Below the pieces are notes generated by a model. It was given only the letters and a program-made list of their open reading frames with translations. It did no database searches and was not told the DNA's origin. Positions 1 through 64,000 of a stretch of 64,000 nt of DNA are shown piece after piece. The position numbers and the translations under genes were made by a program. Every line of letters starts with the position of its first letter. Position 1 is the first letter of the stretch. The DNA comes from Fictibacillus nanhaiensis (lineage in GTDB: Bacteria; Bacillota; Bacilli; Bacillales; Fictibacillaceae). Location of the stretch: assembly GCA_016401345.1 (NCBI GenBank), contig JAEACG010000001.1:248001-312000 (forward strand), given 5' to 3'.

Positions 1-309
1 TGTTAAGATGTTCTGAACCACACTCATCCTCGGTATTAAGTTAAAATGCTGAAAGATCATACCTGTTTTACGCCGGACTTCTAACGTTTCTTTGTGAGTC
101 ATCTCACTCAACGTTTTATCTCCCCATTTCACATAACCCTCAGAAACAGGCTGCAGACCGTTAATACATCTTATAAACGTTGATTTACCTGCACCGCTTC
201 TACCTAGTACACAAACGAACTCCCCTTTTTGGAAAGTAATATTTACATCTGTTAAAGCAGGTTCTTTAGCACCAGGATATGTGACAGATACATTCTCAAA
301 TTCAATCAT
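1..309 (-). CDS. phnC: PhnC-like ABC transporter ATP-binding protein (partial, cut by the left edge)
   Basis: ATPase subunit of a phosphonate-type ABC importer. Only the first 103 residues are in the window; the gene runs off the left edge. The visible part contains the Walker A motif GRSGAGKS near residue 37 and a Q-loop (MIFQHFNLI) near residue 85, as in PhnC, which couples ATP hydrolysis to import of phosphonates or related oxyanions at the membrane. The ATG at 309 is preceded by AGGTG and lies 8 bases after the phnE stop, so it is the third gene of phnD-phnE-phnC. The substrate cannot be read from the ATPase. The neighbouring selB suggests a selenium oxyanion as an alternative to phosphonate (inference). 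Confidence 0.9.
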   Translation of the reverse strand, partial: MIEFENVSVTYPGAKEPALTDVNITFQKGEFVCVLGRSGAGKSTFIRCINGLQPVSEGYVKWGDKTLSEMTHKETLEVRRKTGMIFQHFNLIPRMSVVQNILT

Positions 310-317
310 GTTATCAC

Positions 318-1076
318 CTAAATAACCTTTTCCCGAATTTTTCCGCCAATATAATCCACCAAGATCACCATGATCATGATGAGTAGAACGTCAACAGAGA
401 CTAGCTGATATTGAAACGTTTTAAAATGAATAAACAACTGTTGTCCTATTCCCCCACCACCAATAAGACCTAAGATGAGTGAAGTACGTATAGCTACTTC
501 AAATCTGTAAAAGAATTGAGACAGTACATTCGGCCATATTTGTGGTAGCACTGCAAATAGATTTCCGATCCACTTACTTGCTCCAACCGCCGACATCGCT
601 TCCATCGGACCCTTATCTGCCGCCTCGATCAGTTCTGAAATCAACTTACCTAATACCCCGATGTTATGCAAGACGATGGCGATAACAGCAGGAAATGGTC
701 CTAGTCCGAGCGTTGTTAAAAGAATTAAGCCGAACACGAATTCAGGAACTGATCGTAAAAAGCTAAGTAAGAAACGTGTCATTGAATATACAAAACGATT
801 TCTACTCGTGTTTCGAGCGGCGACAAAGCTTAACGGAAGTGCGATGATTAATCCGAATAAGCTCCCCAAAAATGCGATAGCGATCGTTAATAAACTTTCT
901 TGAAACAGATATGGTAGACTCTCTGTGTTCATCGGAAACCATTTCGACAAAAAGTCACCCATATTCTGAAAGTCACTAAATTTCGAAAGATCAAACTCCG
1001 TTAACTTCATGCTACCTAACACGAGTATTGTTAAGCATAATATGATTAATAATTGGCTCCTCTTAAACCAAACCAT
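318..1076 (-). CDS. phnE: PhnE-like ABC transporter permease
   Basis: Membrane permease of the PhnCDE-type importer, 252 residues. Hydrophobic segments are seen near residues 7-24, 60-85, 105-140, 195-215 and 225-245. An EAA-type cytoplasmic loop (EAADKGPMEAMSAVGAS) near residues 150-167 would contact the ATPase. The ATG start follows AGAGGGG at good spacing. It sits 9 bases after phnD and 8 bases before phnC, so the three form one operon unit, in the order binding protein, permease, ATPase. The upstream genes on the same strand are a glycosyltransferase and selB. Family assignment is firm; the transported compound is unknown. Confidence 0.92.
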   Translation of the reverse strand: MVWFKRSQLLIILCLTILVLGSMKLTEFDLSKFSDFQNMGDFLSKWFPMNTESLPYLFQESLLTIAIAFLGSLFGLIIALPLSFVAARNTSRNRFVYSMTRFLLSFLRSVPEFVFGLILLTTLGLGPFPAVIAIVLHNIGVLGKLISELIEAADKGPMEAMSAVGASKWIGNLFAVLPQIWPNVLSQFFYRFEVAIRTSLILGLIGGGGIGQQLFIHFKTFQYQLVSVDVLLIMIMVILVDYIGGKIREKVI

Positions 1077-1085
1077 GGTTCCCCT

Positions 1086-1982
1086 CTATTCTTGAATGGT
1101 ACCCTCTTTAATAGCCGCTTTTCGGATACTTTCGTAATCCTTATTTGCGGCCTTCGTAAATCCAGTTGCGCCAAAAGCATCCAAAATTTCTTTATCTTTA
1201 ATATCTAAAAAGATCTCTTGAAGTTTTTTCATCGTTTTCTCATCTGTACTTTTAGATACAGCCCAAGGATATTGGAACAATTTCTCTGACTTCCAGATCA
1301 CTTTAAACTGATCTCCGTCGATCGTTCCTTCTTCGATTAATTTATCGTATATCGCGCTGTCGATCGCACCAACATCCACTTGTTTGTTTTGAACAGCAAG
1401 AGCGGTTGCATCATGAGAACCGGTAAACCTAACATTATTAAAATCACTATCAGATTCACTTCTATAGATGCCTTCATCTTTTAGTTTGATACTCGGAATC
1501 AAAGAGCCCGAAGTTGAGGATGGATCACCAAAAGCAAACTTTACGTTCTTAGCATCAGATACCATATCCTCAAGGTTTGAATATTTGTTGTCTTTATGGG
1601 TGATCAAATAAGAATAATAGAATGGTTCACCTTTGATCAATTGTGTTACGATCGCTTTAGCTCCACTTTCTTCATGAGCAACAACGTATGTAAGAGGTCC
1701 GAAATAAGCCATGTCGATCTTATCATAGTTCATCGCCTCAACAACACCGTTGTAATCCGGATAAGATGTGATCTTAACTTCTCTGTCCATCTTCTTACTA
1801 AGCACTTTCTGAAGTTTATCAAGTGCCCCCTTCATCTCACCTTCCGTTTGGGCTGGGATTACCCCAATCGTAAAGACCTCATCTTTATTCGATTTTGCAT
1901 TCTTCTTATCATCGTTATTCGTTCCGCAAGCTGATAAGAGTAAGATCATAGTCAGCAGCAACAAACTAAGTTTTTTCATCAT
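1086..1982 (-). CDS. phnD: PhnD-family substrate-binding lipoprotein of an ABC importer (phosphonate or selenium oxyanion)
   Basis: Extracytoplasmic solute-binding protein, 298 residues. The N-terminus is a lipoprotein signal peptide with lipobox LLSAC, so the mature protein would be tethered by a lipidated Cys near residue 19. The body shows PhnD-family features (TIGVIPAQTEGEM, YFGPLTYVVAHE, FGDPSSTSGSLIPS, GSHDATALAV, VGAIDS). PhnD relatives bind phosphonate, phosphite or phosphate; one clade has been associated with selenium genes and is annotated as a putative selenate transporter. Here the gene lies 18 bases after a glycosyltransferase that directly follows selB, which favours a selenium role by context only. 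SD GGAGAG precedes two adjacent ATG codons; either may be used. Confidence 0.88.
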   Translation of the reverse strand: MMKKLSLLLLTMILLLSACGTNNDDKKNAKSNKDEVFTIGVIPAQTEGEMKGALDKLQKVLSKKMDREVKITSYPDYNGVVEAMNYDKIDMAYFGPLTYVVAHEESGAKAIVTQLIKGEPFYYSYLITHKDNKYSNLEDMVSDAKNVKFAFGDPSSTSGSLIPSIKLKDEGIYRSESDSDFNNVRFTGSHDATALAVQNKQVDVGAIDSAIYDKLIEEGTIDGDQFKVIWKSEKLFQYPWAVSKSTDEKTMKKLQEIFLDIKDKEILDAFGATGFTKAANKDYESIRKAAIKEGTIQE

Positions 1983-2000
1983 ATTCTCTCCTTTTTTCTA

Positions 2001-2996
2001 TTATTTTTTATATAGTTCCATGTATGAAGCTATTTCTTTTTTAATAGTGTGCTTCTCTTCTATGGTTTGAAACCCTCTATCACTAAGTTGTTTATAAAAT
2101 TCTTGATCTGATATCACAATCTTTATAGATTGGTATAATTCTTCATGAGATTGAAACAGCAATCCGTTATTTCCGTGTTGTATGATGCTAGAGTTTCCAA
2201 CGTTTTCCCTTGCGATTACAGGCTTCTTAAAACTCATTGCTTCTAATAATGCTGTCGACTGTCCTTCTGAGATCGATGTATTCAATACAACATCTCCCCA
2301 TTCATAAAGCATTTTCATCTGACCGAGCTCTACTTCTGGTATATAATACAGCCAATCATACTTATTTTCTGCTTCTTTCATTTTTTTAAATTCTTCAGAA
2401 TCTAAGTTGGGTCCTACTATTAAAAAGGTGAGATCAGGATAATCACTAGATAATTTAATCATACTCCGCAATGCAAAAAGAACATCCTTAACTGGGCGAA
2501 TTCCAGCTGGCAGTAACAGTTTAGGCTTTCCATCAGGCAAAGTGAACGCTTCATTCTTATTTTCAATAGAAGGTAAATAAATACTTTGAGGTATTACATA
2601 GATTGAATGATCACTTAGTCCATAGTCTTCGACGAGCAATTGTTTAGCTTTTTGAGTAAAAACTGTGATTGCTTTCGCTTCACGCAACAGAGGAAGATAC
2701 CTTTTTTCGTCTTCTTCTAGCGAGTGGTTGAGATCTGTTCCTCCAGAAGTAACGATATAAGGTTTATCCAACGTAACATCATTTTTTTCAGCCCATTGAA
2801 CGAATCTAGAAAAATGAAGGATGTGATAGATATCCGCTTTCTCCATCCATTCAAAAAGAGCAGGATTAACACCAATTTCTTCATATGGAAATAAAGAAAA
2901 CTCAACTTTCTCAGACAATCCATGTTCTAATCGTTTGGCCGTAGTAGAATTTCCACGATTTTGTTTATAATACGGAGTGAAAAAGACGACTCTCAA
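2001..2996 (-). CDS. GT4-family glycosyltransferase resembling selenosugar synthase SenB
   Basis: Predicted cytoplasmic GT-B glycosyltransferase of family GT4, 331 residues. Seen: an N-terminal GNSTTAKRL near residue 15; GGTDL near 85; IPQS near 135; the diphosphate-binding R-P-V-K at 167-170; and the C-terminal SEGQS..LLEAMS block at 243-255. From memory, SenB enzymes, which join selenophosphate to a UDP-sugar, share the GN..TA..R, TGTDL, Y/PQS, R-x-VKD and EG...EA landmarks. The start is TTG directly after the selB stop TAA, so translation is probably coupled to selB. It is followed by the PhnD-type importer. A selenium role is inference from context and motif resemblance; an ordinary sugar transferase cannot be excluded. 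Confidence 0.8.
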   Translation of the reverse strand: MRVVFFTPYYKQNRGNSTTAKRLEHGLSEKVEFSLFPYEEIGVNPALFEWMEKADIYHILHFSRFVQWAEKNDVTLDKPYIVTSGGTDLNHSLEEDEKRYLPLLREAKAITVFTQKAKQLLVEDYGLSDHSIYVIPQSIYLPSIENKNEAFTLPDGKPKLLLPAGIRPVKDVLFALRSMIKLSSDYPDLTFLIVGPNLDSEEFKKMKEAENKYDWLYYIPEVELGQMKMLYEWGDVVLNTSISEGQSTALLEAMSFKKPVIARENVGNSSIIQHGNNGLLFQSHEELYQSIKIVISDQEFYKQLSDRGFQTIEEKHTIKKEIASYMELYKK

Positions 2997-4889
2997 TTAT
3001 TGCACCCATTTCCTAACATTAGATTCCCGCATCGTATACCCTTTTGAATCCATACATTCCAAGATCGGTATTAAGAACTTTCTTGATGTATGAAGAACCG
3101 CTTTAGCATCCTGCACGGAAAACGTTGAATCCGTATTGATTCGCAAGTGTTCAACTGCTGAATCAAATGCCTTTTTACTCAACATCACTTCATCATACAG
3201 CAATACCACTTCATTGGATTTAATCAAAAAGTACTTAAACTCATGATAAAGAGGTTCTGGAAGTTGTTGAGCGTTATAGATGTTCTGTAGGTCATCCGGC
3301 TCGAGCTGTGCTTCTTCCAAGGTGACAAGAACATTCGCCATTCTTTTCGCCCATTTTTGTGGATAATGCGGTTTAAAATGTGATAAATGAACAAAATGGT
3401 CTGTGATCGAAACGGTTGAATCTGTTATCCATTTTTCAAGAAGCGTGTTAACTATTTTCGGATTTACTTCATTTTGGAACGATTGAACAATTTCTGCCTT
3501 TGGAATACCTTGCCTTAAACTATACTCACTATGGAAGTTTTGAAGTTTGTTCATGATGCTAGATTTTATATGTTTTACCTTAGAATCAGCAACCAAATAA
3601 TTTTGTATTCGAGCTACAGAACCCTCACTTATTAGTTCATCCAACGTGTGTTGAAGAACTTCATCATCCATTCCACTCGAGCTCGTAAGTTCTCCTTCTG
3701 TCATCGATCCTACTTTATTAAGCAACTGTAGGACCCGTTCATTTGGAGTTCCTTCATGTTTACTCCTCAATCGTTCGATCGTCTCCGTTCCAAATCTATA
3801 AACAGATCCGTTCGGGTCGATAACCTCTCCTCCTCCGATCGTTTCCTCAGGAGTCGGCCGTCTTAAGATGAAACGATCACCTCGTTTTGTTACGACTTCT
3901 TGATCTAATCGAACTTGACAATATATTTGATCTTCATTGACATCTAACTCATTTCGGTCAAAAAGGACGAGTTTACCCATCACTTCCGACGTACCACTAT
4001 AAAACTTCACAGAAGAGCGCTGTTTCAACTTCCCTTTCCACCCTTCACCCGTTGATAATACGAGATCGATAGTGTTCGTGGTCGAATAGACATTCGGCTC
4101 TACTAGAACATGCCCTCTTTTCCAATCCGCTTTAGAACCTCCTGAAAGATTTATCGCTGCTCTTTGACCGGCTCTAGCTGAATGAACTTCTTGTTTATGC
4201 ACTTGAAGTTTTCGAATCTTCACTTTAACGTTCCCAGGCTGAACAAAAAGTTCATCACCTTCCTGTACTTCACCTTCATAGACAGTACCTCTTATAACAG
4301 TCCCTTGTCCTTTCACGGTAAAGATATGATCGATCGGCATGCGAAAAGCGCCTTGTGAAGATCTAACAGGTGTGTCTTTTAAGAGGTTAATGATTTCACT
4401 CTTCAACTGGTCTATTCCAGCAGAAGAAACACTGTCTACAAAATGTATTGGAAAATGTTCAAACACCGATGAGTTTGTAAGTTCCAAAATGTCTTCTTCA
4501 ACTAACAAACGCATCTCGTCATCAATCATATCTGACTTCGTAACAACGATGATTCCCTTTTCAATGCCTAAGAAGGAAAGAATTTCAAAGTGTTCTCTCG
4601 TTTGAGGCATCACTCCTTCATCTCCTGCGATTACAAGGAGAACAAGATCAATTCCTGCTACACCAGCGATCATTTGACGGATGAGCTTTTCATGCCCTGG
4701 TACATCCACGATGGAAGTATGCAGATCCTTCGTTAACGGAAAAGGTGCAAACCCTGGTTCAATCGTTATCTTGCGAGCTTTTTCTTCTTTGAGCGTGTCT
4801 GTGTCGATTCCACTTAAAGCTTTAGTAAGCGTCGTTTTTCCATGATCGATGTGTCCTGCCATTCCGATCGTATAATATTTAATCGTCAT
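2997..4889 (-). CDS. selB: Selenocysteine-specific translation elongation factor SelB
   Basis: SelB brings Sec-tRNA(Sec) to the ribosome at UGA codons followed by a SECIS hairpin. About 630 residues, in the family range. The EF-Tu-like GTPase domain has GHIDHGKT at 12-19, DVPGHE at 62-67 and TKSD at 117-120. Two beta-barrel domains follow (GQGTVIRGTVYEG near 210), then a C-terminal winged-helix region that binds SECIS RNA in the family. The chosen ATG at 4889 has AGGTGG 8 bases upstream; a GTG at 4901 overlaps that SD and is unlikely. The gene is divergent from tRNA-Sec, about 400 bases away, and heads a unit with the glycosyltransferase and phnDEC. selA and selD are not in the window. Confidence 0.97.
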   Translation of the reverse strand: MTIKYYTIGMAGHIDHGKTTLTKALSGIDTDTLKEEKARKITIEPGFAPFPLTKDLHTSIVDVPGHEKLIRQMIAGVAGIDLVLLVIAGDEGVMPQTREHFEILSFLGIEKGIIVVTKSDMIDDEMRLLVEEDILELTNSSVFEHFPIHFVDSVSSAGIDQLKSEIINLLKDTPVRSSQGAFRMPIDHIFTVKGQGTVIRGTVYEGEVQEGDELFVQPGNVKVKIRKLQVHKQEVHSARAGQRAAINLSGGSKADWKRGHVLVEPNVYSTTNTIDLVLSTGEGWKGKLKQRSSVKFYSGTSEVMGKLVLFDRNELDVNEDQIYCQVRLDQEVVTKRGDRFILRRPTPEETIGGGEVIDPNGSVYRFGTETIERLRSKHEGTPNERVLQLLNKVGSMTEGELTSSSGMDDEVLQHTLDELISEGSVARIQNYLVADSKVKHIKSSIMNKLQNFHSEYSLRQGIPKAEIVQSFQNEVNPKIVNTLLEKWITDSTVSITDHFVHLSHFKPHYPQKWAKRMANVLVTLEEAQLEPDDLQNIYNAQQLPEPLYHEFKYFLIKSNEVVLLYDEVMLSKKAFDSAVEHLRINTDSTFSVQDAKAVLHTSRKFLIPILECMDSKGYTMRESNVRKWVQ

Positions 4890-4923
4890 ATGTTTAACCA
4901 CCTATATGTACATACTCTTCTAC

Positions 4924-4952
4924 ACTTTATGAAAAGGAGATGTAAAAAACAA
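4924..4952 (-). promoter_or_regulatory. Candidate sigma-A promoter of selB
   Basis: On the minus strand TTGTTT (4947-4952) and TAAAGT (4924-4929) are separated by 17 bases, about 35 bases before the selB start. The -10 box has two mismatches, so the call is moderate. Confidence 0.45.
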
Positions 4953-5050
4953 GGATAACGCCTTATTCATTGTTGAAAAATAGCGAAGTTTGCCTGATCA
5001 ATATTATTTCCCAAGTCGCCATAAACGGATGTATATTTATTCACGCCTGT

Positions 5051-5096
5051 ATACCCACAGGTTATCCACAGAACAAGTTATTCACACTTGTCCACA
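5051..5096 (+). promoter_or_regulatory. Cluster of DnaA boxes
   Basis: Three same-orientation nonamers match the DnaA consensus TTATNCACA: TTATCCACA at 5062-5070, TTATTCACA at 5078-5086 (both exact) and TTGTCCACA at 5088-5096 (one mismatch). A weaker copy, ATACCCACA, lies at 5051-5059. They sit in the selB/tRNA-Sec divergent region. DnaA binding is predicted, not shown. Confidence 0.6.
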
Positions 5097-5103
5097 GGGC
5101 GAA

Positions 5104-5172
5104 CTGTTATAGTGGAGAAAATGATCTGTTATAGCGGAAAGCTGTTATAGTTCATTATCCTCTCTGTTACAG
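5104..5172 (+). repeat. Four spaced copies of CTGTTATAG
   Basis: CTGTTATAG occurs at 5104-5112, 5126-5134 and 5142-5150, with CTGTTACAG at 5164-5172. Start-to-start spacings are 22, 16 and 22. Some copies continue with YGGA. The function is unknown. The array lies between the DnaA boxes and the tRNA-Sec promoter. Confidence 0.7.
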
Positions 5173-5234
5173 TCGTTCTTTTCCATCGTTCGACAAACCT
5201 ACACTCCCCTATCGTATGTAATAATTCACAAGCC

Positions 5235-5264
5235 TTGTCCTAACGTGGTAAAATGCTGTATAAT
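5235..5264 (+). promoter_or_regulatory. Sigma-A promoter of tRNA-Sec (and probably yneK)
   Basis: TTGTCC (5235-5240) and a perfect TATAAT (5259-5264) are separated by 18 bases. Transcription would start about 5271, some 20 bases before the tRNA 5' end. Confidence 0.7.
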
Positions 5265-5290
5265 GCAATAGCGAGCTAGAGATTCTATTT

Positions 5291-5387
5291 GGGGCCAGAT
5301 GTGTAGCTGGTGCTTGCCTGGGTCTTCAAAACCTTTTGGGAGGCGCGTGCCGTCTCCGGTGGGTTCGATTCCCACATGGTCCCGCCA
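5291..5387 (+). tRNA. selC: tRNA-Sec (anticodon UCA)
   Basis: A 97-base cloverleaf with encoded CCA. The acceptor arm GGGGCCA pairs with TGGTCCC, followed by discriminator G. The anticodon loop is CTTCAAA, giving TCA at 5326-5328. A long variable arm (about 5337-5358) forms a stem, and the T arm GTGGG/CCCAC encloses TTCGATT. The UCA anticodon, long variable arm and extended acceptor are diagnostic of bacterial selenocysteine tRNA, which is charged with Ser, converted by SelA and delivered by SelB. selB lies divergently next door. No terminator is seen before yneK, whose SD begins 16 bases after the CCA. Confidence 0.96.
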
Positions 5388-5415
5388 AAAAAATTATACA
5401 TATGAGGTGGACGCA

Positions 5416-5841
5416 TTGTCTGGATGGTTCATCACTTTTATCGTGTTATGGTCCGTTTTTTTATTTACAATGTTTGCGATCGGTGGATATTTTATGTTCC
5501 GTAAGTTCTTAAAACGTCTTCCAAAAGAAGATGGAAAATCGATTTTAGATTGGCAAGAACATTACATCAACCAAACCATTCATCTTTGGACGGATGATCA
5601 GAAAAAGCTTCTCAATGAATTGGTAGCCCCGGTCCCTGAACTCTTTAGGGATGTAGCTAAAGAGAAGATCGCTGGCAAGATCGGTGAGTTAGCATTACAA
5701 GAAAAAGCAAGTTCTATGTCACAAGACTTAATCATTCGCGGCTATATTATCGCAACTCCAAAAAGAGACCACAAATGGCTGATTAAGACTTTAAAAAAGA
5801 AAAACATCGACATTAAACCTTATCATTCTTTACTCGCATAA
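5416..5841 (+). CDS. yneK: YneK-like DUF2621 family membrane protein
   Basis: Protein of 141 residues with one N-terminal membrane segment (about residues 5-27) and a soluble, charged C-terminal domain. It matches the YneK/DUF2621 family, which has no known function and lies beside ccdC in Bacillus; here ccdC is the convergent neighbour, so synteny supports the name. The start is TTG at 5416, with GAGGTGG 5 bases upstream. Extending the frame further upstream would translate the tRNA-Sec gene, which is an artefact. The gene is probably transcribed from the tRNA-Sec promoter, since no terminator or second clear promoter separates them. Confidence 0.88.
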   Translation: MSGWFITFIVLWSVFLFTMFAIGGYFMFRKFLKRLPKEDGKSILDWQEHYINQTIHLWTDDQKKLLNELVAPVPELFRDVAKEKIAGKIGELALQEKASSMSQDLIIRGYIIATPKRDHKWLIKTLKKKNIDIKPYHSLLA

Positions 5842-5842
5842 A

Positions 5843-5880
5843 GAACCCCCTGAATCTAAGGATTCAGGGGGTTCTCTTCT
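5843..5880. terminator. Bidirectional terminator between yneK and ccdC
   Basis: A perfect 14-bp stem (5843-5856 with 5861-5874) with a 4-base loop, placed between convergent yneK and ccdC. Confidence 0.85.
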
Positions 5881-5885
5881 CTATT

Positions 5886-6350
5886 TTATAATGCGATCTC
5901 ATTTTTCTTTTTATTGAACAAAACGAGCATGGCAAGTCTCCACGGTAAGATCATCCCAAACGCAACGATGAAGAATAACGAACTTGTTTCAAAAATAGAT
6001 ATTGTAGAACCAATATACCATTTTAAAGCTAAACGGATGGCAAACAATCCGATAATGATAAAGATAAAGGCTTTCGATCGAACCAAGTATACATGATCAC
6101 CTTTAATTTCGAATTTACTTGTCATGATAAGAAATATCGAAAACATGATACCTACTAAGAACGCCTCCCCTGCTTCCGTCCATGTGATATGAAAAGCAGG
6201 AATCACGAACTGAAGAAAGCCTGTGCTCATAGCTAACGGGGGAATGATGATCTTTTTTGTGGTAACCGGTTCTCTTGTTTCTTTCATTCGAAAATTAAAA
6301 ATAATCACTGCCATAATAATGGCAAAGCATGTACTCGCAATAAAAAACAC
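5886..6350 (-). CDS. ccdC: CcdC/YneJ-like membrane protein
   Basis: Membrane protein of 154 residues with about five hydrophobic segments (1-20, 35-52, 60-80, 92-112, 125-145). It matches CcdC (YneJ), encoded in the ccd locus. In B. subtilis this locus holds ccdA for cytochrome c maturation; the role of CcdC itself is not settled. The start is GTG at 6350, with GGGGAAGGG upstream inside the end of the preceding gene. It is 2 bases after the mrpB-like stop, so the two are cotranscribed. In B. subtilis the response-regulator-like gene yneI sits between ccdA and ccdC; here an MrpB-type gene takes that place. Confidence 0.88.
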   Translation of the reverse strand: MFFIASTCFAIIMAVIIFNFRMKETREPVTTKKIIIPPLAMSTGFLQFVIPAFHITWTEAGEAFLVGIMFSIFLIMTSKFEIKGDHVYLVRSKAFIFIIIGLFAIRLALKWYIGSTISIFETSSLFFIVAFGMILPWRLAMLVLFNKKKNEIAL

Positions 6351-6352
6351 GG

Positions 6353-6808
6353 TTAGTTCCCTTCCCCTACTTCTTTCTCGATCTTATCTTCTGCAATTGA
6401 GAGGATAATGGTCATCGTAACTCCGATTACTGTCAAATATACACCTAAATCAAAAAGCATCGCTGTAGCAAGCTCTGTTTTCCCTAACAAAGGGAGTTGA
6501 AAATAGCCAAAACTGTGACTCAAAAACGGAATACCTAAAACAAAGGAACCTGCGCCGGTGAGAATGGCGATCAATAAACCAGCTGCGATCATGTACGTAA
6601 AGTTTATCGGCAATATTCTATGTACAGGTTGTAACCCGTAGGAAACATAGAGAAGAAGAAATGCTCCCGCTCCCATCAATCCTCCGATAAATCCTCCACC
6701 TGGAGCATTATGCCCTGAAAAAAGCATGTTAATTGAAAAAGCTAGAATAACAAAAACAATGATATTTGTTGTTGTTTTTAAGATAAGGTCATTCGAACGT
6801 GAATGCAT
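6353..6808 (-). CDS. Orphan MrpB/MnhB-type Na+/H+ antiporter subunit
   Basis: Membrane protein of 151 residues. Landmarks of MnhB/MrpB are clear: NDLILKTTT at the N-terminus, then FSGHNAPGGGFIGGLMGAG (about 30-49), LTGAGSFVLG, PFLSHSFGYF and LGKTELATAMLFDLGVYL (about 105-125). MrpB is normally one of six or seven subunits of the Mrp cation/proton antiporter. No other mrp gene is in the window, so this is an orphan, placed between ccdA and ccdC. ATG follows AAGGGG. It could serve as a stand-alone paralogue, or join an Mrp complex encoded elsewhere. The family call is firm; the role is open. Confidence 0.92.
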   Translation of the reverse strand: MHSRSNDLILKTTTNIIVFVILAFSINMLFSGHNAPGGGFIGGLMGAGAFLLLYVSYGLQPVHRILPINFTYMIAAGLLIAILTGAGSFVLGIPFLSHSFGYFQLPLLGKTELATAMLFDLGVYLTVIGVTMTIILSIAEDKIEKEVGEGN

Positions 6809-6835
6809 GATGTATATCCCCTTTCCATATTACTC

Positions 6836-7546
6836 TTAAAAACCTTTGAATCCTCCAAACACACGGTTTGTTAGAAATGACGTTAATTGTGTCAGCCAAT
6901 CAAAGTATAGAAGGATTCCCATAACAACCATAAGAGTCCCTCCTACCAACATAAACTGACGGTTGAACTTTTTTATTACCTTTAGTTTATCCAAAAAGAA
7001 GCTTAAAACAAAGAAAGGAACAGCAAATCCTAAAACATAAGCGACCATATACGTCATAGATGCTGCCGGATTTGACACCCCAAGCGCAATAACGCCTGCT
7101 AGAATGGGACCCATACAAGGTGTCCATCCTGCTGCAAAACCAATACCGATCAACACGGAACCTAGATAACCAGTAGGACGAGATTGAAACCTTACCTTCT
7201 TATCCTTCATCAAAAATGTAGGAGTTATGAATCCCATCACTACAAGACCAAAAAAGATGATTACAATAGCTCCAATTTGCCTTAACAGTGTTTGATATTC
7301 TACGAATAGATCACCGATTATCGTAGTCGATAGACCAAGGAAAATAAATATGATCGAAAATCCTATTAAGAAAAATGTAGTATGTAGAAGCGCCGTTTTT
7401 CTTAGCATGGCGTTTTCTTCTTTAAGTTCCTGAACAGAGATCCCAGTTATGTAAGATAGAAAAGCAGGATACAATGGTAAACAGCAAGGTGAAATAAAGG
7501 AGAGCAAGCCAGCTCCAAAAGCAAGCAGAATATTAAGATCGGTCAT
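6836..7546 (-). CDS. ccdA: Cytochrome c biogenesis protein CcdA
   Basis: Polytopic thiol-disulfide electron transporter that passes reducing power from cytoplasmic thioredoxin across the membrane to extracytoplasmic thioredoxin-like proteins, for cytochrome c and spore maturation. It has 236 residues, the usual length. The paired redox cysteines lie in SPCCLPLYPAF (about 19-29) and GWTPCMGP (about 137-144), each within a membrane helix, and about six helices are seen. The gene heads a unit with the mrpB-like gene (27 bases downstream) and ccdC. An AAAGGGG SD precedes the ATG with somewhat long spacing. Confidence 0.96.
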   Translation of the reverse strand: MTDLNILLAFGAGLLSFISPCCLPLYPAFLSYITGISVQELKEENAMLRKTALLHTTFFLIGFSIIFIFLGLSTTIIGDLFVEYQTLLRQIGAIVIIFFGLVVMGFITPTFLMKDKKVRFQSRPTGYLGSVLIGIGFAAGWTPCMGPILAGVIALGVSNPAASMTYMVAYVLGFAVPFFVLSFFLDKLKVIKKFNRQFMLVGGTLMVVMGILLYFDWLTQLTSFLTNRVFGGFKGF

Positions 7547-7621
7547 TTTTTAGTAAGCCCCTTTTTTACAGTTCTCTCTCTATATTAAAGGGAATACCCA
7601 TTTTGTTCAAACATAAAGAAA

Positions 7622-7643
7622 GACAGCTTAGAAAAAAGCTGTC
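7622..7643 (-). terminator. Hairpin after the VanY-type carboxypeptidase gene
   Basis: GACAGCTT (7622-7629) pairs with AAGCTGTC (7636-7643) just past the stop. The T-tract on the minus strand is weak. Confidence 0.6.
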
Positions 7644-7651
7644 AGAGATGT

Positions 7652-8497
7652 TTATGGTTTTTGTAAATACTCTTCGAGCGTGATGCCCTGCTCGTGAATT
7701 GCTTTGGCATGATCTACCCCAACATATCGGAGATGCCAAGGTTCATATTGATATCCAGTAATATCTTCTTTCCCTTTCAGATATCTGATGATGAATCCAT
7801 ACTTATGAGCATTATCTGCTAGCCATTTTCCTTCTTTTGTCTCGCCAAAGGCTTCTACAAGTTCAAAGTTCACTTCTTGTGATGTAACATCCATTGATAA
7901 TCCAGTCTGATGTTCACTCTGACCTGGCTTGGAGCTCGTTTTGTTCGCTACTTCTTCCCCTTTTTGCTCAGCATTAAAGGCGAAGATAGACACTTGCGTA
8001 TCATAAGAGCGATACCCGGATTGTGCTAGCAACTCGAGACCGTCCTCTTCAGCTGCCTTAAACAATACTTCTAAAGAAAGAGCAGCCTCTTTTCTTAATT
8101 TTTTCTTAGGTAGATCCTCTTTAAAAGGAAACGGAACATTTGGTGTAACTAAATCTTTCGGTTCATAATTATCGGGTAGGTTTCTTTCCTTGTTCGCAAC
8201 GATTAAAAGATCGTCTAGATTCTGTACCACCGCTTTCCCGTCACCAGATACCGTTACCGTTTCTTCTAACCACGGCAGATCAACTTCTGCTGATGGTTGT
8301 TCATCGTTATTTTCTGTTTTGTTTTCATCATTTGGTTTTGGCTTTGTTTGTTCATTTGAAATCTGTTTTTCGTTCTTTTCAGAATTTTCTTCATTAAAGG
8401 CAGCGTCCCATTTCTTTTCTGCCCAGTCAACTGGCTTACATGCCGAAAGGACAACCATGCTGCCGATCAACATTGATGGTAGAACATATTTCTTCAA
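7652..8497 (-). CDS. yodJ: VanY-family D-alanyl-D-alanine carboxypeptidase lipoprotein
   Basis: Peptidoglycan-trimming peptidase (M15B) of 281 residues. A lipobox VLSAC near residue 20 predicts surface anchoring. A low-complexity acidic/Asn-rich linker (about 35-75) follows. The catalytic domain has the zinc motif SEHQTGLSMDV (His, about six residues, Asp, near 195) and EPWHLRYVG near 255, with the second His and the catalytic Glu. It would remove terminal D-Ala from pentapeptide stems. The start is TTG at 8497 after AAGGATGAG; no in-frame ATG is nearby. It is a single-gene unit with its own promoter. The name YodJ is by family resemblance. Confidence 0.88.
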   Translation of the reverse strand: MKKYVLPSMLIGSMVVLSACKPVDWAEKKWDAAFNEENSEKNEKQISNEQTKPKPNDENKTENNDEQPSAEVDLPWLEETVTVSGDGKAVVQNLDDLLIVANKERNLPDNYEPKDLVTPNVPFPFKEDLPKKKLRKEAALSLEVLFKAAEEDGLELLAQSGYRSYDTQVSIFAFNAEQKGEEVANKTSSKPGQSEHQTGLSMDVTSQEVNFELVEAFGETKEGKWLADNAHKYGFIIRYLKGKEDITGYQYEPWHLRYVGVDHAKAIHEQGITLEEYLQKP

Positions 8498-8545
8498 AGC
8501 ATTCTCATCCTTTTATTCAGTTTGTCTGTACGTGTATGCTATCTT

Positions 8546-8573
8546 ATAATAGGATAATTTGCAAATAAGTCAA
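8546..8573 (-). promoter_or_regulatory. Sigma-A promoter of the VanY-type carboxypeptidase
   Basis: On the minus strand TTGACT (8568-8573), a 16-base spacer and TATTAT (8546-8551), about 40 bases before the TTG start. Confidence 0.6.
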
Positions 8574-8750
8574 TCACTTAAAACAGAAGTTCATATTTTC
8601 GAAAAATTAAAGTGAAAAATAGGGACATTTTAAATGGTAGATAGTAACAAATGCTTTATTTCGCAAAAATTATGGAGAGAGCAGTTGATTCTGGCTCCAG
8701 GCTGAGATTACACCGCTATCCTCTTTAATACGCTGCTTTGTTAGAAATAA
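8574..8750. other. Intergenic stretch with no recognised feature
   Basis: An AT-rich gap between the carboxypeptidase promoter and the ABC exporter terminator. No RNA, repeat or credible gene was seen. An 18-codon ORF near 8671 has no ribosome binding site. Confidence 0.5.
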
Positions 8751-8786
8751 CATAAAAATAGACAGCTCTTTTTTAAGAGAACTGTC
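8751..8786 (-). terminator. Terminator of the ABC exporter operon
   Basis: An imperfect stem GACAGcTCTT/AAGAgaaCTGTC (8761-8786), followed on the minus strand by TATTTTTA. Confidence 0.7.
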
Positions 8787-8812
8787 ATTTCATACATAAA
8801 TCATTAAGTTCG

Positions 8813-10615
8813 TTAACCTACATCGTTCATAGAATCTTTTCCATGTTGCAATAGGAACATCTTATGATACAAACCTCGCTGTCTTAATAGTTCTTGGTGA
8901 GTCCCTCTTTCAACAATTTCCCCTTTATGCAACACAAGAATGAGTTCAGCGTCTTGTATCGTGGATAGTCTGTGTGCAATAGCAATTGTCGTTCTGCCGC
9001 TGCGCATTTTATGAAGAGCTTCTTGTATCTCTTCTTCGGTCTCTGTATCGATGTTTGCTGTCGCTTCGTCGAGTATCAAGATCTTAGGTGAGAAAGCCAT
9101 CGTTCGCGCAAAAGAGATCAGTTGTCTTTGTCCACTTGAAAAGGTTGCCCCTCTTTCTCCTAACTCTGTTTGATAACCCTCAGGAAGTTTTTCGATAAAC
9201 GATGAAGCCTGAACAAATCTTGCTGCATTCATTACATCTTCGTCCGTAATGGTTTTGTCGTATAACCTTACGTTTTGCATAATATCACCAACAAATAAAA
9301 AGGGATCTTGCAAAACGAGTCCGATCTTGTTTCTTAACTCATTGTTTTCGTAGTTTGATAAAGGAATGTCATCGATCAAAATCTGACCTTTATTCACTTC
9401 ATAAAAGCGCATGAGCAAATTGATGATCGAGCTCTTACCACTTCCGGTATGACCGACAAGAGCCACAGTTTGACCGGGCTCTGCAGTGAAAGAGATCCCT
9501 TTAAGAACTTCCTGCTCTCCATCATAAGAAAATGAAACATCTTTAAATTCAATCTTACCTCTTGAAATCGCCTGAACCGTATTCCCTTTCTTCACCGGTG
9601 CAAACTCTTCTTCATCCATGACTGTAAATACGCGTCCTGCTGATACGATAGCTTGCTGAAAAATAGAAAGGCGCATCATCATCATATTAACCGGTTCAAA
9701 AAAGCGATCCAGATAATTGATAAAAGCATAAATCACACCGATCTCAACAGGAGAATTAAATGATTTGATGCCAAAAAAGGAAAGAATCATCAACAATGCA
9801 AGCATATAAACAAGATCAACGGCAGGTCTCAGCAACAAACCGTTGTATTTTATATTTCTGAACTGTGCATCATTATGTTCTTGATTGATTTTTGCAAACT
9901 CTTTTCGAAGCCTTTTTTGCTGGTTGAACGCTTGTACGATGGACATCCCTTGAAGAGATTCATTTAATTTTGCATTCAACTGGCTAAGTTTTTCTCTCAT
10001 GTCATAAAACGACCTAGAACTATATTTACGATACAGCCACATGATTAAAACAATGAACGGCAAGATACACAAACAGAATAGTGCAAGTTTGACATTCAAA
10101 TAGAACATGAATCCAAAGATACCAAATAAGAATACGATATTTTGAACAAACGTCGAGAGTACACTTACATAAAGATCTTTAACTGCTTCTGTGTCGTTCG
10201 TAATCCGTGAAACTAAGCTTCCTACTGGTGTGCGATCAAAGAATTTTAATCCTAATGAATGGACCTTTGTATACACTTGGATCCGCAGAGTTTGAATAAT
10301 GTCAAGTGCTACAGATTGGAACAAAACAAATTGAACATAGTTTACAACCGCTGATATTACGATTAATCCAATGTATCCTGTAGCGAGTATCACCAAAGCT
10401 CTTTGTTCAAAATTTCGAGGTGTGACAAAATCGTCGATGAACGTTTTAACGAGAATTGGACCCGTTAATTCAGCTGCTGTTGCGACTAATAACAAAAAGA
10501 AGGCGAATGCCAAACGTTTTTTGTGTGGTTTTGTATAAGACATGAGTCTTTTAAAAACAGTCCACTGCTTCATTTGCTGCAATTCATCGAGTGTAGGTTC
10601 TTGTTCGGCACTCAT
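8813..10615 (-). CDS. Heterodimeric ABC exporter subunit, YheH/BmrD type
   Basis: Fused membrane-ATPase half transporter of 600 residues. Six helices lie in residues 30-320, then the nucleotide-binding domain with Walker A GHTGSGKSS (about 390), Walker B ILILDEATANID with the catalytic Glu intact, and H-loop IAIAHRLST. The signature is FSSGQRQ instead of LSGGQ. The start overlaps the end of the partner gene by 4 bases (ATGA type), so the two are co-translated. The partner has the complementary pattern: intact signature but degenerate Walker B. One consensus and one degenerate ATP site is typical of BmrCD/TM287-288 exporters, which move drugs or lipids. The substrate is unknown. Confidence 0.9.
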   Translation of the reverse strand: MSAEQEPTLDELQQMKQWTVFKRLMSYTKPHKKRLAFAFFLLLVATAAELTGPILVKTFIDDFVTPRNFEQRALVILATGYIGLIVISAVVNYVQFVLFQSVALDIIQTLRIQVYTKVHSLGLKFFDRTPVGSLVSRITNDTEAVKDLYVSVLSTFVQNIVFLFGIFGFMFYLNVKLALFCLCILPFIVLIMWLYRKYSSRSFYDMREKLSQLNAKLNESLQGMSIVQAFNQQKRLRKEFAKINQEHNDAQFRNIKYNGLLLRPAVDLVYMLALLMILSFFGIKSFNSPVEIGVIYAFINYLDRFFEPVNMMMMRLSIFQQAIVSAGRVFTVMDEEEFAPVKKGNTVQAISRGKIEFKDVSFSYDGEQEVLKGISFTAEPGQTVALVGHTGSGKSSIINLLMRFYEVNKGQILIDDIPLSNYENNELRNKIGLVLQDPFLFVGDIMQNVRLYDKTITDEDVMNAARFVQASSFIEKLPEGYQTELGERGATFSSGQRQLISFARTMAFSPKILILDEATANIDTETEEEIQEALHKMRSGRTTIAIAHRLSTIQDAELILVLHKGEIVERGTHQELLRQRGLYHKMFLLQHGKDSMNDVG

Positions 10616-12363
10616 TTGTTCACACCTCCCTGTGAAATCAGCATTTCCAAAGCTTGTTTTTCATATGTTTCTTTGTACCATCCATCTTCGTTCAACAAGC
10701 TGTGATGAGTACCTCGTTGTAGGATTGTTCCATTTTCCAAAACGATGATTAGATCGCAATGCGCGATAGATGATAGTCGATGAGCAGTTATAATCGTCGT
10801 TTGATTTTGCCGTTTGTTCTTTAATTGCTGAAGGATGGATTCCTCTGTTTTAGCATCAACTGCAGAAAGGGAGTCGTCTAGAATTAACATTTCTGGATTT
10901 TTTATCAATGCCCTTGCAATTGAGATCCTTTGCTTTTGTCCTCCTGAAAGTGTGACTCCCCTCTCACCTACTACTGTTTCATATCCATATTTAAACTGAG
11001 AAATGTCTTTATGAATCGAGGCAAGCTCTGCCGCTTCTTTTATTTCTGAAAAAGGTGAATCGACTTTTGAAAAAGCAATATTTTCTGCAATGGTAGCTGA
11101 AAATAAAAAATGGTCCTGTGGTACATAACCGATCGAACTTCGTAACGCATCCAATTTGTACTCACAAATATCGTGATTATCTAAAATAATGTCGTTTGAT
11201 CTTAATTGAAATTCTCGCAGCAATAACTTGCATAGTGTTGTTTTACCGCTACCTGTCTTTCCGACGACCCCAAGAGTCTGACCTCGTTTTAAAGTAAAGT
11301 GGATATCACTTAAAACAGAAGCACCTGTAGTGTATGAAAATTGCTTTAATTGAAATGAAATATCACCTTTGGGACTGTTTTCGATTGAACCATTGTCTTC
11401 AATCTCTTCTTTTACAGCAAGAAGTGATTCTACACGATCATAAGAAGCTCTTCCTCGCTCTACAATATTAAACAACCAGCCAAATGCAAGCATCGGCCAT
11501 ATTAACAATCCGAGATAACTAGTAAATGAAACAAGTTCTCCTATTGTTAGTTCATTACGCGTTACGAGAATCGATCCATAACCGACCGCTAGAAAAAAGG
11601 AGAATCCAATGATCAGAGATATAGTAGGGTCGAACAAAGAATCAATACGAGCAACATCCATATTTTTCCTAACTGCATCTTTCGAGAGATCCGAAAAGCT
11701 GTCAATATCATCTTTTTCTTGACCAAAAGCTTTAATTACCCTCGTACCAGAAATACTTTCTTGCACTTTATCGTTCAAAGTTGAGAATGCTTCTTGTGCA
11801 CTATGAAACCTTTTGTGCAGCATCGTACCATATTTGTTTGTTGCCCACGCCATAATTGGTAAGGGCAGAAGACTGACAAGTGTTAATTTCCAACTGATCG
11901 TTGTTGCCATTGCAATTAATGTAAAACCACCCATCATCAATGAATCTACTAGCGTTAAAACGCCATCCCCAGCAGTCTGTTGAATAGCCTGAAGATCGTT
12001 CGTAGAATGAGCCATCAAGTCTCCTACACGTCTCTTTTGATAGAATTCTTGTGATTTTTTTGTAAAATGCTCGTACAGCCTATTTCTTAGTAACATCGCC
12101 AATTTAACAGCTGAACCGAAGATTAATATTCTCCAGATATACCGAAGAACATAGATACCTATCGCAATGCTGATTAAAACTGCAGCATATTTCCATAAGA
12201 TCTCTTCGGTTATCGTACCTTCTTCAATATGATCGACAATGAGCCCGACCACTTTTGGAGGGACCAATAATCCAAGTGACACGAAGGCAAGCATTATGAT
12301 TCCGCCTATATACCGCCACTTTTCTTGTTTAAAATACCACATTAACTGCAGAAAAACCTTCAA
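10612..12363 (-). CDS. Heterodimeric ABC exporter subunit, YheI/BmrC type
   Basis: Partner half transporter of 583 residues. An N-terminal six-helix domain is followed by an ATPase domain with Walker A GKTGSGKTT (about 370), signature LSGGQKQRIS, Walker B MLILDDSLSAVD and H-loop ITAHRLSS. The Asp in place of the catalytic Glu after Walker B marks this as the subunit that builds the degenerate ATP site. The start is TTG at 12363 with AAGGGGGA upstream; no nearby in-frame ATG fits. In B. subtilis bmrCD is induced by antibiotics through a leader gene; no such leader was identified here. The pair lies between selU and the VanY-type gene, where B. subtilis has none of these genes. Confidence 0.9.
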   Translation of the reverse strand: MKVFLQLMWYFKQEKWRYIGGIIMLAFVSLGLLVPPKVVGLIVDHIEEGTITEEILWKYAAVLISIAIGIYVLRYIWRILIFGSAVKLAMLLRNRLYEHFTKKSQEFYQKRRVGDLMAHSTNDLQAIQQTAGDGVLTLVDSLMMGGFTLIAMATTISWKLTLVSLLPLPIMAWATNKYGTMLHKRFHSAQEAFSTLNDKVQESISGTRVIKAFGQEKDDIDSFSDLSKDAVRKNMDVARIDSLFDPTISLIIGFSFFLAVGYGSILVTRNELTIGELVSFTSYLGLLIWPMLAFGWLFNIVERGRASYDRVESLLAVKEEIEDNGSIENSPKGDISFQLKQFSYTTGASVLSDIHFTLKRGQTLGVVGKTGSGKTTLCKLLLREFQLRSNDIILDNHDICEYKLDALRSSIGYVPQDHFLFSATIAENIAFSKVDSPFSEIKEAAELASIHKDISQFKYGYETVVGERGVTLSGGQKQRISIARALIKNPEMLILDDSLSAVDAKTEESILQQLKNKRQNQTTIITAHRLSSIAHCDLIIVLENGTILQRGTHHSLLNEDGWYKETYEKQALEMLISQGGVNK

Positions 12364-12449
12364 CGCCCGTTCCCCCTTGTTTCTATATCAAAACAATTCT
12401 AGTTTACCAATATATGAAAATTCCGAAAAGGAAAAAGTTTCACAAAAAT

Positions 12450-12475
12450 AGACCCCATTAAAAGGGTCTTTTTGA
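12450..12475 (-). terminator. Terminator of selU
   Basis: GACCC (12451-12455) pairs with GGGTC (12464-12468), flanked by an A-run on the left that gives a U-tract on the minus strand. Confidence 0.6.
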
Positions 12476-12501
12476 AATCATCTGTAACTGATTTAGATTT
12501 T

Positions 12502-13548
12502 TTAGCGCAAATACTGATCTAATACGTTCTTTACTTTTGTATAGACGCCTTGATAGGAATCACTATTCAGTTTGATGCACTCACTTTCATATTGCTGTTG
12601 TGCGTAATCATATTTAGGATCATAATAATTCTCAAGAAGCAGTGATACTACATTTTCATAATTTAACGTTTTCAGGTTTTCTTGAATGTCTAACATGATT
12701 GCTGTGGGAATTCTTTTTGACAGCTTATTGACCGCTTCAATAATCTCATCTTTATGCAGAAGCGGCTCGTACACATTACAAATATATTTAACCCTTAAAT
12801 GAAAAGGTAGCTCCACATGAATTCGAACACCGCTGTATTTACCTTCTAACAGAAAATTGGGAACGACTACTCTCCCAATACGTTTACTCTCTGATTCAAT
12901 AATAATCGCTGTAGATTTCTCCGACTTCTGAAGTTGTTCATAAAGTCTTGATTCAAACTTCTTCTGCGAAGAGGGGTGTTCTCCGATCTTTCCGAAAATC
13001 GAGCCTTTATGTCCTGCCATTTCTTCAAGGTTCAGTACTGGATATCCTTCTTCTTGCAGTTGTTTCAGTAGTTTCGTTTTCATCGTACCAGTATGACCTT
13101 CAAGTACGATGATCTTTCTTGGTTCAGCCTCCATCTCTCTAAAAAAAGCATCAATCTTCTTTCTATACGACCGTATGCCTCCATCGAGCTGTAGGGTCTT
13201 TATCCCCATCATGTTCATCGTTTGAGCGATACTCCTTGAACGAAATCCACCTCTTGCGCAATAGATAACAACCTGTTTTTCAGGATTTTCTTTACTTTGG
13301 GAATTTATCTGATTATATAAAGACGGAAGTTTGGGTGCAACAACTTGCAGTCCACGCTCCATCGCAGCTTCTTTACTTTCCTGTTTGTACAACGTACCTA
13401 TTTCTGCTCTTTCCTCATTTGAAAATATACTCACATTAAACGCACCAGGAATATGGTACTCTTCAAATTCTTTCGGAGATCTTACATCAAAAAGCAAATA
13501 ATGATTTGCATCTATCTCATCTATGGAAATCGTCTCAACGTTGTTCAT
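12502..13548 (-). CDS. selU: tRNA 2-selenouridine synthase SelU (MnmH)
   Basis: Replaces sulfur with selenium at the wobble 2-thiouridine of some tRNAs, using selenophosphate from SelD. An N-terminal rhodanese domain carries YCARGGFRSRS (about 95-105) with the catalytic Cys. A C-terminal P-loop domain has EGHTGTMKTKL (about 150). Length is 348 residues from the chosen ATG at 13548, which has AAAGG 9 bases upstream; ATGs at 13557 and 13554 overlap or crowd that SD. Enzymes of this family occur in selenium users, so the gene fits with selB and tRNA-Sec about 8 kb away. It stands as a single-gene unit with terminators on both sides, between yneF and the ABC exporter. Confidence 0.94.
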   Translation of the reverse strand: MNNVETISIDEIDANHYLLFDVRSPKEFEEYHIPGAFNVSIFSNEERAEIGTLYKQESKEAAMERGLQVVAPKLPSLYNQINSQSKENPEKQVVIYCARGGFRSRSIAQTMNMMGIKTLQLDGGIRSYRKKIDAFFREMEAEPRKIIVLEGHTGTMKTKLLKQLQEEGYPVLNLEEMAGHKGSIFGKIGEHPSSQKKFESRLYEQLQKSEKSTAIIIESESKRIGRVVVPNFLLEGKYSGVRIHVELPFHLRVKYICNVYEPLLHKDEIIEAVNKLSKRIPTAIMLDIQENLKTLNYENVVSLLLENYYDPKYDYAQQQYESECIKLNSDSYQGVYTKVKNVLDQYLR

Positions 13549-13598
13549 TGCCATCATCCTTTATTGATACATAACGCTATTTGTAAAGAGAACGAAAA

Positions 13599-13628
13599 CA
13601 AGCACCCGATTATTCATCAGGGTGCTTG
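13599..13628 (-). terminator. Terminator of yneF
   Basis: CAAGCACCC (13599-13607) pairs with GGGTGCTTG (13620-13628); TTTTCG follows on the minus strand. Confidence 0.75.
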
Positions 13629-13636
13629 TCCAACTC

Positions 13637-13855
13637 TTACTTCATCTGCTTGTTCATAGCCTGCATCATTTGATTAATTTTCTTCTGTGAAGGCTTTTGC
13701 CCCATCTGCATCATCATCACACGCAACATATTTTCATTAATCGGTGGATTTTTTTGTAAATAACTCATCATATACTTGCGGGCAATAAAAAATCCGATCG
13801 CAACACCTGCAATCAGTGAGAGTGCACACACAAGGATTATCATACCAGTACCCAT
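13637..13855 (-). CDS. yneF: YneF-family small membrane protein (UPF0154)
   Basis: Protein of 72 residues with one N-terminal membrane helix (about 3-24) followed by a conserved basic tail ([37 protein letters not shown]). It matches YneF of Bacillus, function unknown. The ATG at 13855 is chosen because the strong SD AAGGAGG lies between it and the ATG at 13876, so the upstream ATG cannot be the start. Gene order sirA-yneF is as in B. subtilis; selU follows where ynzD/ccdA would lie. Confidence 0.92.
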
Positions 13856-13932
13856 TGTTAAAACTTCCTCCTTCATGTTGTCTAGAACTAGTTTACTACA
13901 AGTTTACCTACACATACAAGATTGAAAGAGAA

Positions 13933-14373
13933 TTAAGTGGCATAGACCATGTTCAATTTAAACGGTGAAAGCCATCCAAATTTTCTTTCACCATAGTCCA
14001 TCGCAAGAAAGTAAGGTTCATATTGGCGAAGCGCCTCAAATATAATCGTTTCTGCTTCAAAGTTTCCGATACTGTAAAGGTGGATATATTGATCAGTGAG
14101 TTCTATTCTCACGATGCTATCTTTGCAAGATAAAGAATATGTTTCTCCTTCTGAACGCCATTCCTGTGTACCACTTAAATGGTTCCAAAAGTGTTTTTCT
14201 AGTTGAGAAACAGATAATAGAGAGGTTATGTAACTGATCTGCTTTTGTAGGATAGTTTTAGATAAGCCATTTGAGCGCTGTTCTTCGAAAAACAACTGAA
14301 ACAGCTTATTTTCCTTGCCATAATAGGAATGAGCAACTTCTTTTGTGATTAAATAGATATAAAATTCTCTCAT
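13933..14373 (-). CDS. sirA: Sporulation inhibitor of replication SirA
   Basis: SirA binds domain I of DnaA and blocks new replication initiation when cells enter sporulation. The protein has 146 residues. Recognisable parts are FYIYLITKEVAHSYYGKE at the N-terminus, then FEAETIIFEALRQYEPYFLAMD and RKFGWLSPFK at the C-terminus, matching SirA/YneE. The ATG at 14373 follows AGGAG at 7 bases; a TTG at 14379 crowds the SD. It lies between yneF and tkt as in B. subtilis. Upstream sequences match the Spo0A box, in line with the known Spo0A control of sirA. Confidence 0.9.
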   Translation of the reverse strand: MREFYIYLITKEVAHSYYGKENKLFQLFFEEQRSNGLSKTILQKQISYITSLLSVSQLEKHFWNHLSGTQEWRSEGETYSLSCKDSIVRIELTDQYIHLYSIGNFEAETIIFEALRQYEPYFLAMDYGERKFGWLSPFKLNMVYAT

Positions 14374-14407
14374 GAACAAGCTCCTCTCCGATCATTTTCT
14401 AAAAGTA

Positions 14408-14470
14408 TATACAATATACGTAAAGAAGCTTGTCTAAAAAGGTGTGCAGATTCTAACTACTTTTGTCGAA
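14408..14470 (-). promoter_or_regulatory. sirA promoter region with two Spo0A-box-like sites
   Basis: TTTGTCGAA at 14462-14470 matches the Spo0A box TTTGTCRAA exactly. CTTGTCTAA at 14429-14437 is a weaker copy that overlaps the candidate -35 TAGACA (14431-14436, minus strand); a candidate -10 TGTATA lies at 14408-14413 after 17 bases. Confidence 0.55.
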
Positions 14471-14480
14471 TCAGTAAGAA

Positions 14481-14510
14481 AAGGAGGTTTCCTCTCGGAA
14501 ACCTCCTTAT
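14481..14510 (-). terminator. Terminator of tkt
   Basis: A perfect 12-bp stem (14481-14492 with 14497-14508) with a TCTC loop, directly after the tkt stop. Confidence 0.85.
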
Positions 14511-14523
14511 TCATGCGAATTTT

Positions 14524-16518
14524 TTATTTATTTAACATGTCTTTAACACGTTTTACGATGTTCTCTGGAGTAAATCCGAATTCTTTTTGAATGACTTCTC
14601 CAGGAGCAGATGCACCAAACGTATCGATTGTTAGCGTATCTCCTTCAAGGCCAACATATTTATGCCAACCGAGTGAAGCCCCCATTTCAATCGCTAAACG
14701 CTTCGTAATATTCTTTGGAAGTACAGATTCTTTATAGTCGTTATCTTGCTTATCAAAACTTTCCCAAGATGGCATAGAAACGACTGAAGCTGAAATTCCT
14801 TCTTTTTGAAGTAGTTCTTGTGCAGCAACTGCAACACTAACTTCAGATCCTGCAGAAAGAAGCAATACATCTGCATCAGCTTCAGCTGGCGAAACAACAT
14901 AAGCTCCTCGCTTAACACCTTCATAAGCATTCTCTTTTGTGTTCTTTAAGATCGGTAGGTCATGACGGCTTAATACCAATGCAGTCGGCTGGTTCTTGCT
15001 CTCAAGCGCTAACTTCCAAGCTGCGTTTGACTCATATCCATCAGCGGGACGAATCACGTTAAGATTTGGCATCGCACGAAGAGAAGCAAGTTGCTCAACT
15101 GGTTCATGAGTTGGACCATCTTCTCCTACCATTACACTGTCATGCGTTAATACATACGTTACAGGAAGCCCCATTAGAGCAGATAATCGAATAGCAGGTC
15201 TTACATAATCAGAGAACACAAAGAATGTTCCACCGAACACATTCAGTCCGCCATGCAGAGCCATTCCGTTCAGTGCTGCTCCCATAGCGAACTCACGAAC
15301 ACCAAACCAGATGTTACGTCCGCTGTAATCGTTGCGACTGAAATTATTTTCGCCTTCAATAAGTGTTTTATTTGATCCTGCTAAGTCAGCAGATCCACCA
15401 AATAATGATGGCACACTCTTAGCTAGAGCATTGATCGCCTTACCTGAAGATGAACGAGTAGCTATAGCCTTGTCATAGTCAGGAAGGTCCTTGTCCCAAT
15501 TCTCAGGAAGATTTCCTTTGATCGCTTCTTGAAGCTCGTTAGCTAATTCTGGATAAGCTTTTGCATAAGCATCGAATTGCTTGTTCCACTCTTCTTCTTT
15601 TGTTTGTCCTTCACTCTTCAGTTGTTCAAAGTGTGATTGTACTTCTTCAGGAACATGGAAATCTTGCTCAAACGTCCATTTGTACGCTTCTTTTGTTAGT
15701 AAGATCTCATCTTTACCTAGCGGTGCTCCATGAGAAGCAGATTTTCCTGATTTATTTGGTGAACCATGTCCGATTACAGTCTTCACTTCAATAAGAGTAG
15801 GCTTGTTAAGTTCTTCACGCGCTTCTGATAGTGCTTTTTCGATCTCATCAAGATCTGTTCCATCTTCCACATAAAGAACTTGCCAGCCATAAGCTTCAAA
15901 TCTTTGTTTTACACTTTCAGAGAATGAGTGATGAAGGTCACCATCCAAAGAAATATCATTTGAATCGTAAAGTACGATCATTCTACCAAGCGCAAGATGA
16001 CCTGCAAGTGAAGCTGCTTCAGCAGAAACACCCTCCATAAGGTCTCCATCACCACAGATAGAATAAGTAAAGTGATCGATCACTTCATGTCCATCACGGT
16101 TATATTTTGCAGCTAAGTGACGCTCAGCCATAGCCATACCTACAGCCATCGCAATCCCTTGACCAAGCGGGCCAGTTGTTGCTTCAACACCAACCGTATG
16201 ACCGAATTCTGGGTGACCTGGAGTCTTACTTCCCCATTGTCTGAAATTCTTCAGATCATCAATTGTTAAACCATATCCACTCAAATGTAGCAAGCTATAT
16301 AACAACATCGATCCATGTCCTGCTGATAGTACAAAACGGTCACGGTTGAACCATTCAGGATTTGCAGGATTATGGTTCATGAATTTAGACCATAAGCTAT
16401 ATGCCATAGGCGCAGCACCCATCGGCATACCTGGATGCCCTGAGTTCGCTTTTTCTATGCTGTCGATAGAAAGTGTTCTTATTGTATTAATTGCTAATTC
16501 ATCAATAGTTCGTGACAA
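14524..16518 (-). CDS. tkt: Transketolase
   Basis: Thiamine-diphosphate enzyme of the non-oxidative pentose phosphate pathway that moves two-carbon ketol units between sugar phosphates in the cytoplasm. About 664 residues, the family length. The TPP-binding motif GDGDLMEG (about 155-162) ends at the conserved Asn (YDSN). Other landmarks are [16 protein letters not shown] at the N-terminus, [16 protein letters not shown] (about 105) and [17 protein letters not shown] (about 470). TTG at 16518 is chosen over ATG at 16527 because AAGGG sits 9 bases before the TTG and touches the ATG. Synteny with sirA and the SOS operon is as in B. subtilis. Confidence 0.97.
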
Positions 16519-16559
16519 AAAAATCATCCCTTCATATGTACTAAACAGTTTTGACTTTC

Positions 16560-16588
16560 ATAATAAACGTTCAAATGCAATTAGACAA
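16560..16588 (-). promoter_or_regulatory. Sigma-A promoter of tkt
   Basis: On the minus strand TTGTCT (16583-16588), 17 bases, TATTAT (16560-16565). Confidence 0.6.
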
Positions 16589-16644
16589 GACAAACACATT
16601 TTTAACTATAGTTATTTTACCATCTACTCATGAAAACATACAAA

Positions 16645-16692
16645 AACCGCCTGTTATCCTACAACTTTTTCGTTGTATTAGAACAGGCGGTT
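16645..16692 (-). terminator. Two-tier hairpin after the yneR-like gene
   Basis: An outer stem AACCGCCTGTT/AACAGGCGGTT (16645-16655 with 16682-16692) encloses an inner hairpin TACAAC/GTTGTA. Confidence 0.7.
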
Positions 16693-16700
16693 AAATTTTA

Positions 16701-16985
16701 TTATGCGAGACCTGGTAAGTGACATGAAAAATGATCCGTATTTTCATCATAATCAAGTTTCATATTCTCAACGAACCATTTATCTTCGTTTCGAACAAAA
16801 AATCGAAGACCTTCAATCTCTTGAATGTAATCGTTCTCTTCAGGCACATCAGCTGTCACACCAAGGGAAAAACCTCCCGAGTCACCACTTCCTGCATATT
16901 TTACGAAAAGTCTTAAAGCCTCTGACGCTTCTAAAGCAATATCCTTATAAAGGTTCGCAGCTGCACTTGTAATTGAAAAAGTCAA
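16701..16985 (-). CDS. HesB/IscA-fold protein, YneR-like
   Basis: Small cytoplasmic protein of 94 residues that resembles the HesB-like YneR family (A-type carrier fold; FVKYAGSGDSGGFSLGV, FFVRNEDKWFVEN). True IscA proteins hold iron-sulfur clusters with three conserved Cys (C...CxC). Here only one Cys, near the C-terminus (FSCHLPGL), is present, so cluster carriage in the usual manner is unlikely. The start is TTG at 16985 with AAAGGGGAG upstream; the long N-terminal extension of the frame is not real. It ends in TAA, so it is not one of the HesB-like selenoproteins. It lies between ynzC and tkt. Function unknown. Confidence 0.82.
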   Translation of the reverse strand: MTFSITSAAANLYKDIALEASEALRLFVKYAGSGDSGGFSLGVTADVPEENDYIQEIEGLRFFVRNEDKWFVENMKLDYDENTDHFSCHLPGLA

Positions 16986-17052
16986 AATATTCTCCCCTTT
17001 CAAAGTTGTTATATAACAGTATATACTAATATGTATAGATTGCAACAGAAAA

Positions 17053-17086
17053 AAATGCCTATTTACAGTGTAGTAAATAGGCATTT
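17053..17086. terminator. Terminator of ynzC
   Basis: A perfect 14-bp stem (17053-17066 with 17073-17086), loop AGTGTA, with A/T tracts. Confidence 0.85.
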
Positions 17087-17090
17087 CTTA

Positions 17091-17330
17091 TTAATGTTTG
17101 AGGTTATTTTTATTATCTTTACTTCGTTTTAATTTTTCAGGTGTTACATCATCACCGTTCGGATCAACAAAGGTCATACCATGCAAATCTTGAACGAAGG
17201 ATTTACGGAAAACTTGTAAATATTCTTCTCGTAGTTTTTTTTGTTCAGCTTTTTCTGCTGATGTTAAATCTGAATGTTTAGATTTTCTAGACAGTTCATT
17301 TATACGTTGCATCTTATCTTTAGATAACAT
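17091..17330 (-). CDS. ynzC: YnzC-family protein (UPF0291/DUF896)
   Basis: Small, highly charged helical protein of 79 residues (INELSRKSKHSDLT, EQKKLREEYLQVFRKSF, GMTFVDPNGDDVTPEKL), matching YnzC. It is the last gene of the LexA-controlled yneA-yneB-ynzC unit in B. subtilis, and the same order is seen here. An AAAGGAG SD precedes the ATG. Its biochemical role is unknown; as part of the SOS operon it should rise after DNA damage. Confidence 0.92.
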   Translation of the reverse strand: MLSKDKMQRINELSRKSKHSDLTSAEKAEQKKLREEYLQVFRKSFVQDLHGMTFVDPNGDDVTPEKLKRSKDNKNNLKH

Positions 17331-17390
17331 AGTAAAAACTCCTTTTTAAAGCATTCTTCACTCTATCCTACAGCAGAATGAAAGGAATTT

Positions 17391-18053
<663 letters not shown>

Positions 18054-18320
18054 TTATTTATTGACTGGTATGATTACTTTCTGTCCTGGAAAAACAGCTG
18101 CAGCATTTACACTGTTCTTCTTTTCGACCCATTTTATAAATTCCCAATTGGAATAATGGTGCTTGGCATTATACTCTTCAGAAAGACTCCACAGTGAGTC
18201 CCCCTCCTGTATGGTTACTTCGATATATTGAGCTTCTTGTGAGGCAAGATTTGATAACGTAAAAAATATACCACCTAACAACCCTAAAAATACAATAACA
18301 TGCATTGTCCCTTGTTTCAT
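18054..18320 (-). CDS. yneA: SOS cell-division suppressor YneA (LysM protein)
   Basis: Membrane-anchored division inhibitor made during the SOS response; it delays septation while DNA is repaired. The protein has 88 residues. An N-terminal membrane segment (about 6-25) is followed by a LysM domain (VTIQEGDSLWSLSEEY through FPGQKVIIPV) that binds peptidoglycan. The ATG at 18320 has AAAGGGG 8 bases upstream; the TTG at 18341 includes that SD. The gene is divergent from lexA with shared LexA boxes, and yneB follows 18 bases downstream. Confidence 0.94.
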   Translation of the reverse strand: MKQGTMHVIVFLGLLGGIFFTLSNLASQEAQYIEVTIQEGDSLWSLSEEYNAKHHYSNWEFIKWVEKKNSVNAAAVFPGQKVIIPVNK

Positions 18321-18338
18321 TGTGATATCCCCTTTCAA

Positions 18339-18396
18339 CAAACGTTTGTTCGCATCTCTTACATTTATAATAACTGGAACGTTTGTTCGGTGTCAA
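18339..18396 (-). promoter_or_regulatory. yneA promoter with two LexA boxes
   Basis: On the minus strand TTGACA (18391-18396), 18 bases, TATTAT (18367-18372). The LexA box GGAACGTTTGTTCG (18376-18389) fills the spacer, and CGAACAAACGTTTG (minus strand, 18339-18352) lies downstream of the start site. The consensus is CGAACNNNNGTTYG; one has a single mismatch, the other fits. Confidence 0.85.
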
Positions 18397-18405
18397 CTAT
18401 TTTTT

Positions 18406-18445
18406 CGAACTTATGTTTGTATCTCTTAATTCTCCATGATATACT
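18406..18445 (+). promoter_or_regulatory. lexA promoter with LexA box
   Basis: TTGTAT (18417-18422), 17 bases, TATACT (18440-18445). The LexA box CGAACTTATGTTTG (18406-18419) overlaps the -35, giving autorepression. Confidence 0.85.
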
Positions 18446-18480
18446 TTTTATAGATAAAAAATTCGGTGAGGTGCTAAAAA

Positions 18481-19095
18481 ATGACTAAATTATCCAGACG
18501 ACAATTGGATATATTGGCTTTCATAAAAGAGGAAGTATCACAAAAAGGGTATCCGCCTTCAGTTCGTGAAATCGGAGAGGCAGTTGGCCTTGCATCAAGC
18601 TCTACCGTTCACGGACATTTAGCAAGACTTGAAAAAAAGGGGCTTATAAGGCGAGATCCAACAAAGCCAAGAGCAATTGAAGTATTAGGTCTAGAAGACA
18701 ATATCCCTTCTGTTCGTTCTGTTTCAATCCCTGTGATCGGTAAAGTTACGGCAGGTCTTCCAATCAGTGCAGTTGAGAACGTAGAAGAATACTTCCCTCT
18801 ACCTGAGCACGTTGTTGGGGACGAGAACGTATTCATGTTATCTGTTGTTGGTGATAGTATGATTGAAGCAGGAATTTTCAATAGGGACTTAGTTGTTGTA
18901 AAACAGCAGCCTACAGCAAATAATGGAGATATCATCGTAGCTATGACCGATGAAGATGAAGCGACTGTAAAAAGATTCTTCAAAGAAAGAAACCATATCC
19001 GCTTGCAACCTGAAAATTCTTCGATGGAACCGATCATCTTACAGAGCTGTACGATTTTAGGTAAAGTAATCGGCGTATACCGAAGTATTCATTAA
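18481..19095 (+). CDS. lexA: SOS repressor LexA
   Basis: Repressor of the SOS regulon that cleaves itself when RecA filaments form. It has 204 residues. The N-terminal winged helix ([15 protein letters not shown] to [11 protein letters not shown]) binds the boxes. The cleavage site is Ala91-Gly92 (TAGLP), and the catalytic dyad is Ser126 (GDSM) and Lys164 (ATVKRF). All key residues are intact. SD GAGGTG precedes the ATG. It is divergent from yneA-yneB-ynzC; a further LexA-like box is present upstream of recA at 48643, so the core SOS circuit is within this window. Confidence 0.98.
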
Positions 19096-19125
19096 TCTAA
19101 TCCTCAATTCTGAATTTTCCTTAGA

Positions 19126-19159
19126 AGAAGTATCTAATTGACTAGATACTTCTTTTTTT
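19126..19159 (+). terminator. Terminator of lexA
   Basis: An 11-bp stem AGAAGTATCTA/TAGATACTTCT followed by seven T. Confidence 0.9.
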
Positions 19160-19475
19160 CGTCCTATTACTTTACTAATTCATAGATTAATAATACTTTT
19201 AAAAGATCATTCATAGGCACTCCGGTACTCGACTAATGAAGGATTAGTTCTATTAATTGACTGAATATTAAGTCTTTTTATCCATTTACATATTATACCT
19301 AAATAGTTTAAATTGGCAATGTAACGTGGTTAACCACAAGAAATAAAACTTCTTTACTCTTCGTTTAACTTTAATCATTTTAATAACAATCGTATGAATT
19401 GATAGGAGGTGATCGAAGGGAGGACAAGTATAATTATTTCAGAATAAAAAATTACGAATAATGGGAGTGAGAATA
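19160..19475 (+). other. Long leader region of the secreted protein gene
   Basis: AT-rich, no gene. It holds a perfect 12-bp palindrome GTGGTTAACCAC (19326-19337) and an unusually perfect anti-SD complement AGGAGGTGATC (19404-19414) that has no ATG, GTG or TTG at usable spacing after it. The actual SD of the next gene, GGGAGTG, is further on. Confidence 0.5.
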
Positions 19476-20060
19476 ATGCGCAAAAAACTATATCTTTATA
19501 TGATTTGTTTTGCTCTTGCCGCAGTAGTATTTTCACCTAAGACATATGCAGAAAAAGAGTATACGATTAAGTCATTTGACTACGTGAATGTGGATGGTAA
19601 AGCTGTCGAATCTAATGCTTTTAAGCTACTAGATGATCACATCAAAGTGACTATGGTACTTCCAAAACAGAATAAGAGCGGCGATTGGTTGGCATATGGA
19701 TTCACAAACATGAAAGAATTAAATGCCTATATCGAAAAGGACAAGCTTAAAGAGCAAAAGAAAATCGATACGATGGGTACAGGTGCTTGTTGTACAGACT
19801 TTTATGAGAACAAGAACAAAGGTGGCGCCTACATTTATTGGAGAGACGGTTTTAAGAACCTCCCTTCAAGCTGGAATGATAGAATCTCATCACTAAGCAC
19901 TGCATCACCTTCATCAAGCTACTCGACCACGCTCTGGCAGCATACTTCATCACAAGGCTATGGAAAAGGAGTCTTATTTAAGCACTCTGATTGGTATGGT
20001 AAGACTGCAAACATGGCATCTGACTGGAACAATATTGCTTCCGCTATCGAGATCAAATGA
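19476..20060 (+). CDS. Secreted beta/gamma-crystallin-like protein
   Basis: Exported protein of 194 residues. The N-terminus is a classical signal peptide (MRKKLYLY, hydrophobic core, cleavage probably after TYA near residue 25). The middle is basic and Lys-rich. The C-terminal half (about 108-194) has two similar motifs, DFYENKNKGGAYIYW..FKNLPSSWNDRISSL and LWQHTSSQGYGKGVLF..NMASDWNNIASAIEI, resembling the paired Greek-key repeats of beta/gamma crystallins or peptidase-inhibitor I36 proteins, which often bind calcium. Two adjacent Cys occur at GACCTDF. It is an isolated gene with its own terminator. Function unknown; surface protection or Ca2+ binding is a guess. Confidence 0.8.
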   Translation: MRKKLYLYMICFALAAVVFSPKTYAEKEYTIKSFDYVNVDGKAVESNAFKLLDDHIKVTMVLPKQNKSGDWLAYGFTNMKELNAYIEKDKLKEQKKIDTMGTGACCTDFYENKNKGGAYIYWRDGFKNLPSSWNDRISSLSTASPSSSYSTTLWQHTSSQGYGKGVLFKHSDWYGKTANMASDWNNIASAIEIK

Positions 20061-20064
20061 TTTT

Positions 20065-20097
20065 AAAACCCCTGACTTCTATGCTGTCAGGGGTTTT
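20065..20097 (+). terminator. Terminator of the crystallin-like gene
   Basis: A 12-bp stem AAAACCCCTGAC/GTCAGGGGTTTT with a 9-base loop, ending in T. Confidence 0.85.
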
Positions 20098-20116
20098 GTT
20101 TCTATGTAGTATAAAG

Positions 20117-20411
20117 TTATTCGGTGTCCCCTTCCCACGCTTCCATACCACCTACCAAATTGATCACATTAAAACGTAGCTTTCAAGAAGCTTATATGCC
20201 CGACTGCTTCTACCTCCAGATCGACAAACTAGAACGTACTCTTTAGATTTGTCCAATTCATGTATACGAAAATCTAACAAACCTAGCAGGATATTCATAG
20301 TTGTTGGTATTTTTCCTTCTTTCCTTCAGATGTTTCACGAACATCAATCATATGAAGAGATTGCCCTTCTTTTAATTTTTTCTCAAGTTCTTTAGCCGTT
20401 AACTGTTTCCC
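20117..20411 (-). pseudogene. Broken rhodanese-domain protein gene
   Basis: Read on the minus strand, three frames together rebuild a small single-domain rhodanese: QLTAKELEKKLKEGQSLHMI then DVRETSEG in one frame, KIPTTMNILLGLLDFRIHEL onward to VCRSGGRSSRAYKLLES in the next, and FNVINLVGGMEAWEGDTE with a TAA stop in the third. The catalytic loop CRSGGRS is intact, but two frameshifts break the frame and no start codon is visible at the N-terminus, so no full product can be made. It follows a CstR-like operator and lies just downstream of a TauE-family exporter, as in sulfide/persulfide detoxification loci. Confidence 0.85.
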
Positions 20412-20440
20412 TCTCTATTCCTCCTAAACATATGACCGCG

Positions 20441-20467
20441 ATATACCCTAAGGGGGTATATTGTCAA
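20441..20467 (-). promoter_or_regulatory. CstR/CsoR-like operator with promoter of the broken rhodanese gene
   Basis: ATATACCC (20441-20448) and GGGTATAT (20454-20461) form an inverted repeat around TAAGG, resembling operators of the CsoR/CstR family (copper or persulfide sensors). A perfect TTGACA (20462-20467, minus strand) abuts it, with a weak TATATC -10 at about 16 bases inside the operator. Confidence 0.55.
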
Positions 20468-20505
20468 GGGTGTTCCTCTCTCCCAAATGTCAGAAACCAA
20501 TCTCA

Positions 20506-21348
20506 TTAAGCTCTTAATAATCGAGAAACTTTGTTATAAAATAGTACGATAAAGAATAGTCCTACCGCTGTGAGTAACAGTCCAAGAGATAATATCGTTA
20601 AAGATAACATTTTAAAAACTACACTCAATGCGACTACCATATAAAAGACAGCAAGCATTTCTTTCACCCTATCTTCAGAAAACTTCTTCAAATTGAAGAT
20701 ACCAAATGGAGTACCAATAAGTGCTCCAACAATTAGTAACAAACCGTGGCGATAATCCATTTCTGCTCCTCCATACACATAAGACCCGATTCCAGAGATC
20801 ACAATAATCGAAGCTGCCGCAATACTTGTACCGATTGCTTTATTGAGTTCAATACCAACTTTCTTTGTAAGTAATGGTGTCATCACGAAACCACCACTAA
20901 CCCCCATAAGTGATGATATGATTCCTGTAAACAAACCAATTAATGGAATCCAAGACTTTCCCCTCTCTTTTCTAACAGATTGTCTATTGGATAAAAATTG
21001 AAGTGCGAACCAGCTCAAGATCAGAACATATACAGTTGAAATAACCGTTGATGCTCCATTTATTTTTTCGAGCCAATGTACGACTGGCACAGTTGAAACA
21101 GCCCCTATTACCCCGAATAATCCGAGTATACACGCCAAACGAACGTTTACATTTTTCATTTTTATGTGAGATAGTGTGCCAGTAACTGTTGAGCCCAATG
21201 TCAACATTAAAGAGAGTATAATGGCTCCGCTAGGTTCGTAACCAAGTACTAAAAGGACAGGAGTCAGTATAATACCCCCGCCAATCCCAAAAAAACCGGA
21301 GATAACACCGATTGTTGCTCCACCAATAATAAACAAAAGCCACTCCAT
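20506..21348 (-). CDS. TauE/SafE-family sulfite or organosulfur exporter
   Basis: Polytopic membrane protein of 280 residues with eight to nine hydrophobic segments and two related halves. The first holds GVISGFFGIGGGIILTPVL (about 16-34) and the second GIISSLMGVSGGFVMTPLL (about 150-168), the TauE/SafE signature pair. Members export sulfite, sulfoacetate or related anions. Neighbours support sulfur: a rhodanese pseudogene and CstR-like operator downstream, and a divergent LysR regulator 103 bases away. The start at ATG 21348 is uncertain: the ATG at 21375 precedes the strong AAGGAGG and cannot use it, while 21348 is a little far from it. Confidence 0.85.
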   Translation of the reverse strand: MEWLLFIIGGATIGVISGFFGIGGGIILTPVLLVLGYEPSGAIILSLMLTLGSTVTGTLSHIKMKNVNVRLACILGLFGVIGAVSTVPVVHWLEKINGASTVISTVYVLILSWFALQFLSNRQSVRKERGKSWIPLIGLFTGIISSLMGVSGGFVMTPLLTKKVGIELNKAIGTSIAAASIIVISGIGSYVYGGAEMDYRHGLLLIVGALIGTPFGIFNLKKFSEDRVKEMLAVFYMVVALSVVFKMLSLTILSLGLLLTAVGLFFIVLFYNKVSRLLRA

Positions 21349-21451
21349 TTCATAACACTTCCTTCCTCCTTTCATTGTAACTTCAGTTTATTTATAATAA
21401 AAATGAATAAATATTATTGGAACCATTACGAATCTTAATGGAGGCTTCATT

Positions 21452-22291
21452 ATGCAATTAGATTGGATCAGAAGTTTTGTGACACTTGCTCACCTAAAAC
21501 ATTTTACAAAAACAAGCGAATTCCTAAACCTATCTCAACCCACTATAAGCGTCCACATCAGAAAGCTAGAGGATTATTTAGGTTTGAAGCTTATTCAAAG
21601 GTCTGGAATGAATCAATCTTTTGAATTAACAAACGCTGGGGTACAAGTATTCGAACAAGGTAAGAAAATGTTAGAAATTTCAAGAACGATTGAATCAATA
21701 AAAGAAAAAAATGAAGAAATTCTACTCCGAATCGGAGCAACACATACCGTAAGCGACGTATTATTACCAGACTTCGTAAAGAAGATAAAGTTACTCTATC
21801 CATTTATCCGTCTAAAGCTCATGATTCATAATCACGAACAAATAATCGAGGAATTACAAAAGAAGAAGATTGATATAGCTTTAGTTGAAGGAACAAGTGG
21901 ATTAGATCCTTTTCAGGTAGAAGTAGTCAGCAGAGATGAGCTGCGCTTTTATGCACAGCATAAAATGTCTATTGAAAACTCTCCACTTATTCTTAGAGAG
22001 AAAGGATCTGGTACACGGGAATATGCTGATCAACTTCTGCGTTCCGAAAGAATTGAACCGACGGAGATCATTGAAGCAAGCAGTCATTATTTGATTAAAC
22101 AGTTAGCTGTTAGAGGACTTGGCATTGGATTTCTATCCTATTGGATGGTTAAGGATGAAGTATCAGAAGGAAAGCTTGTCCCACTCGATCCACATGTTGT
22201 TTATCGTCCCTTTTATGCGGTATATGCTGAAGAGTACGCCATAGGCACCATATATTCAGAAGTATTGAAGGTACTTCGGAAATTTTCTTAA
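21452..22291 (+). CDS. LysR-family transcriptional regulator, probable controller of the TauE-type exporter
   Basis: DNA-binding activator/repressor of 279 residues. The N-terminal helix-turn-helix (FVTLAHLKHFTKTSEFLNLS..TISVHIRKLEDYLGLKL, about 9-52) is typical of LysR; the rest is the periplasmic-binding-like effector domain (about 85-279). It resembles CysL/YwfK and other sulfur-related members, but the ligand cannot be told. It is divergent from the TauE-family gene, with a short AT-rich shared region, the usual LysR arrangement in which it regulates the neighbour. SD GGAGG lies 7 bases before the ATG. Confidence 0.9.
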   Translation: MQLDWIRSFVTLAHLKHFTKTSEFLNLSQPTISVHIRKLEDYLGLKLIQRSGMNQSFELTNAGVQVFEQGKKMLEISRTIESIKEKNEEILLRIGATHTVSDVLLPDFVKKIKLLYPFIRLKLMIHNHEQIIEELQKKKIDIALVEGTSGLDPFQVEVVSRDELRFYAQHKMSIENSPLILREKGSGTREYADQLLRSERIEPTEIIEASSHYLIKQLAVRGLGIGFLSYWMVKDEVSEGKLVPLDPHVVYRPFYAVYAEEYAIGTIYSEVLKVLRKFS

Positions 22292-22301
22292 GAACAAAAA
22301 A

Positions 22302-22325
22302 ACCCCTGATAATGATATCAGGGGT
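22302..22325. terminator. Bidirectional terminator between lysR and glnA
   Basis: A 10-bp stem ACCCCTGATA/TATCAGGGGT, loop ATGA, with an A-run on the left and TTTT on the right. It serves both convergent genes. Confidence 0.85.
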
Positions 22326-22332
22326 AATCCTT

Positions 22333-23667
22333 TTAGTACATGCTCATATATTGTTCGCGTTCCCAAGGGTGAACTTGTGTACGGAACATATCCCACTCGA
22401 TCTCTTTCGCTTCAATGAAGTGCTCTGTTGCATGTGCTCCAAGAGCTGTTGTAAGAACTTCGTTTTTGCTGAATAGAGTTAAGGCTTCTTTTAATGTTGC
22501 TGGAAGATCTTTGATTCCTTCTGCTTCGCGCTCTTCTTTATCCATCACATAGATGTTTCTATCGATTGGCTTTGGAGCGTTTAGCTTGTTCTTGATTCCA
22601 TCAAGACCTGCTGCAAGCAATACTGCCATAGCAAGATAAGGGTTAGCCGTTGGGTCAACGCTTCTTACCTCAATACGAGTACTGATGCCACGAGAAGCAG
22701 GAATACGAATAAGCGGGCTTCTGTTTTGCATAGACCATGCAACGTAACAAGGCGCTTCGTAACCAGGTACAAGACGCTTATAAGAGTTTACAGTCGGGTT
22801 CGTGATCGCTGTAAAATCTTGTGCATGCTTTAAGATACCTGCTAGGAAATGCATTGCTGTTTCGCTTAATCCTGTTTCAGATTTCGCATCATAAAACACG
22901 TTTTCTCCATCTTTGAATAGAGACATATTTGCGTGCATACCTGATCCGTTCACACCGAACAATGGTTTAGCCATGAATGTTGCATGAAGACCATGTTTAC
23001 GTGCAATCGTTTTTACAGCTAACTTAAACGTTTGAATGTTATCACAAGTGCTTACTGCATCAGCATATTTAAAATCGATCTCATGCTGTCCAGGTGCTAC
23101 TTCATGGTGAGAAGCTTCGATTTCAAAGCCCATATCTTCAAGTTCTAAAACGATATCTCTACGGCAGTTTTCACCAAGGTCAGTTGGAGCTAAGTCGAAA
23201 TATCCACCTTTATCGTTTAGTTCTAGAGTCGGCTCACCCTTCTCGTCATTCTTAAATAAGAAGAATTCTGGTTCAGGTCCAATATTGAAATCAGAGAAAC
23301 CTAGGTCTTCCATCTCTTTTAATACGCGCTTTAAGATTCCACGAGGATCTCCATCAAACGGATTTCCGTCAGGCATGAAAATGTCACAGATCAAACGTGC
23401 AACTTTGCCTTTTTCAGAAGTCCATGGGAAGATCATGAATGTATCTAAATCAGGATAAAGATTCATATCTGATTCTTCTATTCGAACGAATCCTTCAATA
23501 GAAGATCCATCAAACATCATCTTGTTCTCTAAAGCTTTTTCAAGTTGACCAATCGGTATCTCAACATTTTTGATAACACCCAATAAATCAGTAAATTGCA
23601 AACGGATAAATCTTACGTTTTCTTCTTTTACCATTCTTAAGATATCTTCTTTAGTGTACTTAGACAA
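22333..23667 (-). CDS. glnA: Glutamine synthetase, type I
   Basis: Makes glutamine from glutamate, ammonia and ATP; a cytoplasmic dodecamer. 444 residues, the size of the feedback-inhibited GSI-alpha form of Firmicutes. Seen: [11 protein letters not shown] (about 50), the active-site block GPEPEFFLF (about 130), [15 protein letters not shown] (about 186), [12 protein letters not shown] (about 240) and the Arg-rich [13 protein letters not shown] (about 315). No adenylylation Tyr loop of the beta type is apparent. The TTG start follows AAAGGAGG. It is the second gene of the glnRA operon, 73 bases after glnR, and in this family the enzyme also signals to GlnR and TnrA. Confidence 0.98.
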
Positions 23668-23740
23668 ATCTTTCTCCTCCTTTAAATATAAAGCGCCTGG
23701 TTAGGGCGATTGTTCACATCGTAAGTATTATTAAATGATT

Positions 23741-24142
23741 TTAATGAAAAAACCTGGATAGTTCTCCTTGAATCAGTGAGGTTTTTCCATGTCTGCCAGC
23801 ATGAATCAATTCCCTTTTTAACCTGCGATGAAGCGCAGATTCGGAAATTTGTTGAACACCTTGCACATTTGGCTGGTTTTTTATTAATTCTGCTGCCTGT
23901 TCATTTAGCTCAAAGACTCGTTTGATACCGGCTAAATTCACACCTTGTTCAAGTAGTGCTTTGATCTCAAGAAGTTTATCAACATCATTAAATGAGAATA
24001 AACGACGGTTCCCTTCAGTTCGTGCAGGATGAATAAGATCATGCTCTTCGTAATAACGAATCTGACGAGCTGATAGTTCAGTCAGCTGCATAACGATGCT
24101 GATGGGGAACAAAGGTAAGTTCCTACGATTCATATCGTTCAT
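23741..24142 (-). CDS. glnR: GlnR, MerR-family repressor of glutamine synthetase
   Basis: Represses glnRA and other nitrogen genes when glutamine is plentiful, acting with feedback-inhibited glutamine synthetase. The protein has 133 residues. The MerR-type winged helix is clear: IVMQLTELSARQIRYYEEH, NRRLFSFNDVDKLLEI (about 16-62). A short C-terminal tail rich in basic residues carries the autoinhibitory region in the family. Strong SD GGAGG at 8 bases. The upstream region has two perfect GlnR/TnrA boxes placed around the promoter, so autoregulation is well supported. Confidence 0.97.
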   Translation of the reverse strand: MNDMNRRNLPLFPISIVMQLTELSARQIRYYEEHDLIHPARTEGNRRLFSFNDVDKLLEIKALLEQGVNLAGIKRVFELNEQAAELIKNQPNVQGVQQISESALHRRLKRELIHAGRHGKTSLIQGELSRFFH

Positions 24143-24172
24143 ATTGCCTACCTCCTTTCAACTTCTTTTTAT

Positions 24173-24224
24173 ATCTTATGTCACAAAAGCTCACATGTCA
24201 ATCCTAATGTTAGAAAAATTAACA
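24173..24224 (-). promoter_or_regulatory. glnRA promoter with two GlnR boxes
   Basis: On the minus strand TTGACA (24196-24201), 17 bases, TAAGAT (24173-24178). TGTCACAAAAGCTCACA (24179-24195) fills the spacer, and TGTTAGAAAAATTAACA (24208-24224) lies just upstream of the -35. Both match TGTNAN7TNACA perfectly. Confidence 0.88.
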
Positions 24225-24232
24225 TCATAACA

Positions 24233-24257
24233 AAAAAGAGGCTTACCGCCTCTTTTT
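24233..24257 (-). terminator. Terminator of the hflX-ynbB unit
   Basis: AAAAAGAGGC/GCCTCTTTTT with a 5-base loop, just after the ynbB stop. Confidence 0.85.
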
Positions 24258-24278
24258 CTTGTTTCTTTTTAGGATAAG

Positions 24279-25547
24279 TTATCTACTAATAAGTCCTTGT
24301 GTTAAAAGTTCATCGACAGCTGATAAAACGGCAATCTTAACATGTTCATACGTTAGCCCACCCTGCACGAATGCAATATACGGCGGACGGATCGGGCCAT
24401 CAGCTGTTAGCTCGATGCTTGCACCTTGAATAAAAGTACCCGCTGCCATGATTACATCGTCTTCATAACCAGGCATATAATCAGGGTATGGAATTGCATA
24501 AGAGTTGATCGGAGATGCCTTTTGAATCGCTTGACAGAATTTGATCATACGCTCGCGGTCATTAAAGATTACAGATTGGATAAGATCTGTTCTCTTTGCA
24601 TCATATGAAGGACGCGTTTCCATTCCTAATTCTTCTAAGAAAGCAGCTGTAAACACCGCACCTTTCAAAGCTTGTGCCGTTACATGCGGCGCAAGGAAGA
24701 ACCCTTGATACATCTCTTGAAGACTGTAAAGTGACGCTCCTGCTTCACGGCCGATTCCAGGGGAAGTTAATCGGTAAGAGATCCTGTCGATCAAATTCTC
24801 TTTTCCAGCGATATAGCCACCTGTTTTAGCAAGACCACCGCCAGGATTTTTAATCAAGGAACCTGCAATAACATCGGCTCCTGCTTCGATTGGTTCTCTT
24901 TCTTCAACAAACTCTCCATAACAATTATCCACAAATACGATCACATCAGATTTGATTTCCTTTACGAAAGATATCATTTCTTCTATTTCATTCACTGTAA
25001 AAGATGGACGATCTGCATAACCTTTTGAGCGTTGAATTCCGATCACTTTCGTTTTTTCCGAAATTGCACGTTGGACTTCTGTAAAGTTAATCGCTCCTTC
25101 AGAAGTCAGATCTACATGTTGATACGAAATGTTGTAATCTTTTAAGGACCCTTCACCTGTTCCCCTGATCCCTACGATTTCTTCGAGCGTATCATAAGGT
25201 TTACCCGTGATATAGAGGAGTTCATCTCCAGGACGGAGCATTCCGAATAAAGACAGAGTGATCGCATGAGTACCAGAGATGATTTGTGGCCTAACGATTG
25301 CAGCCTCTGCTCCAAAAACATTCGCATATACCTTTTCGAGAGTATCACGACCCGTATCATCGTATCCATATCCTGTTGAAGGATGAAAATGGTGATCTCC
25401 TACTTGATTATTTTGAAAGGCTCTCAACACCTTTAACTGATTAAATTCAGTTATTTTATCAATCAGCTTATGTTGTTTTGTAATACGGTCTGTTACTTTT
25501 TCAGTAGTATTTTTAAGTACGTCTTCATTTTGAAACTGTGAATACAT
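24279..25547 (-). CDS. ynbB: YnbB-like PLP-dependent lyase (methionine gamma-lyase/aluminum-resistance family)
   Basis: Cytoplasmic pyridoxal-phosphate enzyme of 422 residues in the Cys/Met-metabolism fold. Seen: GYGYDDTGRDTLE (about 64), HAITLSLFG, the PLP Asp in VFVDNCYGEFVE (about 205) and the internal-aldimine Lys in SLIKNPGGGLAKTGGYI (about 232). The family is annotated as aluminum resistance or methionine gamma-lyase-like, but the natural reaction is not established. The ATG at 25547 follows AAAGGAG and is 1 base after the hflX stop, so translation is coupled. Order hflX-ynbB-glnRA is as in B. subtilis. Confidence 0.9.
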   Translation of the reverse strand: MYSQFQNEDVLKNTTEKVTDRITKQHKLIDKITEFNQLKVLRAFQNNQVGDHHFHPSTGYGYDDTGRDTLEKVYANVFGAEAAIVRPQIISGTHAITLSLFGMLRPGDELLYITGKPYDTLEEIVGIRGTGEGSLKDYNISYQHVDLTSEGAINFTEVQRAISEKTKVIGIQRSKGYADRPSFTVNEIEEMISFVKEIKSDVIVFVDNCYGEFVEEREPIEAGADVIAGSLIKNPGGGLAKTGGYIAGKENLIDRISYRLTSPGIGREAGASLYSLQEMYQGFFLAPHVTAQALKGAVFTAAFLEELGMETRPSYDAKRTDLIQSVIFNDRERMIKFCQAIQKASPINSYAIPYPDYMPGYEDDVIMAAGTFIQGASIELTADGPIRPPYIAFVQGGLTYEHVKIAVLSAVDELLTQGLISR

Positions 25548-25548
25548 G

Positions 25549-26805
25549 TTATTCTCCTTTGTTGCTGATGGACGGAATGGAAGAGGAAGATAACGCGTAT
25601 CCCTTGCATTCATAGACCAATTCTTCTTTATTGAATTCTTGTGTGATAAGTATGGTTTCTCCACGCAGTTGTGATAGAAGCTTACCGTCATGTGCTGAAA
25701 CTTTAACTTCATAGTATGTCATCTGCTTCATCACTTCTTTTTCAATCGTTTCAAGTAATGAAGAAATATCCTTATTCTCTAATGCAGAAATGGAAATGGA
25801 CGGATTCTCTGGAATGAAATCGTCTTTGAACTGGTCTTTTTTATTATAAACCGTGAGCATCGGTATATGAGATGCCTTCAGCTCGCTTAAAATACGTTTA
25901 ACCGTTTGTTCATGTTGAATGCGATCCTCACTAGAACCGTCGATCACATGAATAAGAAGATTTGCTTCTGCCGCTTCTTCTAAAGTTGACCTGAAGGCCG
26001 CAATCAATGATGTTGGTAGATCTTGAATGAAGCCTACCGTATCTGTTAACAGCATCTGAAACCCGCTTTTTAGTTTTACTTTTCGAGTCAACGGATCTAA
26101 CGTCGCAAATAATTGATCTTCTTCATAACTATCAGCTTCTGCTAATTTGTTAAAGATCGTCGACTTCCCCGCGTTCGTATAACCAACAAGTGCTGCTTGA
26201 AAAGCGCCTTGATGTTTGCGGCGTTCTCTATATCTTTCTCTATGACTTACAACAGAATTGATCTGTGTTTTAAGCTCATGTATACGAAACCGAATATGAC
26301 GTCTATCCTTTTCAAGTTTGGTCTCACCAGGACCACGAGTTCCGATCCCTCCACCTAATCTAGAAAGACTAGCTCCAATACCAGATAAACGAGGCAGTAA
26401 GTATTCAAGCTGAGCAAGTTCTACTTGAAGTTTTCCTTCTCTAGTCTTCGCACGTTGTGCAAATATATCTAATATGAGCTGTGTACGATCGATGACTCTT
26501 GCATTGAAATGAGACGACAAGTTACGAACTTGAGAAGGAGATAACTCACTGTTAAAAATAATGATATCTGCTTCAAGCTCTTCTTCTAGAGTAATAATCT
26601 CTTCTACTTTACCTTTTCCGATAAATGTAGCTGAGTCATAACGGTCCCTTTTTTGTGTAACAACAGCACAAACTGTTCCTTGAGCCGTCTTCGTTAAAGA
26701 TTTTAGTTCTTCCATTGAATAAAAAAAACGCTCGTCGTTCTGCCGTGGAAGCTGACATCCGACGAGTATCGCTTTTTCATGAACTGAATCATTGTTTTTG
26801 TTCAA
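25549..26805 (-). CDS. hflX: Ribosome-associated GTPase HflX
   Basis: GTPase that binds and splits stalled or hibernating ribosomes under stress. 418 residues. The N-terminal HflX domain ([31 protein letters not shown]) and coiled linker ([15 protein letters not shown], about 150-165) are followed by the G domain: G1 GYTNAGKST (about 208), G3 DTVGF, G4 NKKD, and switch sequences intact. A short C-terminal domain completes it. The start is TTG at 26805 with AGGGA upstream. It lies between spoVK and ynbB, as in B. subtilis (YnbA). Confidence 0.95.
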
Positions 26806-26844
26806 ATTTGCGATCCCTGCTTTCCATAGTCTCCTCTCATCATA

Positions 26845-27798
26845 TCAAATCGAATCCCGTTCTTCTAGCACAAGGTCATCACTTTGAATCGTCATCAAAG
26901 CTCTTCTATCTTGGTTGCTTTCGTTCAAGAGCCTGACAGATTGCCTCCTGACCGCTTTTTCAACCATATTACGAATGTATCTTCCGTTTGAAAACGAACC
27001 TGGATTACTTTGCTTTATTCGTTCGATGTGACTTTTTAGCTTCCATTCACAATCTCTTGTCAGCATGTATTCTCTTTCTGTGATCATTCTCTTTGCAATT
27101 TCCATTAATTCCTCTACAGAATAATCAGGGAACGAGATAACAAGTGGAAACCTAGAAGGTAAACCCGGATTAAGTTTTAAAAACCGATCCATTTCTTTAG
27201 GGTACCCAGCTAAGATCAGTATGAAATCATGCTGTTGATCTTCCATCGCTTTTACAAGTGTATCGATCGCCTCTTTGCCAAAATCTTTTTCTCCACCGCG
27301 GCCTAAAGAATACGCTTCATCTATAAACAATATGCCCCCACTTGCTTTCTTTAGGAGCTCTCGTGTTTTTTGAGCGGTATGCCCAATGTATTCTCCAACT
27401 AGATCAGCCCGCTCAGCTTCGATCAGATGACCCTTGGAGAGTACTTTCATCTCATGAAACAAAGTCCCTAATTTTCTAGCTACGGTCGTCTTTCCAGTGC
27501 CAGGGTTACCTTTAAATAACATATGAAGAGCTTGTTTTTCAGCTTTTAATCCTAACTCCTGACGGCATTTATTAATATGAAGCCACGCATAGATTTCTTT
27601 CACATGAAATTTCAAGTCTTCCATTCCTACTAAACGATTTAAATCTTTTTCCATCTTGATGAGAGGTTGGTGCTTTTCAATTGTTTTCTCTTTTTTTCCT
27701 GCAAGTGCTGCTCCATCATCGATCTTCGACTTTTCACTCGCTTGATTTAAAACGATATTGATCTGCCTTTGCTTTTTTATCGCAATAGGTTCATTCAA
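26845..27798 (-). CDS. spoVK: Stage V sporulation protein K (AAA ATPase)
   Basis: CbbX-like AAA ATPase needed in the mother cell for spore maturation in B. subtilis; its partner is unknown. 317 residues. A variable N-terminus (about 1-50) precedes the AAA module: Walker A GNPGTGKTT (about 98), Walker B GGILFIDEAY (about 155), sensor 1 ILILAGYP and an arginine-finger region GLPSRFP, then the C-terminal lid. TTG at 27798 is chosen because AGGTGG lies 6 bases upstream; the TTG at 27825 would include that SD. The hflX start is 39 bases downstream. Confidence 0.94.
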   Translation of the reverse strand: MNEPIAIKKQRQINIVLNQASEKSKIDDGAALAGKKEKTIEKHQPLIKMEKDLNRLVGMEDLKFHVKEIYAWLHINKCRQELGLKAEKQALHMLFKGNPGTGKTTVARKLGTLFHEMKVLSKGHLIEAERADLVGEYIGHTAQKTRELLKKASGGILFIDEAYSLGRGGEKDFGKEAIDTLVKAMEDQQHDFILILAGYPKEMDRFLKLNPGLPSRFPLVISFPDYSVEELMEIAKRMITEREYMLTRDCEWKLKSHIERIKQSNPGSFSNGRYIRNMVEKAVRRQSVRLLNESNQDRRALMTIQSDDLVLEERDSI

Positions 27799-27965
27799 AA
27801 GGAACCACCTCACTTTGCCAGTCAAATCATAATACGCAACTACATCCGATTCCGTGACAAATGCCTATACCATTTCTTGATCCACTGTTATCAATTTATG
27901 TTGAAGTCTTATGATCTACTACAAAGACAAGCTTTGTTTTTAGAATGAATATGTATCATCTGAAT

Positions 27966-27979
27966 TGTAAGCGTTTTCT
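27966..27979 (+). promoter_or_regulatory. Candidate CcpA cre site
   Basis: TGTAAGCGTTTTCT differs from TGTAAGCGTTTTCA by one base. It lies in the spoVK/YitT-like divergent region, about 90 bases before the YitT-like gene. Confidence 0.5.
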
Positions 27980-28057
27980 ATTTTCAGATGAATAAAAATA
28001 CTCAAGCATGCAAGATTTCCGTGTTATGTTAAATACTGTGAAAAAAGTACGAATGAA

Positions 28058-28699
28058 ATGGACGAAGAAATCATGCATATCAAACTACAGAAAAGCTTGT
28101 ATATCTTGATCGGGCTGTTTTTAACAGCGATCGGGATAAAATTACTAAACATACACACATTAACGTTCGGTGGAACTGCAGGAATCGCAACTTTGGTTTC
28201 ATTTATGACGAATTGGACATGGGGCATTCTATTCCTTATTGTGAACCTACCTTTCTTTATTTTATCAATCAAAAAATTGGGATGGAATTTCTCACTTTTA
28301 ACGTTTCTTTGCATCATCCTCATTTCAGCCATATCCGATCTCATGGATTATCTTGCTCTTCCGCTAATCTCGCCGATTGCTGCTGCGATCATTGCCGGAA
28401 GTTTGATAGGTATAGGCGTAAGTTTTGTATTGAATTCAGGAGCATCATTAGGTGGCATACATATTCTAGCTCTATATTTAGAGCAAAAATCTAATATAAA
28501 TCGAGGAATCTCCTTGTTTGTTACAGATTTTATTATCGTGTCATCTGCTGTAGTCATGTTTGGTTTTAGAAACGCTCTGATATCCATCATTGCAATAACT
28601 ATAGCTTCCTTCTTAACTGGAAAATTAAAAAGCACAGTTAAGCCATCATCAGAAGCTGTGTATCGATCAACTGAAACAGAAACACTTCAAAATAGTTAA
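28058..28699 (+). CDS. YitT-family membrane protein
   Basis: Integral membrane protein of 213 residues with about five to six hydrophobic segments. The conserved core FGGTAGIATLVSF (about 38), NLPFFILSIKKLGWNF (about 64) and NSGASLGGIHILALYLEQK (about 128) is that of the YitT/DUF161 family. The cytoplasmic DUF2179 tail of longer members is missing. Function unknown; the fold suggests a transporter or channel. The start is uncertain: ATG 28058 and ATG 28073 both lack a good SD. It is divergent from spoVK, with a cre-like site upstream, and is not at this place in B. subtilis. Confidence 0.85.
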   Translation: MDEEIMHIKLQKSLYILIGLFLTAIGIKLLNIHTLTFGGTAGIATLVSFMTNWTWGILFLIVNLPFFILSIKKLGWNFSLLTFLCIILISAISDLMDYLALPLISPIAAAIIAGSLIGIGVSFVLNSGASLGGIHILALYLEQKSNINRGISLFVTDFIIVSSAVVMFGFRNALISIIAITIASFLTGKLKSTVKPSSEAVYRSTETETLQNS

Positions 28700-28733
28700 A
28701 AGCATTCTCCTCAATAGGAAAATGCTTTTTTTA
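28698..28733 (+). terminator. Terminator of the YitT-like gene
   Basis: AAAGCATT..AATGCTTT stem with an inner TCCT/AGGA pairing, followed by T. Confidence 0.75.
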
Positions 28734-28826
28734 TTCCTCTAAACACCATTTGTTCACATAGTAATTATTATGTAAACAAATGTCTATTGTTGTCATTTTC
28801 TGCGCTTGCTTAGGAAATAAAAGCTT

Positions 28827-29405
28827 TTATTCGTAGAGGTCATCCCGCGTGCGGTTCTTCTCTTCGTGCATTTCTTGCCTCTCGGTTGATTTCGACTGCC
28901 CTTTTAACGGCTTAATTTTCCCAATTAATATCCCTAGCTCATTATAGACTCCACTTTTTGAATCATGTTTACTATGTGACGCAGTTTTTCCAAGTTTCTT
29001 TATTTGCTCTATCCTATCAGGGTCCGTTGTGATCGCTGCATTCCTTCCATGTGCATTCCCCTTAATTCCATTATAAACTTCTCTTCTTAGTTGATCGTTT
29101 TCTTTCCCCGGTGAAACAGGCTCATTCGGAACGATGCCAACTAGTGTATATATACCACTTACAATGACATACGCCTGATCTACTCCGTTTATTTTTTCCG
29201 CAAGCTGCACAAGATCCTTTGATTGATGAACTTCATCAGACTTTTCAACGACTAATGGTGAATCTATCTGTGTGTTTGGTTTTCTTTCTGATGAATCGTA
29301 TTTCACTTGCTCTGTATCTAGAGTTTCATCTCCAGAACCGGTTTTGCCTGAACAAGCACTAAAAATGAAAACTGAAGATAGAACGAGCACTCCTAATTTC
29401 CGCAT
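28827..29405 (-). CDS. YhcN/YlaJ-family spore lipoprotein
   Basis: Lipoprotein of 192 residues with lipobox FSAC near residue 18. It carries the YhcN/YlaJ domain (LAEKINGVDQAYVIVSGIYTLV, about 68-92), found in spore-associated lipoproteins, some of which affect germination. A low-complexity charged linker follows the lipidated Cys, and the C-terminus is unusually rich in basic and acidic residues (HSKHDSKSG, EKNRTRDDLYE). SD AAAGGATGG precedes the ATG. It is divergent from the tyrosine recombinase gene. Sporulation-specific expression is expected from the family but no forespore promoter was identified with confidence. Confidence 0.83.
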   Translation of the reverse strand: MRKLGVLVLSSVFIFSACSGKTGSGDETLDTEQVKYDSSERKPNTQIDSPLVVEKSDEVHQSKDLVQLAEKINGVDQAYVIVSGIYTLVGIVPNEPVSPGKENDQLRREVYNGIKGNAHGRNAAITTDPDRIEQIKKLGKTASHSKHDSKSGVYNELGILIGKIKPLKGQSKSTERQEMHEEKNRTRDDLYE

Positions 29406-29507
29406 ATTTAACCATCCTTTTTTCTATAGTTTCCTTTGGACATTGCAGAAATATGCAAAAAAAACACCCTTTGTTATAATGGGAAAAAGAGGTTATAGGA
29501 GGCAATT

Positions 29508-30485
29508 ATGGAAGATTATCCACACTTACCCGAATATGCCGATTCATTTATTGTGCACTTACAGAAAAAAGATAGAACAAAGAGTACGATAAAGCGTTAT
29601 TATTATGATCTTTTAGATTTTTTTGCATGGGTTCGAGTTATTAAGAAAACAGATGACTTACGAGTGATACAAAGCCTAGATACGTTGACGCTAAAAGAAT
29701 ATTTTCTTTTTCTTTCAGAGCAGAGAGAATATCGAACTGCCACAAGCAAACGAGTTTTCACAGTTATAAAAAGTCTCTTTTTCTATCTGCATACAAATAG
29801 AAAAATTTCATCGAATCCATTTAATGAACTGGAGCAAACCCTTAAAGAAGACACTCAATTTACAGATGATGACTTTATTTCGGATGAAGAATACAAGACC
29901 CTTTTCCAAACTCTCTCTTCTTATGAGGGACTAACGGAGAAACAACAAAAATATAGGCACCTGTTGATCAAAAGAAATGAAGCCATCCTTTCACTTCTTT
30001 ATCAGTATGGCATTACACTACAGGAAATCACGAATATTGAAATGAAACATGTTCATTTCACACAGCATGAATTAACAGTGATCAACAAAAAAGAAACAAG
30101 ACTGATCGCTCTTGATGATGAGACACAACAATTATTATATGAATACAAGGAAAAGATTCCTGAAGTTATTCGGCCAAGGGTTTATTCTTCAGATCGTTTC
30201 TTTATCGCGTTTGATTACCAGAGAGGAACGTATCGATTTGATTATGGGAAGTATGAGCCAAAACCGTTAACTGTTATTGCTATACAGAAGATGCTGAGAC
30301 AAGAGGTCCGTCGTTCTGGACTAAGAGAAGGGATCAGTTCTCAACACTTAAGAAGAACTGCCATTTTAAATCTTTTAAAAGAAGGAAAAGATGAAGAAGA
30401 TGTTCAATTGTGGTTCGGATTAAAATCAAATCTTACTTTAAACCGCTATGAAGCTTACTTAGAAGCAGCTGAAGTAAAGCAATAA
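29508..30485 (+). CDS. XerC/D-like tyrosine recombinase with altered active site
   Basis: Phage-integrase-family protein of 325 residues with an N-terminal SAM-like core-binding domain (about 8-100) and a C-terminal catalytic domain (about 120-320). HxxR (H280-R283), a beta-hairpin Lys (about 194-195) and the Tyr nucleophile (Y314 in LNRYEAY) are present. The first catalytic Arg is replaced (QYGITLQEI, Thr at the usual Arg place), and the GH(x) His is replaced by Leu (WFGLKSN). Activity is therefore doubtful, or the protein works differently. A strong SD AGGAGG and a TATAAT near 29475 suggest it is expressed. No phage genes surround it; it convergently faces hfq. Confidence 0.85.
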   Translation: MEDYPHLPEYADSFIVHLQKKDRTKSTIKRYYYDLLDFFAWVRVIKKTDDLRVIQSLDTLTLKEYFLFLSEQREYRTATSKRVFTVIKSLFFYLHTNRKISSNPFNELEQTLKEDTQFTDDDFISDEEYKTLFQTLSSYEGLTEKQQKYRHLLIKRNEAILSLLYQYGITLQEITNIEMKHVHFTQHELTVINKKETRLIALDDETQQLLYEYKEKIPEVIRPRVYSSDRFFIAFDYQRGTYRFDYGKYEPKPLTVIAIQKMLRQEVRRSGLREGISSQHLRRTAILNLLKEGKDEEDVQLWFGLKSNLTLNRYEAYLEAAEVKQ

Positions 30486-30507
30486 GACGAATATGTAGAC
30501 ATTAAAA

Positions 30508-30548
30508 ACTCCCTATCGACCTCTTAAAGGTCAACAGGGAGTATTTTT
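30508..30548. terminator. Bidirectional terminator between the recombinase gene and hfq
   Basis: ACTCCCT/AGGGAGT (30508-30514 with 30536-30542) encloses GACCT/AGGTC; T-run on the right, A-run on the left. Confidence 0.85.
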
Positions 30549-30784
30549 TATTCATTTGTATTTGCAGAAGACAAATCGACATTTCGATGTGGGGTGAACG
30601 TTGAAATGGCATGCTTGTAAATGAGGTGCTGTTTTCCTTCTGCCTCTAGTACAACCGTAAAGTTGTCAAACCCCTTTACTAAACCTTTAAGCTGAAAACC
30701 ATTCAGCAAATATACGGTCACATAAATGTTTTCGCGACGTAATTGGTTTAAGTAATGATCCTGTAAATTGATTGATTGCTTCAT
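30548..30784 (-). CDS. hfq: RNA chaperone Hfq
   Basis: Sm-like hexameric RNA-binding protein of 78 residues. Sm1 ([22 protein letters not shown]) and Sm2 ([15 protein letters not shown]) motifs are complete, including the YKHA core. The ATG at 30784 follows GAGGAGG, although the frame is open further into miaA. It is directly downstream of miaA, the classical miaA-hfq arrangement. Confidence 0.97.
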
Positions 30785-30815
30785 GTGAACAGATCCTCCT
30801 CTTTGGGCATTACCC

Positions 30816-31766
30816 TTATACATTCTCGGAAATTTCTAATTTCCCTTCAACAAAGTGCTGAATTTCTTGAAATTTTTTGTGAAAGGGATCTTCGTCCATA
30901 CTAAACCATTCTACATCCATCTGGTTGCGAAACCATGTGAATTGTCTTTTTGCGTATCGCCTTGAGTCTCTTTTTAACAATGTGATCGCTTCTTCTAAAG
31001 TACTTTCCCCTGAAAGATATGGAAAAAACTCTTTGTAGCCTATCGCTTTAGCTGCAAGACTATTCGTAATGTCTTGTTCAAAAAGCATCTTCGCTTCGTT
31101 AAGAACCCCTTGTTGAACCATAAGGTCCACTCGCTCGTTTATTCGTTTGTATAAGTGCTCTCTATCCATCGTCAATCCAACTAAAGCTAGCTGATAAAGC
31201 GATTCCTCATCACTCTTTTTCTTTCCTTGTTCAATAGAAGGAGCATTTCCTGTTGTATAGTAAATTTCAAGCGCCCTTATTACACGTTGTACATTGTTCG
31301 GATGAATTTCTTTAGCACGCTCCGGGTCGACTTCTAGTAGTTCAGTGTGCAATGCCTCTGGCCCTTCGATTTCTGCCTTTTTTTGAAGTTCATTTCGCAT
31401 CTCGTTATTTCGGTTCGCATCAGAAAATTCATAGTGATGAGTAACAGCCCTTACGTACAACCCCGTACCACCAACAATAATCGGAATCTTACCTCTTCTA
31501 TTTATATCTGATATTCGTTCTCTAGCTAACTTTTGGAACTCAGCAACTGAGAATGCTTCCTTAGGATCTTTGATATCAATAAGATAATGAGGGATCCCTT
31601 CTTTCTCTTCCTCCGTAATCTTTGCTGTACCTATGTCGAGACCTCTATAGATCTGCATAGAGTCCCCGCTAATGATCTCACCATCGATCGCCTTAGCAAG
31701 TTCGATACTGGTTCTTGTTTTCCCAACAGCCGTTGGGCCTACGATCACAACTAATTTATCTTTCAT
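30816..31766 (-). CDS. miaA: tRNA dimethylallyltransferase MiaA
   Basis: Adds a dimethylallyl group to A37 of tRNAs that read UNN codons. About 316 residues. P-loop GPTAVGKT (about 10-17), the DMAPP/tRNA-contact block [17 protein letters not shown] (about 33-49) and GGTGLYVRA (about 98) are intact; the C-terminal [13 protein letters not shown] is present. Two adjacent ATGs follow TAGGAG; the second, at 31766, has better spacing. It is followed by hfq and preceded by mutL (stop 9 bases upstream). The product is the substrate of MiaB, encoded at 37781, which also lies in the window. Confidence 0.96.
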
Positions 31767-31775
31767 CATTAACTC

Positions 31776-33650
31776 CTACATCACTCTTTTGAACATCTTC
31801 TCAAGTTCATACGTTGATAGATGGATCGTTATTGGTCTGCCGTGTGGACAAGTATAAGGATCTCTTGAAGTTCGAAGAGATTCTAATAAAGCAAAAATTT
31901 CATCGTTCCTTAAATGATGGTTCGCTTTGATAGATCCTTTACATGACATCATGATCGCTGCATCTTCTCTTAATTTCTCGATATCGATTTTTTTATCATC
32001 GAGGACCTGCTGGATGATATCCAGTATGATCTCTTTTTCATATCCGTTCGGAAACCATTGTGGATGCTCTCTAACGATAAAAGTATTCTGTCCAAAGGTT
32101 TCTAAAAACAGACCCACTTCGCTGAGAGTCTCTAAGTGACTCTCTAGAAAGGCAGATTCACTCACTGTAAATTCAAAGGTATATGGAACTGCTAACAGTT
32201 GAGTTTCTCGATCCACTTGCCCCACCTTTTTTCTGAAATACTCATATTTAATGCGTTCTTGGGCAGCATGCTGATCGATTAGATATAATCCGTTCTCATT
32301 TTGAGCAATGATATACGTACCATGCATCTGTCCGATCGGATACATAACGGGAATTTTATCTATTGACTCATCTCTAATATGTTCTTGCTCTTGGGATTCT
32401 GGTGCTTGATTCATTTCGGGATGAAATGATTCCACCGGAAGATCCTCATTCTCGATAACTGGATGCGATGCCTCTCTAATATGAGAAGGAACAGCATCAG
32501 ATTCAATAATTGAACGGTTGGCACTTAGAGTCGTTTCTAAATTTGCAGTTATGTCAGTTTGAACTTCTTTCTTTTTCCTTTGATAATCAAAAGAAAATGA
32601 AGGTTGTTCTTCTCGATCATTCTGTCTTTGTTCTTTTTTCTTAAACTGAACATCAGGGATCAACTGCTGATTTCTGATCACTTTTCTGAGTTCGTTTTCA
32701 ATAAGCTGAACCAGTTCAGTTTCTTTACTCAACCTTGCTTCATGTTTTGATGGATGAACGTTGACATCAATAATTGTCGGATCCATCTTAACCGATAAGA
32801 TAGCGATCGGAAAGCGACCGATCGGCAGGAACGTATGATAAGCATTCTGTACAGCTTTTGATAGTGCATAGTTCTTAATATATCTTCCGTTCATAAAGAA
32901 GGACATATACTGACGTGAAGCTCGGTTCATCTCTGGTTTTGCTATATATCCCCTTACTTCATAATCTAATGAAGAAAATGAGACTGAGATCATGTTTTTG
33001 GCAGTTTGTATCCCATAAACAGAAGCAATGATCTGCAGAAGGTTTCCGTTGCCAGAAGTGTGCAAAAGCTCTTTTCCGTTATGCTTTAAACGAAAAGAAA
33101 CATCTGGGTTAGCAAGTGCCAGTCTGTTCACTAGATCACTGATCGTGCCTAGTTCCGTCTGAATGGTCTTAACATGCTTCAATCTGGCTGGTGTGTTATA
33201 GAATAAGTTACGAACAGTAAAGTCTGTGCCTTTTCTGCTATTTGTCTGCTGCTGTTTTATGATTTTACCATTCTCGATAAACAAGTAAGCACCTGGTCCA
33301 TCACCCGTTGATGATTTCAGTTCGACTTGAGAAACAGAGGATATACTCGGTAATGCTTCTCCTCTAAACCCCATGGTACGAATGTGGATTAAATCTTGCT
33401 CACTTTTAATCTTACTCGTTGCATGGCGGTTAAAAGCGAGCACGCAATCCTCCGGCTCGATTCCGTCCCCGTTATCTAGTACACGAATGAGTGATAACCC
33501 ACCTTCTTCAACTTCGATCTCTATTCTAGTCGCGTTCGCATCGATTGAATTTTCAACAAGCTCTTTAACGACAGAGGCTGGGCGTTCAACAACTTCACCA
33601 GCAGCGATTTTATTGGAAAGATGTTCATCTAGTTGTACAATTTTGCCCAT
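31776..33650 (-). CDS. mutL: DNA mismatch repair protein MutL
   Basis: GHKL ATPase and nicking endonuclease that follows MutS in mismatch repair. 624 residues. The N-terminal ATPase has [19 protein letters not shown] (about 12-30), DNGDGI and [14 protein letters not shown] long, poorly conserved linker (about 330-440) leads to the C-terminal domain with the endonuclease motif [12 protein letters not shown] (about 460) and CPHGRP. Endonuclease motifs fit bacteria without MutH. AAAGGAGG precedes the ATG; the gene is 14 bases after mutS. Confidence 0.98.
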
Positions 33651-33664
33651 TCGTCACGCCTCCT

Positions 33665-36253
33665 TTATCTTACTTTTTTTTGCAGTTTGTATAACGCGTT
33701 CATCGCATCAAGAGGAGTCATCTCTAATACGTTTAAATTTCTTAACTCTTTGATCAACTCTTGCTCTTTATTGTCTCTTCTATTCGTCTCTTTTTTTTCT
33801 ACAAAAAGACTCAACTGACTTTCTTGAAGATCCTCTTCCCTGGTCACTGAAACTTCTTGAATGGGAAGCGCCTCTCGTTTTTCTTGATTTTCATAGGTTT
33901 GTAAAATTGTTTTTGCTCTAGAGATCACTGGTTCGGGTAGTTCAGCGAGCTCTGCCACTTGTATACCAAAACTTTTATCTGCTTGTCCATCAATGACTTT
34001 ATGCAAAAATACGAGACTTCCATTCTCTTCAACTGCACTTACAAACACATTTTTTAGAGATTGAAGAGACTCTTCTAAGACAGTAAGTTCATGATAATGA
34101 GTAGAGAATAACGTTTTGGCAGCTATTTTCTCATGAATGAATTCAATGATTGATTGCGCTAATGCCATCCCATCATATGTGGAAGTCCCTCGTCCGATCT
34201 CATCTAAAAGGATCAAACTGTTCTCAGTTGCACTCGTAAGAGCAAAGTTCGTCTCGAGCATCTCGACCATGAACGTACTTTGTCCTCCTACTAGATCGTC
34301 AGCCGCTCCAATCCGCGTAAAGATCTGATCAAACATTGGAAGCTCAGCACGATCTGCTGGAACAAAGCAGCCGATCTGCATCATGACCGCTGTAAGCGCC
34401 AACTGGCGCATATACGTACTCTTACCTGCCATGTTTGGACCCGTTATAAGGAGCATATTTCTATCATTATTTAGAACGATGTCGTTAGGTACGTATTCTT
34501 GGGCATCCATGACTTTTTCTACAACCGGATGTCTGCCGTTCACAATATTAACGATTCCATCCTCTGATACTATCGGTCTTACATAACGGTACTGCTCACT
34601 GATTGCAGCAAAAGATTGCATGACATCTAGTTCAGAAATGGCTGATGCAAGCTCTTGAAGCCCTGGAATGAATTGTTTTACATACTCTCTCACTTCCAAA
34701 AAGAGTGTATATTCTAATCCTGAGATTTTCTCTTCCGCTTCTAATATGATTCTTTCTTTCTCTTTAAGTTCTGGTGTAACATATCTCTCAGCGTTCGCGA
34801 GCGTTTGTTTTCGTTCATAACGATCTGGCACTTGTGAAAGGTTCGATTTTGTAACCTCAATGTAGTATCCAAAAATCTTATTAAAACCTATTTTTAAAGA
34901 CTTAATGCCTGAAGCTGCTTTTTCTTGTTGCTCAAGAGAAGCGATCCAGGCTTTACCGTTACTGCTCGCATCTTTATATTGATCCAGCTGCTCATTGTAA
35001 CCTGCTTTGATCAGACCACCTTCTTTAATTTGAATGGGTGCATCATCATGAATAGCAGAATCTAAATAGTCTCTGAGTGTTTTATGTTCATTCATCTTCG
35101 CATGAAGCTCGAGTGCGTATTTCCCTTCAATACTCTTGATCTTTTCTTTTAAGACCGGAACACTGAACAGAGATCTTTTCAATTGTACAAGATCTCTTGG
35201 ACTAGCGTTTCCATAAGATATTTTGGCTATCAATCGTTCCATATCATAAACAGACTTCAATTGTTCTTTGATCTCTTCACGAATAAAGAATTCTCCGATT
35301 AAGTTTTCAACGAGCTGAAGCCGCTTCTCAATCGTTTCTTTTACGAACAACGGCTCTTCCACCCATTGTTTAAGCTTTCTAGCACCCATTGCTGTCATCG
35401 TGGCATCTAACAGCCATAATAGTGAACCTTTTTTTCCTTTTGCTCGGATTGATTCTGTTAATTCTAAATTCCGTTTTGAAAAGGCATCAAGCTTCATTCT
35501 TTTATCGTTCTGCTGAAATTCAACAGCTTTTATATGGTGGAAAGATCGTTTTTGCGTATGAGATAGATAGTTGAACAACCGTCCTGAAGCACGTAATAAG
35601 ATTGGATCAGAGATCGTCTGAACAAGTTGATTAAACTGACTATCTATAGAATTCTCTTCCTGGATAGAAACGGAAGCTTGTCCTGTCTGAGTAACTGTGT
35701 GCGTCCAAGCATCATACAATTCTTTGTTACCAACAATCTCTTTTACACCGTGACTTAAAAGTAATTGAATGAACGAAAACTGATTTCCGTCATATGTATA
35801 TCCCTTCAACTCACCTGTTGAAAGATCACAAAGAACGTATCCATAAGAATCGTTTTCTTTTTCTATCGATACAAGAAAATTATTCTCTCTATCTTGAAGA
35901 AGGTGGTCATCAATAACCGTTCCTGGCGTAATAATCTGGATGACTTCACGTTTCACTACCCCAACAGATAGTTTAGGATCTTCTACTTGTTCGCAGATCG
36001 CTACTCTATGTCCGTTCTCAACTAATGTTTTTATATAACCTGCTGACGAATGATAAGGTATCCCACACATCGGAATTCGATCTTGAGAGCCACCATCTCT
36101 GCTTGTTAGTGTAATTTCAAGGATTTGAGATGCTCGAACAGCATCCTCAAAAAACATTTCATAAAAATCTCCTAGACGGAAAAATAAAAAGGCATCCTGA
36201 TGAGCTGCCTTGATTGATAAATATTGTTGTATCATTGGAGTATATTGAGCCAT
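33665..36253 (-). CDS. mutS: DNA mismatch recognition protein MutS
   Basis: Binds mispaired bases and starts repair with MutL. 862 residues, the usual length. The mismatch-binding domain contains FFRLGDFYEMF (Phe-x-Glu at about 35). The ATPase has Walker A GPNMAGKST (about 610), LILLDEIGRGTSTYDG (Walker B and signature) and STHYHEL. The C-terminal tail ends in a helix-turn-helix and a MutL/beta-clamp-type segment. The ATG at 36253 has AAGGTG upstream; the frame's earlier start lacks an SD. It is followed by mutL in one unit. Confidence 0.98.
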   Translation of the reverse strand: MAQYTPMIQQYLSIKAAHQDAFLFFRLGDFYEMFFEDAVRASQILEITLTSRDGGSQDRIPMCGIPYHSSAGYIKTLVENGHRVAICEQVEDPKLSVGVVKREVIQIITPGTVIDDHLLQDRENNFLVSIEKENDSYGYVLCDLSTGELKGYTYDGNQFSFIQLLLSHGVKEIVGNKELYDAWTHTVTQTGQASVSIQEENSIDSQFNQLVQTISDPILLRASGRLFNYLSHTQKRSFHHIKAVEFQQNDKRMKLDAFSKRNLELTESIRAKGKKGSLLWLLDATMTAMGARKLKQWVEEPLFVKETIEKRLQLVENLIGEFFIREEIKEQLKSVYDMERLIAKISYGNASPRDLVQLKRSLFSVPVLKEKIKSIEGKYALELHAKMNEHKTLRDYLDSAIHDDAPIQIKEGGLIKAGYNEQLDQYKDASSNGKAWIASLEQQEKAASGIKSLKIGFNKIFGYYIEVTKSNLSQVPDRYERKQTLANAERYVTPELKEKERIILEAEEKISGLEYTLFLEVREYVKQFIPGLQELASAISELDVMQSFAAISEQYRYVRPIVSEDGIVNIVNGRHPVVEKVMDAQEYVPNDIVLNNDRNMLLITGPNMAGKSTYMRQLALTAVMMQIGCFVPADRAELPMFDQIFTRIGAADDLVGGQSTFMVEMLETNFALTSATENSLILLDEIGRGTSTYDGMALAQSIIEFIHEKIAAKTLFSTHYHELTVLEESLQSLKNVFVSAVEENGSLVFLHKVIDGQADKSFGIQVAELAELPEPVISRAKTILQTYENQEKREALPIQEVSVTREEDLQESQLSLFVEKKETNRRDNKEQELIKELRNLNVLEMTPLDAMNALYKLQKKVR

Positions 36254-36287
36254 AATTTCACCTTTTTCATAACATTTCAATGTCGCT

Positions 36288-36296
36288 ATTATAACA
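36288..36296 (-). promoter_or_regulatory. Extended -10 promoter of mutSL
   Basis: On the minus strand TGTTATAAT, an extended -10, lies about 35 bases before mutS. No good -35 was found. Confidence 0.45.
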
Positions 36297-36331
36297 TAAT
36301 TCACAGCATCTATCGTTTTCTCTGCATGAAA

Positions 36332-36358
36332 AAAACGGGAAGCTCTCTCCCCGTTTTC
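36332..36358 (-). terminator. Terminator of cotE
   Basis: AAAACGGG/CCCGTTTT with a loop of about 10 bases, starting at the cotE stop. Confidence 0.7.
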
Positions 36359-36930
36359 TATTCTTCCAAATCACCTATTAAAAAGTTCGGATCCAGGTCT
36401 TCAAAATTCTCATCTTCTACATCATATTCCCAATCTCTTGTCTCTACATCATCAAAACCGTCCGGATTCACATATACACAAACTTTTGTTTCTCCGATAA
36501 TTTCACAAACGAACTCTCTTTCTACTTGAACGATCACTTTATTTCCGTTCGGAGAGATCGTCGCTTCTAACGTATTGGGTTCTTGAAGTGCACGGCACGT
36601 AACTTCATATTGATTGCCTAACGCATTCTTATCTCTTACACTGAGATCCACTTTATCTACAAAATGAATGGTCTCTGTTACGACTTCCGTACGAGTATTA
36701 TCATTGTATGAATACCACACGTTGATATCATAGCTTCCCTCTACATCTACTGCTTCACCATTCCGCTTCGGTTTATATGCATGGTTGATGATCCAGCATC
36801 CTAAAATGCTGCTCGGACGATGACTCGGTGCAATTGTATGCGTTGCTTGAGAAAATTTTCTCCCTTTGCCGCAGACCGCTTTTGTGATGATTTCTCTGTA
36901 AGTCAACTCTTGTTCTACGCGTCTTGACAT
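36358..36930 (-). CDS. cotE: Outer spore coat morphogenetic protein CotE
   Basis: Assembles the outer coat of the spore; other outer coat proteins depend on it. 190 residues. The conserved N-terminus ([28 protein letters not shown]) and the central beta-rich region match CotE; the C-terminus is very acidic ([21 protein letters not shown]), as in homologues, and is used for protein contacts. SD GGAGG precedes the ATG. It lies between ymcA and mutS as in B. subtilis. A sigma-E-like promoter is seen upstream, matching its mother-cell expression. Confidence 0.97.
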
Positions 36931-37019
36931 ACATGAATCCCTCCTCTACCAATCTCCATACAGTATATGCTGGGCGGATGCCTATTGTGTCTTCATTTAT
37001 TTGAAACACAATTAGTCTA

Positions 37020-37048
37020 AGTATATGGGCGTTTGTTGTCCAATGTTC
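37020..37048 (-). promoter_or_regulatory. Candidate sigma-E promoter of cotE
   Basis: On the minus strand GAACATT (37042-37048), 14 bases, CATATACT (37020-37027). Each box has one mismatch to the sigma-E consensus (KMATATT / CATACAHT). Confidence 0.5.
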
Positions 37049-37311
37049 TCAAAATATTATATGTGGTGGACGGTACGTGAAATTATTTTCGCGTTTTTAT
37101 TGCTTTTGCAAGTGGTTGATTATCCCTCTAGGATACTCTCTTTACGGGTATGTGAGTCTAAAACGCAATGCGGAATTTGTCGAGGTTTGTAGACTCGTGG
37201 ATAAATGGGGAAAACTTTTGGATTGCATACCAAAACTTCTGGATTGAAGGAACCTGATACCTCTATGGGTATGTGCGAAACACCCAATAAACTGGAATGA
37301 ATCTCAAATAA
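37049..37311. other. Intergenic region with short direct repeats
   Basis: No gene was seen. AAAACTTTTGGATTG (37211-37225) and AAAACTTCTGGATTG (37232-37246) form a direct repeat with 21-base spacing. Confidence 0.5.
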
Positions 37312-37342
37312 AAACACGATGTCTACAAAAGACATCGTGTTT
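37312..37342 (-). terminator. Terminator of ymcA
   Basis: A perfect 13-bp stem (37312-37324 with 37330-37342), loop ACAAA, with an A-rich left flank. Confidence 0.85.
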
Positions 37343-37346
37343 CTGG

Positions 37347-37781
37347 TTAGTGACAGCCGCAGCCGCCTGGAGAACAGCCTTCTTGAGAACCAGTAGTCCC
37401 TTTTAAAAGGTCCCCGCCAGTAGATTCAATGATCTCATCTGTTACTTTGTTAGAGATCGTATGTGAAACCATCTGTAAGATATCATTCACATCACTTTGA
37501 GATTGTTTGAACTCTTGTACGACTGGAATGCTATCAAGCTCAGCCATCAGTGCATCAATCTTTTCTTCTACTTCTCTCGATGCTTCATGTTTTTGATAAT
37601 GTTGAAGATTAACAGCTTGTTTTTGAAGATTCTTAATCTGTCCCATCAATCTTGCTACATTTGAATTTGTATTGATCTGAGCTTCTGCTTTTTTGAAGAA
37701 TTCTACTTCATCAGTCGTTGCGATCATTTTAGCCAGTTCTTTAGCTTTTCCCAAAATTTCTTCTTTCGTATATGTGCTCAT
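37347..37781 (-). CDS. ymcA: RicA/YmcA, biofilm and RNA-processing regulator
   Basis: Subunit of the RicA-RicF-RicT (Y) complex, which binds iron-sulfur clusters and steers RNase Y to mRNAs; needed for biofilm, competence and sporulation in B. subtilis. 144 residues, mostly helical (Com_YlbF-type, about 5-110), with the cysteine cluster CSPGGCGCH at the C-terminus that would ligate the cluster. The ATG at 37781 overlaps the miaB stop (TAATG) and has AGGTGG upstream. Its enzyme partner RNase Y is encoded at 45520. Confidence 0.95.
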   Translation of the reverse strand: MSTYTKEEILGKAKELAKMIATTDEVEFFKKAEAQINTNSNVARLMGQIKNLQKQAVNLQHYQKHEASREVEEKIDALMAELDSIPVVQEFKQSQSDVNDILQMVSHTISNKVTDEIIESTGGDLLKGTTGSQEGCSPGGCGCH

Positions 37782-39301
37782 TAGCCTACCACCTCTGATT
37801 TTTCTTCTACCCAATCGCCGCCAAGGTTCCAAGTTTTCGCATCGGTAATCTGAACTTTGACGATTTCACCTATTAAGTGCTTAGGAGCTTTAAAGTTTAC
37901 TACTTTGTTGGAACCTGTGTGACCTGTTAGTACATCAGGATTCTTTTTACTTTCTCCTTCAACCAGCACTTCTACGACTTTACCGATATATGCTTTGTTC
38001 TTTTCTAATGAGATATCATTCAGCATGGAGTTCAGTCTTTGCAGACGTTCTCGTTTCACTTCCATCGGAACATTGTCTTGCATCTTTGCAGCTGGAGTGC
38101 CTTCACGAGGGGAATAGATAAACGTGTAAGCAGCATCATACTGCACTTCTTTTACTAGAGATAAAGTCTCTTGGAATTGTTCTTCCGTCTCATTTGGAAA
38201 CCCAACAATAATATCCGTAGTTAATGCTACATTCGGCATTGCAACTTTGATCTTGTTTACAAGCTCTAAATAATGTTCACGTGTATATTTACGAGCCATT
38301 AATTTGAGTACATCGCTGTTTCCGTGTTGGACAGGCAGATGCACATGATCTACAATGTTACCGCCTTTAGCTAGTACTTCAATTAACCGATCATCAAAAT
38401 CTCGTGGATGACTTGTTGTAAAACGCAGTCTTGGAATATCGATCTTACGGATCTCATCCATTAGATCGCCAAGACCATACTCTAGATCTTCAAAATCTTT
38501 GCCGTATGCATTCACGTTCTGACCGAGAAGCGTTACTTCTTTATATCCTTCTCTCGCAAGCTGTCTTACTTCTTCAATGATATCTTGAGGATAACGGCTT
38601 CTTTCTTTTCCTCGCGTGTAAGGAACAATACAATATGTACAGAATTTGTCGCAGCCGTACATAATGTTGACCCAGCCTTTAACGTTCCCTTTACGCTTTC
38701 TTGGAAGGTTCTCGACGATATCCCCTTCTTTAGACCAAACTTCAACTACCATCTCTTTTGAGAATAATGCGTTCTCGATGATTTGAGGCAGACGATGAAT
38801 GTTATGAGTACCAAAGATCATATCAACTTGAGGGTACGTGGAAAGAATACGGTTAACAACAGATTCTTCTTGTGACATACAGCCACATACTCCAAGAAGT
38901 AGATTAGGGTTGTTCGCTTTCGTATGTTTTAAATGTCCCAGTTCACCGAACACTTTGTTCTCTGCATTTTCTCGAATGGCACAAGTGTTAAGAAGGATCA
39001 CATCGGCATCTTCAGTAGAATAAGTGATTTCATAACCCATTTCATTCAGAATTCCTGCCATAACCTCTGTATCATGCTCGTTCATCTGACAGCCATACGT
39101 ACGAATATAGAACTTTTTACCAACACCAATATTTTTTAAATTTTCCGGAATAGAAAAATCTTTTAATATTTGTACTTGCTCTTTACCACGCTTTTTCGCG
39201 TCTTTTAAGGAAGGCGGTGCATACGTAGATTGAAAGTATTGTGAGTAGTCTCTTTCTTTTTCGTTCGTCTTCACTTTTTGATTGTCTTTCGTAATATCCA
39301 A
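37781..39301 (-). CDS. miaB: tRNA-2-methylthio-N6-dimethylallyladenosine synthase MiaB
   Basis: Radical-SAM methylthiotransferase that adds the ms2 group to i6A37 made by MiaA. 506 residues. An N-terminal UPF0004 domain has cysteines in [17 protein letters not shown] and GVCGCM (second cluster). The radical-SAM cluster is [15 protein letters not shown] (about 215-230), and a C-terminal TRAM domain follows. A long N-terminal extension is typical of Bacillus MiaB. The start is TTG at 39301 after AAGGAG. ymcA overlaps its end. Confidence 0.97.
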
Positions 39302-39377
39302 GACATCTTCACTCCTTATTGCCTTTACTGCTTGGTAATCCGTTCATCTTAAATCTAGTTTTTCATCCAACTGTAAC

Positions 39378-39406
39378 ATTATATCAAAAATTGGATTATA
39401 GTTAAA
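39378..39406 (-). promoter_or_regulatory. Candidate sigma-A promoter of miaB-ymcA
   Basis: On the minus strand TTTAAC (39401-39406), 17 bases, perfect TATAAT (39378-39383). The -35 is weak. Confidence 0.45.
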
Positions 39407-39476
39407 CTTGTAATCGTTTTAGTTTACATAATAAAATTATGGTTTTCAAAAGAAGCCGTTTGATAGGGTCAATAAA

Positions 39477-39522
39477 AAAGTTGACTCCAAAAGCTTCCTG
39501 ATGCGCCTTTAAAGTCAACTTT
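39477..39522 (-). terminator. Probable terminator of kbl
   Basis: AAAGTTGACT/AGTCAACTTT with a large loop (26 bases); a U-run follows on the minus strand. Confidence 0.5.
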
Positions 39523-39530
39523 ACACGTAT

Positions 39531-40709
39531 TTAAATGATATTTAATTCTTTTCCTGCTTTTTCAAATGCATCTAACGCAGCTTGTAGTTCTTCTTTCGTA
39601 TGCTGAGCTGTTACGATTGTTCTTACGCGAGCTTTTCCTTTAGCTACTGTTGGGAAAGCGATACCTTGAGCGAATACACCATACTTCAATAAAGTATCTG
39701 AAAGTTTGTGTGCAAGCGCATCATCACCTACTAAAACTGGTGTGATAGGTGTCTCACTAACTCCTGTATTGAATCCTAGTTCTTTTAATCCCGCTTTAAA
39801 GAACTTCGTGTTCTCCCATAGTCTTTCCATATGTTCTGGCTCTTCTTCTAAAACGTCGATCGCCGCTGAACTTGCTGCGATTACTGCTGGCGGATGTGAT
39901 GTGCTAAACAAGAACGGACGACCTTTATGAATCAGGTAGTCTCTTAACGTTTGCGTACTCGCAATATAGCCACCTAGCACACCAATTGCTTTACTTAATG
40001 TTCCTACTTGAATGTGAACACGACCGTTTAAGTTAAAATGATCGATCGTACCGCGACCGTTCGTTCCTAGTACACCACTCGCATGAGCATCGTCTACCAT
40101 TACGAGTGCATCGTACTTCTCAGCTAATTCTACGATTCCAGGAAGTGGTGCAATGTTTCCATCCATAGAGAAAACCCCGTCTGTTACGACGATTCTTTTT
40201 CTAAACTGTTGTGTCTCTTTTAAAGCCGCTTCTAAATCTTCTAGATCAACGTGTTTGTAGATTCTTCTTTTTGCTTTCGTTAAACGAATACCATCAATAA
40301 TCGATGCATGGTTTAACTCATCAGAAATAACGACGTCTTGATCTGTTAATATAGCAGAAAGAATTCCTTGGTTCGTTGAAAAACCAGATTGGAAGACAAG
40401 ACATGCTTCTGTGTGTTTGAATTCAGCTAATTTTTTTTCAAATTCTTCATGCATGGAAAGAGTTCCAGCAATCGTACGCACAGAGCCCGTACCAACGCCA
40501 AATTCTTCTACAGCTTGTAGGGCTGCTTCTTTCATTTTAGGGTGACTTGTAAGTCCTAAGTAATTGTTGGAAGAAAGCTGAATCACTTCTTTTCCGTTGA
40601 TCACAACTTTAGAACCTTGCTCTGATTCTAGTGGTACAAGCTTTCTAAACGTACCTTCTTCTTTCATATGGTCCAATTCTTCTTGTAGGTATTCAAAACC
40701 TTTCATCAC
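39531..40709 (-). CDS. kbl: Glycine C-acetyltransferase (2-amino-3-ketobutyrate CoA ligase)
   Basis: Splits 2-amino-3-ketobutyrate with CoA to glycine and acetyl-CoA, the second step of threonine breakdown. 392 residues; PLP alpha-oxoamine synthase fold. Seen: [12 protein letters not shown] (about 46), [11 protein letters not shown] (about 73), [22 protein letters not shown] with the PLP Asp (about 205) and the Lys in [13 protein letters not shown] (about 240). The start may be GTG 40709 or the next codon ATG. It is 21 bases after tdh, so the two act as a pair, as in B. subtilis. Confidence 0.97.
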
Positions 40710-40730
40710 GTGTTTAAGCCCCTTTCGATT

Positions 40731-41771
40731 TTAAGGAATAAGTACTACTTTCCCGCAATTCCCCTTTATCATTAAATCAAAGCCTTCTTCAAACTTTTCA
40801 AGTGGAAGTGTGTGTGTAATGATTGCTTCTGGGTGCATGCTTCCTGACTGTAAAAGTCCTGAGACTTGTTGCCATGTTTCATACATTTTTCTTCCTGTGA
40901 TCCCTTGTACGGTAACTCCTTTAAACACAACATCGTTTGTTAGATCGATCTCAACAGGTTTAACAGGCAGACTTAAAATAGAAACACGACCGCCGTTTGT
41001 GATCATTTTAAACCCTTGGTCGATCGCAACAGGATGACCGCTCATCTCACAAACAACATCCACACCATTACCATCTGTTAGTTCCATTACTCTTTCAACA
41101 GGGTCGATCGATTTTGGATTGATCACTTCTGTCGCACCTATCTTTTTAGCAAGATCTAGACGATAATCATTCAGATCGATAGCGATCACCTGGCTTGCAC
41201 CTGCCGCTTTAGCAACGTTAACCGCCATGACACCGATCGGTCCGCATCCGATGACAGCCACTGTTTTACCAGCAACATCACCAGCTAAAACAGTATGAAC
41301 AGCATTTCCCATCGGCTCTTGAATCGATCCATGTTCAAACGGCATCTTAGGATCGTTTTTCCAGATGTTCTCAGATGGCATTGCTACATACTCTGCAAAA
41401 CACCCGTGCGTATCGACACCGATGATCTTCGTGTTCTTACAGATGTGAAACTGTCCTTTTAAACATTGTGGACAAGAATGACAGACTATATGTGTTTCAG
41501 CTGATACATGATCTCCAACAGATACATTCGTAACAGCGCTTCCAACTTTTTCAACAACCCCTGAAAACTCATGTCCAAATACATATGGCGTTTTCACACG
41601 ACTCTGTGACCACTCATCCCATGTGTAAATATGGACATCTGTTCCACAGATTGAAGTCGCTTTAACTTTGATTAATACTTCACTCTCGTTGATTTCAGGA
41701 ATATCTACTGTTTCTAATCTAGCTCCATAACCCGCATGATGCTTAACAATTGCTTTCATTTTTCCTTGCAC
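40731..41771 (-). CDS. tdh: L-threonine 3-dehydrogenase
   Basis: Zinc-dependent, NAD-linked medium-chain dehydrogenase that oxidises threonine to 2-amino-3-ketobutyrate, used by Kbl. 346 residues. Catalytic zinc: CGTDVHIY (about 43) and GHEFSG (about 67). Structural zinc: four Cys in CHSCPQCLKGQFHIC (about 98-112). The NAD fold has GCGPIGVMAV (about 175). GTG at 41771 is chosen: GAGGGG lies 7 bases upstream, and the N-terminus VQGKMKAIV then fits B. subtilis Tdh; an ATG at 41759 is the alternative. Confidence 0.96.
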   Translation of the reverse strand: MQGKMKAIVKHHAGYGARLETVDIPEINESEVLIKVKATSICGTDVHIYTWDEWSQSRVKTPYVFGHEFSGVVEKVGSAVTNVSVGDHVSAETHIVCHSCPQCLKGQFHICKNTKIIGVDTHGCFAEYVAMPSENIWKNDPKMPFEHGSIQEPMGNAVHTVLAGDVAGKTVAVIGCGPIGVMAVNVAKAAGASQVIAIDLNDYRLDLAKKIGATEVINPKSIDPVERVMELTDGNGVDVVCEMSGHPVAIDQGFKMITNGGRVSILSLPVKPVEIDLTNDVVFKGVTVQGITGRKMYETWQQVSGLLQSGSMHPEAIITHTLPLEKFEEGFDLMIKGNCGKVVLIP

Positions 41772-41808
41772 AGAAACACCCCTCACTAAAACCTTAAATA
41801 TCATATCC

Positions 41809-41837
41809 ATAATAATTGTACATGGATTGAACAACAA
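41809..41837 (-). promoter_or_regulatory. Candidate sigma-A promoter of tdh-kbl
   Basis: On the minus strand TTGTTG (41832-41837), 17 bases, TATTAT (41809-41814). Confidence 0.5.
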
Positions 41838-41917
41838 GGTAAAGAGCAGTGTCCATTTCACGTGGACAATCGCAGATACCAAAAAAAATTGCGGAAATTT
41901 TTTTATTTAGAAAAAAA

Positions 41918-41943
41918 CCCCTCTCCTAATTTTAGGAGAAGGG
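41918..41943 (-). terminator. Terminator of korAB
   Basis: CCCcTCTCCTAA/TTAGGAGAaGGG with a short loop; an A-run on the left gives a U-tract. Confidence 0.75.
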
Positions 41944-41950
41944 CTCGGTC

Positions 41951-42817
41951 TTACATGAATTCTGACATCAATTGATTGAACTTTTCCTCAGGTAAATTCA
42001 AGTCTACCTTCGCAAGTGCTTCCTTGCTGTATCCATGAGCCAGATCTTGGTATGAAGGCTTTACCTTGTCTTGATAGATGATCCCTTTTACAAGACCTTT
42101 GTTTTCCATCAATGTCTGCATAGCCATCATACGGTTTGAAGAATCATAGTCTTCGATTGTGCCTAAGGATACGAGATGCTCTTTAAACCAATCATATGTG
42201 TTTACTTTGTTGTAAGTAACACATGGAGAGAATACATTGATCAACGAGAACCCTTTATGATTGATCCCAGCTTCGATAATCGAAGTTAATTCTTTTAGGT
42301 CTGTTGAGAAACTTTGAGCCACAAACGTAGCACCAGCCGTTAAAGCAAGTTCCATAACGCCGATCGCTGACTCTACAGATCCTTCTGGCGTACTCTTCGT
42401 TTTAAAACCAACATCAGATCGAGGTGATGTTTGTCCTTTTGTTAAACCATAAATCTGGTTGTCCATAACAATATAGGTAATATCGATGTTTCTTCTGATC
42501 GCATGTACGGTATGACCCATTCCGATCGCGAACCCATCTCCGTCTCCACCTGAAGCAATAACAGTCAGATCACGGTTTGCCATCTTAACACCTTGTGCGA
42601 TTGGCAATGAGCGGCCGTGAATACCATGAAAACCATAAGACTTGATATACCCTGAAATACGTCCTGAACAGCCGATTCCTGATACTACAGCTAGATTATC
42701 TGGTTCTAAACCTACATTTGCAGCTGCTCTTTGAATAGCCGCCTGTACAGAAAAATCTCCACATCCTGGACACCAGTTCGGTTTGATGCTGTTACGAAAA
42801 TCTTTAAATGTAGCCAT
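41951..42817 (-). CDS. korB: 2-oxoacid:ferredoxin oxidoreductase, beta subunit
   Basis: TPP-binding subunit of a 2-oxoglutarate (or other 2-oxoacid) ferredoxin oxidoreductase, which forms acyl-CoA and reduces ferredoxin. 288 residues. CPGCG near residue 16 supplies cluster ligands; the TPP motif is GGDGDGFAIGMGH to MDNQIYGLTKGQ (about 90-130). GIGCSGRI (about 48) is family-typical. The ATG is 1 base after the korA stop, so the subunits are co-translated. Substrate choice cannot be proved from sequence; KorAB is the usual call in Bacillus at this locus. Confidence 0.93.
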   Translation of the reverse strand: MATFKDFRNSIKPNWCPGCGDFSVQAAIQRAAANVGLEPDNLAVVSGIGCSGRISGYIKSYGFHGIHGRSLPIAQGVKMANRDLTVIASGGDGDGFAIGMGHTVHAIRRNIDITYIVMDNQIYGLTKGQTSPRSDVGFKTKSTPEGSVESAIGVMELALTAGATFVAQSFSTDLKELTSIIEAGINHKGFSLINVFSPCVTYNKVNTYDWFKEHLVSLGTIEDYDSSNRMMAMQTLMENKGLVKGIIYQDKVKPSYQDLAHGYSKEALAKVDLNLPEEKFNQLMSEFM

Positions 42818-42818
42818 A

Positions 42819-44561
42819 TTAAACCAGCTCCTTGCATTTCATGACAACTTCTGATGGCAAGAAAGGATTCCCATCATATTTTAACAAGTTTTTAATCTTC
42901 TCATGCTGTCCAACATTCATCTTTAAAATGTTCGCCAGCTGTCCTGTCGCATTGTTCTCGACTACAATTACGTTCTTTGCTTTGTCGATCATTGATCTCA
43001 TCTCATCGGCAGGGAACGGATGAATCAATCGAATATGAGCATGATTGACTTTTAATCCATCTGCTTCTAGACGAGGGATCGCTTCTTCGATAACTCCTCT
43101 TGTTGAATTGAACCCGACTAAAAGGATATCTGCTTCTTCATGAGGGGCCTGCTTGACAACCGGAACGTTAAAACTCAGATTTTGAAGTTTACGTAAACGT
43201 TTATCCATCTGCTTTTGACGGTTAGCTGCTACTTCAGAAGGCTTTCCTGTCTCATCATGCTCAACACCTGTTACATGGTGGATACCATTCTTCATACCTG
43301 GTATTACACGAGGAGAAATACCGTCTTCTGTTACTTCATAGCGCTTAAAGTACCCATCTTTATCATCCGTATCAGGTAGCTCTTCTTTCGGATCAAGCTT
43401 ACCGCGACGAATCTCTACTCGGCTATAATCTAACGGCTCTACCGATTGCTTCCCTAGAGAAAGTTGAAGATCTGTCAGTAAGATAACAGGAATCTGATAT
43501 TCTTCTGCGATATTTAACGCCTCAACAGCATCATAGAAGGCTTCTTCAACCGTACTTGGTGCCATAACCACTTTTGGAATCTCACCATGAGTACCATAGA
43601 TCATCGCCATCAAATCAGATTGTTCTTGTTTTGTAGGCAGTCCTGTTGATGGACCTCCACGCTGTGTATCTACGACAACTAAAGGAACTTCTGTCATCCC
43701 AGATAGACCTAACGCTTCCATCATTAAAGATAGACCTGGTCCTGCTGATGATGTAATTGTACGAACACCTGCATAGTTCGCTCCGATCGCCATCGTACAA
43801 GCGGCAATCTCATCTTCTGTTTGAATGACAGTCCCGCCAAACTCAGGCAGTTTTTTAATCAGGTATTCCATGATCTCAGATGCCGGCGTGATCGGATAAG
43901 CGGACATGAAACGTACGCCTCCTGCCACGAATCCTAAAGCGATCGCATCGTTTCCTATCATGAACATTCTCTTTTTGCCATCCGCTTTATTTAATTGGAA
44001 TCCATCAATTTGACCACCTGATAATTCATTGAAACGATCAGCGCCTTTTTGGATAGCTTCCATATTCTTTTCTACTACTTTTGCTCCTTTACGAGCAAAA
44101 ATCTCTTCTACAACTTCTAAATAGCTTTCTACAGGAAGACCTAAAACAGCGCTCGTCGCTCCGATCGCTACCATGTTTTTCATTAGAGATGTGCCAAGTT
44201 CACTTGCAATCTCTGTAAATGGTACAGCATATAATCTAACATTAAGGTCCTCAGGAACAGTAGGATTGAATTTTGAATCTCCAATCACAACTCCTCCATC
44301 GCGAAGTTCATGTACATTCACATCAATTGTTTCTTGATCGAATGCTATTAAAATATCAAGATCATCAGAGATCGAACGGGTTTCACTCGTGCTTACACGA
44401 ATTTTATTGTTGGTATGACCGCCTTTAATTCTGGAAGAAAAGTGTCGATAGCTATACAGATAGTAGCCTTGGCGGTTGAGTGCCATCGCAAAAATTTCAC
44501 CTGTACTATCAATTCCTTCACCTTGCTGTCCGCCAACTTTCCAAGAAAGTTGATCAATCAT
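42819..44561 (-). CDS. korA: 2-oxoacid:ferredoxin oxidoreductase, fused gamma-alpha subunit
   Basis: Larger subunit of the same enzyme, 580 residues. The N-terminal gamma-type domain (SWKVGGQQGEGIDSTGE, residues 5-21, up to about 180) is fused to the alpha domain (AYPITPASEIMEYL near 240, FGGTVIQTEDEIAACTMAIG near 257, GPGLSLMMEALG). The C-terminus (LLVGFNSTRGVIEEAI, VVENNATGQLANIL) is standard. The ATG at 44561 has GGGTGGAG upstream; the longer frame has no SD. A cre-like site lies about 200 bases upstream, suggesting carbon control. Confidence 0.94.
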   Translation of the reverse strand: MIDQLSWKVGGQQGEGIDSTGEIFAMALNRQGYYLYSYRHFSSRIKGGHTNNKIRVSTSETRSISDDLDILIAFDQETIDVNVHELRDGGVVIGDSKFNPTVPEDLNVRLYAVPFTEIASELGTSLMKNMVAIGATSAVLGLPVESYLEVVEEIFARKGAKVVEKNMEAIQKGADRFNELSGGQIDGFQLNKADGKKRMFMIGNDAIALGFVAGGVRFMSAYPITPASEIMEYLIKKLPEFGGTVIQTEDEIAACTMAIGANYAGVRTITSSAGPGLSLMMEALGLSGMTEVPLVVVDTQRGGPSTGLPTKQEQSDLMAMIYGTHGEIPKVVMAPSTVEEAFYDAVEALNIAEEYQIPVILLTDLQLSLGKQSVEPLDYSRVEIRRGKLDPKEELPDTDDKDGYFKRYEVTEDGISPRVIPGMKNGIHHVTGVEHDETGKPSEVAANRQKQMDKRLRKLQNLSFNVPVVKQAPHEEADILLVGFNSTRGVIEEAIPRLEADGLKVNHAHIRLIHPFPADEMRSMIDKAKNVIVVENNATGQLANILKMNVGQHEKIKNLLKYDGNPFLPSEVVMKCKELV

Positions 44562-44760
44562 GTACTCCACCCTTTCAGTAACCCAAACGTTAATTTTTTC
44601 AATCAATAGTTTGATTTAGTATGGTTTCATGTTGTGTTGAACGCGCATTATCACGTTTACTTAAATTATGTACTAAACGTCTACAATTCTAGACTTAACT
44701 TCATAAAAATGCAAGTATTCGCCTAGTATAATTCAAACTATTACAAAAAAAGTAAATAAA

Positions 44761-44774
44761 TGAAAACGCTTTAA
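44761..44774 (-). promoter_or_regulatory. Candidate CcpA cre site upstream of korAB
   Basis: TGAAAACGCTTTAA fits TGWAANCGNTNWCA except for one base near the end. It lies about 200 bases before korA in an otherwise featureless gap (44562-44872). Confidence 0.4.
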
Positions 44775-44872
44775 TTAAGATGCTGTTCTGTATAAATTCT
44801 AGATTTGTTTCCGCATTTCCTTCTACGATTCTCGGCATCCCTTACAAAATGAAAATAAGTCTACAAAACTAA

Positions 44873-44908
44873 AAACCTGCTTGCTCTATCGAATGAGCAA
44901 GCAGGTTT
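44873..44908 (-). terminator. Terminator of spoVS
   Basis: A perfect 14-bp stem (44873-44886 with 44895-44908) with an 8-base loop. Confidence 0.85.
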
Positions 44909-44916
44909 CACTTTAA

Positions 44917-45177
44917 TTAGCGCGGTTCAACAATTAATTTAATGGCCGTTCTTTCTTCCCCATCGATTAAGATATCTGTAAATGCTGGAATACAAATGAG
45001 GTCAACTCCGCTCGGTGCTACGAACCCTCGTGCGATAGCTACTGCTTTAACAGCTTGGTTTAATGCACCTGCTCCGATTGCCTGAATTTCAGCGCCTCCA
45101 CGTTCCCGGAGAACACCAGCAAGTGCACCAGCTACAGAGTTGGGGTTGGATTTTGCTGAAACTTTTAATATTTCCAT
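44917..45177 (-). CDS. spoVS: Stage V sporulation protein S
   Basis: Small Alba-like protein of 86 residues that affects spore coat/core development and cell division in B. subtilis. The sequence MEILKVSAKSNPNSVAGALA, then AIGAGALNQAVKAVAIARG and DLICIPAF, is the highly conserved family core. Strong SD AAGGAGG. Upstream is a near-ideal sigma-H promoter, matching its known control. In B. subtilis ymdB lies between rny and spoVS; it is absent here. Confidence 0.98.
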   Translation of the reverse strand: MEILKVSAKSNPNSVAGALAGVLRERGGAEIQAIGAGALNQAVKAVAIARGFVAPSGVDLICIPAFTDILIDGEERTAIKLIVEPR

Positions 45178-45215
45178 TGTTTTGAACCTCCTTCAGGATA
45201 GATACCTGTTCTACT

Positions 45216-45245
45216 ATATTCATTGATTAAGGCTTGTATTCCTGC
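45216..45245 (-). promoter_or_regulatory. Sigma-H promoter of spoVS
   Basis: On the minus strand GCAGGAATA (45237-45245), 12 bases, AATGAATAT (45216-45224). This fits RNAGGAWWW-N11/12-RNNGAATWW. Confidence 0.7.
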
Positions 45246-45483
45246 CGAAACAAAATTGTGCTTACTCTCTCTATTTTGTTGTTTTGTTAAAGCAGCTGCC
45301 CTATGAATAAACCCCGGTATTCTAGTACCCTTAACAAACTTCTTTCAAACCATAATGTGGTTTTTTCGGAAAAAAACTGCGATTCATTGTATTCATATAC
45401 AGCTTTTTATGTGAGCGATTCTCGGTTTACTCCTGCTCAAATTCCACACCTTCTACTAGTTACGAAAAATTTCTTCATATAAA
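45246..45483. other. Intergenic gap where ymdB would be expected
   Basis: AT-rich, no gene and no recognisable remnant of the ymdB phosphodiesterase. Confidence 0.5.
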
Positions 45484-45513
45484 AAAGCGATGGGATTGTT
45501 CTCCCACCGCTTT
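45484..45513 (-). terminator. Terminator of rny
   Basis: AAAGCGatGGGA pairs imperfectly with TCCCacCGCTTT, following the rny stop. Confidence 0.75.
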
Positions 45514-45519
45514 GTTTGT

Positions 45520-47085
45520 TTATTTTGCGTATTCAACTGCTCGAGTCTCACGAATGACTGTAACTTTGATGTGTCCTGGATAATCCAGTTCACTTTCAAT
45601 CTTTTTCGTAATATCACGTGCTAGTCGGTATGATGCTACATCATCGATCAGATCCGGTTTAACCATGATACGTATCTCACGGCCTGCTTGTATCGCAAAA
45701 GATTTTTCAACACCATCAAATGATTCTGAAATCTCTTCTAACTTTTCAAGTCTGCGTATATACGTTTCAAGTGTTTCACGGCGTGCTCCTGGTCTTGCTG
45801 CAGAAAGTGCATCTGCTGCCGCAACTAGAGTAGATATGATCGAAGTTGCTTCAGTGTCTCCGTGGTGAGACGCAATGCTGTTGATGACTACTGGGTGTTC
45901 CTTGTACTTCGTAGCAAGTTCCACACCAATGTCAACGTGACTGCCTTCAACTTCATGATCAATCGCCTTACCAATGTCATGAAGCAAACCAGCTCGTCTT
46001 GCAAGATGAACGTCTTCTCCTACTTCAGCTGCCATTAATCCAGCTAAGTAAGCCACTTCAGTTGAATGTTTTAGTACGTTTTGACCGTAACTTGTACGAT
46101 ACTTCAAACGTCCAAGAATTTTAATCAAATCAGGATGAAGTCCGTGAACACCAACTTCGAACGTTGTCTGCTCTCCTACTTCGCGGATATACTCATCCAC
46201 TTCTCGACGTGATTTTTCAACCATCTCTTCAATTCGTGCAGGGTGAATTCTTCCATCCTGTACAAGCTTGTCCAAAGCCATCCGTGCAATTTCACGGCGG
46301 ATCGGATCAAATCCAGACAGAATAACGGCTTCTGGAGTATCATCAATAATTAAGTCAATTCCAGTTAACGTTTCTAACGTCCTGATGTTTCGCCCTTCAC
46401 GTCCAATAATTCTTCCCTTCATTTCATCGTTAGGAAGGTTTACTACAGAAACTGTAGTTTCTGCTACGTGATCGGCTGCACAGCGTTGGATAGCTAGGGA
46501 AAGAATTTCTTTTGCTTTCTTGTCCGCTTCTTCTTTAGCACGGTTTTCCATCTCTTTTACCATCATCGCCAACTCATGTGTCATCTCGTTCTCAGTTTCC
46601 GTCATGATAATTTGGCGGGCTTCATCCCTGGTAATGCTGGAAATGCGCTCAAGCTCTCGCTGTTGTTCTTTCAGCAATTCCTCCACTTTGCTTTCAATCT
46701 CTTCAATTTGTCGCTGTTTTTTGGTGAGAGACTCCTCACGTCGCTCTAAAGATTCCTCTTTTTTGTCAAGAGTTTCACTTTTTCTGTCTAGGATCTCTTC
46801 TTTTTGAACCAATCGATGTTCTTGTTTTTGAAGCTCGTTTCGACGTTCGCGAATTTCGCGTTCAGCTTCGGTACGTAGCTTATGGATTTCATCTTTTGCT
46901 TCTAACAGCGCTTCTTTCTTGCTGGCGTCAGCATCGCGCTTTGCATCTTCAACAATTTGCGCAGCTGCTCGTTCTGCGCTTGAAATCTTCGCTTCAGCAA
47001 TTGATTTCCTAACAAGATATCCGACAATAGCACCGACACCTAGTGAGACAAGCAAACTGGAGATGAATACTGCTAAACTTGGCAT
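45520..47085 (-). CDS. rny: Ribonuclease Y
   Basis: Membrane-anchored endoribonuclease that initiates mRNA decay and processing. 521 residues. An N-terminal membrane helix (about 4-24) is followed by a long charged coiled coil (about 30-200), a KH domain with [15 protein letters not shown] (about 215-230) and an HD domain with the metal-binding HDIGKA (about 360). The ATG at 47085 has GAGGAGG upstream; the longer frame does not. RicA, its regulator, is at 37347. It has its own strong promoter. Confidence 0.98.
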
Positions 47086-47221
47086 ATTCCCACCTCCTCT
47101 TGCTTTCTGCTTTTCATACTGCATTTTTGGCGTCAATCGTCTTACATGTGCTGTGCACCATTCATGTCGTACAAATTCTATACATATCTTTTAATTTCAT
47201 AAGAAATCAAAATATATCTTC

Positions 47222-47250
47222 ATTTTATAGGTGTGCCAAAGGCTTGTCAA
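47222..47250 (-). promoter_or_regulatory. Strong sigma-A promoter of rny
   Basis: On the minus strand perfect TTGACA (47245-47250), 17 bases, TAAAAT (47222-47227). Confidence 0.75.
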
Positions 47251-47450
47251 GAGAGTCAATCTTCTATAATAATTGGTTGACTTAAAAATAGCAAGGAGCA
47301 TATTTTGCCTGCAATATTCGCTATTATTGATGTAGTTACATTGTTACACTCGAAAAGGAGTTCACCTCCATCTCCAACTTTTGCTCGTCGCTCCGCTATG
47401 AAAATATAACGTTTTAAGCAACCATTCTCTTAAAAATGATCCGGTAAAAG
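47251..47450. other. Intergenic region between recA and rny
   Basis: About 200 bases of AT-rich sequence without a gene or recognisable RNA. The recA terminator follows. Confidence 0.4.
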
Positions 47451-47454
47451 AAAA

Positions 47455-47480
47455 AAGACCGGTCGCACTTGACCAGTCTT
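47455..47480 (-). terminator. Terminator of recA
   Basis: AAGACCGGTC/GACCAGTCTT (one mismatch), then a U-run on the minus strand. Confidence 0.8.
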
Positions 47481-47489
47481 CACTCTTGA

Positions 47490-48536
47490 CTATTCTGTTA
47501 ACTCAAACTCTTCTTCTGCTGAAGGAGCTTCTACTTCAGCTGTTGCTTTACCTTCTAGCTGATAATAGTTGCGGATCTCTGCAACGATTGCTGATGCAAT
47601 CTCAGGGTTTTCTTTAAGGAATTGCTTAGAGTTCTCACGTCCTTGACCTAAACGTTCGCCTTCGTAAGAATACCAAGCACCACTCTTTTGAACGATATCA
47701 ATGTCCGAACCGATATCAAGAATCTCACCTTGATATGAAATTCCTTCTCCGTACATAATATCCACTTCAGCCGTTCTAAACGGAGGAGCAACTTTATTTT
47801 TTACAACTTTAATCTTTGTTTTATTACCAACAACATCCTGACCTTGTTTCAACTGTTCAGCACGACGTACTTCCAAACGAACGGATGAGTAGAATTTAAG
47901 CGCTCTCCCCCCTGGTGTCGTTTCAGGGTTTCCGAACATAACGCCAACTTTTTCACGAATTTGGTTGATAAATACTGCGATGGTTTTCGATTTATTAATG
48001 GCACCCGAAAGTTTACGAAGTGCTTGGGACATAAGACGAGCTTGAAGACCAACGTGAGAATCTCCCATTTCCCCTTCAATCTCAGCTTTAGGAACAAGGG
48101 CAGCAACGGAGTCAATAATTAAAATATCTACTGCTCCACTTCTTACAAGAGCTTCAGCGATCTCTAGTGCTTGTTCACCTGTATCAGGCTGAGACAACAA
48201 GAGCTCATCGATATTAACGCCTAGCTTTTGTGCATATTCAGGATCAAGCGCATGCTCTGCATCAATAAATGCAGCTTGTCCACCATTACGTTGAACTTCT
48301 GCGATGGCATGAAGGGCAACAGTTGTTTTACCTGATGATTCAGGACCGTAAACTTCGATAATTCTTCCGCGAGGATATCCACCGATTCCAAGTGCGATGT
48401 CCAAAGTGATCGATCCACTGGATACTGTTGAAATTCGCTGTTCGGTTTGTTCACCCAATTTCATAATAGAACCTTTACCGAACTGCTTTTCAATTTGGCG
48501 TAGAGCCATATCTAGAGCTGCTTTTCTATCGCTCAT
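47490..48536 (-). CDS. recA: Recombinase RecA
   Basis: Forms filaments on single-stranded DNA for strand exchange and triggers LexA cleavage. 348 residues. Walker [10 protein letters not shown] (about 65-73), the catalytic block [10 protein letters not shown] (about 91), Walker [11 protein letters not shown] (about 140), loop L1 [10 protein letters not shown] and L2 region [20 protein letters not shown] (about 193-212) are intact; the C-terminal tail is acidic (EEEFELTE). SD GAGGAG precedes the ATG. A LexA-like box upstream links it to the SOS circuit at 18054-19095. Confidence 0.99.
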
Positions 48537-48605
48537 TCAATTCACTCCTCAAATTCATTTTACATGTATTTTTGTTTCATTAATTCTGTTACTTGCTACT
48601 TCTCT

Positions 48606-48656
48606 ATCATATCTCTTTTTTGTTCATTTGCCAATCATTTTACGAACATTTATTCG
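48606..48656 (-). promoter_or_regulatory. recA promoter with LexA box
   Basis: On the minus strand TTGGCA (48629-48634), 17 bases, TATGAT (48606-48611). CGAACATTTATTCG (48643-48656) differs by one base from the LexA box and lies just upstream of the -35. Confidence 0.7.
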
Positions 48657-48662
48657 ATTTTT

Positions 48663-49913
48663 TTATTGTCCTTCTTTGACCAATTGATTTAAATAGCGAA
48701 ATCCATGCTTAACTGCTCTTTCTCGAATCCCTTTTCTTGATCCTGCAAGTTTTATTGAATAAGAATAGGTTTGATTCTCAATTGAAATTCCGATGAACAC
48801 TGTTCCTGCAGGCTTGTCTTCTTGTGCATCGGGACCCGCAACACCAGTAAAGCTGATGCCGATGTCAGTCTTTGACTGCTTTCTAATCTCCTCTGCCATC
48901 CACTCTGCACATTCTGAGCTAACAACACCATGATCTGTGATCAAGTTATGAGGTACTTTAAGCATCGATTGTTTTAATGCGTTTGAATAAACAACGACTC
49001 CTCCCTGATAAACGGCAGAAGCACCAGGAAAATCAGTGATGATCTTGCTGAATTGCCCTCCAGTTAAGCTCTCTGCCGAAGCGATCGTCAGCTGATTATT
49101 TAGAAGAAGGTCGAAAGTTTGACTCTCTAGCGTTTCATCGTTATATCCATAAAAATAGGAACCTGTACGACTTAATACTTCTTGTTCTACTTCATCTAGC
49201 AGTCTCTTCGCCTCAGTTTCTGAAGGGTGAGCTGCAGTTAGCCGAATCGTAACTTCATGTTCAGATGCTAACGGCGCAATAGTAGGATTGCTTTGTTTTT
49301 CAATCAAATCTTGAAGCTTCGTTTCTAAGACCGATTCTCCAATACCAAAAAACTTTAATACCCGCGAATGAAACTTAGTCTGTACGTCCATCTTAGAATA
49401 AAGATAAGGAATAACATAGTTGTTAAACATCGGTCTCATCTCACTAGGTGGTCCAGGTAGGAGTATACACGTGTTGTTAACATGAGTAAACGCCATTCCA
49501 GGCGCCATACCGTTATCGTTTGGCAAGACGACAGATCCTTCTATTATGAGGGCTTGCTTCTTATTGTTAGGTGTCATCTCTCGATTGGTTTGAACAAAAT
49601 AATTGGTTATATACTCTAACGCAGCTTCGTCATGAACCAATTCCTTCTGAAACAGTTTTGCGATTGTTTCTTTAGTAAGATCGTCTTTTGTTGGTCCAAG
49701 ACCTCCAGTAAAGATGATCAGATCGGATCTTGTCCTAGCTGTTTGAATGACAGATGAAAGACGGTTTTGATTATCACCCGCTACTGAGTGATAAAAGACG
49801 TTCACTCCGATGTCAGCCAGTCCTTTTGAAATAAATTGAGCATTCGTGTTTGCGATCTGTCCTAATAAAAGTTCACTGCCAACTGCTATGATTTCTGCGT
49901 TCAACTCATACAC
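48663..49913 (-). CDS. cinA: CinA, competence/damage-inducible protein
   Basis: Two-domain protein of 416 residues. The N-terminal MoeA/MogA-like domain (AEIIAVGSELLLGQIANTN, FTGGLGPTKDDLT) has ADP-ribose-pyrophosphatase-type activity in homologues; the C-terminal CinA domain (about 255-410) has NMN deamidase features, with Ser in AESLTGG (about 270) and TGVAGP. It precedes recA, as in B. subtilis, where the two are linked in competence. The start is GTG 49913 or TTG 49904; the SD AGGGAG is closer to ideal for the TTG. Confidence 0.94.
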   Translation of the reverse strand: MYELNAEIIAVGSELLLGQIANTNAQFISKGLADIGVNVFYHSVAGDNQNRLSSVIQTARTRSDLIIFTGGLGPTKDDLTKETIAKLFQKELVHDEAALEYITNYFVQTNREMTPNNKKQALIIEGSVVLPNDNGMAPGMAFTHVNNTCILLPGPPSEMRPMFNNYVIPYLYSKMDVQTKFHSRVLKFFGIGESVLETKLQDLIEKQSNPTIAPLASEHEVTIRLTAAHPSETEAKRLLDEVEQEVLSRTGSYFYGYNDETLESQTFDLLLNNQLTIASAESLTGGQFSKIITDFPGASAVYQGGVVVYSNALKQSMLKVPHNLITDHGVVSSECAEWMAEEIRKQSKTDIGISFTGVAGPDAQEDKPAGTVFIGISIENQTYSYSIKLAGSRKGIRERAVKHGFRYLNQLVKEGQ

Positions 49914-50017
49914 GCTCCCTGATTGTATTCTCTGATATCACATCATTCAACTTTAACTATTCTAAGATTCTCCATCTTTTCTTCATGTTTTCTGCAATTT
50001 CTACTACGGCTAATAAA

Positions 50018-50046
50018 AAAACAGGAGTTATCTGCTCCTGTTTTTT
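50018..50046 (-). terminator. Terminator of pgsA
   Basis: CAGGAG/CTCCTG extended by A/T pairs, with A- and T-runs on both sides. Confidence 0.8.
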
Positions 50047-50058
50047 CTTCATTCTGGA

Positions 50059-50637
50059 TTACTTTGATTTTAATAAAATATGTTTGCTGTTCACGAAATA
50101 CTCCCAGCCAGAATATAAGGTAATGAGTGTTGCTGCCCAAAGACTGATCGTTGCAAATGGTAATCCGATCCATGCAAATGGAAGATTATGAAGCAATAGT
50201 GCTGAGATCGCAATAATTTGAATCCACATCTTCAGCTTGCCCATCTGTCCTGCTGCAATGACCTCGCCTTCTGCTGAAGCAACAGCACGGATGCCTGTAA
50301 CAGCAAACTCTCGGCTAAGGATAACGATAACCATCCATGCAGGTGCAGCTCCAAGTTCAACTAATCCTACAAGTGCAGCCGAAACGAGTAGCTTGTCTGC
50401 TAGTGGGTCCAAGAATTTCCCCAAATTCGTAACGAGATTATATTTTCGTGCATAATAGCCGTCAACCCAATCGGTGCTGGATGCAAAGATAAAGATCAGC
50501 GCAGCAACAAAATGAGTGACAGGCAATTCTTCACCAGCAATTTTCCAGACTCCCCAATCAAAATCGCCTAAAAGAACGATCATAAAGAGTGGAATTAAAA
50601 AAATTCTAGAAATGGTAATCTTATTAGGTAAGTTCAA
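50059..50637 (-). CDS. pgsA: CDP-diacylglycerol-glycerol-3-phosphate 3-phosphatidyltransferase
   Basis: Makes phosphatidylglycerol phosphate, the committed step to PG and cardiolipin, in the membrane. 192 residues with several hydrophobic helices. The CDP-alcohol phosphotransferase motif DGx2ARx8Gx3Dx3D is complete (DGYYARKYN..G..D..D, about 58-80). The start is TTG at 50637 with GGAGG 7 bases upstream. It lies between the rodZ-like gene and cinA, as in B. subtilis. Confidence 0.97.
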   Translation of the reverse strand: MNLPNKITISRIFLIPLFMIVLLGDFDWGVWKIAGEELPVTHFVAALIFIFASSTDWVDGYYARKYNLVTNLGKFLDPLADKLLVSAALVGLVELGAAPAWMVIVILSREFAVTGIRAVASAEGEVIAAGQMGKLKMWIQIIAISALLLHNLPFAWIGLPFATISLWAATLITLYSGWEYFVNSKHILLKSK

Positions 50638-50679
50638 TGAAATTCCTCCAAAATACGGTCAAAATCAATTTTGTTATAA

Positions 50680-51546
50680 CTATTGTTGAGCCTTACGAAT
50701 CACAATTTTTTGATGGATCAGATCAGTAGCAGGGACAGGATATGTGAATGCTTCCCCATTGATCTTAATAGATGTTACATGAGACGCGCCAATATTTAGT
50801 GTTACCTCTTTTGCAGAAGATAGATCAAAAGTTTCTGTTTGACCCTTTTTCATCTGGTTATCGAAATAGCTTTTCTTCGTCTCATCTTGAATACCTACGT
50901 AACTAGGACCATTTGCGCTAAGCTCTACAACGAGTTTATCCGTATCTTTCAGATCATAAGTCGTTACTTTTCCGATCGTTTCAAGCTTTGTTAACGTTTG
51001 TTGTTTCACTTCTTCTTTTGGAGCTTCAGAATCTTTTTCTTCAGTAGAATCTTCTTTGTCTTTTTTTGTTTCTTCTTTTTTCTGTGGTTTGTTTTCATCT
51101 GCATCTAATAAAACACCTGGCGCATCATTCCCGCTTTTAGCTTGATCATTCCCATCAGGAAGAAGCTTCCAAACGACAAAGAGAACAACCACGATTAAGA
51201 TTCCAATAAGTATGATTGGGATCAATCTCTTTAAAAGTGAATGGTCTTCTGATACTCCGGATCTCTCTCTTTTTGAACGGGGTTCGAACTCTGTTGTCGG
51301 TTCTTTTGCCGATTTTGGAATCTCATGAGAATATTCATCAAAGATGGTCTCATAATGCAAACCTACAGCTTCACAATAATTTTTAATAAACGCTCGAGCA
51401 TAAAACGATCCAGGAAGTACTTCATACTTTCCTTCTTCAATCGCTACTAGATATCGTTTTTGTATCTTTGTCGCTGTTTGAAGTTCTTCGAGTGACATTC
51501 CTTTTTCTTCACGTTTTTCTTTTAATAACTTACCGAGTTCTGTCAA
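50680..51546 (-). CDS. rodZ: RodZ-like protein YmfM (HTH plus membrane anchor)
   Basis: Cell-shape protein linking the MreB cytoskeleton to the envelope. About 288 residues. An N-terminal Cro-type helix-turn-helix (GKLLKEKREEKGMSLEELQ..TKIQKRYLVAIEEGKY, about 4-45) binds MreB in homologues. One membrane helix (about 107-127) follows, then a low-complexity acidic/Lys-rich linker and an extracytoplasmic DUF4115 domain (about 190-285). TTG at 51546 is chosen, since the GTG at 51555 lies within AGGTGG. It precedes pgsA as in Bacillus. Confidence 0.9.
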   Translation of the reverse strand: MTELGKLLKEKREEKGMSLEELQTATKIQKRYLVAIEEGKYEVLPGSFYARAFIKNYCEAVGLHYETIFDEYSHEIPKSAKEPTTEFEPRSKRERSGVSEDHSLLKRLIPIILIGILIVVVLFVVWKLLPDGNDQAKSGNDAPGVLLDADENKPQKKEETKKDKEDSTEEKDSEAPKEEVKQQTLTKLETIGKVTTYDLKDTDKLVVELSANGPSYVGIQDETKKSYFDNQMKKGQTETFDLSSAKEVTLNIGASHVTSIKINGEAFTYPVPATDLIHQKIVIRKAQQ

Positions 51547-51564
51547 CCTTCCCACCTACTTACG

Positions 51565-52341
51565 TCATTCTAAATTTCCGAATCCTGTTTGATCTTGTTT
51601 CAGAGCTTCATATGTAATTTCTTCATCACGATGACTTTTTAGCTCGATAATGTAGTCAAAATCATCAAGTGTATATTCCGTTTGCTGAACAAAAAGATCA
51701 GGATGTTCCACAACTTTCGCTGCAGGAAGCCTCATGATCTCTCGTATGAGCTGCCAATGCTTATCATTCATATTACGTGCTGAGACTGCACCATCAATAA
51801 TAAAAACGTGGTCAGAATCGTATTCATCATCCGCTAGCATGCTCCTAACGGTCTGACGCAATAAAGTCGATGAAATAAAGACCCAACGTTTATTCGCACA
51901 AACACTGGATGCAACGATACTCTCAGTTTTCCCCACACGCGGCATGCCTCTAACGCCGATTAATTTATGTCCTTCAACTTTATATAATTCAGCTAAAAAG
52001 TCAACTAATATACCAAGTTCATCTCTAATAAAACGAAACGTTTTCTTATCGTCAGCGTCGCGTTCAATATATCTGCCGTGTCTTACAGCGAGACGATCGC
52101 GAAGCTTCGGTTTTCGAAACTTGGTTACTGTAATGTTATCCATTGAATCTAAGATCGATTGAAGCCGGTTGATCTTTTCTTCGTTATCAATGATCAGAAG
52201 CATTCCACGTCGCTCGTTATCAACACCGTTAATCGTGACGATGTTAATTCCAAGCATACCTAATAAGGAAGATATATCCCCTAGGAGACCCGGCCGGTTT
52301 TTATGTATCTCATACTCTAAATACCATTCTTGCTCTCCCAT
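51565..52341 (-). CDS. ymfK: YmfK-like protein with ACT domain (DUF3388)
   Basis: Cytoplasmic protein of 258 residues. The N-terminus (about 4-75) is ACT-like (YLEYEIHKNRPGLLGDISSL, ITINGVDNERRGMLL), which suggests ligand sensing. The C-terminal DUF3388 part has a P-loop-like GVRGMPRVGKTES (about 130). No function is known. SD AAGGAG precedes the ATG. It lies in the conserved ymfJ-ymfK-ymfM-pgsA order. Confidence 0.88.
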   Translation of the reverse strand: MGEQEWYLEYEIHKNRPGLLGDISSLLGMLGINIVTINGVDNERRGMLLIIDNEEKINRLQSILDSMDNITVTKFRKPKLRDRLAVRHGRYIERDADDKKTFRFIRDELGILVDFLAELYKVEGHKLIGVRGMPRVGKTESIVASSVCANKRWVFISSTLLRQTVRSMLADDEYDSDHVFIIDGAVSARNMNDKHWQLIREIMRLPAAKVVEHPDLFVQQTEYTLDDFDYIIELKSHRDEEITYEALKQDQTGFGNLE

Positions 52342-52437
52342 AATTCATCTCCTTATTCTTTCAAAATGAAACAAAATTCTACATCTATTCTTGTTTCTAA
52401 TAATAAATGATTTCAATTTATTATGAAAGCAAAATAA

Positions 52438-52469
52438 AAGGATGTTAAGAAAAAATTCTTAACATCCTT
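52438..52469 (-). terminator. Terminator of ymfJ
   Basis: A perfect 14-bp stem AAGGATGTTAAGAA/TTCTTAACATCCTT with an AAAA loop. Confidence 0.85.
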
Positions 52470-52475
52470 CACCAT

Positions 52476-52733
52476 TTAGCGGCTACCGTCGTTTTGAACT
52501 AGCTTTACCATCATGTTAGCGATGGCGTGTCTTTCGTTTTCATCAGCCACTTTCCAAAGATCGGCAAGAACTTTTTCTTCCTCGTTTTTTGGTTCAACGT
52601 GGTTCGCTAAGTATCCACCGATCTCCGTTGCTAAGTTCGAGATCGTATCGTGGTTCATACCTTCGTGTTCCGCGTGATTTAAACGCTCTGCCAAGAAATC
52701 TTTCCATTGACCAAAGTTGTCTAATACAGACAT
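52476..52733 (-). CDS. ymfJ: YmfJ-like DUF3243 protein
   Basis: Small soluble helical protein of 85 residues (VLDNFGQWKDFLAERLNHAE, IGGYLANHVEPKNEEEK, LWKVADENERHAIANMMVKL). It matches YmfJ/DUF3243; function unknown. Strong AAGGAGGAG SD. It stands between ymfI and ymfK, with a terminator after it, so it may be made as its own transcript. Confidence 0.92.
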   Translation of the reverse strand: MSVLDNFGQWKDFLAERLNHAEHEGMNHDTISNLATEIGGYLANHVEPKNEEEKVLADLWKVADENERHAIANMMVKLVQNDGSR

Positions 52734-52802
52734 GCTGTCTCCTCCTTCAAGGTTGATACAGCATTAATATCTCTTAGTTTCACTCTTTTTATACATGTTT
52801 TT

Positions 52803-53528
52803 TTAAGTAAACCACGATCCGTTTATAGAAAGGATGTGACCTGAGATATAGTCTGCTTTTTCGCTCATTAAAAATTCAACAGCATGAGCAACTTCACGTG
52901 GTTCTCCAAAACGTCCTGCAGGTATGTCCTCAGTTAACATACGCTTCTCCTCGTCTGAAAACTGATCCATCATTGGCGTCGAGATGACCCCAGGAGAAAC
53001 ACCATTCACTTGAATGTGACTAGGAGCTAATTCTTTTGACAGTGCTTTAACAAACGTATTTAATCCGCCTTTTGCAGCAGAGTATACAGTTTCACACGCA
53101 GCACCTACTTCTCCCCAAACAGAAGAGATCATGACGATCTTTCCTGATTTTTTCTGAATCATGTTAGGAACAATGGCTTTTGTTAGTGAGATCGCACTTA
53201 AAAGGTGCAACTGCATCGTCTCTGTTATGGATTGTTCAGTAAAATCAGTGAGTAGACCAAATTGAGCAGAACCACAATTAAAAACGAACACATCGATGGG
53301 CTCTTGAATTTGAGCCAACAATGCTTTTGGTCCTTCTGCTTTGGACAGGTCAGCAGACACGATAAAGACAGGTACTCCGTATTTATCTTTTAATTCTTTC
53401 TGCAGCTTTTCTGCTGCACTTAGATTGGTGTTGTAGTGAAGGTATAATCCACAACCATTTGATGCCAACATATGGCTGATCTCGCTCCCGATAGCTCCGG
53501 ATGCTCCTGTGACAAGCGCATTTTTCAA
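52803..53528 (-). CDS. ymfI: SDR oxidoreductase YmfI (EF-P 5-aminopentanone reductase)
   Basis: Short-chain dehydrogenase of 241 residues. The Rossmann motif is TGASGAIG (about 7-14), with NCG near 84, catalytic Ser in MISSVWGE (about 135) and Tyr-x3-Lys in YSAAKGG (about 148). In B. subtilis YmfI reduces the 5-aminopentanone group on elongation factor P to 5-aminopentanol, which aids translation of polyproline. The start is TTG at 53528 after GAGGG. It is directly downstream of the M16 pair ymfF-ymfH, which is associated with the same pathway by genome context. Confidence 0.9.
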   Translation of the reverse strand: MKNALVTGASGAIGSEISHMLASNGCGLYLHYNTNLSAAEKLQKELKDKYGVPVFIVSADLSKAEGPKALLAQIQEPIDVFVFNCGSAQFGLLTDFTEQSITETMQLHLLSAISLTKAIVPNMIQKKSGKIVMISSVWGEVGAACETVYSAAKGGLNTFVKALSKELAPSHIQVNGVSPGVISTPMMDQFSDEEKRMLTEDIPAGRFGEPREVAHAVEFLMSEKADYISGHILSINGSWFT

Positions 53529-53550
53529 TGTTAATCCCTCATTGCTCTAA

Positions 53551-53582
53551 AAAAACACCCTACCTCAGCAGGATGTTTTTTT
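53551..53582 (-). terminator. Hairpin after ymfH
   Basis: AACAcCCT/AGGaTGTT with long A- and T-runs on either side; between ymfH and ymfI. Confidence 0.7.
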
Positions 53583-53589
53583 TCATTTA

Positions 53590-54879
53590 TTATGACTTCT
53601 TTTTTTGAACTTGGCAAACGGTCATCGCTTCTTTTTTAAAGTGATTCTGTAAGACTTCTTCAACATCGGGAACTGTAAGTGATTCGAAAACCGGAATCAC
53701 ATCAAAAAGGTCCATTTCATTGAACGCATAGCGAGTGAACTGATTTGCAATAAACTCCGGTGAGTTCAATGATCTTAAAAAAGCACCGATCTTCTTTTTA
53801 CGAGCACGATTAAATGAACCTTCATCGATCGACTGTTGTTTAAAGGCTTCAACCATCCCAGAGATTCTTTCAACAAATCCATCTGGAGACCGAGTATCTC
53901 CTCCGAGCATGCTGAATCCAAATCCATTCTCTTCTGTGTAATCAAAAGAGAACGTCTGGTCGATCAACCCTTCTTCATACAATGTTTCATAATTCGGCGA
54001 GCTTTTCCCGAACATCATTTCTAGAAGAAGGTTGACACTTAGTTCATGTTTCATCAACTCTTTTCCTTGGCGATTAGGAGTAGCTTCTTTATAACCCATA
54101 TAGCATTTCGGCGTCTGCACCGTCATCTCGATGACTTTCTTTGATTTTGCGACCGTTTGTGGCTCCTCATCAAAAAATCTTTCGATGTGTTCTTTTTCCT
54201 TAAACGATTTTTGTGATTGATTGTCTTTAACGAAATTTAAAATTTCTTTAGCATCTATTGGCCCTACGATAAAAAGAATCATGTTGCTAGGGTGATAAAA
54301 CGTCTCATAACATTCATAAAGATCATCTTTTGTAATCTTAGCGATGGATTTTTCTGTTCCAGCGATATCGATCTTGACCGGATGATGGTGATACATATTT
54401 TCAATTAGGCCAAAATAAACGCGCCAATCCGGGTTATCATCGTACATTCTGATCTCTTGACCGATGATTCCTTTTTCTTTCTCGACCGTCTTTTCTGTAA
54501 AATATGGTTCTTGTACGAAGTCGATCAAAGTGGTTAAGTTCTTCTTCACATCACCGGTTGTCGAAAACAGATAAGCGGTTCTGTTAAATGTCGTGAACGC
54601 GTTGGCAGATGCACCTTGTTTACTAAAATCTTGAAAAACATCTCCATGCTCTTTTTCAAAAAGTTTGTGCTCCAGAAAATGTGCGATTCCATCAGGAACT
54701 TTGACATTTTCATCTTTACCTAATGGTTTAAAGTGATTATCCACAGATCCATAATGAGTCGTAAACGTAGCGTATGTCTTGTTAAATCCTTTTTTTTCAA
54801 GAACATATACCTTTAATCCGTTCGGCAGTTCTTCATAGTGTAGCGTTTCATCTAATTGATCAAACGTTTTCATTCCCAT
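53590..54879 (-). CDS. ymfH: M16-family zinc peptidase YmfH (catalytic subunit)
   Basis: Insulinase/mitochondrial-processing-peptidase-type protein of 429 residues. The inverted zinc motif HFLEH (about 67-71) and downstream Glu (EKGIIGQE, about 140) are intact, so this is the catalytic half. The C-terminal half (about 220-429) is the second M16 domain. Its start lies 20 bases inside ymfF, so the two are strongly coupled and likely form a clam-shell heterodimer, as other M16B pairs do. The natural substrate is unknown; link to EF-P modification is by neighbourhood. Confidence 0.93.
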   Translation of the reverse strand: MGMKTFDQLDETLHYEELPNGLKVYVLEKKGFNKTYATFTTHYGSVDNHFKPLGKDENVKVPDGIAHFLEHKLFEKEHGDVFQDFSKQGASANAFTTFNRTAYLFSTTGDVKKNLTTLIDFVQEPYFTEKTVEKEKGIIGQEIRMYDDNPDWRVYFGLIENMYHHHPVKIDIAGTEKSIAKITKDDLYECYETFYHPSNMILFIVGPIDAKEILNFVKDNQSQKSFKEKEHIERFFDEEPQTVAKSKKVIEMTVQTPKCYMGYKEATPNRQGKELMKHELSVNLLLEMMFGKSSPNYETLYEEGLIDQTFSFDYTEENGFGFSMLGGDTRSPDGFVERISGMVEAFKQQSIDEGSFNRARKKKIGAFLRSLNSPEFIANQFTRYAFNEMDLFDVIPVFESLTVPDVEEVLQNHFKKEAMTVCQVQKKKS

Positions 54880-56164
54880 TCGTGCCAGCTCCCTTCAAGA
54901 AGAAAATCGTATCAAGTGTTACTTTTTTTGCTACTGCAACCACATCGTCTTTTGTTACTCTCTTTATTCCTTCCATCCACTCTTCAATGGAGCGATCTGT
55001 CCCTGCAACAACATTATGATATAGTACTTCCGATAGACCGATCGGATGGTCGATCGTCTCTAACACTTGGTTGTTGATCATCGCTTTCGTCTGTTCAAAT
55101 TCAGAGTCCGTGATGTTACCCTTTTTCATTTCTTCATGTTGTTCTTTAATGATTTTTACAGCTTTTTCGTAATTGGCAGTCTCAATTCCGCTCATAACAA
55201 AAACAGCTCCTTTATGGCTCTCGAACCGAGAAGCTGCATAATAAGCCAAACTTTCTTTTTCACGAACGTTCATGAACAACTTGGAATGAGAAAAACCGCC
55301 GAAAATACCGTTAAACACTTGTAGAGCGAAATAATCATCATCTGCATAAGTAGTATACGTGCGATAACCCATGTGCAGCTTTCCTTGTTGTACATCCTGT
55401 TCTTCAAAGATTTCTTTAACTTCAGAGATTCTTTTTTCATCTCTAGCATTCACCGCTTTAGTCTCATCTTCTTTTCTATCTTTTGAAAAACGAAAATGCT
55501 TACTAACTTTCTCAACCATCTCATCTGTTGAAATATCACCGATCACATAAAGATCGATCTTATCGTTTCTAATCACTTCTTGATAATAATCAAAAAGTTC
55601 TTTAGATGAGATCGAATCTACTTCATCACCGTTTCCATACACATTTAACCGGTATGGCTCTGTGTCATACATCTCTTCTAACAGTCGTTTATTTGCATAA
55701 CGCATCTTGTCATCATAGATCGATTCGATCTGTTGTTTCAGACTGCGCTTTTCTTTTTTTACAATTCCCTCTTTAAACACATCACCTTCTAAAGGTGGGG
55801 CTAGAAGAACTTGAGATAATAGATGGAAGGCTTTATCTAGAACAGGTTCTGAATTGGATAAAAATTTCTCGTTCGCTACCTCCATCCGAATACTGATCAC
55901 TTGATTCTCACCTTTTTTAGAAAGATCAGCATTCAATGTAGCTCCATAAAGATCATCCAAAGCACTTCTCAGCTCTTTTGAAGAAGGAAAATCCTTCGTT
56001 CCGCTCTGTAAAACATAAGCAAGCAGAGCTCGCTTTGTTACATTCTTTTCGTTGATCGGTTCTTTTACCTGAAGTATGAACGATGTTGTCTTATACTTTT
56101 TGGTTTCGATCGTATGTACAGTCATGCCGTGGAGATTGGTTTTTTTATGATTAACAATTCCCAT
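54860..56164 (-). CDS. ymfF: M16-family non-catalytic partner YmfF
   Basis: M16 fold protein of 434 residues that lacks HxxEH at the expected place (LLAYVLQSGTKDFPSS, about 45-60), so it cannot bind zinc in the usual way. It keeps the C-terminal R/Y block (NVREKESLAYYAASRFE, about 325) of non-catalytic subunits, which helps bind substrate. ATG at 56164 follows AAAGGGG; the open frame upstream is antisense to nupQ and not real. Paired with ymfH by a 20-base overlap. Same order in B. subtilis. Confidence 0.92.
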   Translation of the reverse strand: MGIVNHKKTNLHGMTVHTIETKKYKTTSFILQVKEPINEKNVTKRALLAYVLQSGTKDFPSSKELRSALDDLYGATLNADLSKKGENQVISIRMEVANEKFLSNSEPVLDKAFHLLSQVLLAPPLEGDVFKEGIVKKEKRSLKQQIESIYDDKMRYANKRLLEEMYDTEPYRLNVYGNGDEVDSISSKELFDYYQEVIRNDKIDLYVIGDISTDEMVEKVSKHFRFSKDRKEDETKAVNARDEKRISEVKEIFEEQDVQQGKLHMGYRTYTTYADDDYFALQVFNGIFGGFSHSKLFMNVREKESLAYYAASRFESHKGAVFVMSGIETANYEKAVKIIKEQHEEMKKGNITDSEFEQTKAMINNQVLETIDHPIGLSEVLYHNVVAGTDRSIEEWMEGIKRVTKDDVVAVAKKVTLDTIFFLKGAGTNGNENV

Positions 56165-56249
56165 TGAATAAGTACCCCTTTCATTATGTCTACATCCTAG
56201 TTTACCCATTTTCGATACCTGACATGACATTCCTCCTTGTAAAACAAAA

Positions 56250-56275
56250 AAAGTCCACCGAATGGCGGACTTTTT
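56250..56275 (-). terminator. Terminator of the nup operon
   Basis: GTCCaCC/GGcGGAC with a GAAT loop and A- and T-runs, just after the nupQ stop. Confidence 0.85.
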
Positions 56276-56277
56276 TG

Positions 56278-57240
56278 TTACCTTTTTCCTTTTTCGTAAG
56301 GTGTACCAAGAGCTTTCGGCGCATCCGCACGTCCTACAAGTCCAGCTAAAGCTAGTATCGTGAGAACGTATGGTGCGATCAGCAAGAATACTTTTGGAAT
56401 ATCTTGAAGACCTGGAATCTGTGCTCCAGAGATGCTGATCGCTTGTGCTAGTCCGAAGAATAAAGCAGCTCCTAAAGCTCCAAGTGGATGCCATTTACCA
56501 AAGATCATGGCAGCTAGAGCCATGAAGCCTTGTCCTGTGATCGTAGAGTGTGTGAAGTTACCTGAGATAGAAGCTACATAAACAGCTCCACCTAGACCAG
56601 CTAGAGCTCCACTCAACAGAACTCCGACATAACGCATCTTTTTAACGTTGATTCCCATCGTATCTGCTGCCATCGGGTGTTCACCTACTGAACGAAGGCG
56701 AAGACCAAATGGGGTTTTGTAAAGAACATACCACACGATTAAAGCTACAAATACTGCTAGATAAGAAGTCAGATACGCATTTGAGAAAAATAGTTTACCG
56801 ATTATCGGAATATCTGATAAGAACGGAATGTCACTTTTTGAGATACGTTCTGAAATAACAGGTGTTTGTCCTGCATTAAAGATTTTTTTCGTTAAGAAGA
56901 TCGCGAGTCCCGCTGCCAAGAAGTTGATCGCAACTCCACTAACAACTTGGTCCGCTTTTAACGAGATACTTGCAACGGCATGAATGGATGCAAATAGTGC
57001 TCCTACGATCATAGCTACAACAAAACTGACCCATGGTGCTGCACCATCTAATCCGAACTGTTCTCCGTAATAGATCGTTACGGCTCCTGTAAAAGCACCA
57101 AAAAGCATGAGACCTTCTAATCCGATATTTACAACTCCAGACCTTTCACTAAAAACGCCACCTAGAGCGGTAAAGATTAAAGGAGCAGCAGACACGATTG
57201 CAGCAGGTATGATTAGTGCTAGAATATCCATAAAACTCAT
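56278..57240 (-). CDS. nupQ: Nucleoside ABC transporter permease NupQ
   Basis: Membrane permease of 320 residues with about eight to ten helices; BPD_transp_2 family. Landmarks are APLIFTALGGVFSERSGVVNIGLEG (N-terminal half of family signature) and SGALAGLGGAVYV (about 210). It forms the channel with NupP. Its ATG overlaps the nupP stop (TGATG). In B. subtilis the yufNOPQ system imports guanosine; the same or another nucleoside is expected here. Confidence 0.93.
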   Translation of the reverse strand: MSFMDILALIIPAAIVSAAPLIFTALGGVFSERSGVVNIGLEGLMLFGAFTGAVTIYYGEQFGLDGAAPWVSFVVAMIVGALFASIHAVASISLKADQVVSGVAINFLAAGLAIFLTKKIFNAGQTPVISERISKSDIPFLSDIPIIGKLFFSNAYLTSYLAVFVALIVWYVLYKTPFGLRLRSVGEHPMAADTMGINVKKMRYVGVLLSGALAGLGGAVYVASISGNFTHSTITGQGFMALAAMIFGKWHPLGALGAALFFGLAQAISISGAQIPGLQDIPKVFLLIAPYVLTILALAGLVGRADAPKALGTPYEKGKR

Positions 57241-58292
57241 CAGATCTTACCTCCTCTGTTCACACGGTTCATCAACCAATGAACAAGATAGCTGCACGCT
57301 ACAAAGAAGATGATTAGAGCAATTACAACACCTACAAGTTCAGTTGGAACACCTGCTATAGCTTGCATGTTCAGGGCACCAATCTTTAATCCGCCGAATA
57401 GTGCAGCACCTAAAATAACACCGATCGCACTGTTCGCACCTAAAAGTGCAACGGCGATCCCATCAAATCCTACACCGGTAAATCCGGCATTGATCGTCAT
57501 GTATTGATACGTACCTAATCCTTCCATACTTCCTGCAATCCCTGCGAATGCTCCTGAGATCGCCATGGATAGAACGATGTTTTTCGAAACGTTGATTCCA
57601 GCGTACTGAGATGCATGCTGATTGAAACCTACAGCACGTAGTTCATAACCTAATGTTGTTCTCCATAATAAGAACCACATGATTACTGCTGCAACGATCG
57701 CTACAATGATTCCAAAATGCAATGTCGAGTATTCAGTAATACTTTGTAAAAACGGTGAAGCAAGAGAAGCGGATTCTTTTACGTTCTCCGTTCGCTCACC
57801 CGGAGCAAGCATAAAATTACGGATGATTTCATTTGTGCTATAAAGTGCGATATAGTTCATCATAATCGTTGTAATAACCTCATGAACTTTAAAGCGCGCT
57901 TTTAAAATACCAGGAACAGATCCCCATAATGCACCGGCAACACCTGCAGCAAGTACAGCGAGAGGAATATGAATGATCGCTGGGGCATCAACAAAAATCC
58001 CTACATAAACAGCAGCTAACCAACCGACTAAAAGCTGTCCTTCTACTCCGATATTAAATAATCCGGTTCTAAACGCAAATGCAACAGCAAGTCCTGACAA
58101 GATAAGAGGTGACATCTGCCTAATTGTTTCACCTATATAATATGATCCACCAAAAATACCTTGAAAAAGCGCTACATAAGCTTCAATCGGCTTATATCCG
58201 CTGATCAGCATGATGATGCCACCAATCAATAGTCCTAGAAATACAGAAATAAGAGGCACTATAAATTTTATTTTTTTTGTATTATTCTGCAT
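57240..58292 (-). CDS. nupP: Nucleoside ABC transporter permease NupP
   Basis: The second permease, 350 residues, with about ten hydrophobic segments. RTGLFNIGVEGQLLVGWLA (about 78-96) and VHEVITTIMMNYIAL (about 140-154) are typical of this family, as is SGAFAGIAGSMEGLG (about 245). The start lies 11 bases inside nupO, with SD GAGAGG. It acts with nupQ and nupO in one complex. Confidence 0.93.
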   Translation of the reverse strand: MQNNTKKIKFIVPLISVFLGLLIGGIIMLISGYKPIEAYVALFQGIFGGSYYIGETIRQMSPLILSGLAVAFAFRTGLFNIGVEGQLLVGWLAAVYVGIFVDAPAIIHIPLAVLAAGVAGALWGSVPGILKARFKVHEVITTIMMNYIALYSTNEIIRNFMLAPGERTENVKESASLASPFLQSITEYSTLHFGIIVAIVAAVIMWFLLWRTTLGYELRAVGFNQHASQYAGINVSKNIVLSMAISGAFAGIAGSMEGLGTYQYMTINAGFTGVGFDGIAVALLGANSAIGVILGAALFGGLKIGALNMQAIAGVPTELVGVVIALIIFFVACSYLVHWLMNRVNRGGKI

Positions 58293-59808
58293 GAACGGTA
58301 CCTCTCTTTCCTCCAGCCATCAGTAGACCCAGTTCTTGTTCTGTTGTTTCTTTCGGATTTACGATCGCAACGATCTTTCCTTCATACATCACTGCGATTC
58401 GGTCACTCACGTTGATGATCTCTTCCAACTCAAAAGAAACAAGCAGAACCGCTTTTCCATTATCCCTTTGTTCGATCAGCTTGGAATGAATGAATTCAAT
58501 CGCCCCAACATCAAGACCTCGAGTTGGCTGAGCGGCGATCAAAAAGTCCGGATCACGGTCAACTTCTCTAGCGATGATCGCTTTTTGCTGATTTCCACCG
58601 GATAGTGCACGTGCTGGCGTATAAGCATCAGGTGTACGAACATCGTATTCTTCGATCAACTTTTTCGCTTTATCAAAAATCGGTTTAAAGTTTAAAATTC
58701 CAGACTTAGAATATGGCTTTTGATAATACGTTTGGAGTACCATGTTCTCTCCTACTGAAAAGTCCAATACAAGTCCATGTTTATGCCTATCTTGCGGAAT
58801 ATGACTCAGACCGTTCTCTGTAACATTTCGAGGAGACTTATTCGTAATCTCTTTATCACGCAGATGTATAGATCCTTCGTGAACTTTATGAAGACCTGTG
58901 ATTGCTTCTAGTAGTTCAGATTGTCCGTTTCCGTCAACTCCAGCGATTCCAACAATCTCCCCAGCATGAACAGTCAAGTTCAGACCGTTAACCGCAGGCA
59001 CTTTTCTGCTATCCTGAACGACAAGATCTTTAATCTTCAATACAGCCTCTTTAGGAACAGCATCATTTTTTTCAACTTTAAAGTTTACTTCACGACCAAC
59101 CATCATCGCTGCCAACGAATCAGGGTTAGAATCGCTAACGTCTACCGTACCAACGCCTCTCCCTCTTCTTATAACCGTACAGCGGTCACAAACTTCCATG
59201 ATCTCTTTTAATTTATGAGTGATAAGGATGATAGACTTGCCTTCATTAACAAGCTTTTTCATGATTTGAATAAGTTCTACGATTTCTTGAGGAGTTAACA
59301 CGGCAGTCGGCTCATCAAAAATGAGAATATCCGCTCCTCTATAAAGCGTTTTCAAAATTTCTACACGTTGCTGCATACCAACTGAGATATTTTCAATCTT
59401 TGCGTTAGGATCTACACGAAGTCCATATTGATCTGAAAGAGCTTGTACTTCTTTTGCAGCTGTTTGTAAATCCACTCTTCCGCCTTTAGTAGGTTCTTTT
59501 CCAAGAATGATATTTTCGGTAACAGTAAACTTATCAACGAGCATAAAGTGCTGATGAACCATCCCAATACCAAGCGAGTTGGCAATATTCGGATCATTGT
59601 TCACCACTTTATTTCCTTTTACGAAGATCTCCCCTTGTTCAGGTTCGTAAAGACCGAACAAAACATTCATTAACGTTGATTTTCCTGCACCATTCTCTCC
59701 TAGTAATGCATGGATCTCCCCTTTTTTTACTTGAAGCGTGATGTTATCATTCGCGACGATTCCAGGGAATTCTTTTCGGATGTTGCGCATATCGATTACA
59801 TATTCCAT
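58282..59808 (-). CDS. nupO: Nucleoside ABC transporter ATPase NupO
   Basis: Tandem ATP-binding protein of 508 residues. Domain 1 has Walker A GENGAGKST (about 37-45), a divergent signature SVGMQQRV (about 145) and Walker B ILIFDEPTAVL. Domain 2 has a degenerate P-loop GVDGNGQSE (about 295) with intact signature LSGGNQQK (about 405) and IAAQPTRGLD, lacking the catalytic Glu. This asymmetric layout is normal for the sugar/nucleoside (CUT2-like) class. SD AAGGGGGG. nupP overlaps its end. Confidence 0.94.
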   Translation of the reverse strand: MEYVIDMRNIRKEFPGIVANDNITLQVKKGEIHALLGENGAGKSTLMNVLFGLYEPEQGEIFVKGNKVVNNDPNIANSLGIGMVHQHFMLVDKFTVTENIILGKEPTKGGRVDLQTAAKEVQALSDQYGLRVDPNAKIENISVGMQQRVEILKTLYRGADILIFDEPTAVLTPQEIVELIQIMKKLVNEGKSIILITHKLKEIMEVCDRCTVIRRGRGVGTVDVSDSNPDSLAAMMVGREVNFKVEKNDAVPKEAVLKIKDLVVQDSRKVPAVNGLNLTVHAGEIVGIAGVDGNGQSELLEAITGLHKVHEGSIHLRDKEITNKSPRNVTENGLSHIPQDRHKHGLVLDFSVGENMVLQTYYQKPYSKSGILNFKPIFDKAKKLIEEYDVRTPDAYTPARALSGGNQQKAIIAREVDRDPDFLIAAQPTRGLDVGAIEFIHSKLIEQRDNGKAVLLVSFELEEIINVSDRIAVMYEGKIVAIVNPKETTEQELGLLMAGGKRGTVHAE

Positions 59809-59837
59809 ATTCTTGCTCCCCCCTTATTGCATAAGGA

Positions 59838-59861
59838 AGGACTTGGCTTATGCCAAGTCCT
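59838..59861 (-). other. Intercistronic hairpin between nupN and nupO
   Basis: A perfect 10-bp stem AGGACTTGGC/GCCAAGTCCT with a TTAT loop. No U-tract follows, so it is more likely an mRNA-stabilising or partly terminating element. A smaller hairpin CCTTAT/ATAAGG follows. Confidence 0.65.
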
Positions 59862-59890
59862 GGCCAATTATTTAACTTGTTTCACTTGAA

Positions 59891-60958
59891 TTATTTTAAG
59901 TTCTTCTTGAACTCTTCAAATTCAGCGTCTGTCTTAGGAACTTTCACTTCGCCAGCGATGATTTTCTTTTTGAAATCTTCTACAGATTGAAGTGATTTCT
60001 CTTCAACGTTCTCTTGAGTTGGAGCGATACCTACTCCATCTTCTTTAAGACCGAATTCTACGATTTTCCCACCTGGGAACTTACCGTTCATCGCTTGTTC
60101 AGAAACTTCGTAAACTGCTTGGTCTACACGTTTTACCATTGAAGTAAGTGTTACGTTCTCAGGCATACCTTCTTCGTGTTGGTCACGGTCAACTCCGATT
60201 ACCCAAACATCTTCACCGTTTTTCTTACGGTTCTTCGCTTCAGTGAACACACCCATACCTGTTCCACCAGCAGCATGATAGATTACATCAGCACCTTGTT
60301 GATAGAACGTGTTCGCGATCTGTTGTCCTTTTTCAGCTTTGTTGAAGTCTTCTGCATATTGAACAAGAACTTCAGCTTTAGGGTTCGCTGTTAGAACTCC
60401 CGCTTTAAATCCATTTTCAAACTTCTTGATCAGTTCACTGTTAACACCACCAACGAATCCTACTTTGTTCGATTTAGATTGCATACCAGCAACTAGACCT
60501 ACTAAGAACGAACCTTCATGTTCAGAGAAAGTAATATTCGCTACGTTATCACCTTTAACAACCATATCAACGATTGCAAGTTTTGCATCAGGCTGTTGTT
60601 TCGCTACTGTTTCTACATCAGTTCCCATCAAGAATCCGATTCCAAAAACTACATCGTATTTTTGACGAATAAGTGAGTTTAGGTTCGGCTTATAATCACT
60701 TTGTGCAGTAGATTGCAAGTACTTGTATCCTTTGCTCTCTTCTAAACTATTATCTTTACCGAACTTTGTTAGACCTTCCCAAGCTGACTGGTTGAAAGAC
60801 TTATCGTCTACACCGCCAGTGTCTGTTACCATCGCTACTTTAAAGTCTTTTTTCTCTCCTCCGCCAGAAGACTTCCCGTCATCAGAAGATCCACATCCGG
60901 CAAGAATCGTACCGGCAGTTAACATTGCAGTTACCATTAATCCTAATTTCTTTTTCAA
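59891..60958 (-). CDS. nupN: Nucleoside-binding lipoprotein NupN (BMP family)
   Basis: Solute-binding lipoprotein of 355 residues, BMP/PnrA-like family. Lipobox ILAGC (Cys near residue 22) followed by a Ser/Gly/Lys linker. Body motifs: VTDTGGVDDKSFNQSAWEG (about 44-62), FGIGFLMG, FVGGVNSELIKKFENGFKAG (about 170), VIYHAAGGTGMGV (about 230) and VIGVDRDQ (about 255), which line the purine-nucleoside pocket in PnrA. The start is TTG at 60958 after AGGGGG. It is first in the nupNOPQ operon; the hairpin after it may let it be made in excess. Confidence 0.95.
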   Translation of the reverse strand: MKKKLGLMVTAMLTAGTILAGCGSSDDGKSSGGGEKKDFKVAMVTDTGGVDDKSFNQSAWEGLTKFGKDNSLEESKGYKYLQSTAQSDYKPNLNSLIRQKYDVVFGIGFLMGTDVETVAKQQPDAKLAIVDMVVKGDNVANITFSEHEGSFLVGLVAGMQSKSNKVGFVGGVNSELIKKFENGFKAGVLTANPKAEVLVQYAEDFNKAEKGQQIANTFYQQGADVIYHAAGGTGMGVFTEAKNRKKNGEDVWVIGVDRDQHEEGMPENVTLTSMVKRVDQAVYEVSEQAMNGKFPGGKIVEFGLKEDGVGIAPTQENVEEKSLQSVEDFKKKIIAGEVKVPKTDAEFEEFKKNLK

Positions 60959-60971
60959 GTCATTTTCCCCC

Positions 60972-61012
60972 TGTAAGTGTTTTCATTTTAATGACTAAAA
61001 CCAATGCTGCAA
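60972..61012 (-). promoter_or_regulatory. Candidate nupNOPQ promoter with cre-like site
   Basis: On the minus strand TTGCAG (61007-61012), 16 bases, TAAAAT (60985-60990). TGTAAGTGTTTTCA (60972-60985, plus strand) differs from the CcpA cre consensus TGTAAGCGTTTTCA by one central base and overlaps the -10/start site. Confidence 0.45.
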
Positions 61013-61048
61013 AATAAAGTACCGATCACCCCCTAAAAAAGACTTTAA

Positions 61049-61774
61049 CTATAAGCGCTTTCTTAAAACAGAGAACAAAAACTTATCAGATCTAAAATAG
61101 TTGCAAGAATAGAGTACAGGTTCATCAAATTGATCGTAATGCATTTGTTTTAAGATGAGGAGTGGAACGCGTTCATCGCTTTCCAATATTTCAGAAACTC
61201 TTTCGTGATATCCGATCGGTTCAATGTTTGTTACCGCATACATAACACGTCTACCCGTTTCTTTTTCCAACATCTCTAAGAATGATTCATAATCGTGCAA
61301 TCCTTTTGCAGGGAAAAGGTGCGCTGGCATATGATCTATACAAAAAACGACTGGTTCACCATCTGCCGTACGGACACGCTCCATCATCATGAGTCCTTCA
61401 GGCAATGAATCGTTAAACTTGCTAAGCAGTTCTTCTGTAACGTCAGTCATCTGCGACTTTAGGAAAATAGTCCCAGCACGTTTGCCGCCTCTTTCTATCA
61501 TATCGGTCACACTGTAAAGTTCTTCAATGCCAGATGAGAACAAAGCACGAGTTCTTACAAAAGTACCCACACCATGTTTTCGAATGAGTACGTTTTCATC
61601 TTCTAAAATACGAAGCGCCTCACGCAGTGTAGCTCTTGAGATTCCAAGCTGTTTTGATAGTTCAAACTCAGAAGGAAGTTTTTCTCCTTCTTTATAAATA
61701 CCTTCTTCAATATCTTTTTTTAACTTTTCAATCACTTTTATATATAACAAGCGATGGTCAGCCTTTATTGACAT
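61049..61774 (-). CDS. nupR: GntR/HutC-family regulator, probable NupR
   Basis: DNA-binding repressor of 241 residues. An N-terminal winged helix ([29 protein letters not shown], about 26-55) is followed by a UTRA ligand domain (about 90-238). It corresponds in position and type to YmfC/NupR of B. subtilis, reported to control nucleoside uptake. Here it is directly upstream of, and on the same strand as, the nup operon, which strengthens that role. No obvious terminator lies between it and nupN, so some read-through is possible. Confidence 0.87.
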
Positions 61775-61933
61775 TCCAAAACCACCTTAACTAAGTTGTT
61801 CGACGTATGACAAATTATTAGTAGAATCGACATTACTATACCATTTTTATTTCTATAAATAAATACTATTTTTACAAATTTTTAATAGGTGTTCTTTGTA
61901 TTTTACATAAATTGAATTAAATTCCAACAGAAA

Positions 61934-61965
61934 AGGAAAACGAGCCCGTATGAGCCCGTTTTCCT
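61934..61965 (-). terminator. Terminator of spoIIIE/ftsK
   Basis: AGGAAAACG/CGTTTTCCT with additional GC pairs inside; follows the spoIIIE stop. Confidence 0.8.
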
Positions 61966-61970
61966 ATGAC

Positions 61971-64000
61971 CTATGAACTAGAAGCTTCTTTTTCGTCCGG
62001 CATAGCAGATATCAGCACTTCACGAGGTTTGGATCCTTCATAGGGTCCTACGATTCCTTTCGATTCCATCGAGTCGATTAATCTTGCCGCCCTTGAATAA
62101 CCGATGCGAAATCTTCTTTGAAGCATAGAAACTGAAGCTGTCTGCATATCAACGACTAATCTTACAGCATCACCAAACAGGTCATCTTCAGACTCCATGA
62201 CCGCAGGTTCTGCTTCTTCAGTAGGAATCATCTCTGCTTGGTATTGAGCTCTTTGCTGTGTCACACAGTGATCTACGATCGCTTCTACTTCTTCATCTGA
62301 TAGAAACGCCCCTTGAACGCGAACGGGTTTTGATGCTCCTGAAGGGAAGAACAACATATCTCCTCTCCCTAAAAGCTTCTCTGCCCCTCCCATATCAAGT
62401 ATCGTTCTAGAGTCAGTTTGTGAAGAAACACTAAACGCAATTCGTGACGGAATGTTCGCTTTAATAACACCTGTTATTACATCCACAGACGGACGCTGGG
62501 TTGCAATAATTAAGTGAATCCCTGCTGCTCGAGCCATCTGAGCAAGACGAGTGATCGCATCCTCTACGTCACCTGAAGCAACCATCATCAAATCAGCTAG
62601 TTCATCAACTATAACTACGATATAAGGTAAAAAAGGCTGTTTTGCATCACCTTTAGCATTTTGTTTTCTTATCGATTCATTGTAACCTTCGATGTTTCGT
62701 GTACCGCTATGGGAAAATAGTTCATACCTTCTTTCCATCTCAGAGACCACTCTTTTTAATGCTTGAGCTGCCTTCTTCGGTTCAGTGACGACTGGCGCCA
62801 AGAGATGTGGTATCCCGTTATACATATTCAATTCCACCATCTTTGGATCAATCATCATCATTTTCACTTCGTGTGGTTTAGCTCTCATTAGAATACTCGT
62901 AATAATGCCGTTTACACACACACTTTTACCGCTTCCGGTTGCTCCTGCCACAAGTAAGTGAGGCATCTTAGAAAGATCTGCGATGATCGGTTCACCAGAG
63001 ATATCTCTTCCTAGACCGATAGCGAGTGGTGATTGTTGTCCAGAAAATTGTGGTGCCTCAAGCACTTCTCTTAATGTCACCATCGAGATCTCCTGATTGG
63101 GCACCTCGATTCCAACAGCTGATTTTCCTGGTATCGGTGCTTCGATACGAATATCTTTTGCTGCTAATGCAAGAGCTAAGTCATCTGATAAATTCACAAT
63201 CTTACTTACTTTAACACCTACATCTGGGTACACTTCATACTTTGTAACGGCCGGTCCCAGGTGAACTTTAAGAACTTTTGCTTTTACCCCAAAGCTTTCA
63301 AACGTTTTTTCAAGTTTCTTCGCATTGCTCTTGCTTGCAGCATATTGCTTGTCTTTGTGCTGACCACTATTTTGAGGCGTTCTAAGATGTTTCATCGTCG
63401 GAAGCTGATAATGTTCGTTCTGGATTACTTCATCACCAAAATTAACAGGTAAAGGTGAAGGTGTCGGCTCATCTTCAGACCCTCTAGCATCCTTTTCATC
63501 TTCTTTTTCTTCATTCTCACCGTACACCTGAGGAGCAAATTTCAACTGAACGCCGCTCTCTGTTTGTTGAACCCTTTTTGTAAAATCTTCAATTACTGGA
63601 TCTTCAGAGATGATGATCTCTTCTGTATCTTCTTCATCATCTACAGTTGCCGGCGTTAAATTTTTCTTTTCTTTTATTTTTTTTGTTCTTTCTTCAGCAA
63701 GTGACGTTTTCTTTTCTTGTAAGTATTCTTTCATTTTAGAAGTTGCTGAACTGGATGTATCGACTAGTTTCTGAAGAAGAACGGATAACGATTTACCCGA
63801 GATCAACAAAAGGCTCCCTATTATTAAAAAGAAGATGACAAGCTTTGTTCCTCCAGCTCCAAACAAAAAATAAAATAGAGCAAAACCGATAGCTCCTACA
63901 AGTCCCCCGCCAATATCGTTGGTTGAGGTTTCCCCTTGAAGCTGCATCCAATAAAGATCCCAAGTGTTTCTTATAACAGAAGCATCTTTCCATTCCCCAC
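61971..64000 (-). CDS. spoIIIE: DNA translocase SpoIIIE/FtsK (5' end cut by the right edge)
   Basis: Pumps chromosome DNA through the septum, above all into the forespore. 676 residues are visible; the frame stays open to the window edge ([13 protein letters not shown] before the first visible Met), so the N-terminal part with the first membrane helices is missing. Seen: membrane segments, an acidic/charged linker, the alpha-beta motor with Walker A GATGSGKS (about 360 of the visible part), Walker [10 protein letters not shown], and the C-terminal gamma winged helix ([20 protein letters not shown]) that reads SRS/KOPS sites. Position after ymfC/nupR is as in B. subtilis. Confidence 0.95.

Follow-up and report, generated by a model that had tools for sequence, protein, structure and literature searches.

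A selB-linked gene cluster of Fictibacillus nanhaiensis with a putative Se-glycosyltransferase and a candidate selenium importer

In Fictibacillus nanhaiensis, selB is followed by a family 4 glycosyltransferase (GT4) gene related to the selenosugar synthase gene senB and by genes for a PhnDEC-type importer, and both the GT4 branch and the PhnD type accompany selD across the class. From the observed gene content, gene order, co-occurrence and residue conservation, we lean towards a two-branch selenium cluster in which PhnDEC would take up selenium, SelD would activate it, and a selenocysteine (Sec) branch and a GT4 seleno-sugar branch would both draw on it.

Layout of the locus

The window is the whole stretch of DNA that was analysed, 64,000 nt of the F. 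nanhaiensis assembly GCA_016401345.1 (contig JAEACG010000001.1, 248,001-312,000, forward strand). The cluster occupies its left end:

1..309, minus strand: phnC-type ATPase of the importer, 5' part in the window (TIGR02315)
318..1076, minus strand: phnE-type permease (TIGR01097, 253.9 bits, cut-off 216.7)
1086..1982, minus strand: phnD/PtxB-type substrate-binding lipoprotein (TIGR01098, 224.1 bits, cut-off 112.05)
2001..2996, minus strand: GT4 glycosyltransferase related to SenB and NF038229, a putative Se-glycosyltransferase (NCBIfam models, residue mapping)
2997..4901, minus strand: selB, Sec-specific elongation factor (TIGR00475, 361.9 bits, cut-off 242.25)
5291..5387, plus strand: selC, tRNA-Sec with anticodon TCA (ARAGORN; Rfam RF01852)

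ARAGORN, Rfam and the profile scores place tRNA-Sec, selB, GT4 and phnD-phnE-phnC where an earlier note on this DNA had put them. tRNA-Sec was called by ARAGORN and scored 58 bits against RF01852 (Rfam gathering score 47), and phnC, which is complete in the genome (G000:C1:247569-248309), matched TIGR02315 at 289.7 bits (cut-off 266.1). The same note had described gaps of 0-18 bases on one strand, opposite tRNA-Sec. Indeed, the TTG start codon of GT4 directly abuts the selB stop (gap 0), and 18, 9 and 8 bases separate GT4 from phnD, phnD from phnE, and phnE from phnC, respectively. A promoter and terminator scan reported a terminator-like hairpin between the convergent phnC and selD, two minus-strand terminator-like sites inside genes (phnC and selB) and, close to where GT4 begins, one promoter-like site. 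Because its totals were at chance level (6 terminators vs 4.7, and 22 promoters vs 19.3, in shuffles), it is from gene spacing only that we suggest co-transcription of selB-GT4-phnD-phnE-phnC.

Both selA and selD, which the earlier note had proposed to look for beyond phnC, are present in the left flank: selD beyond phnC on the plus strand, and selA further out on the minus strand. Codon 18 of selD is an in-frame TGA within the motif THLSSKGG-U-GCK, preceded by AAAGGAGG then ATG. With selA (TIGR00474, 540.7 bits), selB and selD (404.5 bits) all above their cut-offs, plus tRNA-Sec, the Sec-decoding set is complete.

Gene order and co-occurrence with selD

The selB-GT4 order might have been an accident of one genome, the outcome that the earlier note had named as counting against its reading. 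It is not: GT4 lies directly after selB in 47 of 79 GT4 loci, under 13 genus names, and phnD and phnE follow GT4 in 43 of the 79. Linkage is also seen outside selB-GT4 pairs, as runs of GT4-selD-phnDEC-deacetylase (loci L188, L196 and L237) and as GT4 adjoining selA and selD (L085 and L103). The locus of Alkalihalophilus pseudofirmus OF4 (L070) carries tRNA-Sec, selB, GT4, phnDEC, selD and selA, and there, for example, the genes are directly testable.

We surveyed 398 genomes of the class, 45 GT4-bearing and 353 others; absence counts in the GT4, PhnD and deacetylase surveys are soft because just 5 to 8 first-look candidates were scored per genome. GT4 tracked with selD, a check that the earlier note had called for: selD was present in 41/45 GT4-bearing vs 80/353 other genomes (p = 1e-19, with p-values ignoring shared ancestry), and the GT4 branch linked to SelD spans 18 families of the class. 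Where a GT4 locus has neither selB, phnD nor selD beside it, selD is present in all 19 genomes tested. GT4 without selD occurred in three genomes from a single genus, of which two are one-contig assemblies, and in one fragmented genome. The PhnD type (profile A6) was found in 34 of the 398 genomes and was absent from 16 of the 45 with GT4, while 5 of the 34 had no GT4. Every one of these 34 has selD, vs 87/364 genomes without the PhnD type, and the association held (27/27) once the profile-building genomes were excluded.

These counts bear on the reading that PhnDEC and GT4 serve ordinary phosphorus and envelope functions and are passengers in the sel operon. The family names would suit it, as would GT4 in the three selD-free genomes of one genus. 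However, the PhnD type and GT4 follow selD when unlinked; in 19 of the 34 genomes the PhnD gene is on a different contig from selD or more than 15 kb away. Because the PhnD type accompanies selD even so, we disfavour phnDEC as hitch-hikers, and consider the ordinary-gene reading very improbable.

In the class set, SelD carried a TGA in frame in 41/41 genomes with both GT4 and selD, and GT4 was found in 0/38 genomes whose matched SelD lacks TGA (1 of these 38 matches begins past the Sec site); GT4 was missing from 42 of the 83 genomes whose SelD is of the TGA type. GT4 thus goes, where selD is present, with TGA-type SelD and so with likely Sec users, which speaks for a salvage or storage system in which PhnDEC imports organic or phosphorylated selenium and GT4 reversibly parks excess selenophosphate as a sugar for SelA and SelB. 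The linkage data fit such a system as well, and no SenA model match was found in the ten flanking proteins scanned or in the cluster proteins. Nevertheless, a deacetylase suggests that some of the genomes process the sugar further, the SenB reaction proceeds with Se-P cleavage, and, outside the class, an Amycolatopsis genome with a 25%-identical relative has a SelD without TGA. Salvage or storage is, in our judgement, unlikely.

The GT4 enzyme, the importer and the deacetylase

The earlier note had described the glycosyltransferase as SenB-like. Full-length kinship and most mapped residues uphold this, but the curated SenB cut-off was missed (TIGR04348, 56.8 bits vs 300; GT4 residues 4-309 on model positions 2-289). 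The best NCBIfam match was NF038229 (226 bits, nearly full length, cut-off 400 missed), which is also the one other NCBIfam family that a true SenB matches (at 1e-9). For a Geobacter relative, the best solved structure was RsSenB. We mapped the selenophosphate, UDP-sugar and catalytic residues of SenB named in PMC10891094 and PMC10702425; the window GT4 keeps 11 of these 12 positions (G19, N20, T23, H58, R61, T85, D86, R155, K158, E231 and E239). The exception, SenB T83, is G85 in GT4 and Gly in 48/52 aligned rows, and R61 is altered in 8/52. SenB R22, outside the 12-position set, aligns by place with GT4 T18 and is non-Arg in two other SenBs too.

GT4 could instead act like BshA and MshA, making a low-molecular-weight compound from GlcNAc, thiol-like or otherwise, that only aids selenium reduction or carriage, selenium itself not being the acceptor. 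BshA and MshA are near in fold: in Foldseek, WlaC, BshA and MshA chains came ahead of SenB by E-value, and a BshA chain reached a query-normalised TM-score of 0.80 vs 0.79 for SenB at best, while SenB was highest in target-normalised TM-score among the 50 matches listed. On solved sequences, the GT4 profile scored TreT, TarM and BshA at 62, 59 and 54 bits vs 29 for SenB, mostly over the C-terminal domain, and the deacetylase partner resembles BshA/MshA pathway logic. By contrast, the BshA model TIGR03999 (46.9 bits, cut-off 273.7 missed) covers GT4 residues 149-331 only, whereas those for SenB and NF038229 align over almost its full length, and GT4 retains SenB's GNxxT and LHxxR stretches. Because its model matches the C-terminal half only, we set a BshA identity aside, even though BshA outscores SenB with the GT4 profile; the GlcNAc-compound reading we regard as distinctly unlikely.

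Three TGA-bearing GT4 relatives look like selenoprotein versions; in a SECIS energy test their folds were unremarkable vs shuffles (z -1.0, -0.6 and -0.4). A Sec-containing GT4 of about 340 residues is predicted for Salipaludibacillus neizhouensis DSM 19794. Searching solved structures with a brief N-terminal segment returned nothing useful. In a plasmid search, the window GT4 gave weak matches (<60% identity), none annotated SenB among the 20 matches listed; the Geobacter relative as query reached two SenB-annotated records, and one further such record came up with a SenB as query. A relative on a Streptomyces plasmid (L258) matched NF038229 at 235 bits; none of the 17 annotated features around it is recognisable as a selenium gene.

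As for the PhnDEC-type importer of the earlier note, the three proteins pass the TIGR01098, TIGR01097 and TIGR02315 cut-offs, but PhnD falls short of both the PhnD equivalog (TIGR03431, 220.6 bits vs 261.1) and the 'selenate' equivalog (TIGR04553, 185.4 bits vs 250). Like phosphite-binding PtxB, it has the STS-H oxyanion motif, the hinge Tyr and the capping Tyr; Te_PtxB Asp22, the residue holding that capping Tyr in place, corresponds to PhnD Ala44. We propose that PhnD is a putative selenium oxyanion binder.

A small CE4 deacetylase (PF01522) adjoins GT4 in other lineages and is present, unlinked, in the F. nanhaiensis genome (G000:C1:1383405-1384010; 102.2 bits in the profile match). Its type was found in 15 genomes, all with GT4 (10/10 without the profile genomes), and is missing from 30 of the 45 GT4 genomes. 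The motifs T.DDGP, HxxxH and RPP, which we take to be the catalytic motifs of a CE4 deacetylase, are invariant across 6 aligned rows. A generic deacetylase in L086 resembled a set member and was kept out of profile A2 because it is of another type.

Proposed pathway and known systems

The occurrence of this importer and a SenB-related enzyme in many Sec genomes suggests that Bacillus relatives make a selenium small molecule not yet described. The earlier note had tied uptake, use in protein and a small-molecule product together; gene order and genome-wide co-occurrence with selD now support such a joint selenium function, which we still infer. In the two-branch reading, whose substrates, products and transport direction we likewise infer, the PtxB-like PhnDEC would import selenium as a small oxyanion (selenite being the likeliest), which would be reduced to selenide, and SelD, here a selenoprotein, would make selenophosphate. 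SelA, SelB and tRNA-Sec would insert selenium into proteins, while GT4 would couple selenophosphate to a UDP-sugar, like SenB, to give a 1-seleno sugar. In CE4-bearing lineages, including F. nanhaiensis, the sugar would probably be N-acetylglucosamine, then deacetylated as in MshA/MshB and BshA/BshB.

More tentatively, and somewhat short of probable in our view, the cluster may represent a second, Gram-positive and non-selenoneine route to a selenium small molecule, in which a PhnDEC selenite importer, SelD, a divergent Se-glycosyltransferase and CE4 yield a selenoglucosamine-type metabolite, GT4 being a selenoprotein in three species. Such a metabolite would be the selenium counterpart of bacillithiol's sugar half; the divergent GT4 branch, together with the importer type and deacetylase that go with it, would be a second Se-glycosyltransferase pathway, and PhnDEC would become a named, dedicated selenium importer.

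According to PMC10891094, SenB is the only functionally identified Se-glycosyltransferase, with relatives mined at >55% similarity. Of earlier hints, PMC5322559 has one glycosyltransferase, Shel_25140, in a candidate-gene table, and PMC5029168 mentions an ABC ATPase, along with a cysteine desulfurase, in the neighbourhood of orphan selD. A literature search pairing GPMC with glycosyltransferase found no paper, and, among the titles and abstract openings listed, none names GT4 or PhnD in Bacilli selenium clusters.

GT4 resembles SenB of selenoneine biosynthesis (PMC10891094, PMC10702425) in GT-B fold, full-length homology and the tie to SelD. It differs in lying beside selB and phnDEC, not senA, and in being found in Bacilli, whereas the mined SenB-like enzymes are mainly beta-proteobacterial (PMC10891094). 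PhnD is akin to the phosphite- and phosphonate-binding PtxB/PhnD proteins (TIGR01098, TIGR03431; PMC5700983) by subfamily score, motif and Tyr residues, but has Ala44 for Asp22 of Te_PtxB, and its type is confined to selD genomes among the 398 surveyed. NCBIfam already includes the notion of a selenium binder resembling PhnD, as TIGR04553, 'putative selenate ABC transporter substrate-binding protein', which PhnD matches at 185 bits over almost the whole model. For NF038229, 'GPMC system family 4 glycosyltransferase', a Geobacter member (L112), from a genome with selD, scores 387 bits; however, L112, like GT4, misses the cut-off of 400, and the model name states no function. Lastly, mycothiol (MshA/MshB) and bacillithiol (BshA/BshB) synthesis share the logic of a GT4 of similar fold and a deacetylase. 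The MshB and BshB deacetylases are of the LmbE type, whereas the deacetylase here is CE4, and the proposed acceptor of GT4 is selenophosphate.

Gene order of the selenium cluster

The 4.28-Mb genome that holds the window (G000:C1:248001–312000) carries, from right to left over the window edge, tRNA-Sec (+), then selB, a GT4 glycosyltransferase gene, phnD, phnE and phnC (all –), followed by selD (+) and selA (–), with an aconitase-like gene (assigned by eye) to the left of selA. The TTG start of the GT4 gene follows immediately after the selB stop. SelD is very likely itself a selenoprotein, because codon 18 of its gene is an in-frame TGA within the usual SelD motif. The nearest GT4s among named genome records belong to Fictibacillus species (79% identity at best). 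By gene order and genome-wide co-occurrence, a SenB-related glycosyltransferase forms part of one selenium module with uptake and Sec decoding, and the module is real and widely conserved. What it makes chemically, what it imports and what an associated deacetylase does are predictions.

Two neighboring reading frames were also noted. A mechanically called DUF2621 ORF (window 5299–5841) overlaps tRNA-Sec, and its real start probably lies downstream of the tRNA gene. A CcdA/DsbD-like membrane protein (6839–7546) scores 48.6 bits with the TsoB selenoprotein model against a cut-off of 805; this weak match probably reflects no more than the common DsbD domain.

Among 34 genomes of the same family, 25 carry a GT4 orthologue at ≥40% identity, and selD and selB are each over cut-off in 32; the two selD-free genomes have weak GT4 matches only. 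Seven selD genomes are without a GT4 orthologue (one of genus g2, six of g3), and three of these loci were inspected. Two g3 loci (L039 and L047) read selA-selD-selB, with GT4 and phn genes both absent from the stretch. In the g2 locus (L038, genome G018), the place that GT4 and phnDEC take in relatives, between selD and selB, is filled by a glutamate-synthase-like gene (6718–8319).

Scanning the GT4 alignment against named genome contigs yielded 79 loci, counting two (L125 and L126) with no GT4 match at the threshold of the order-counting script. selB directly precedes GT4 in 47 of the 79, GT4 is followed by phnD and phnE in 43, and selD lies inside the fetched stretch in 47. Thirteen genus names are represented among the 47 selB-GT4 loci, Fictibacillus, Halalkalibacter, Anaerobacillus and Salibacterium among them; phn genes are absent there in five (three Anaerobacillus, Bacillus piscicola and Aliibacillus).

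Several loci showed individual departures. Bacillus pinisoli (L087) has two tRNA-Sec genes (2321–2417 and 7844–7940) close to one sel cluster, at a distance of ~5.5 kb from each other. Genome G030 has, besides a full cluster (L044), an extra selB-selA pair on another contig (L045, G030:C89), with GT4 and phn genes absent from the 12 kb fetched. In Bacillus sp. FJAT-27225 (L110:10001–10970), an apparent frameshift interrupts the GT4 gene, and selD is still in the genome. Lastly, a second, divergent SelD (41–45% to that of the window's genome) adjoins a LysR-type regulator (PF00126) in L235, L239 and L240, a likeness to the LysR_Se association described in PMC5322559.

Co-occurrence with selD

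A whole-genome selD search covered 25 of the 79 loci, picked for selD missing from the stretch or GT4 not adjoining selB; 19 of them have no selB, phnD or selD by GT4, and seven further loci of this unlinked kind (all metagenome bins) plus L124, L125 and L126 were left out. selD was over cut-off in all 25 genomes, including Geobacter sp. OR-1 and Amycolatopsis eburnea; the SelD frame of the latter has no TGA.

An even sample of 398 genomes from the class Bacilli was searched with GT4 profile A1 (E ≤ 1e-25), which marked 45 genomes, and for selD (E ≤ 1e-60), which marked 121. Five first-look candidates were scored per genome for GT4 and PhnD and eight for the deacetylase, a scheme that may overstate absences. 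selD is present in 41/45 GT4 genomes versus 80/353 others, and the GT4 genomes span 18 families. The four GT4 genomes without selD are a fragmented one (G101) and three of one genus (G079, G099 and G115), whose GT4 scores are all among the four lowest. Of these three, two are single-contig assemblies and the other is 86% complete. All 41 genomes with both genes have a TGA in the SelD frame. Where the matched SelD shows no TGA (38 genomes), GT4 is absent throughout; the 38 include G251, whose SelD may be of either type, since its match begins only at position 42, beyond the Sec site.

Profile A6, built from PhnD proteins linked to the cluster, separated 34 genomes above a score gap of 385 to 243 bits. 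selD is present in all 34 (27/27 without the seven that are profile rows) versus 87/364 others, and GT4 in 29. This phnD lies within 15 kb of selD in 15/34 genomes; the importer type therefore tracks selenium use independently of linkage.

A ~200-residue CE4 deacetylase lies near GT4 or closes the phn genes in L068, L188, L189, L194, L196 and L200, and a GT4-selD-phnD-phnE-phnC-deacetylase run occurs in L188, L196 and L237. Its profile (A2; gap 246 to 181 bits) placed 15 genomes above the gap, all with GT4, while none of the 353 GT4-free genomes has this type. With five profile genomes removed, GT4 is in 10/10, five of them from one genus with the deacetylase near GT4. Among 83 genomes with TGA-type selD, the deacetylase is in 15/41 with GT4 versus 0/42 without. 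It is absent from 30/45 GT4 genomes, hence a deacetylation step can be claimed for the remaining genomes only. The window's own genome has it at C1:1383405–1384010, unlinked to the cluster. A PP-loop (PF01902) gene adjoins the deacetylase in both Fictibacillus genomes inspected (L232:6687–7373 and L233:7402–8100), and this ATPase is a possible further pathway enzyme. Directly upstream of the run in L196 lies a NifS-type cysteine desulfurase gene (9520–10626), possibly encoding a selenium donor enzyme.

A candidate selenoprotein glycosyltransferase

Three GT4 genes, two from one genus and one from Salipaludibacillus neizhouensis (L107), contain an in-frame TGA at one common alignment position:

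L107:10127–10129, in-frame TGA of GT4
L164 and L165, in-frame TGA at codon 44 of the GT4 frame

phnD adjoins all three, and each genome has a TGA-type SelD. In L107, the TGA is preceded by a Shine-Dalgarno-like stretch and an ATG. The dN/dS ratio of L164 against L165 is ~0.19 before the TGA (43 codons) and 0.13 after it; L107 has diverged too far for such a ratio to be informative. A hairpin from the L164 fold begins 13 bases past the TGA, with 11 pairs and the loop AGRGUM. Over the three rows, 90.9% of its cells are paired and two pairs changed on both sides, versus at most 48.5% paired when the partner was slid by 1 to 3 columns; with three rows only, 47/500 shuffles equal it. Besides the shuffles, several results count against a selenoprotein: single-sequence fold energies were ordinary, the best L107 fold differs from the hairpin, no Cys occupies the TGA position in the rows compared, and two more searches, covering relatives in 35 and 5 genomes, found no new TGA forms. 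The TGA-bearing GT4 is a probable, though unproven, selenoprotein. Glycosyltransferase did not turn up in a term search of a 2026 selenoproteome review (PMC13188914).

Comparison with SenB and PtxB

The best NCBIfam match of GT4 is NF038229 (226 bits), with SenB (TIGR04348, 57 bits) second; each covers nearly the full length and stays under its cut-off. The BshA match is confined to residues 149–331. A true SenB, encoded beside senA on a Methylorubrum plasmid, matches only its own model and NF038229 at 1e-9 or better, and aligns with 52 GT4s over 309 columns (profile-profile probability 99.5%). Against solved-structure sequences, profile A1 scored TreT at 62, TarM at 59, BshA at 54 and RsSenB at 29 bits; RsSenB was the top match when the Geobacter relative was used alone. 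The AlphaFold2 model of GT4 (mean pLDDT 95.6) matched WlaC, BshA, MshA and SenB at similar E-values, the first three ahead of SenB. SenB chains led the 50 listed matches in target TM (0.81) and had the smallest rmsd (4.1), and in query TM a BshA chain reached 0.80 versus 0.79 for SenB.

Of the SenB positions compared, those in the C-terminal part are general GT4 features; the informative ones are GNxxT and LHxxR in the N-terminal part. According to PMC10891094, the SenB selenophosphate pocket comprises N20, H58, R61, T83, T85 and R155, with catalytic K158 and D86 nearby, and T23 and E231 steer the donor; PMC10702425 adds the UDP residues G19, R22, E231 and E239. The window GT4 retains 11 of 12 mapped positions, the exception being T83 (Gly). 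R22, outside the 12, aligns by its place with T18, and is Gln in RsSenB and Thr in the Methylorubrum SenB. Equivalents of G19, N20, T23, T85, D86, R155, K158, E231 and E239 are kept in 51 or 52 of 52 rows, that of H58 in 49 and that of R61 in 44.

For the importer, the closest solved structure to PhnD is PtxB. Selenite, like phosphite a small XO3 anion, is by chemical reasoning a fair guess for the PhnD ligand. Phosphite itself may be the ligand instead. All 14 PhnD rows share three of the phosphite-binding contacts described in PMC5700983: the STS-H motif, the hinge Tyr (Y122) and the capping Tyr (Y238). By contrast, the Asp that holds the capping Tyr in PtxB, as described there, is replaced at the aligned place by Ala44 in the PhnD of this cluster.
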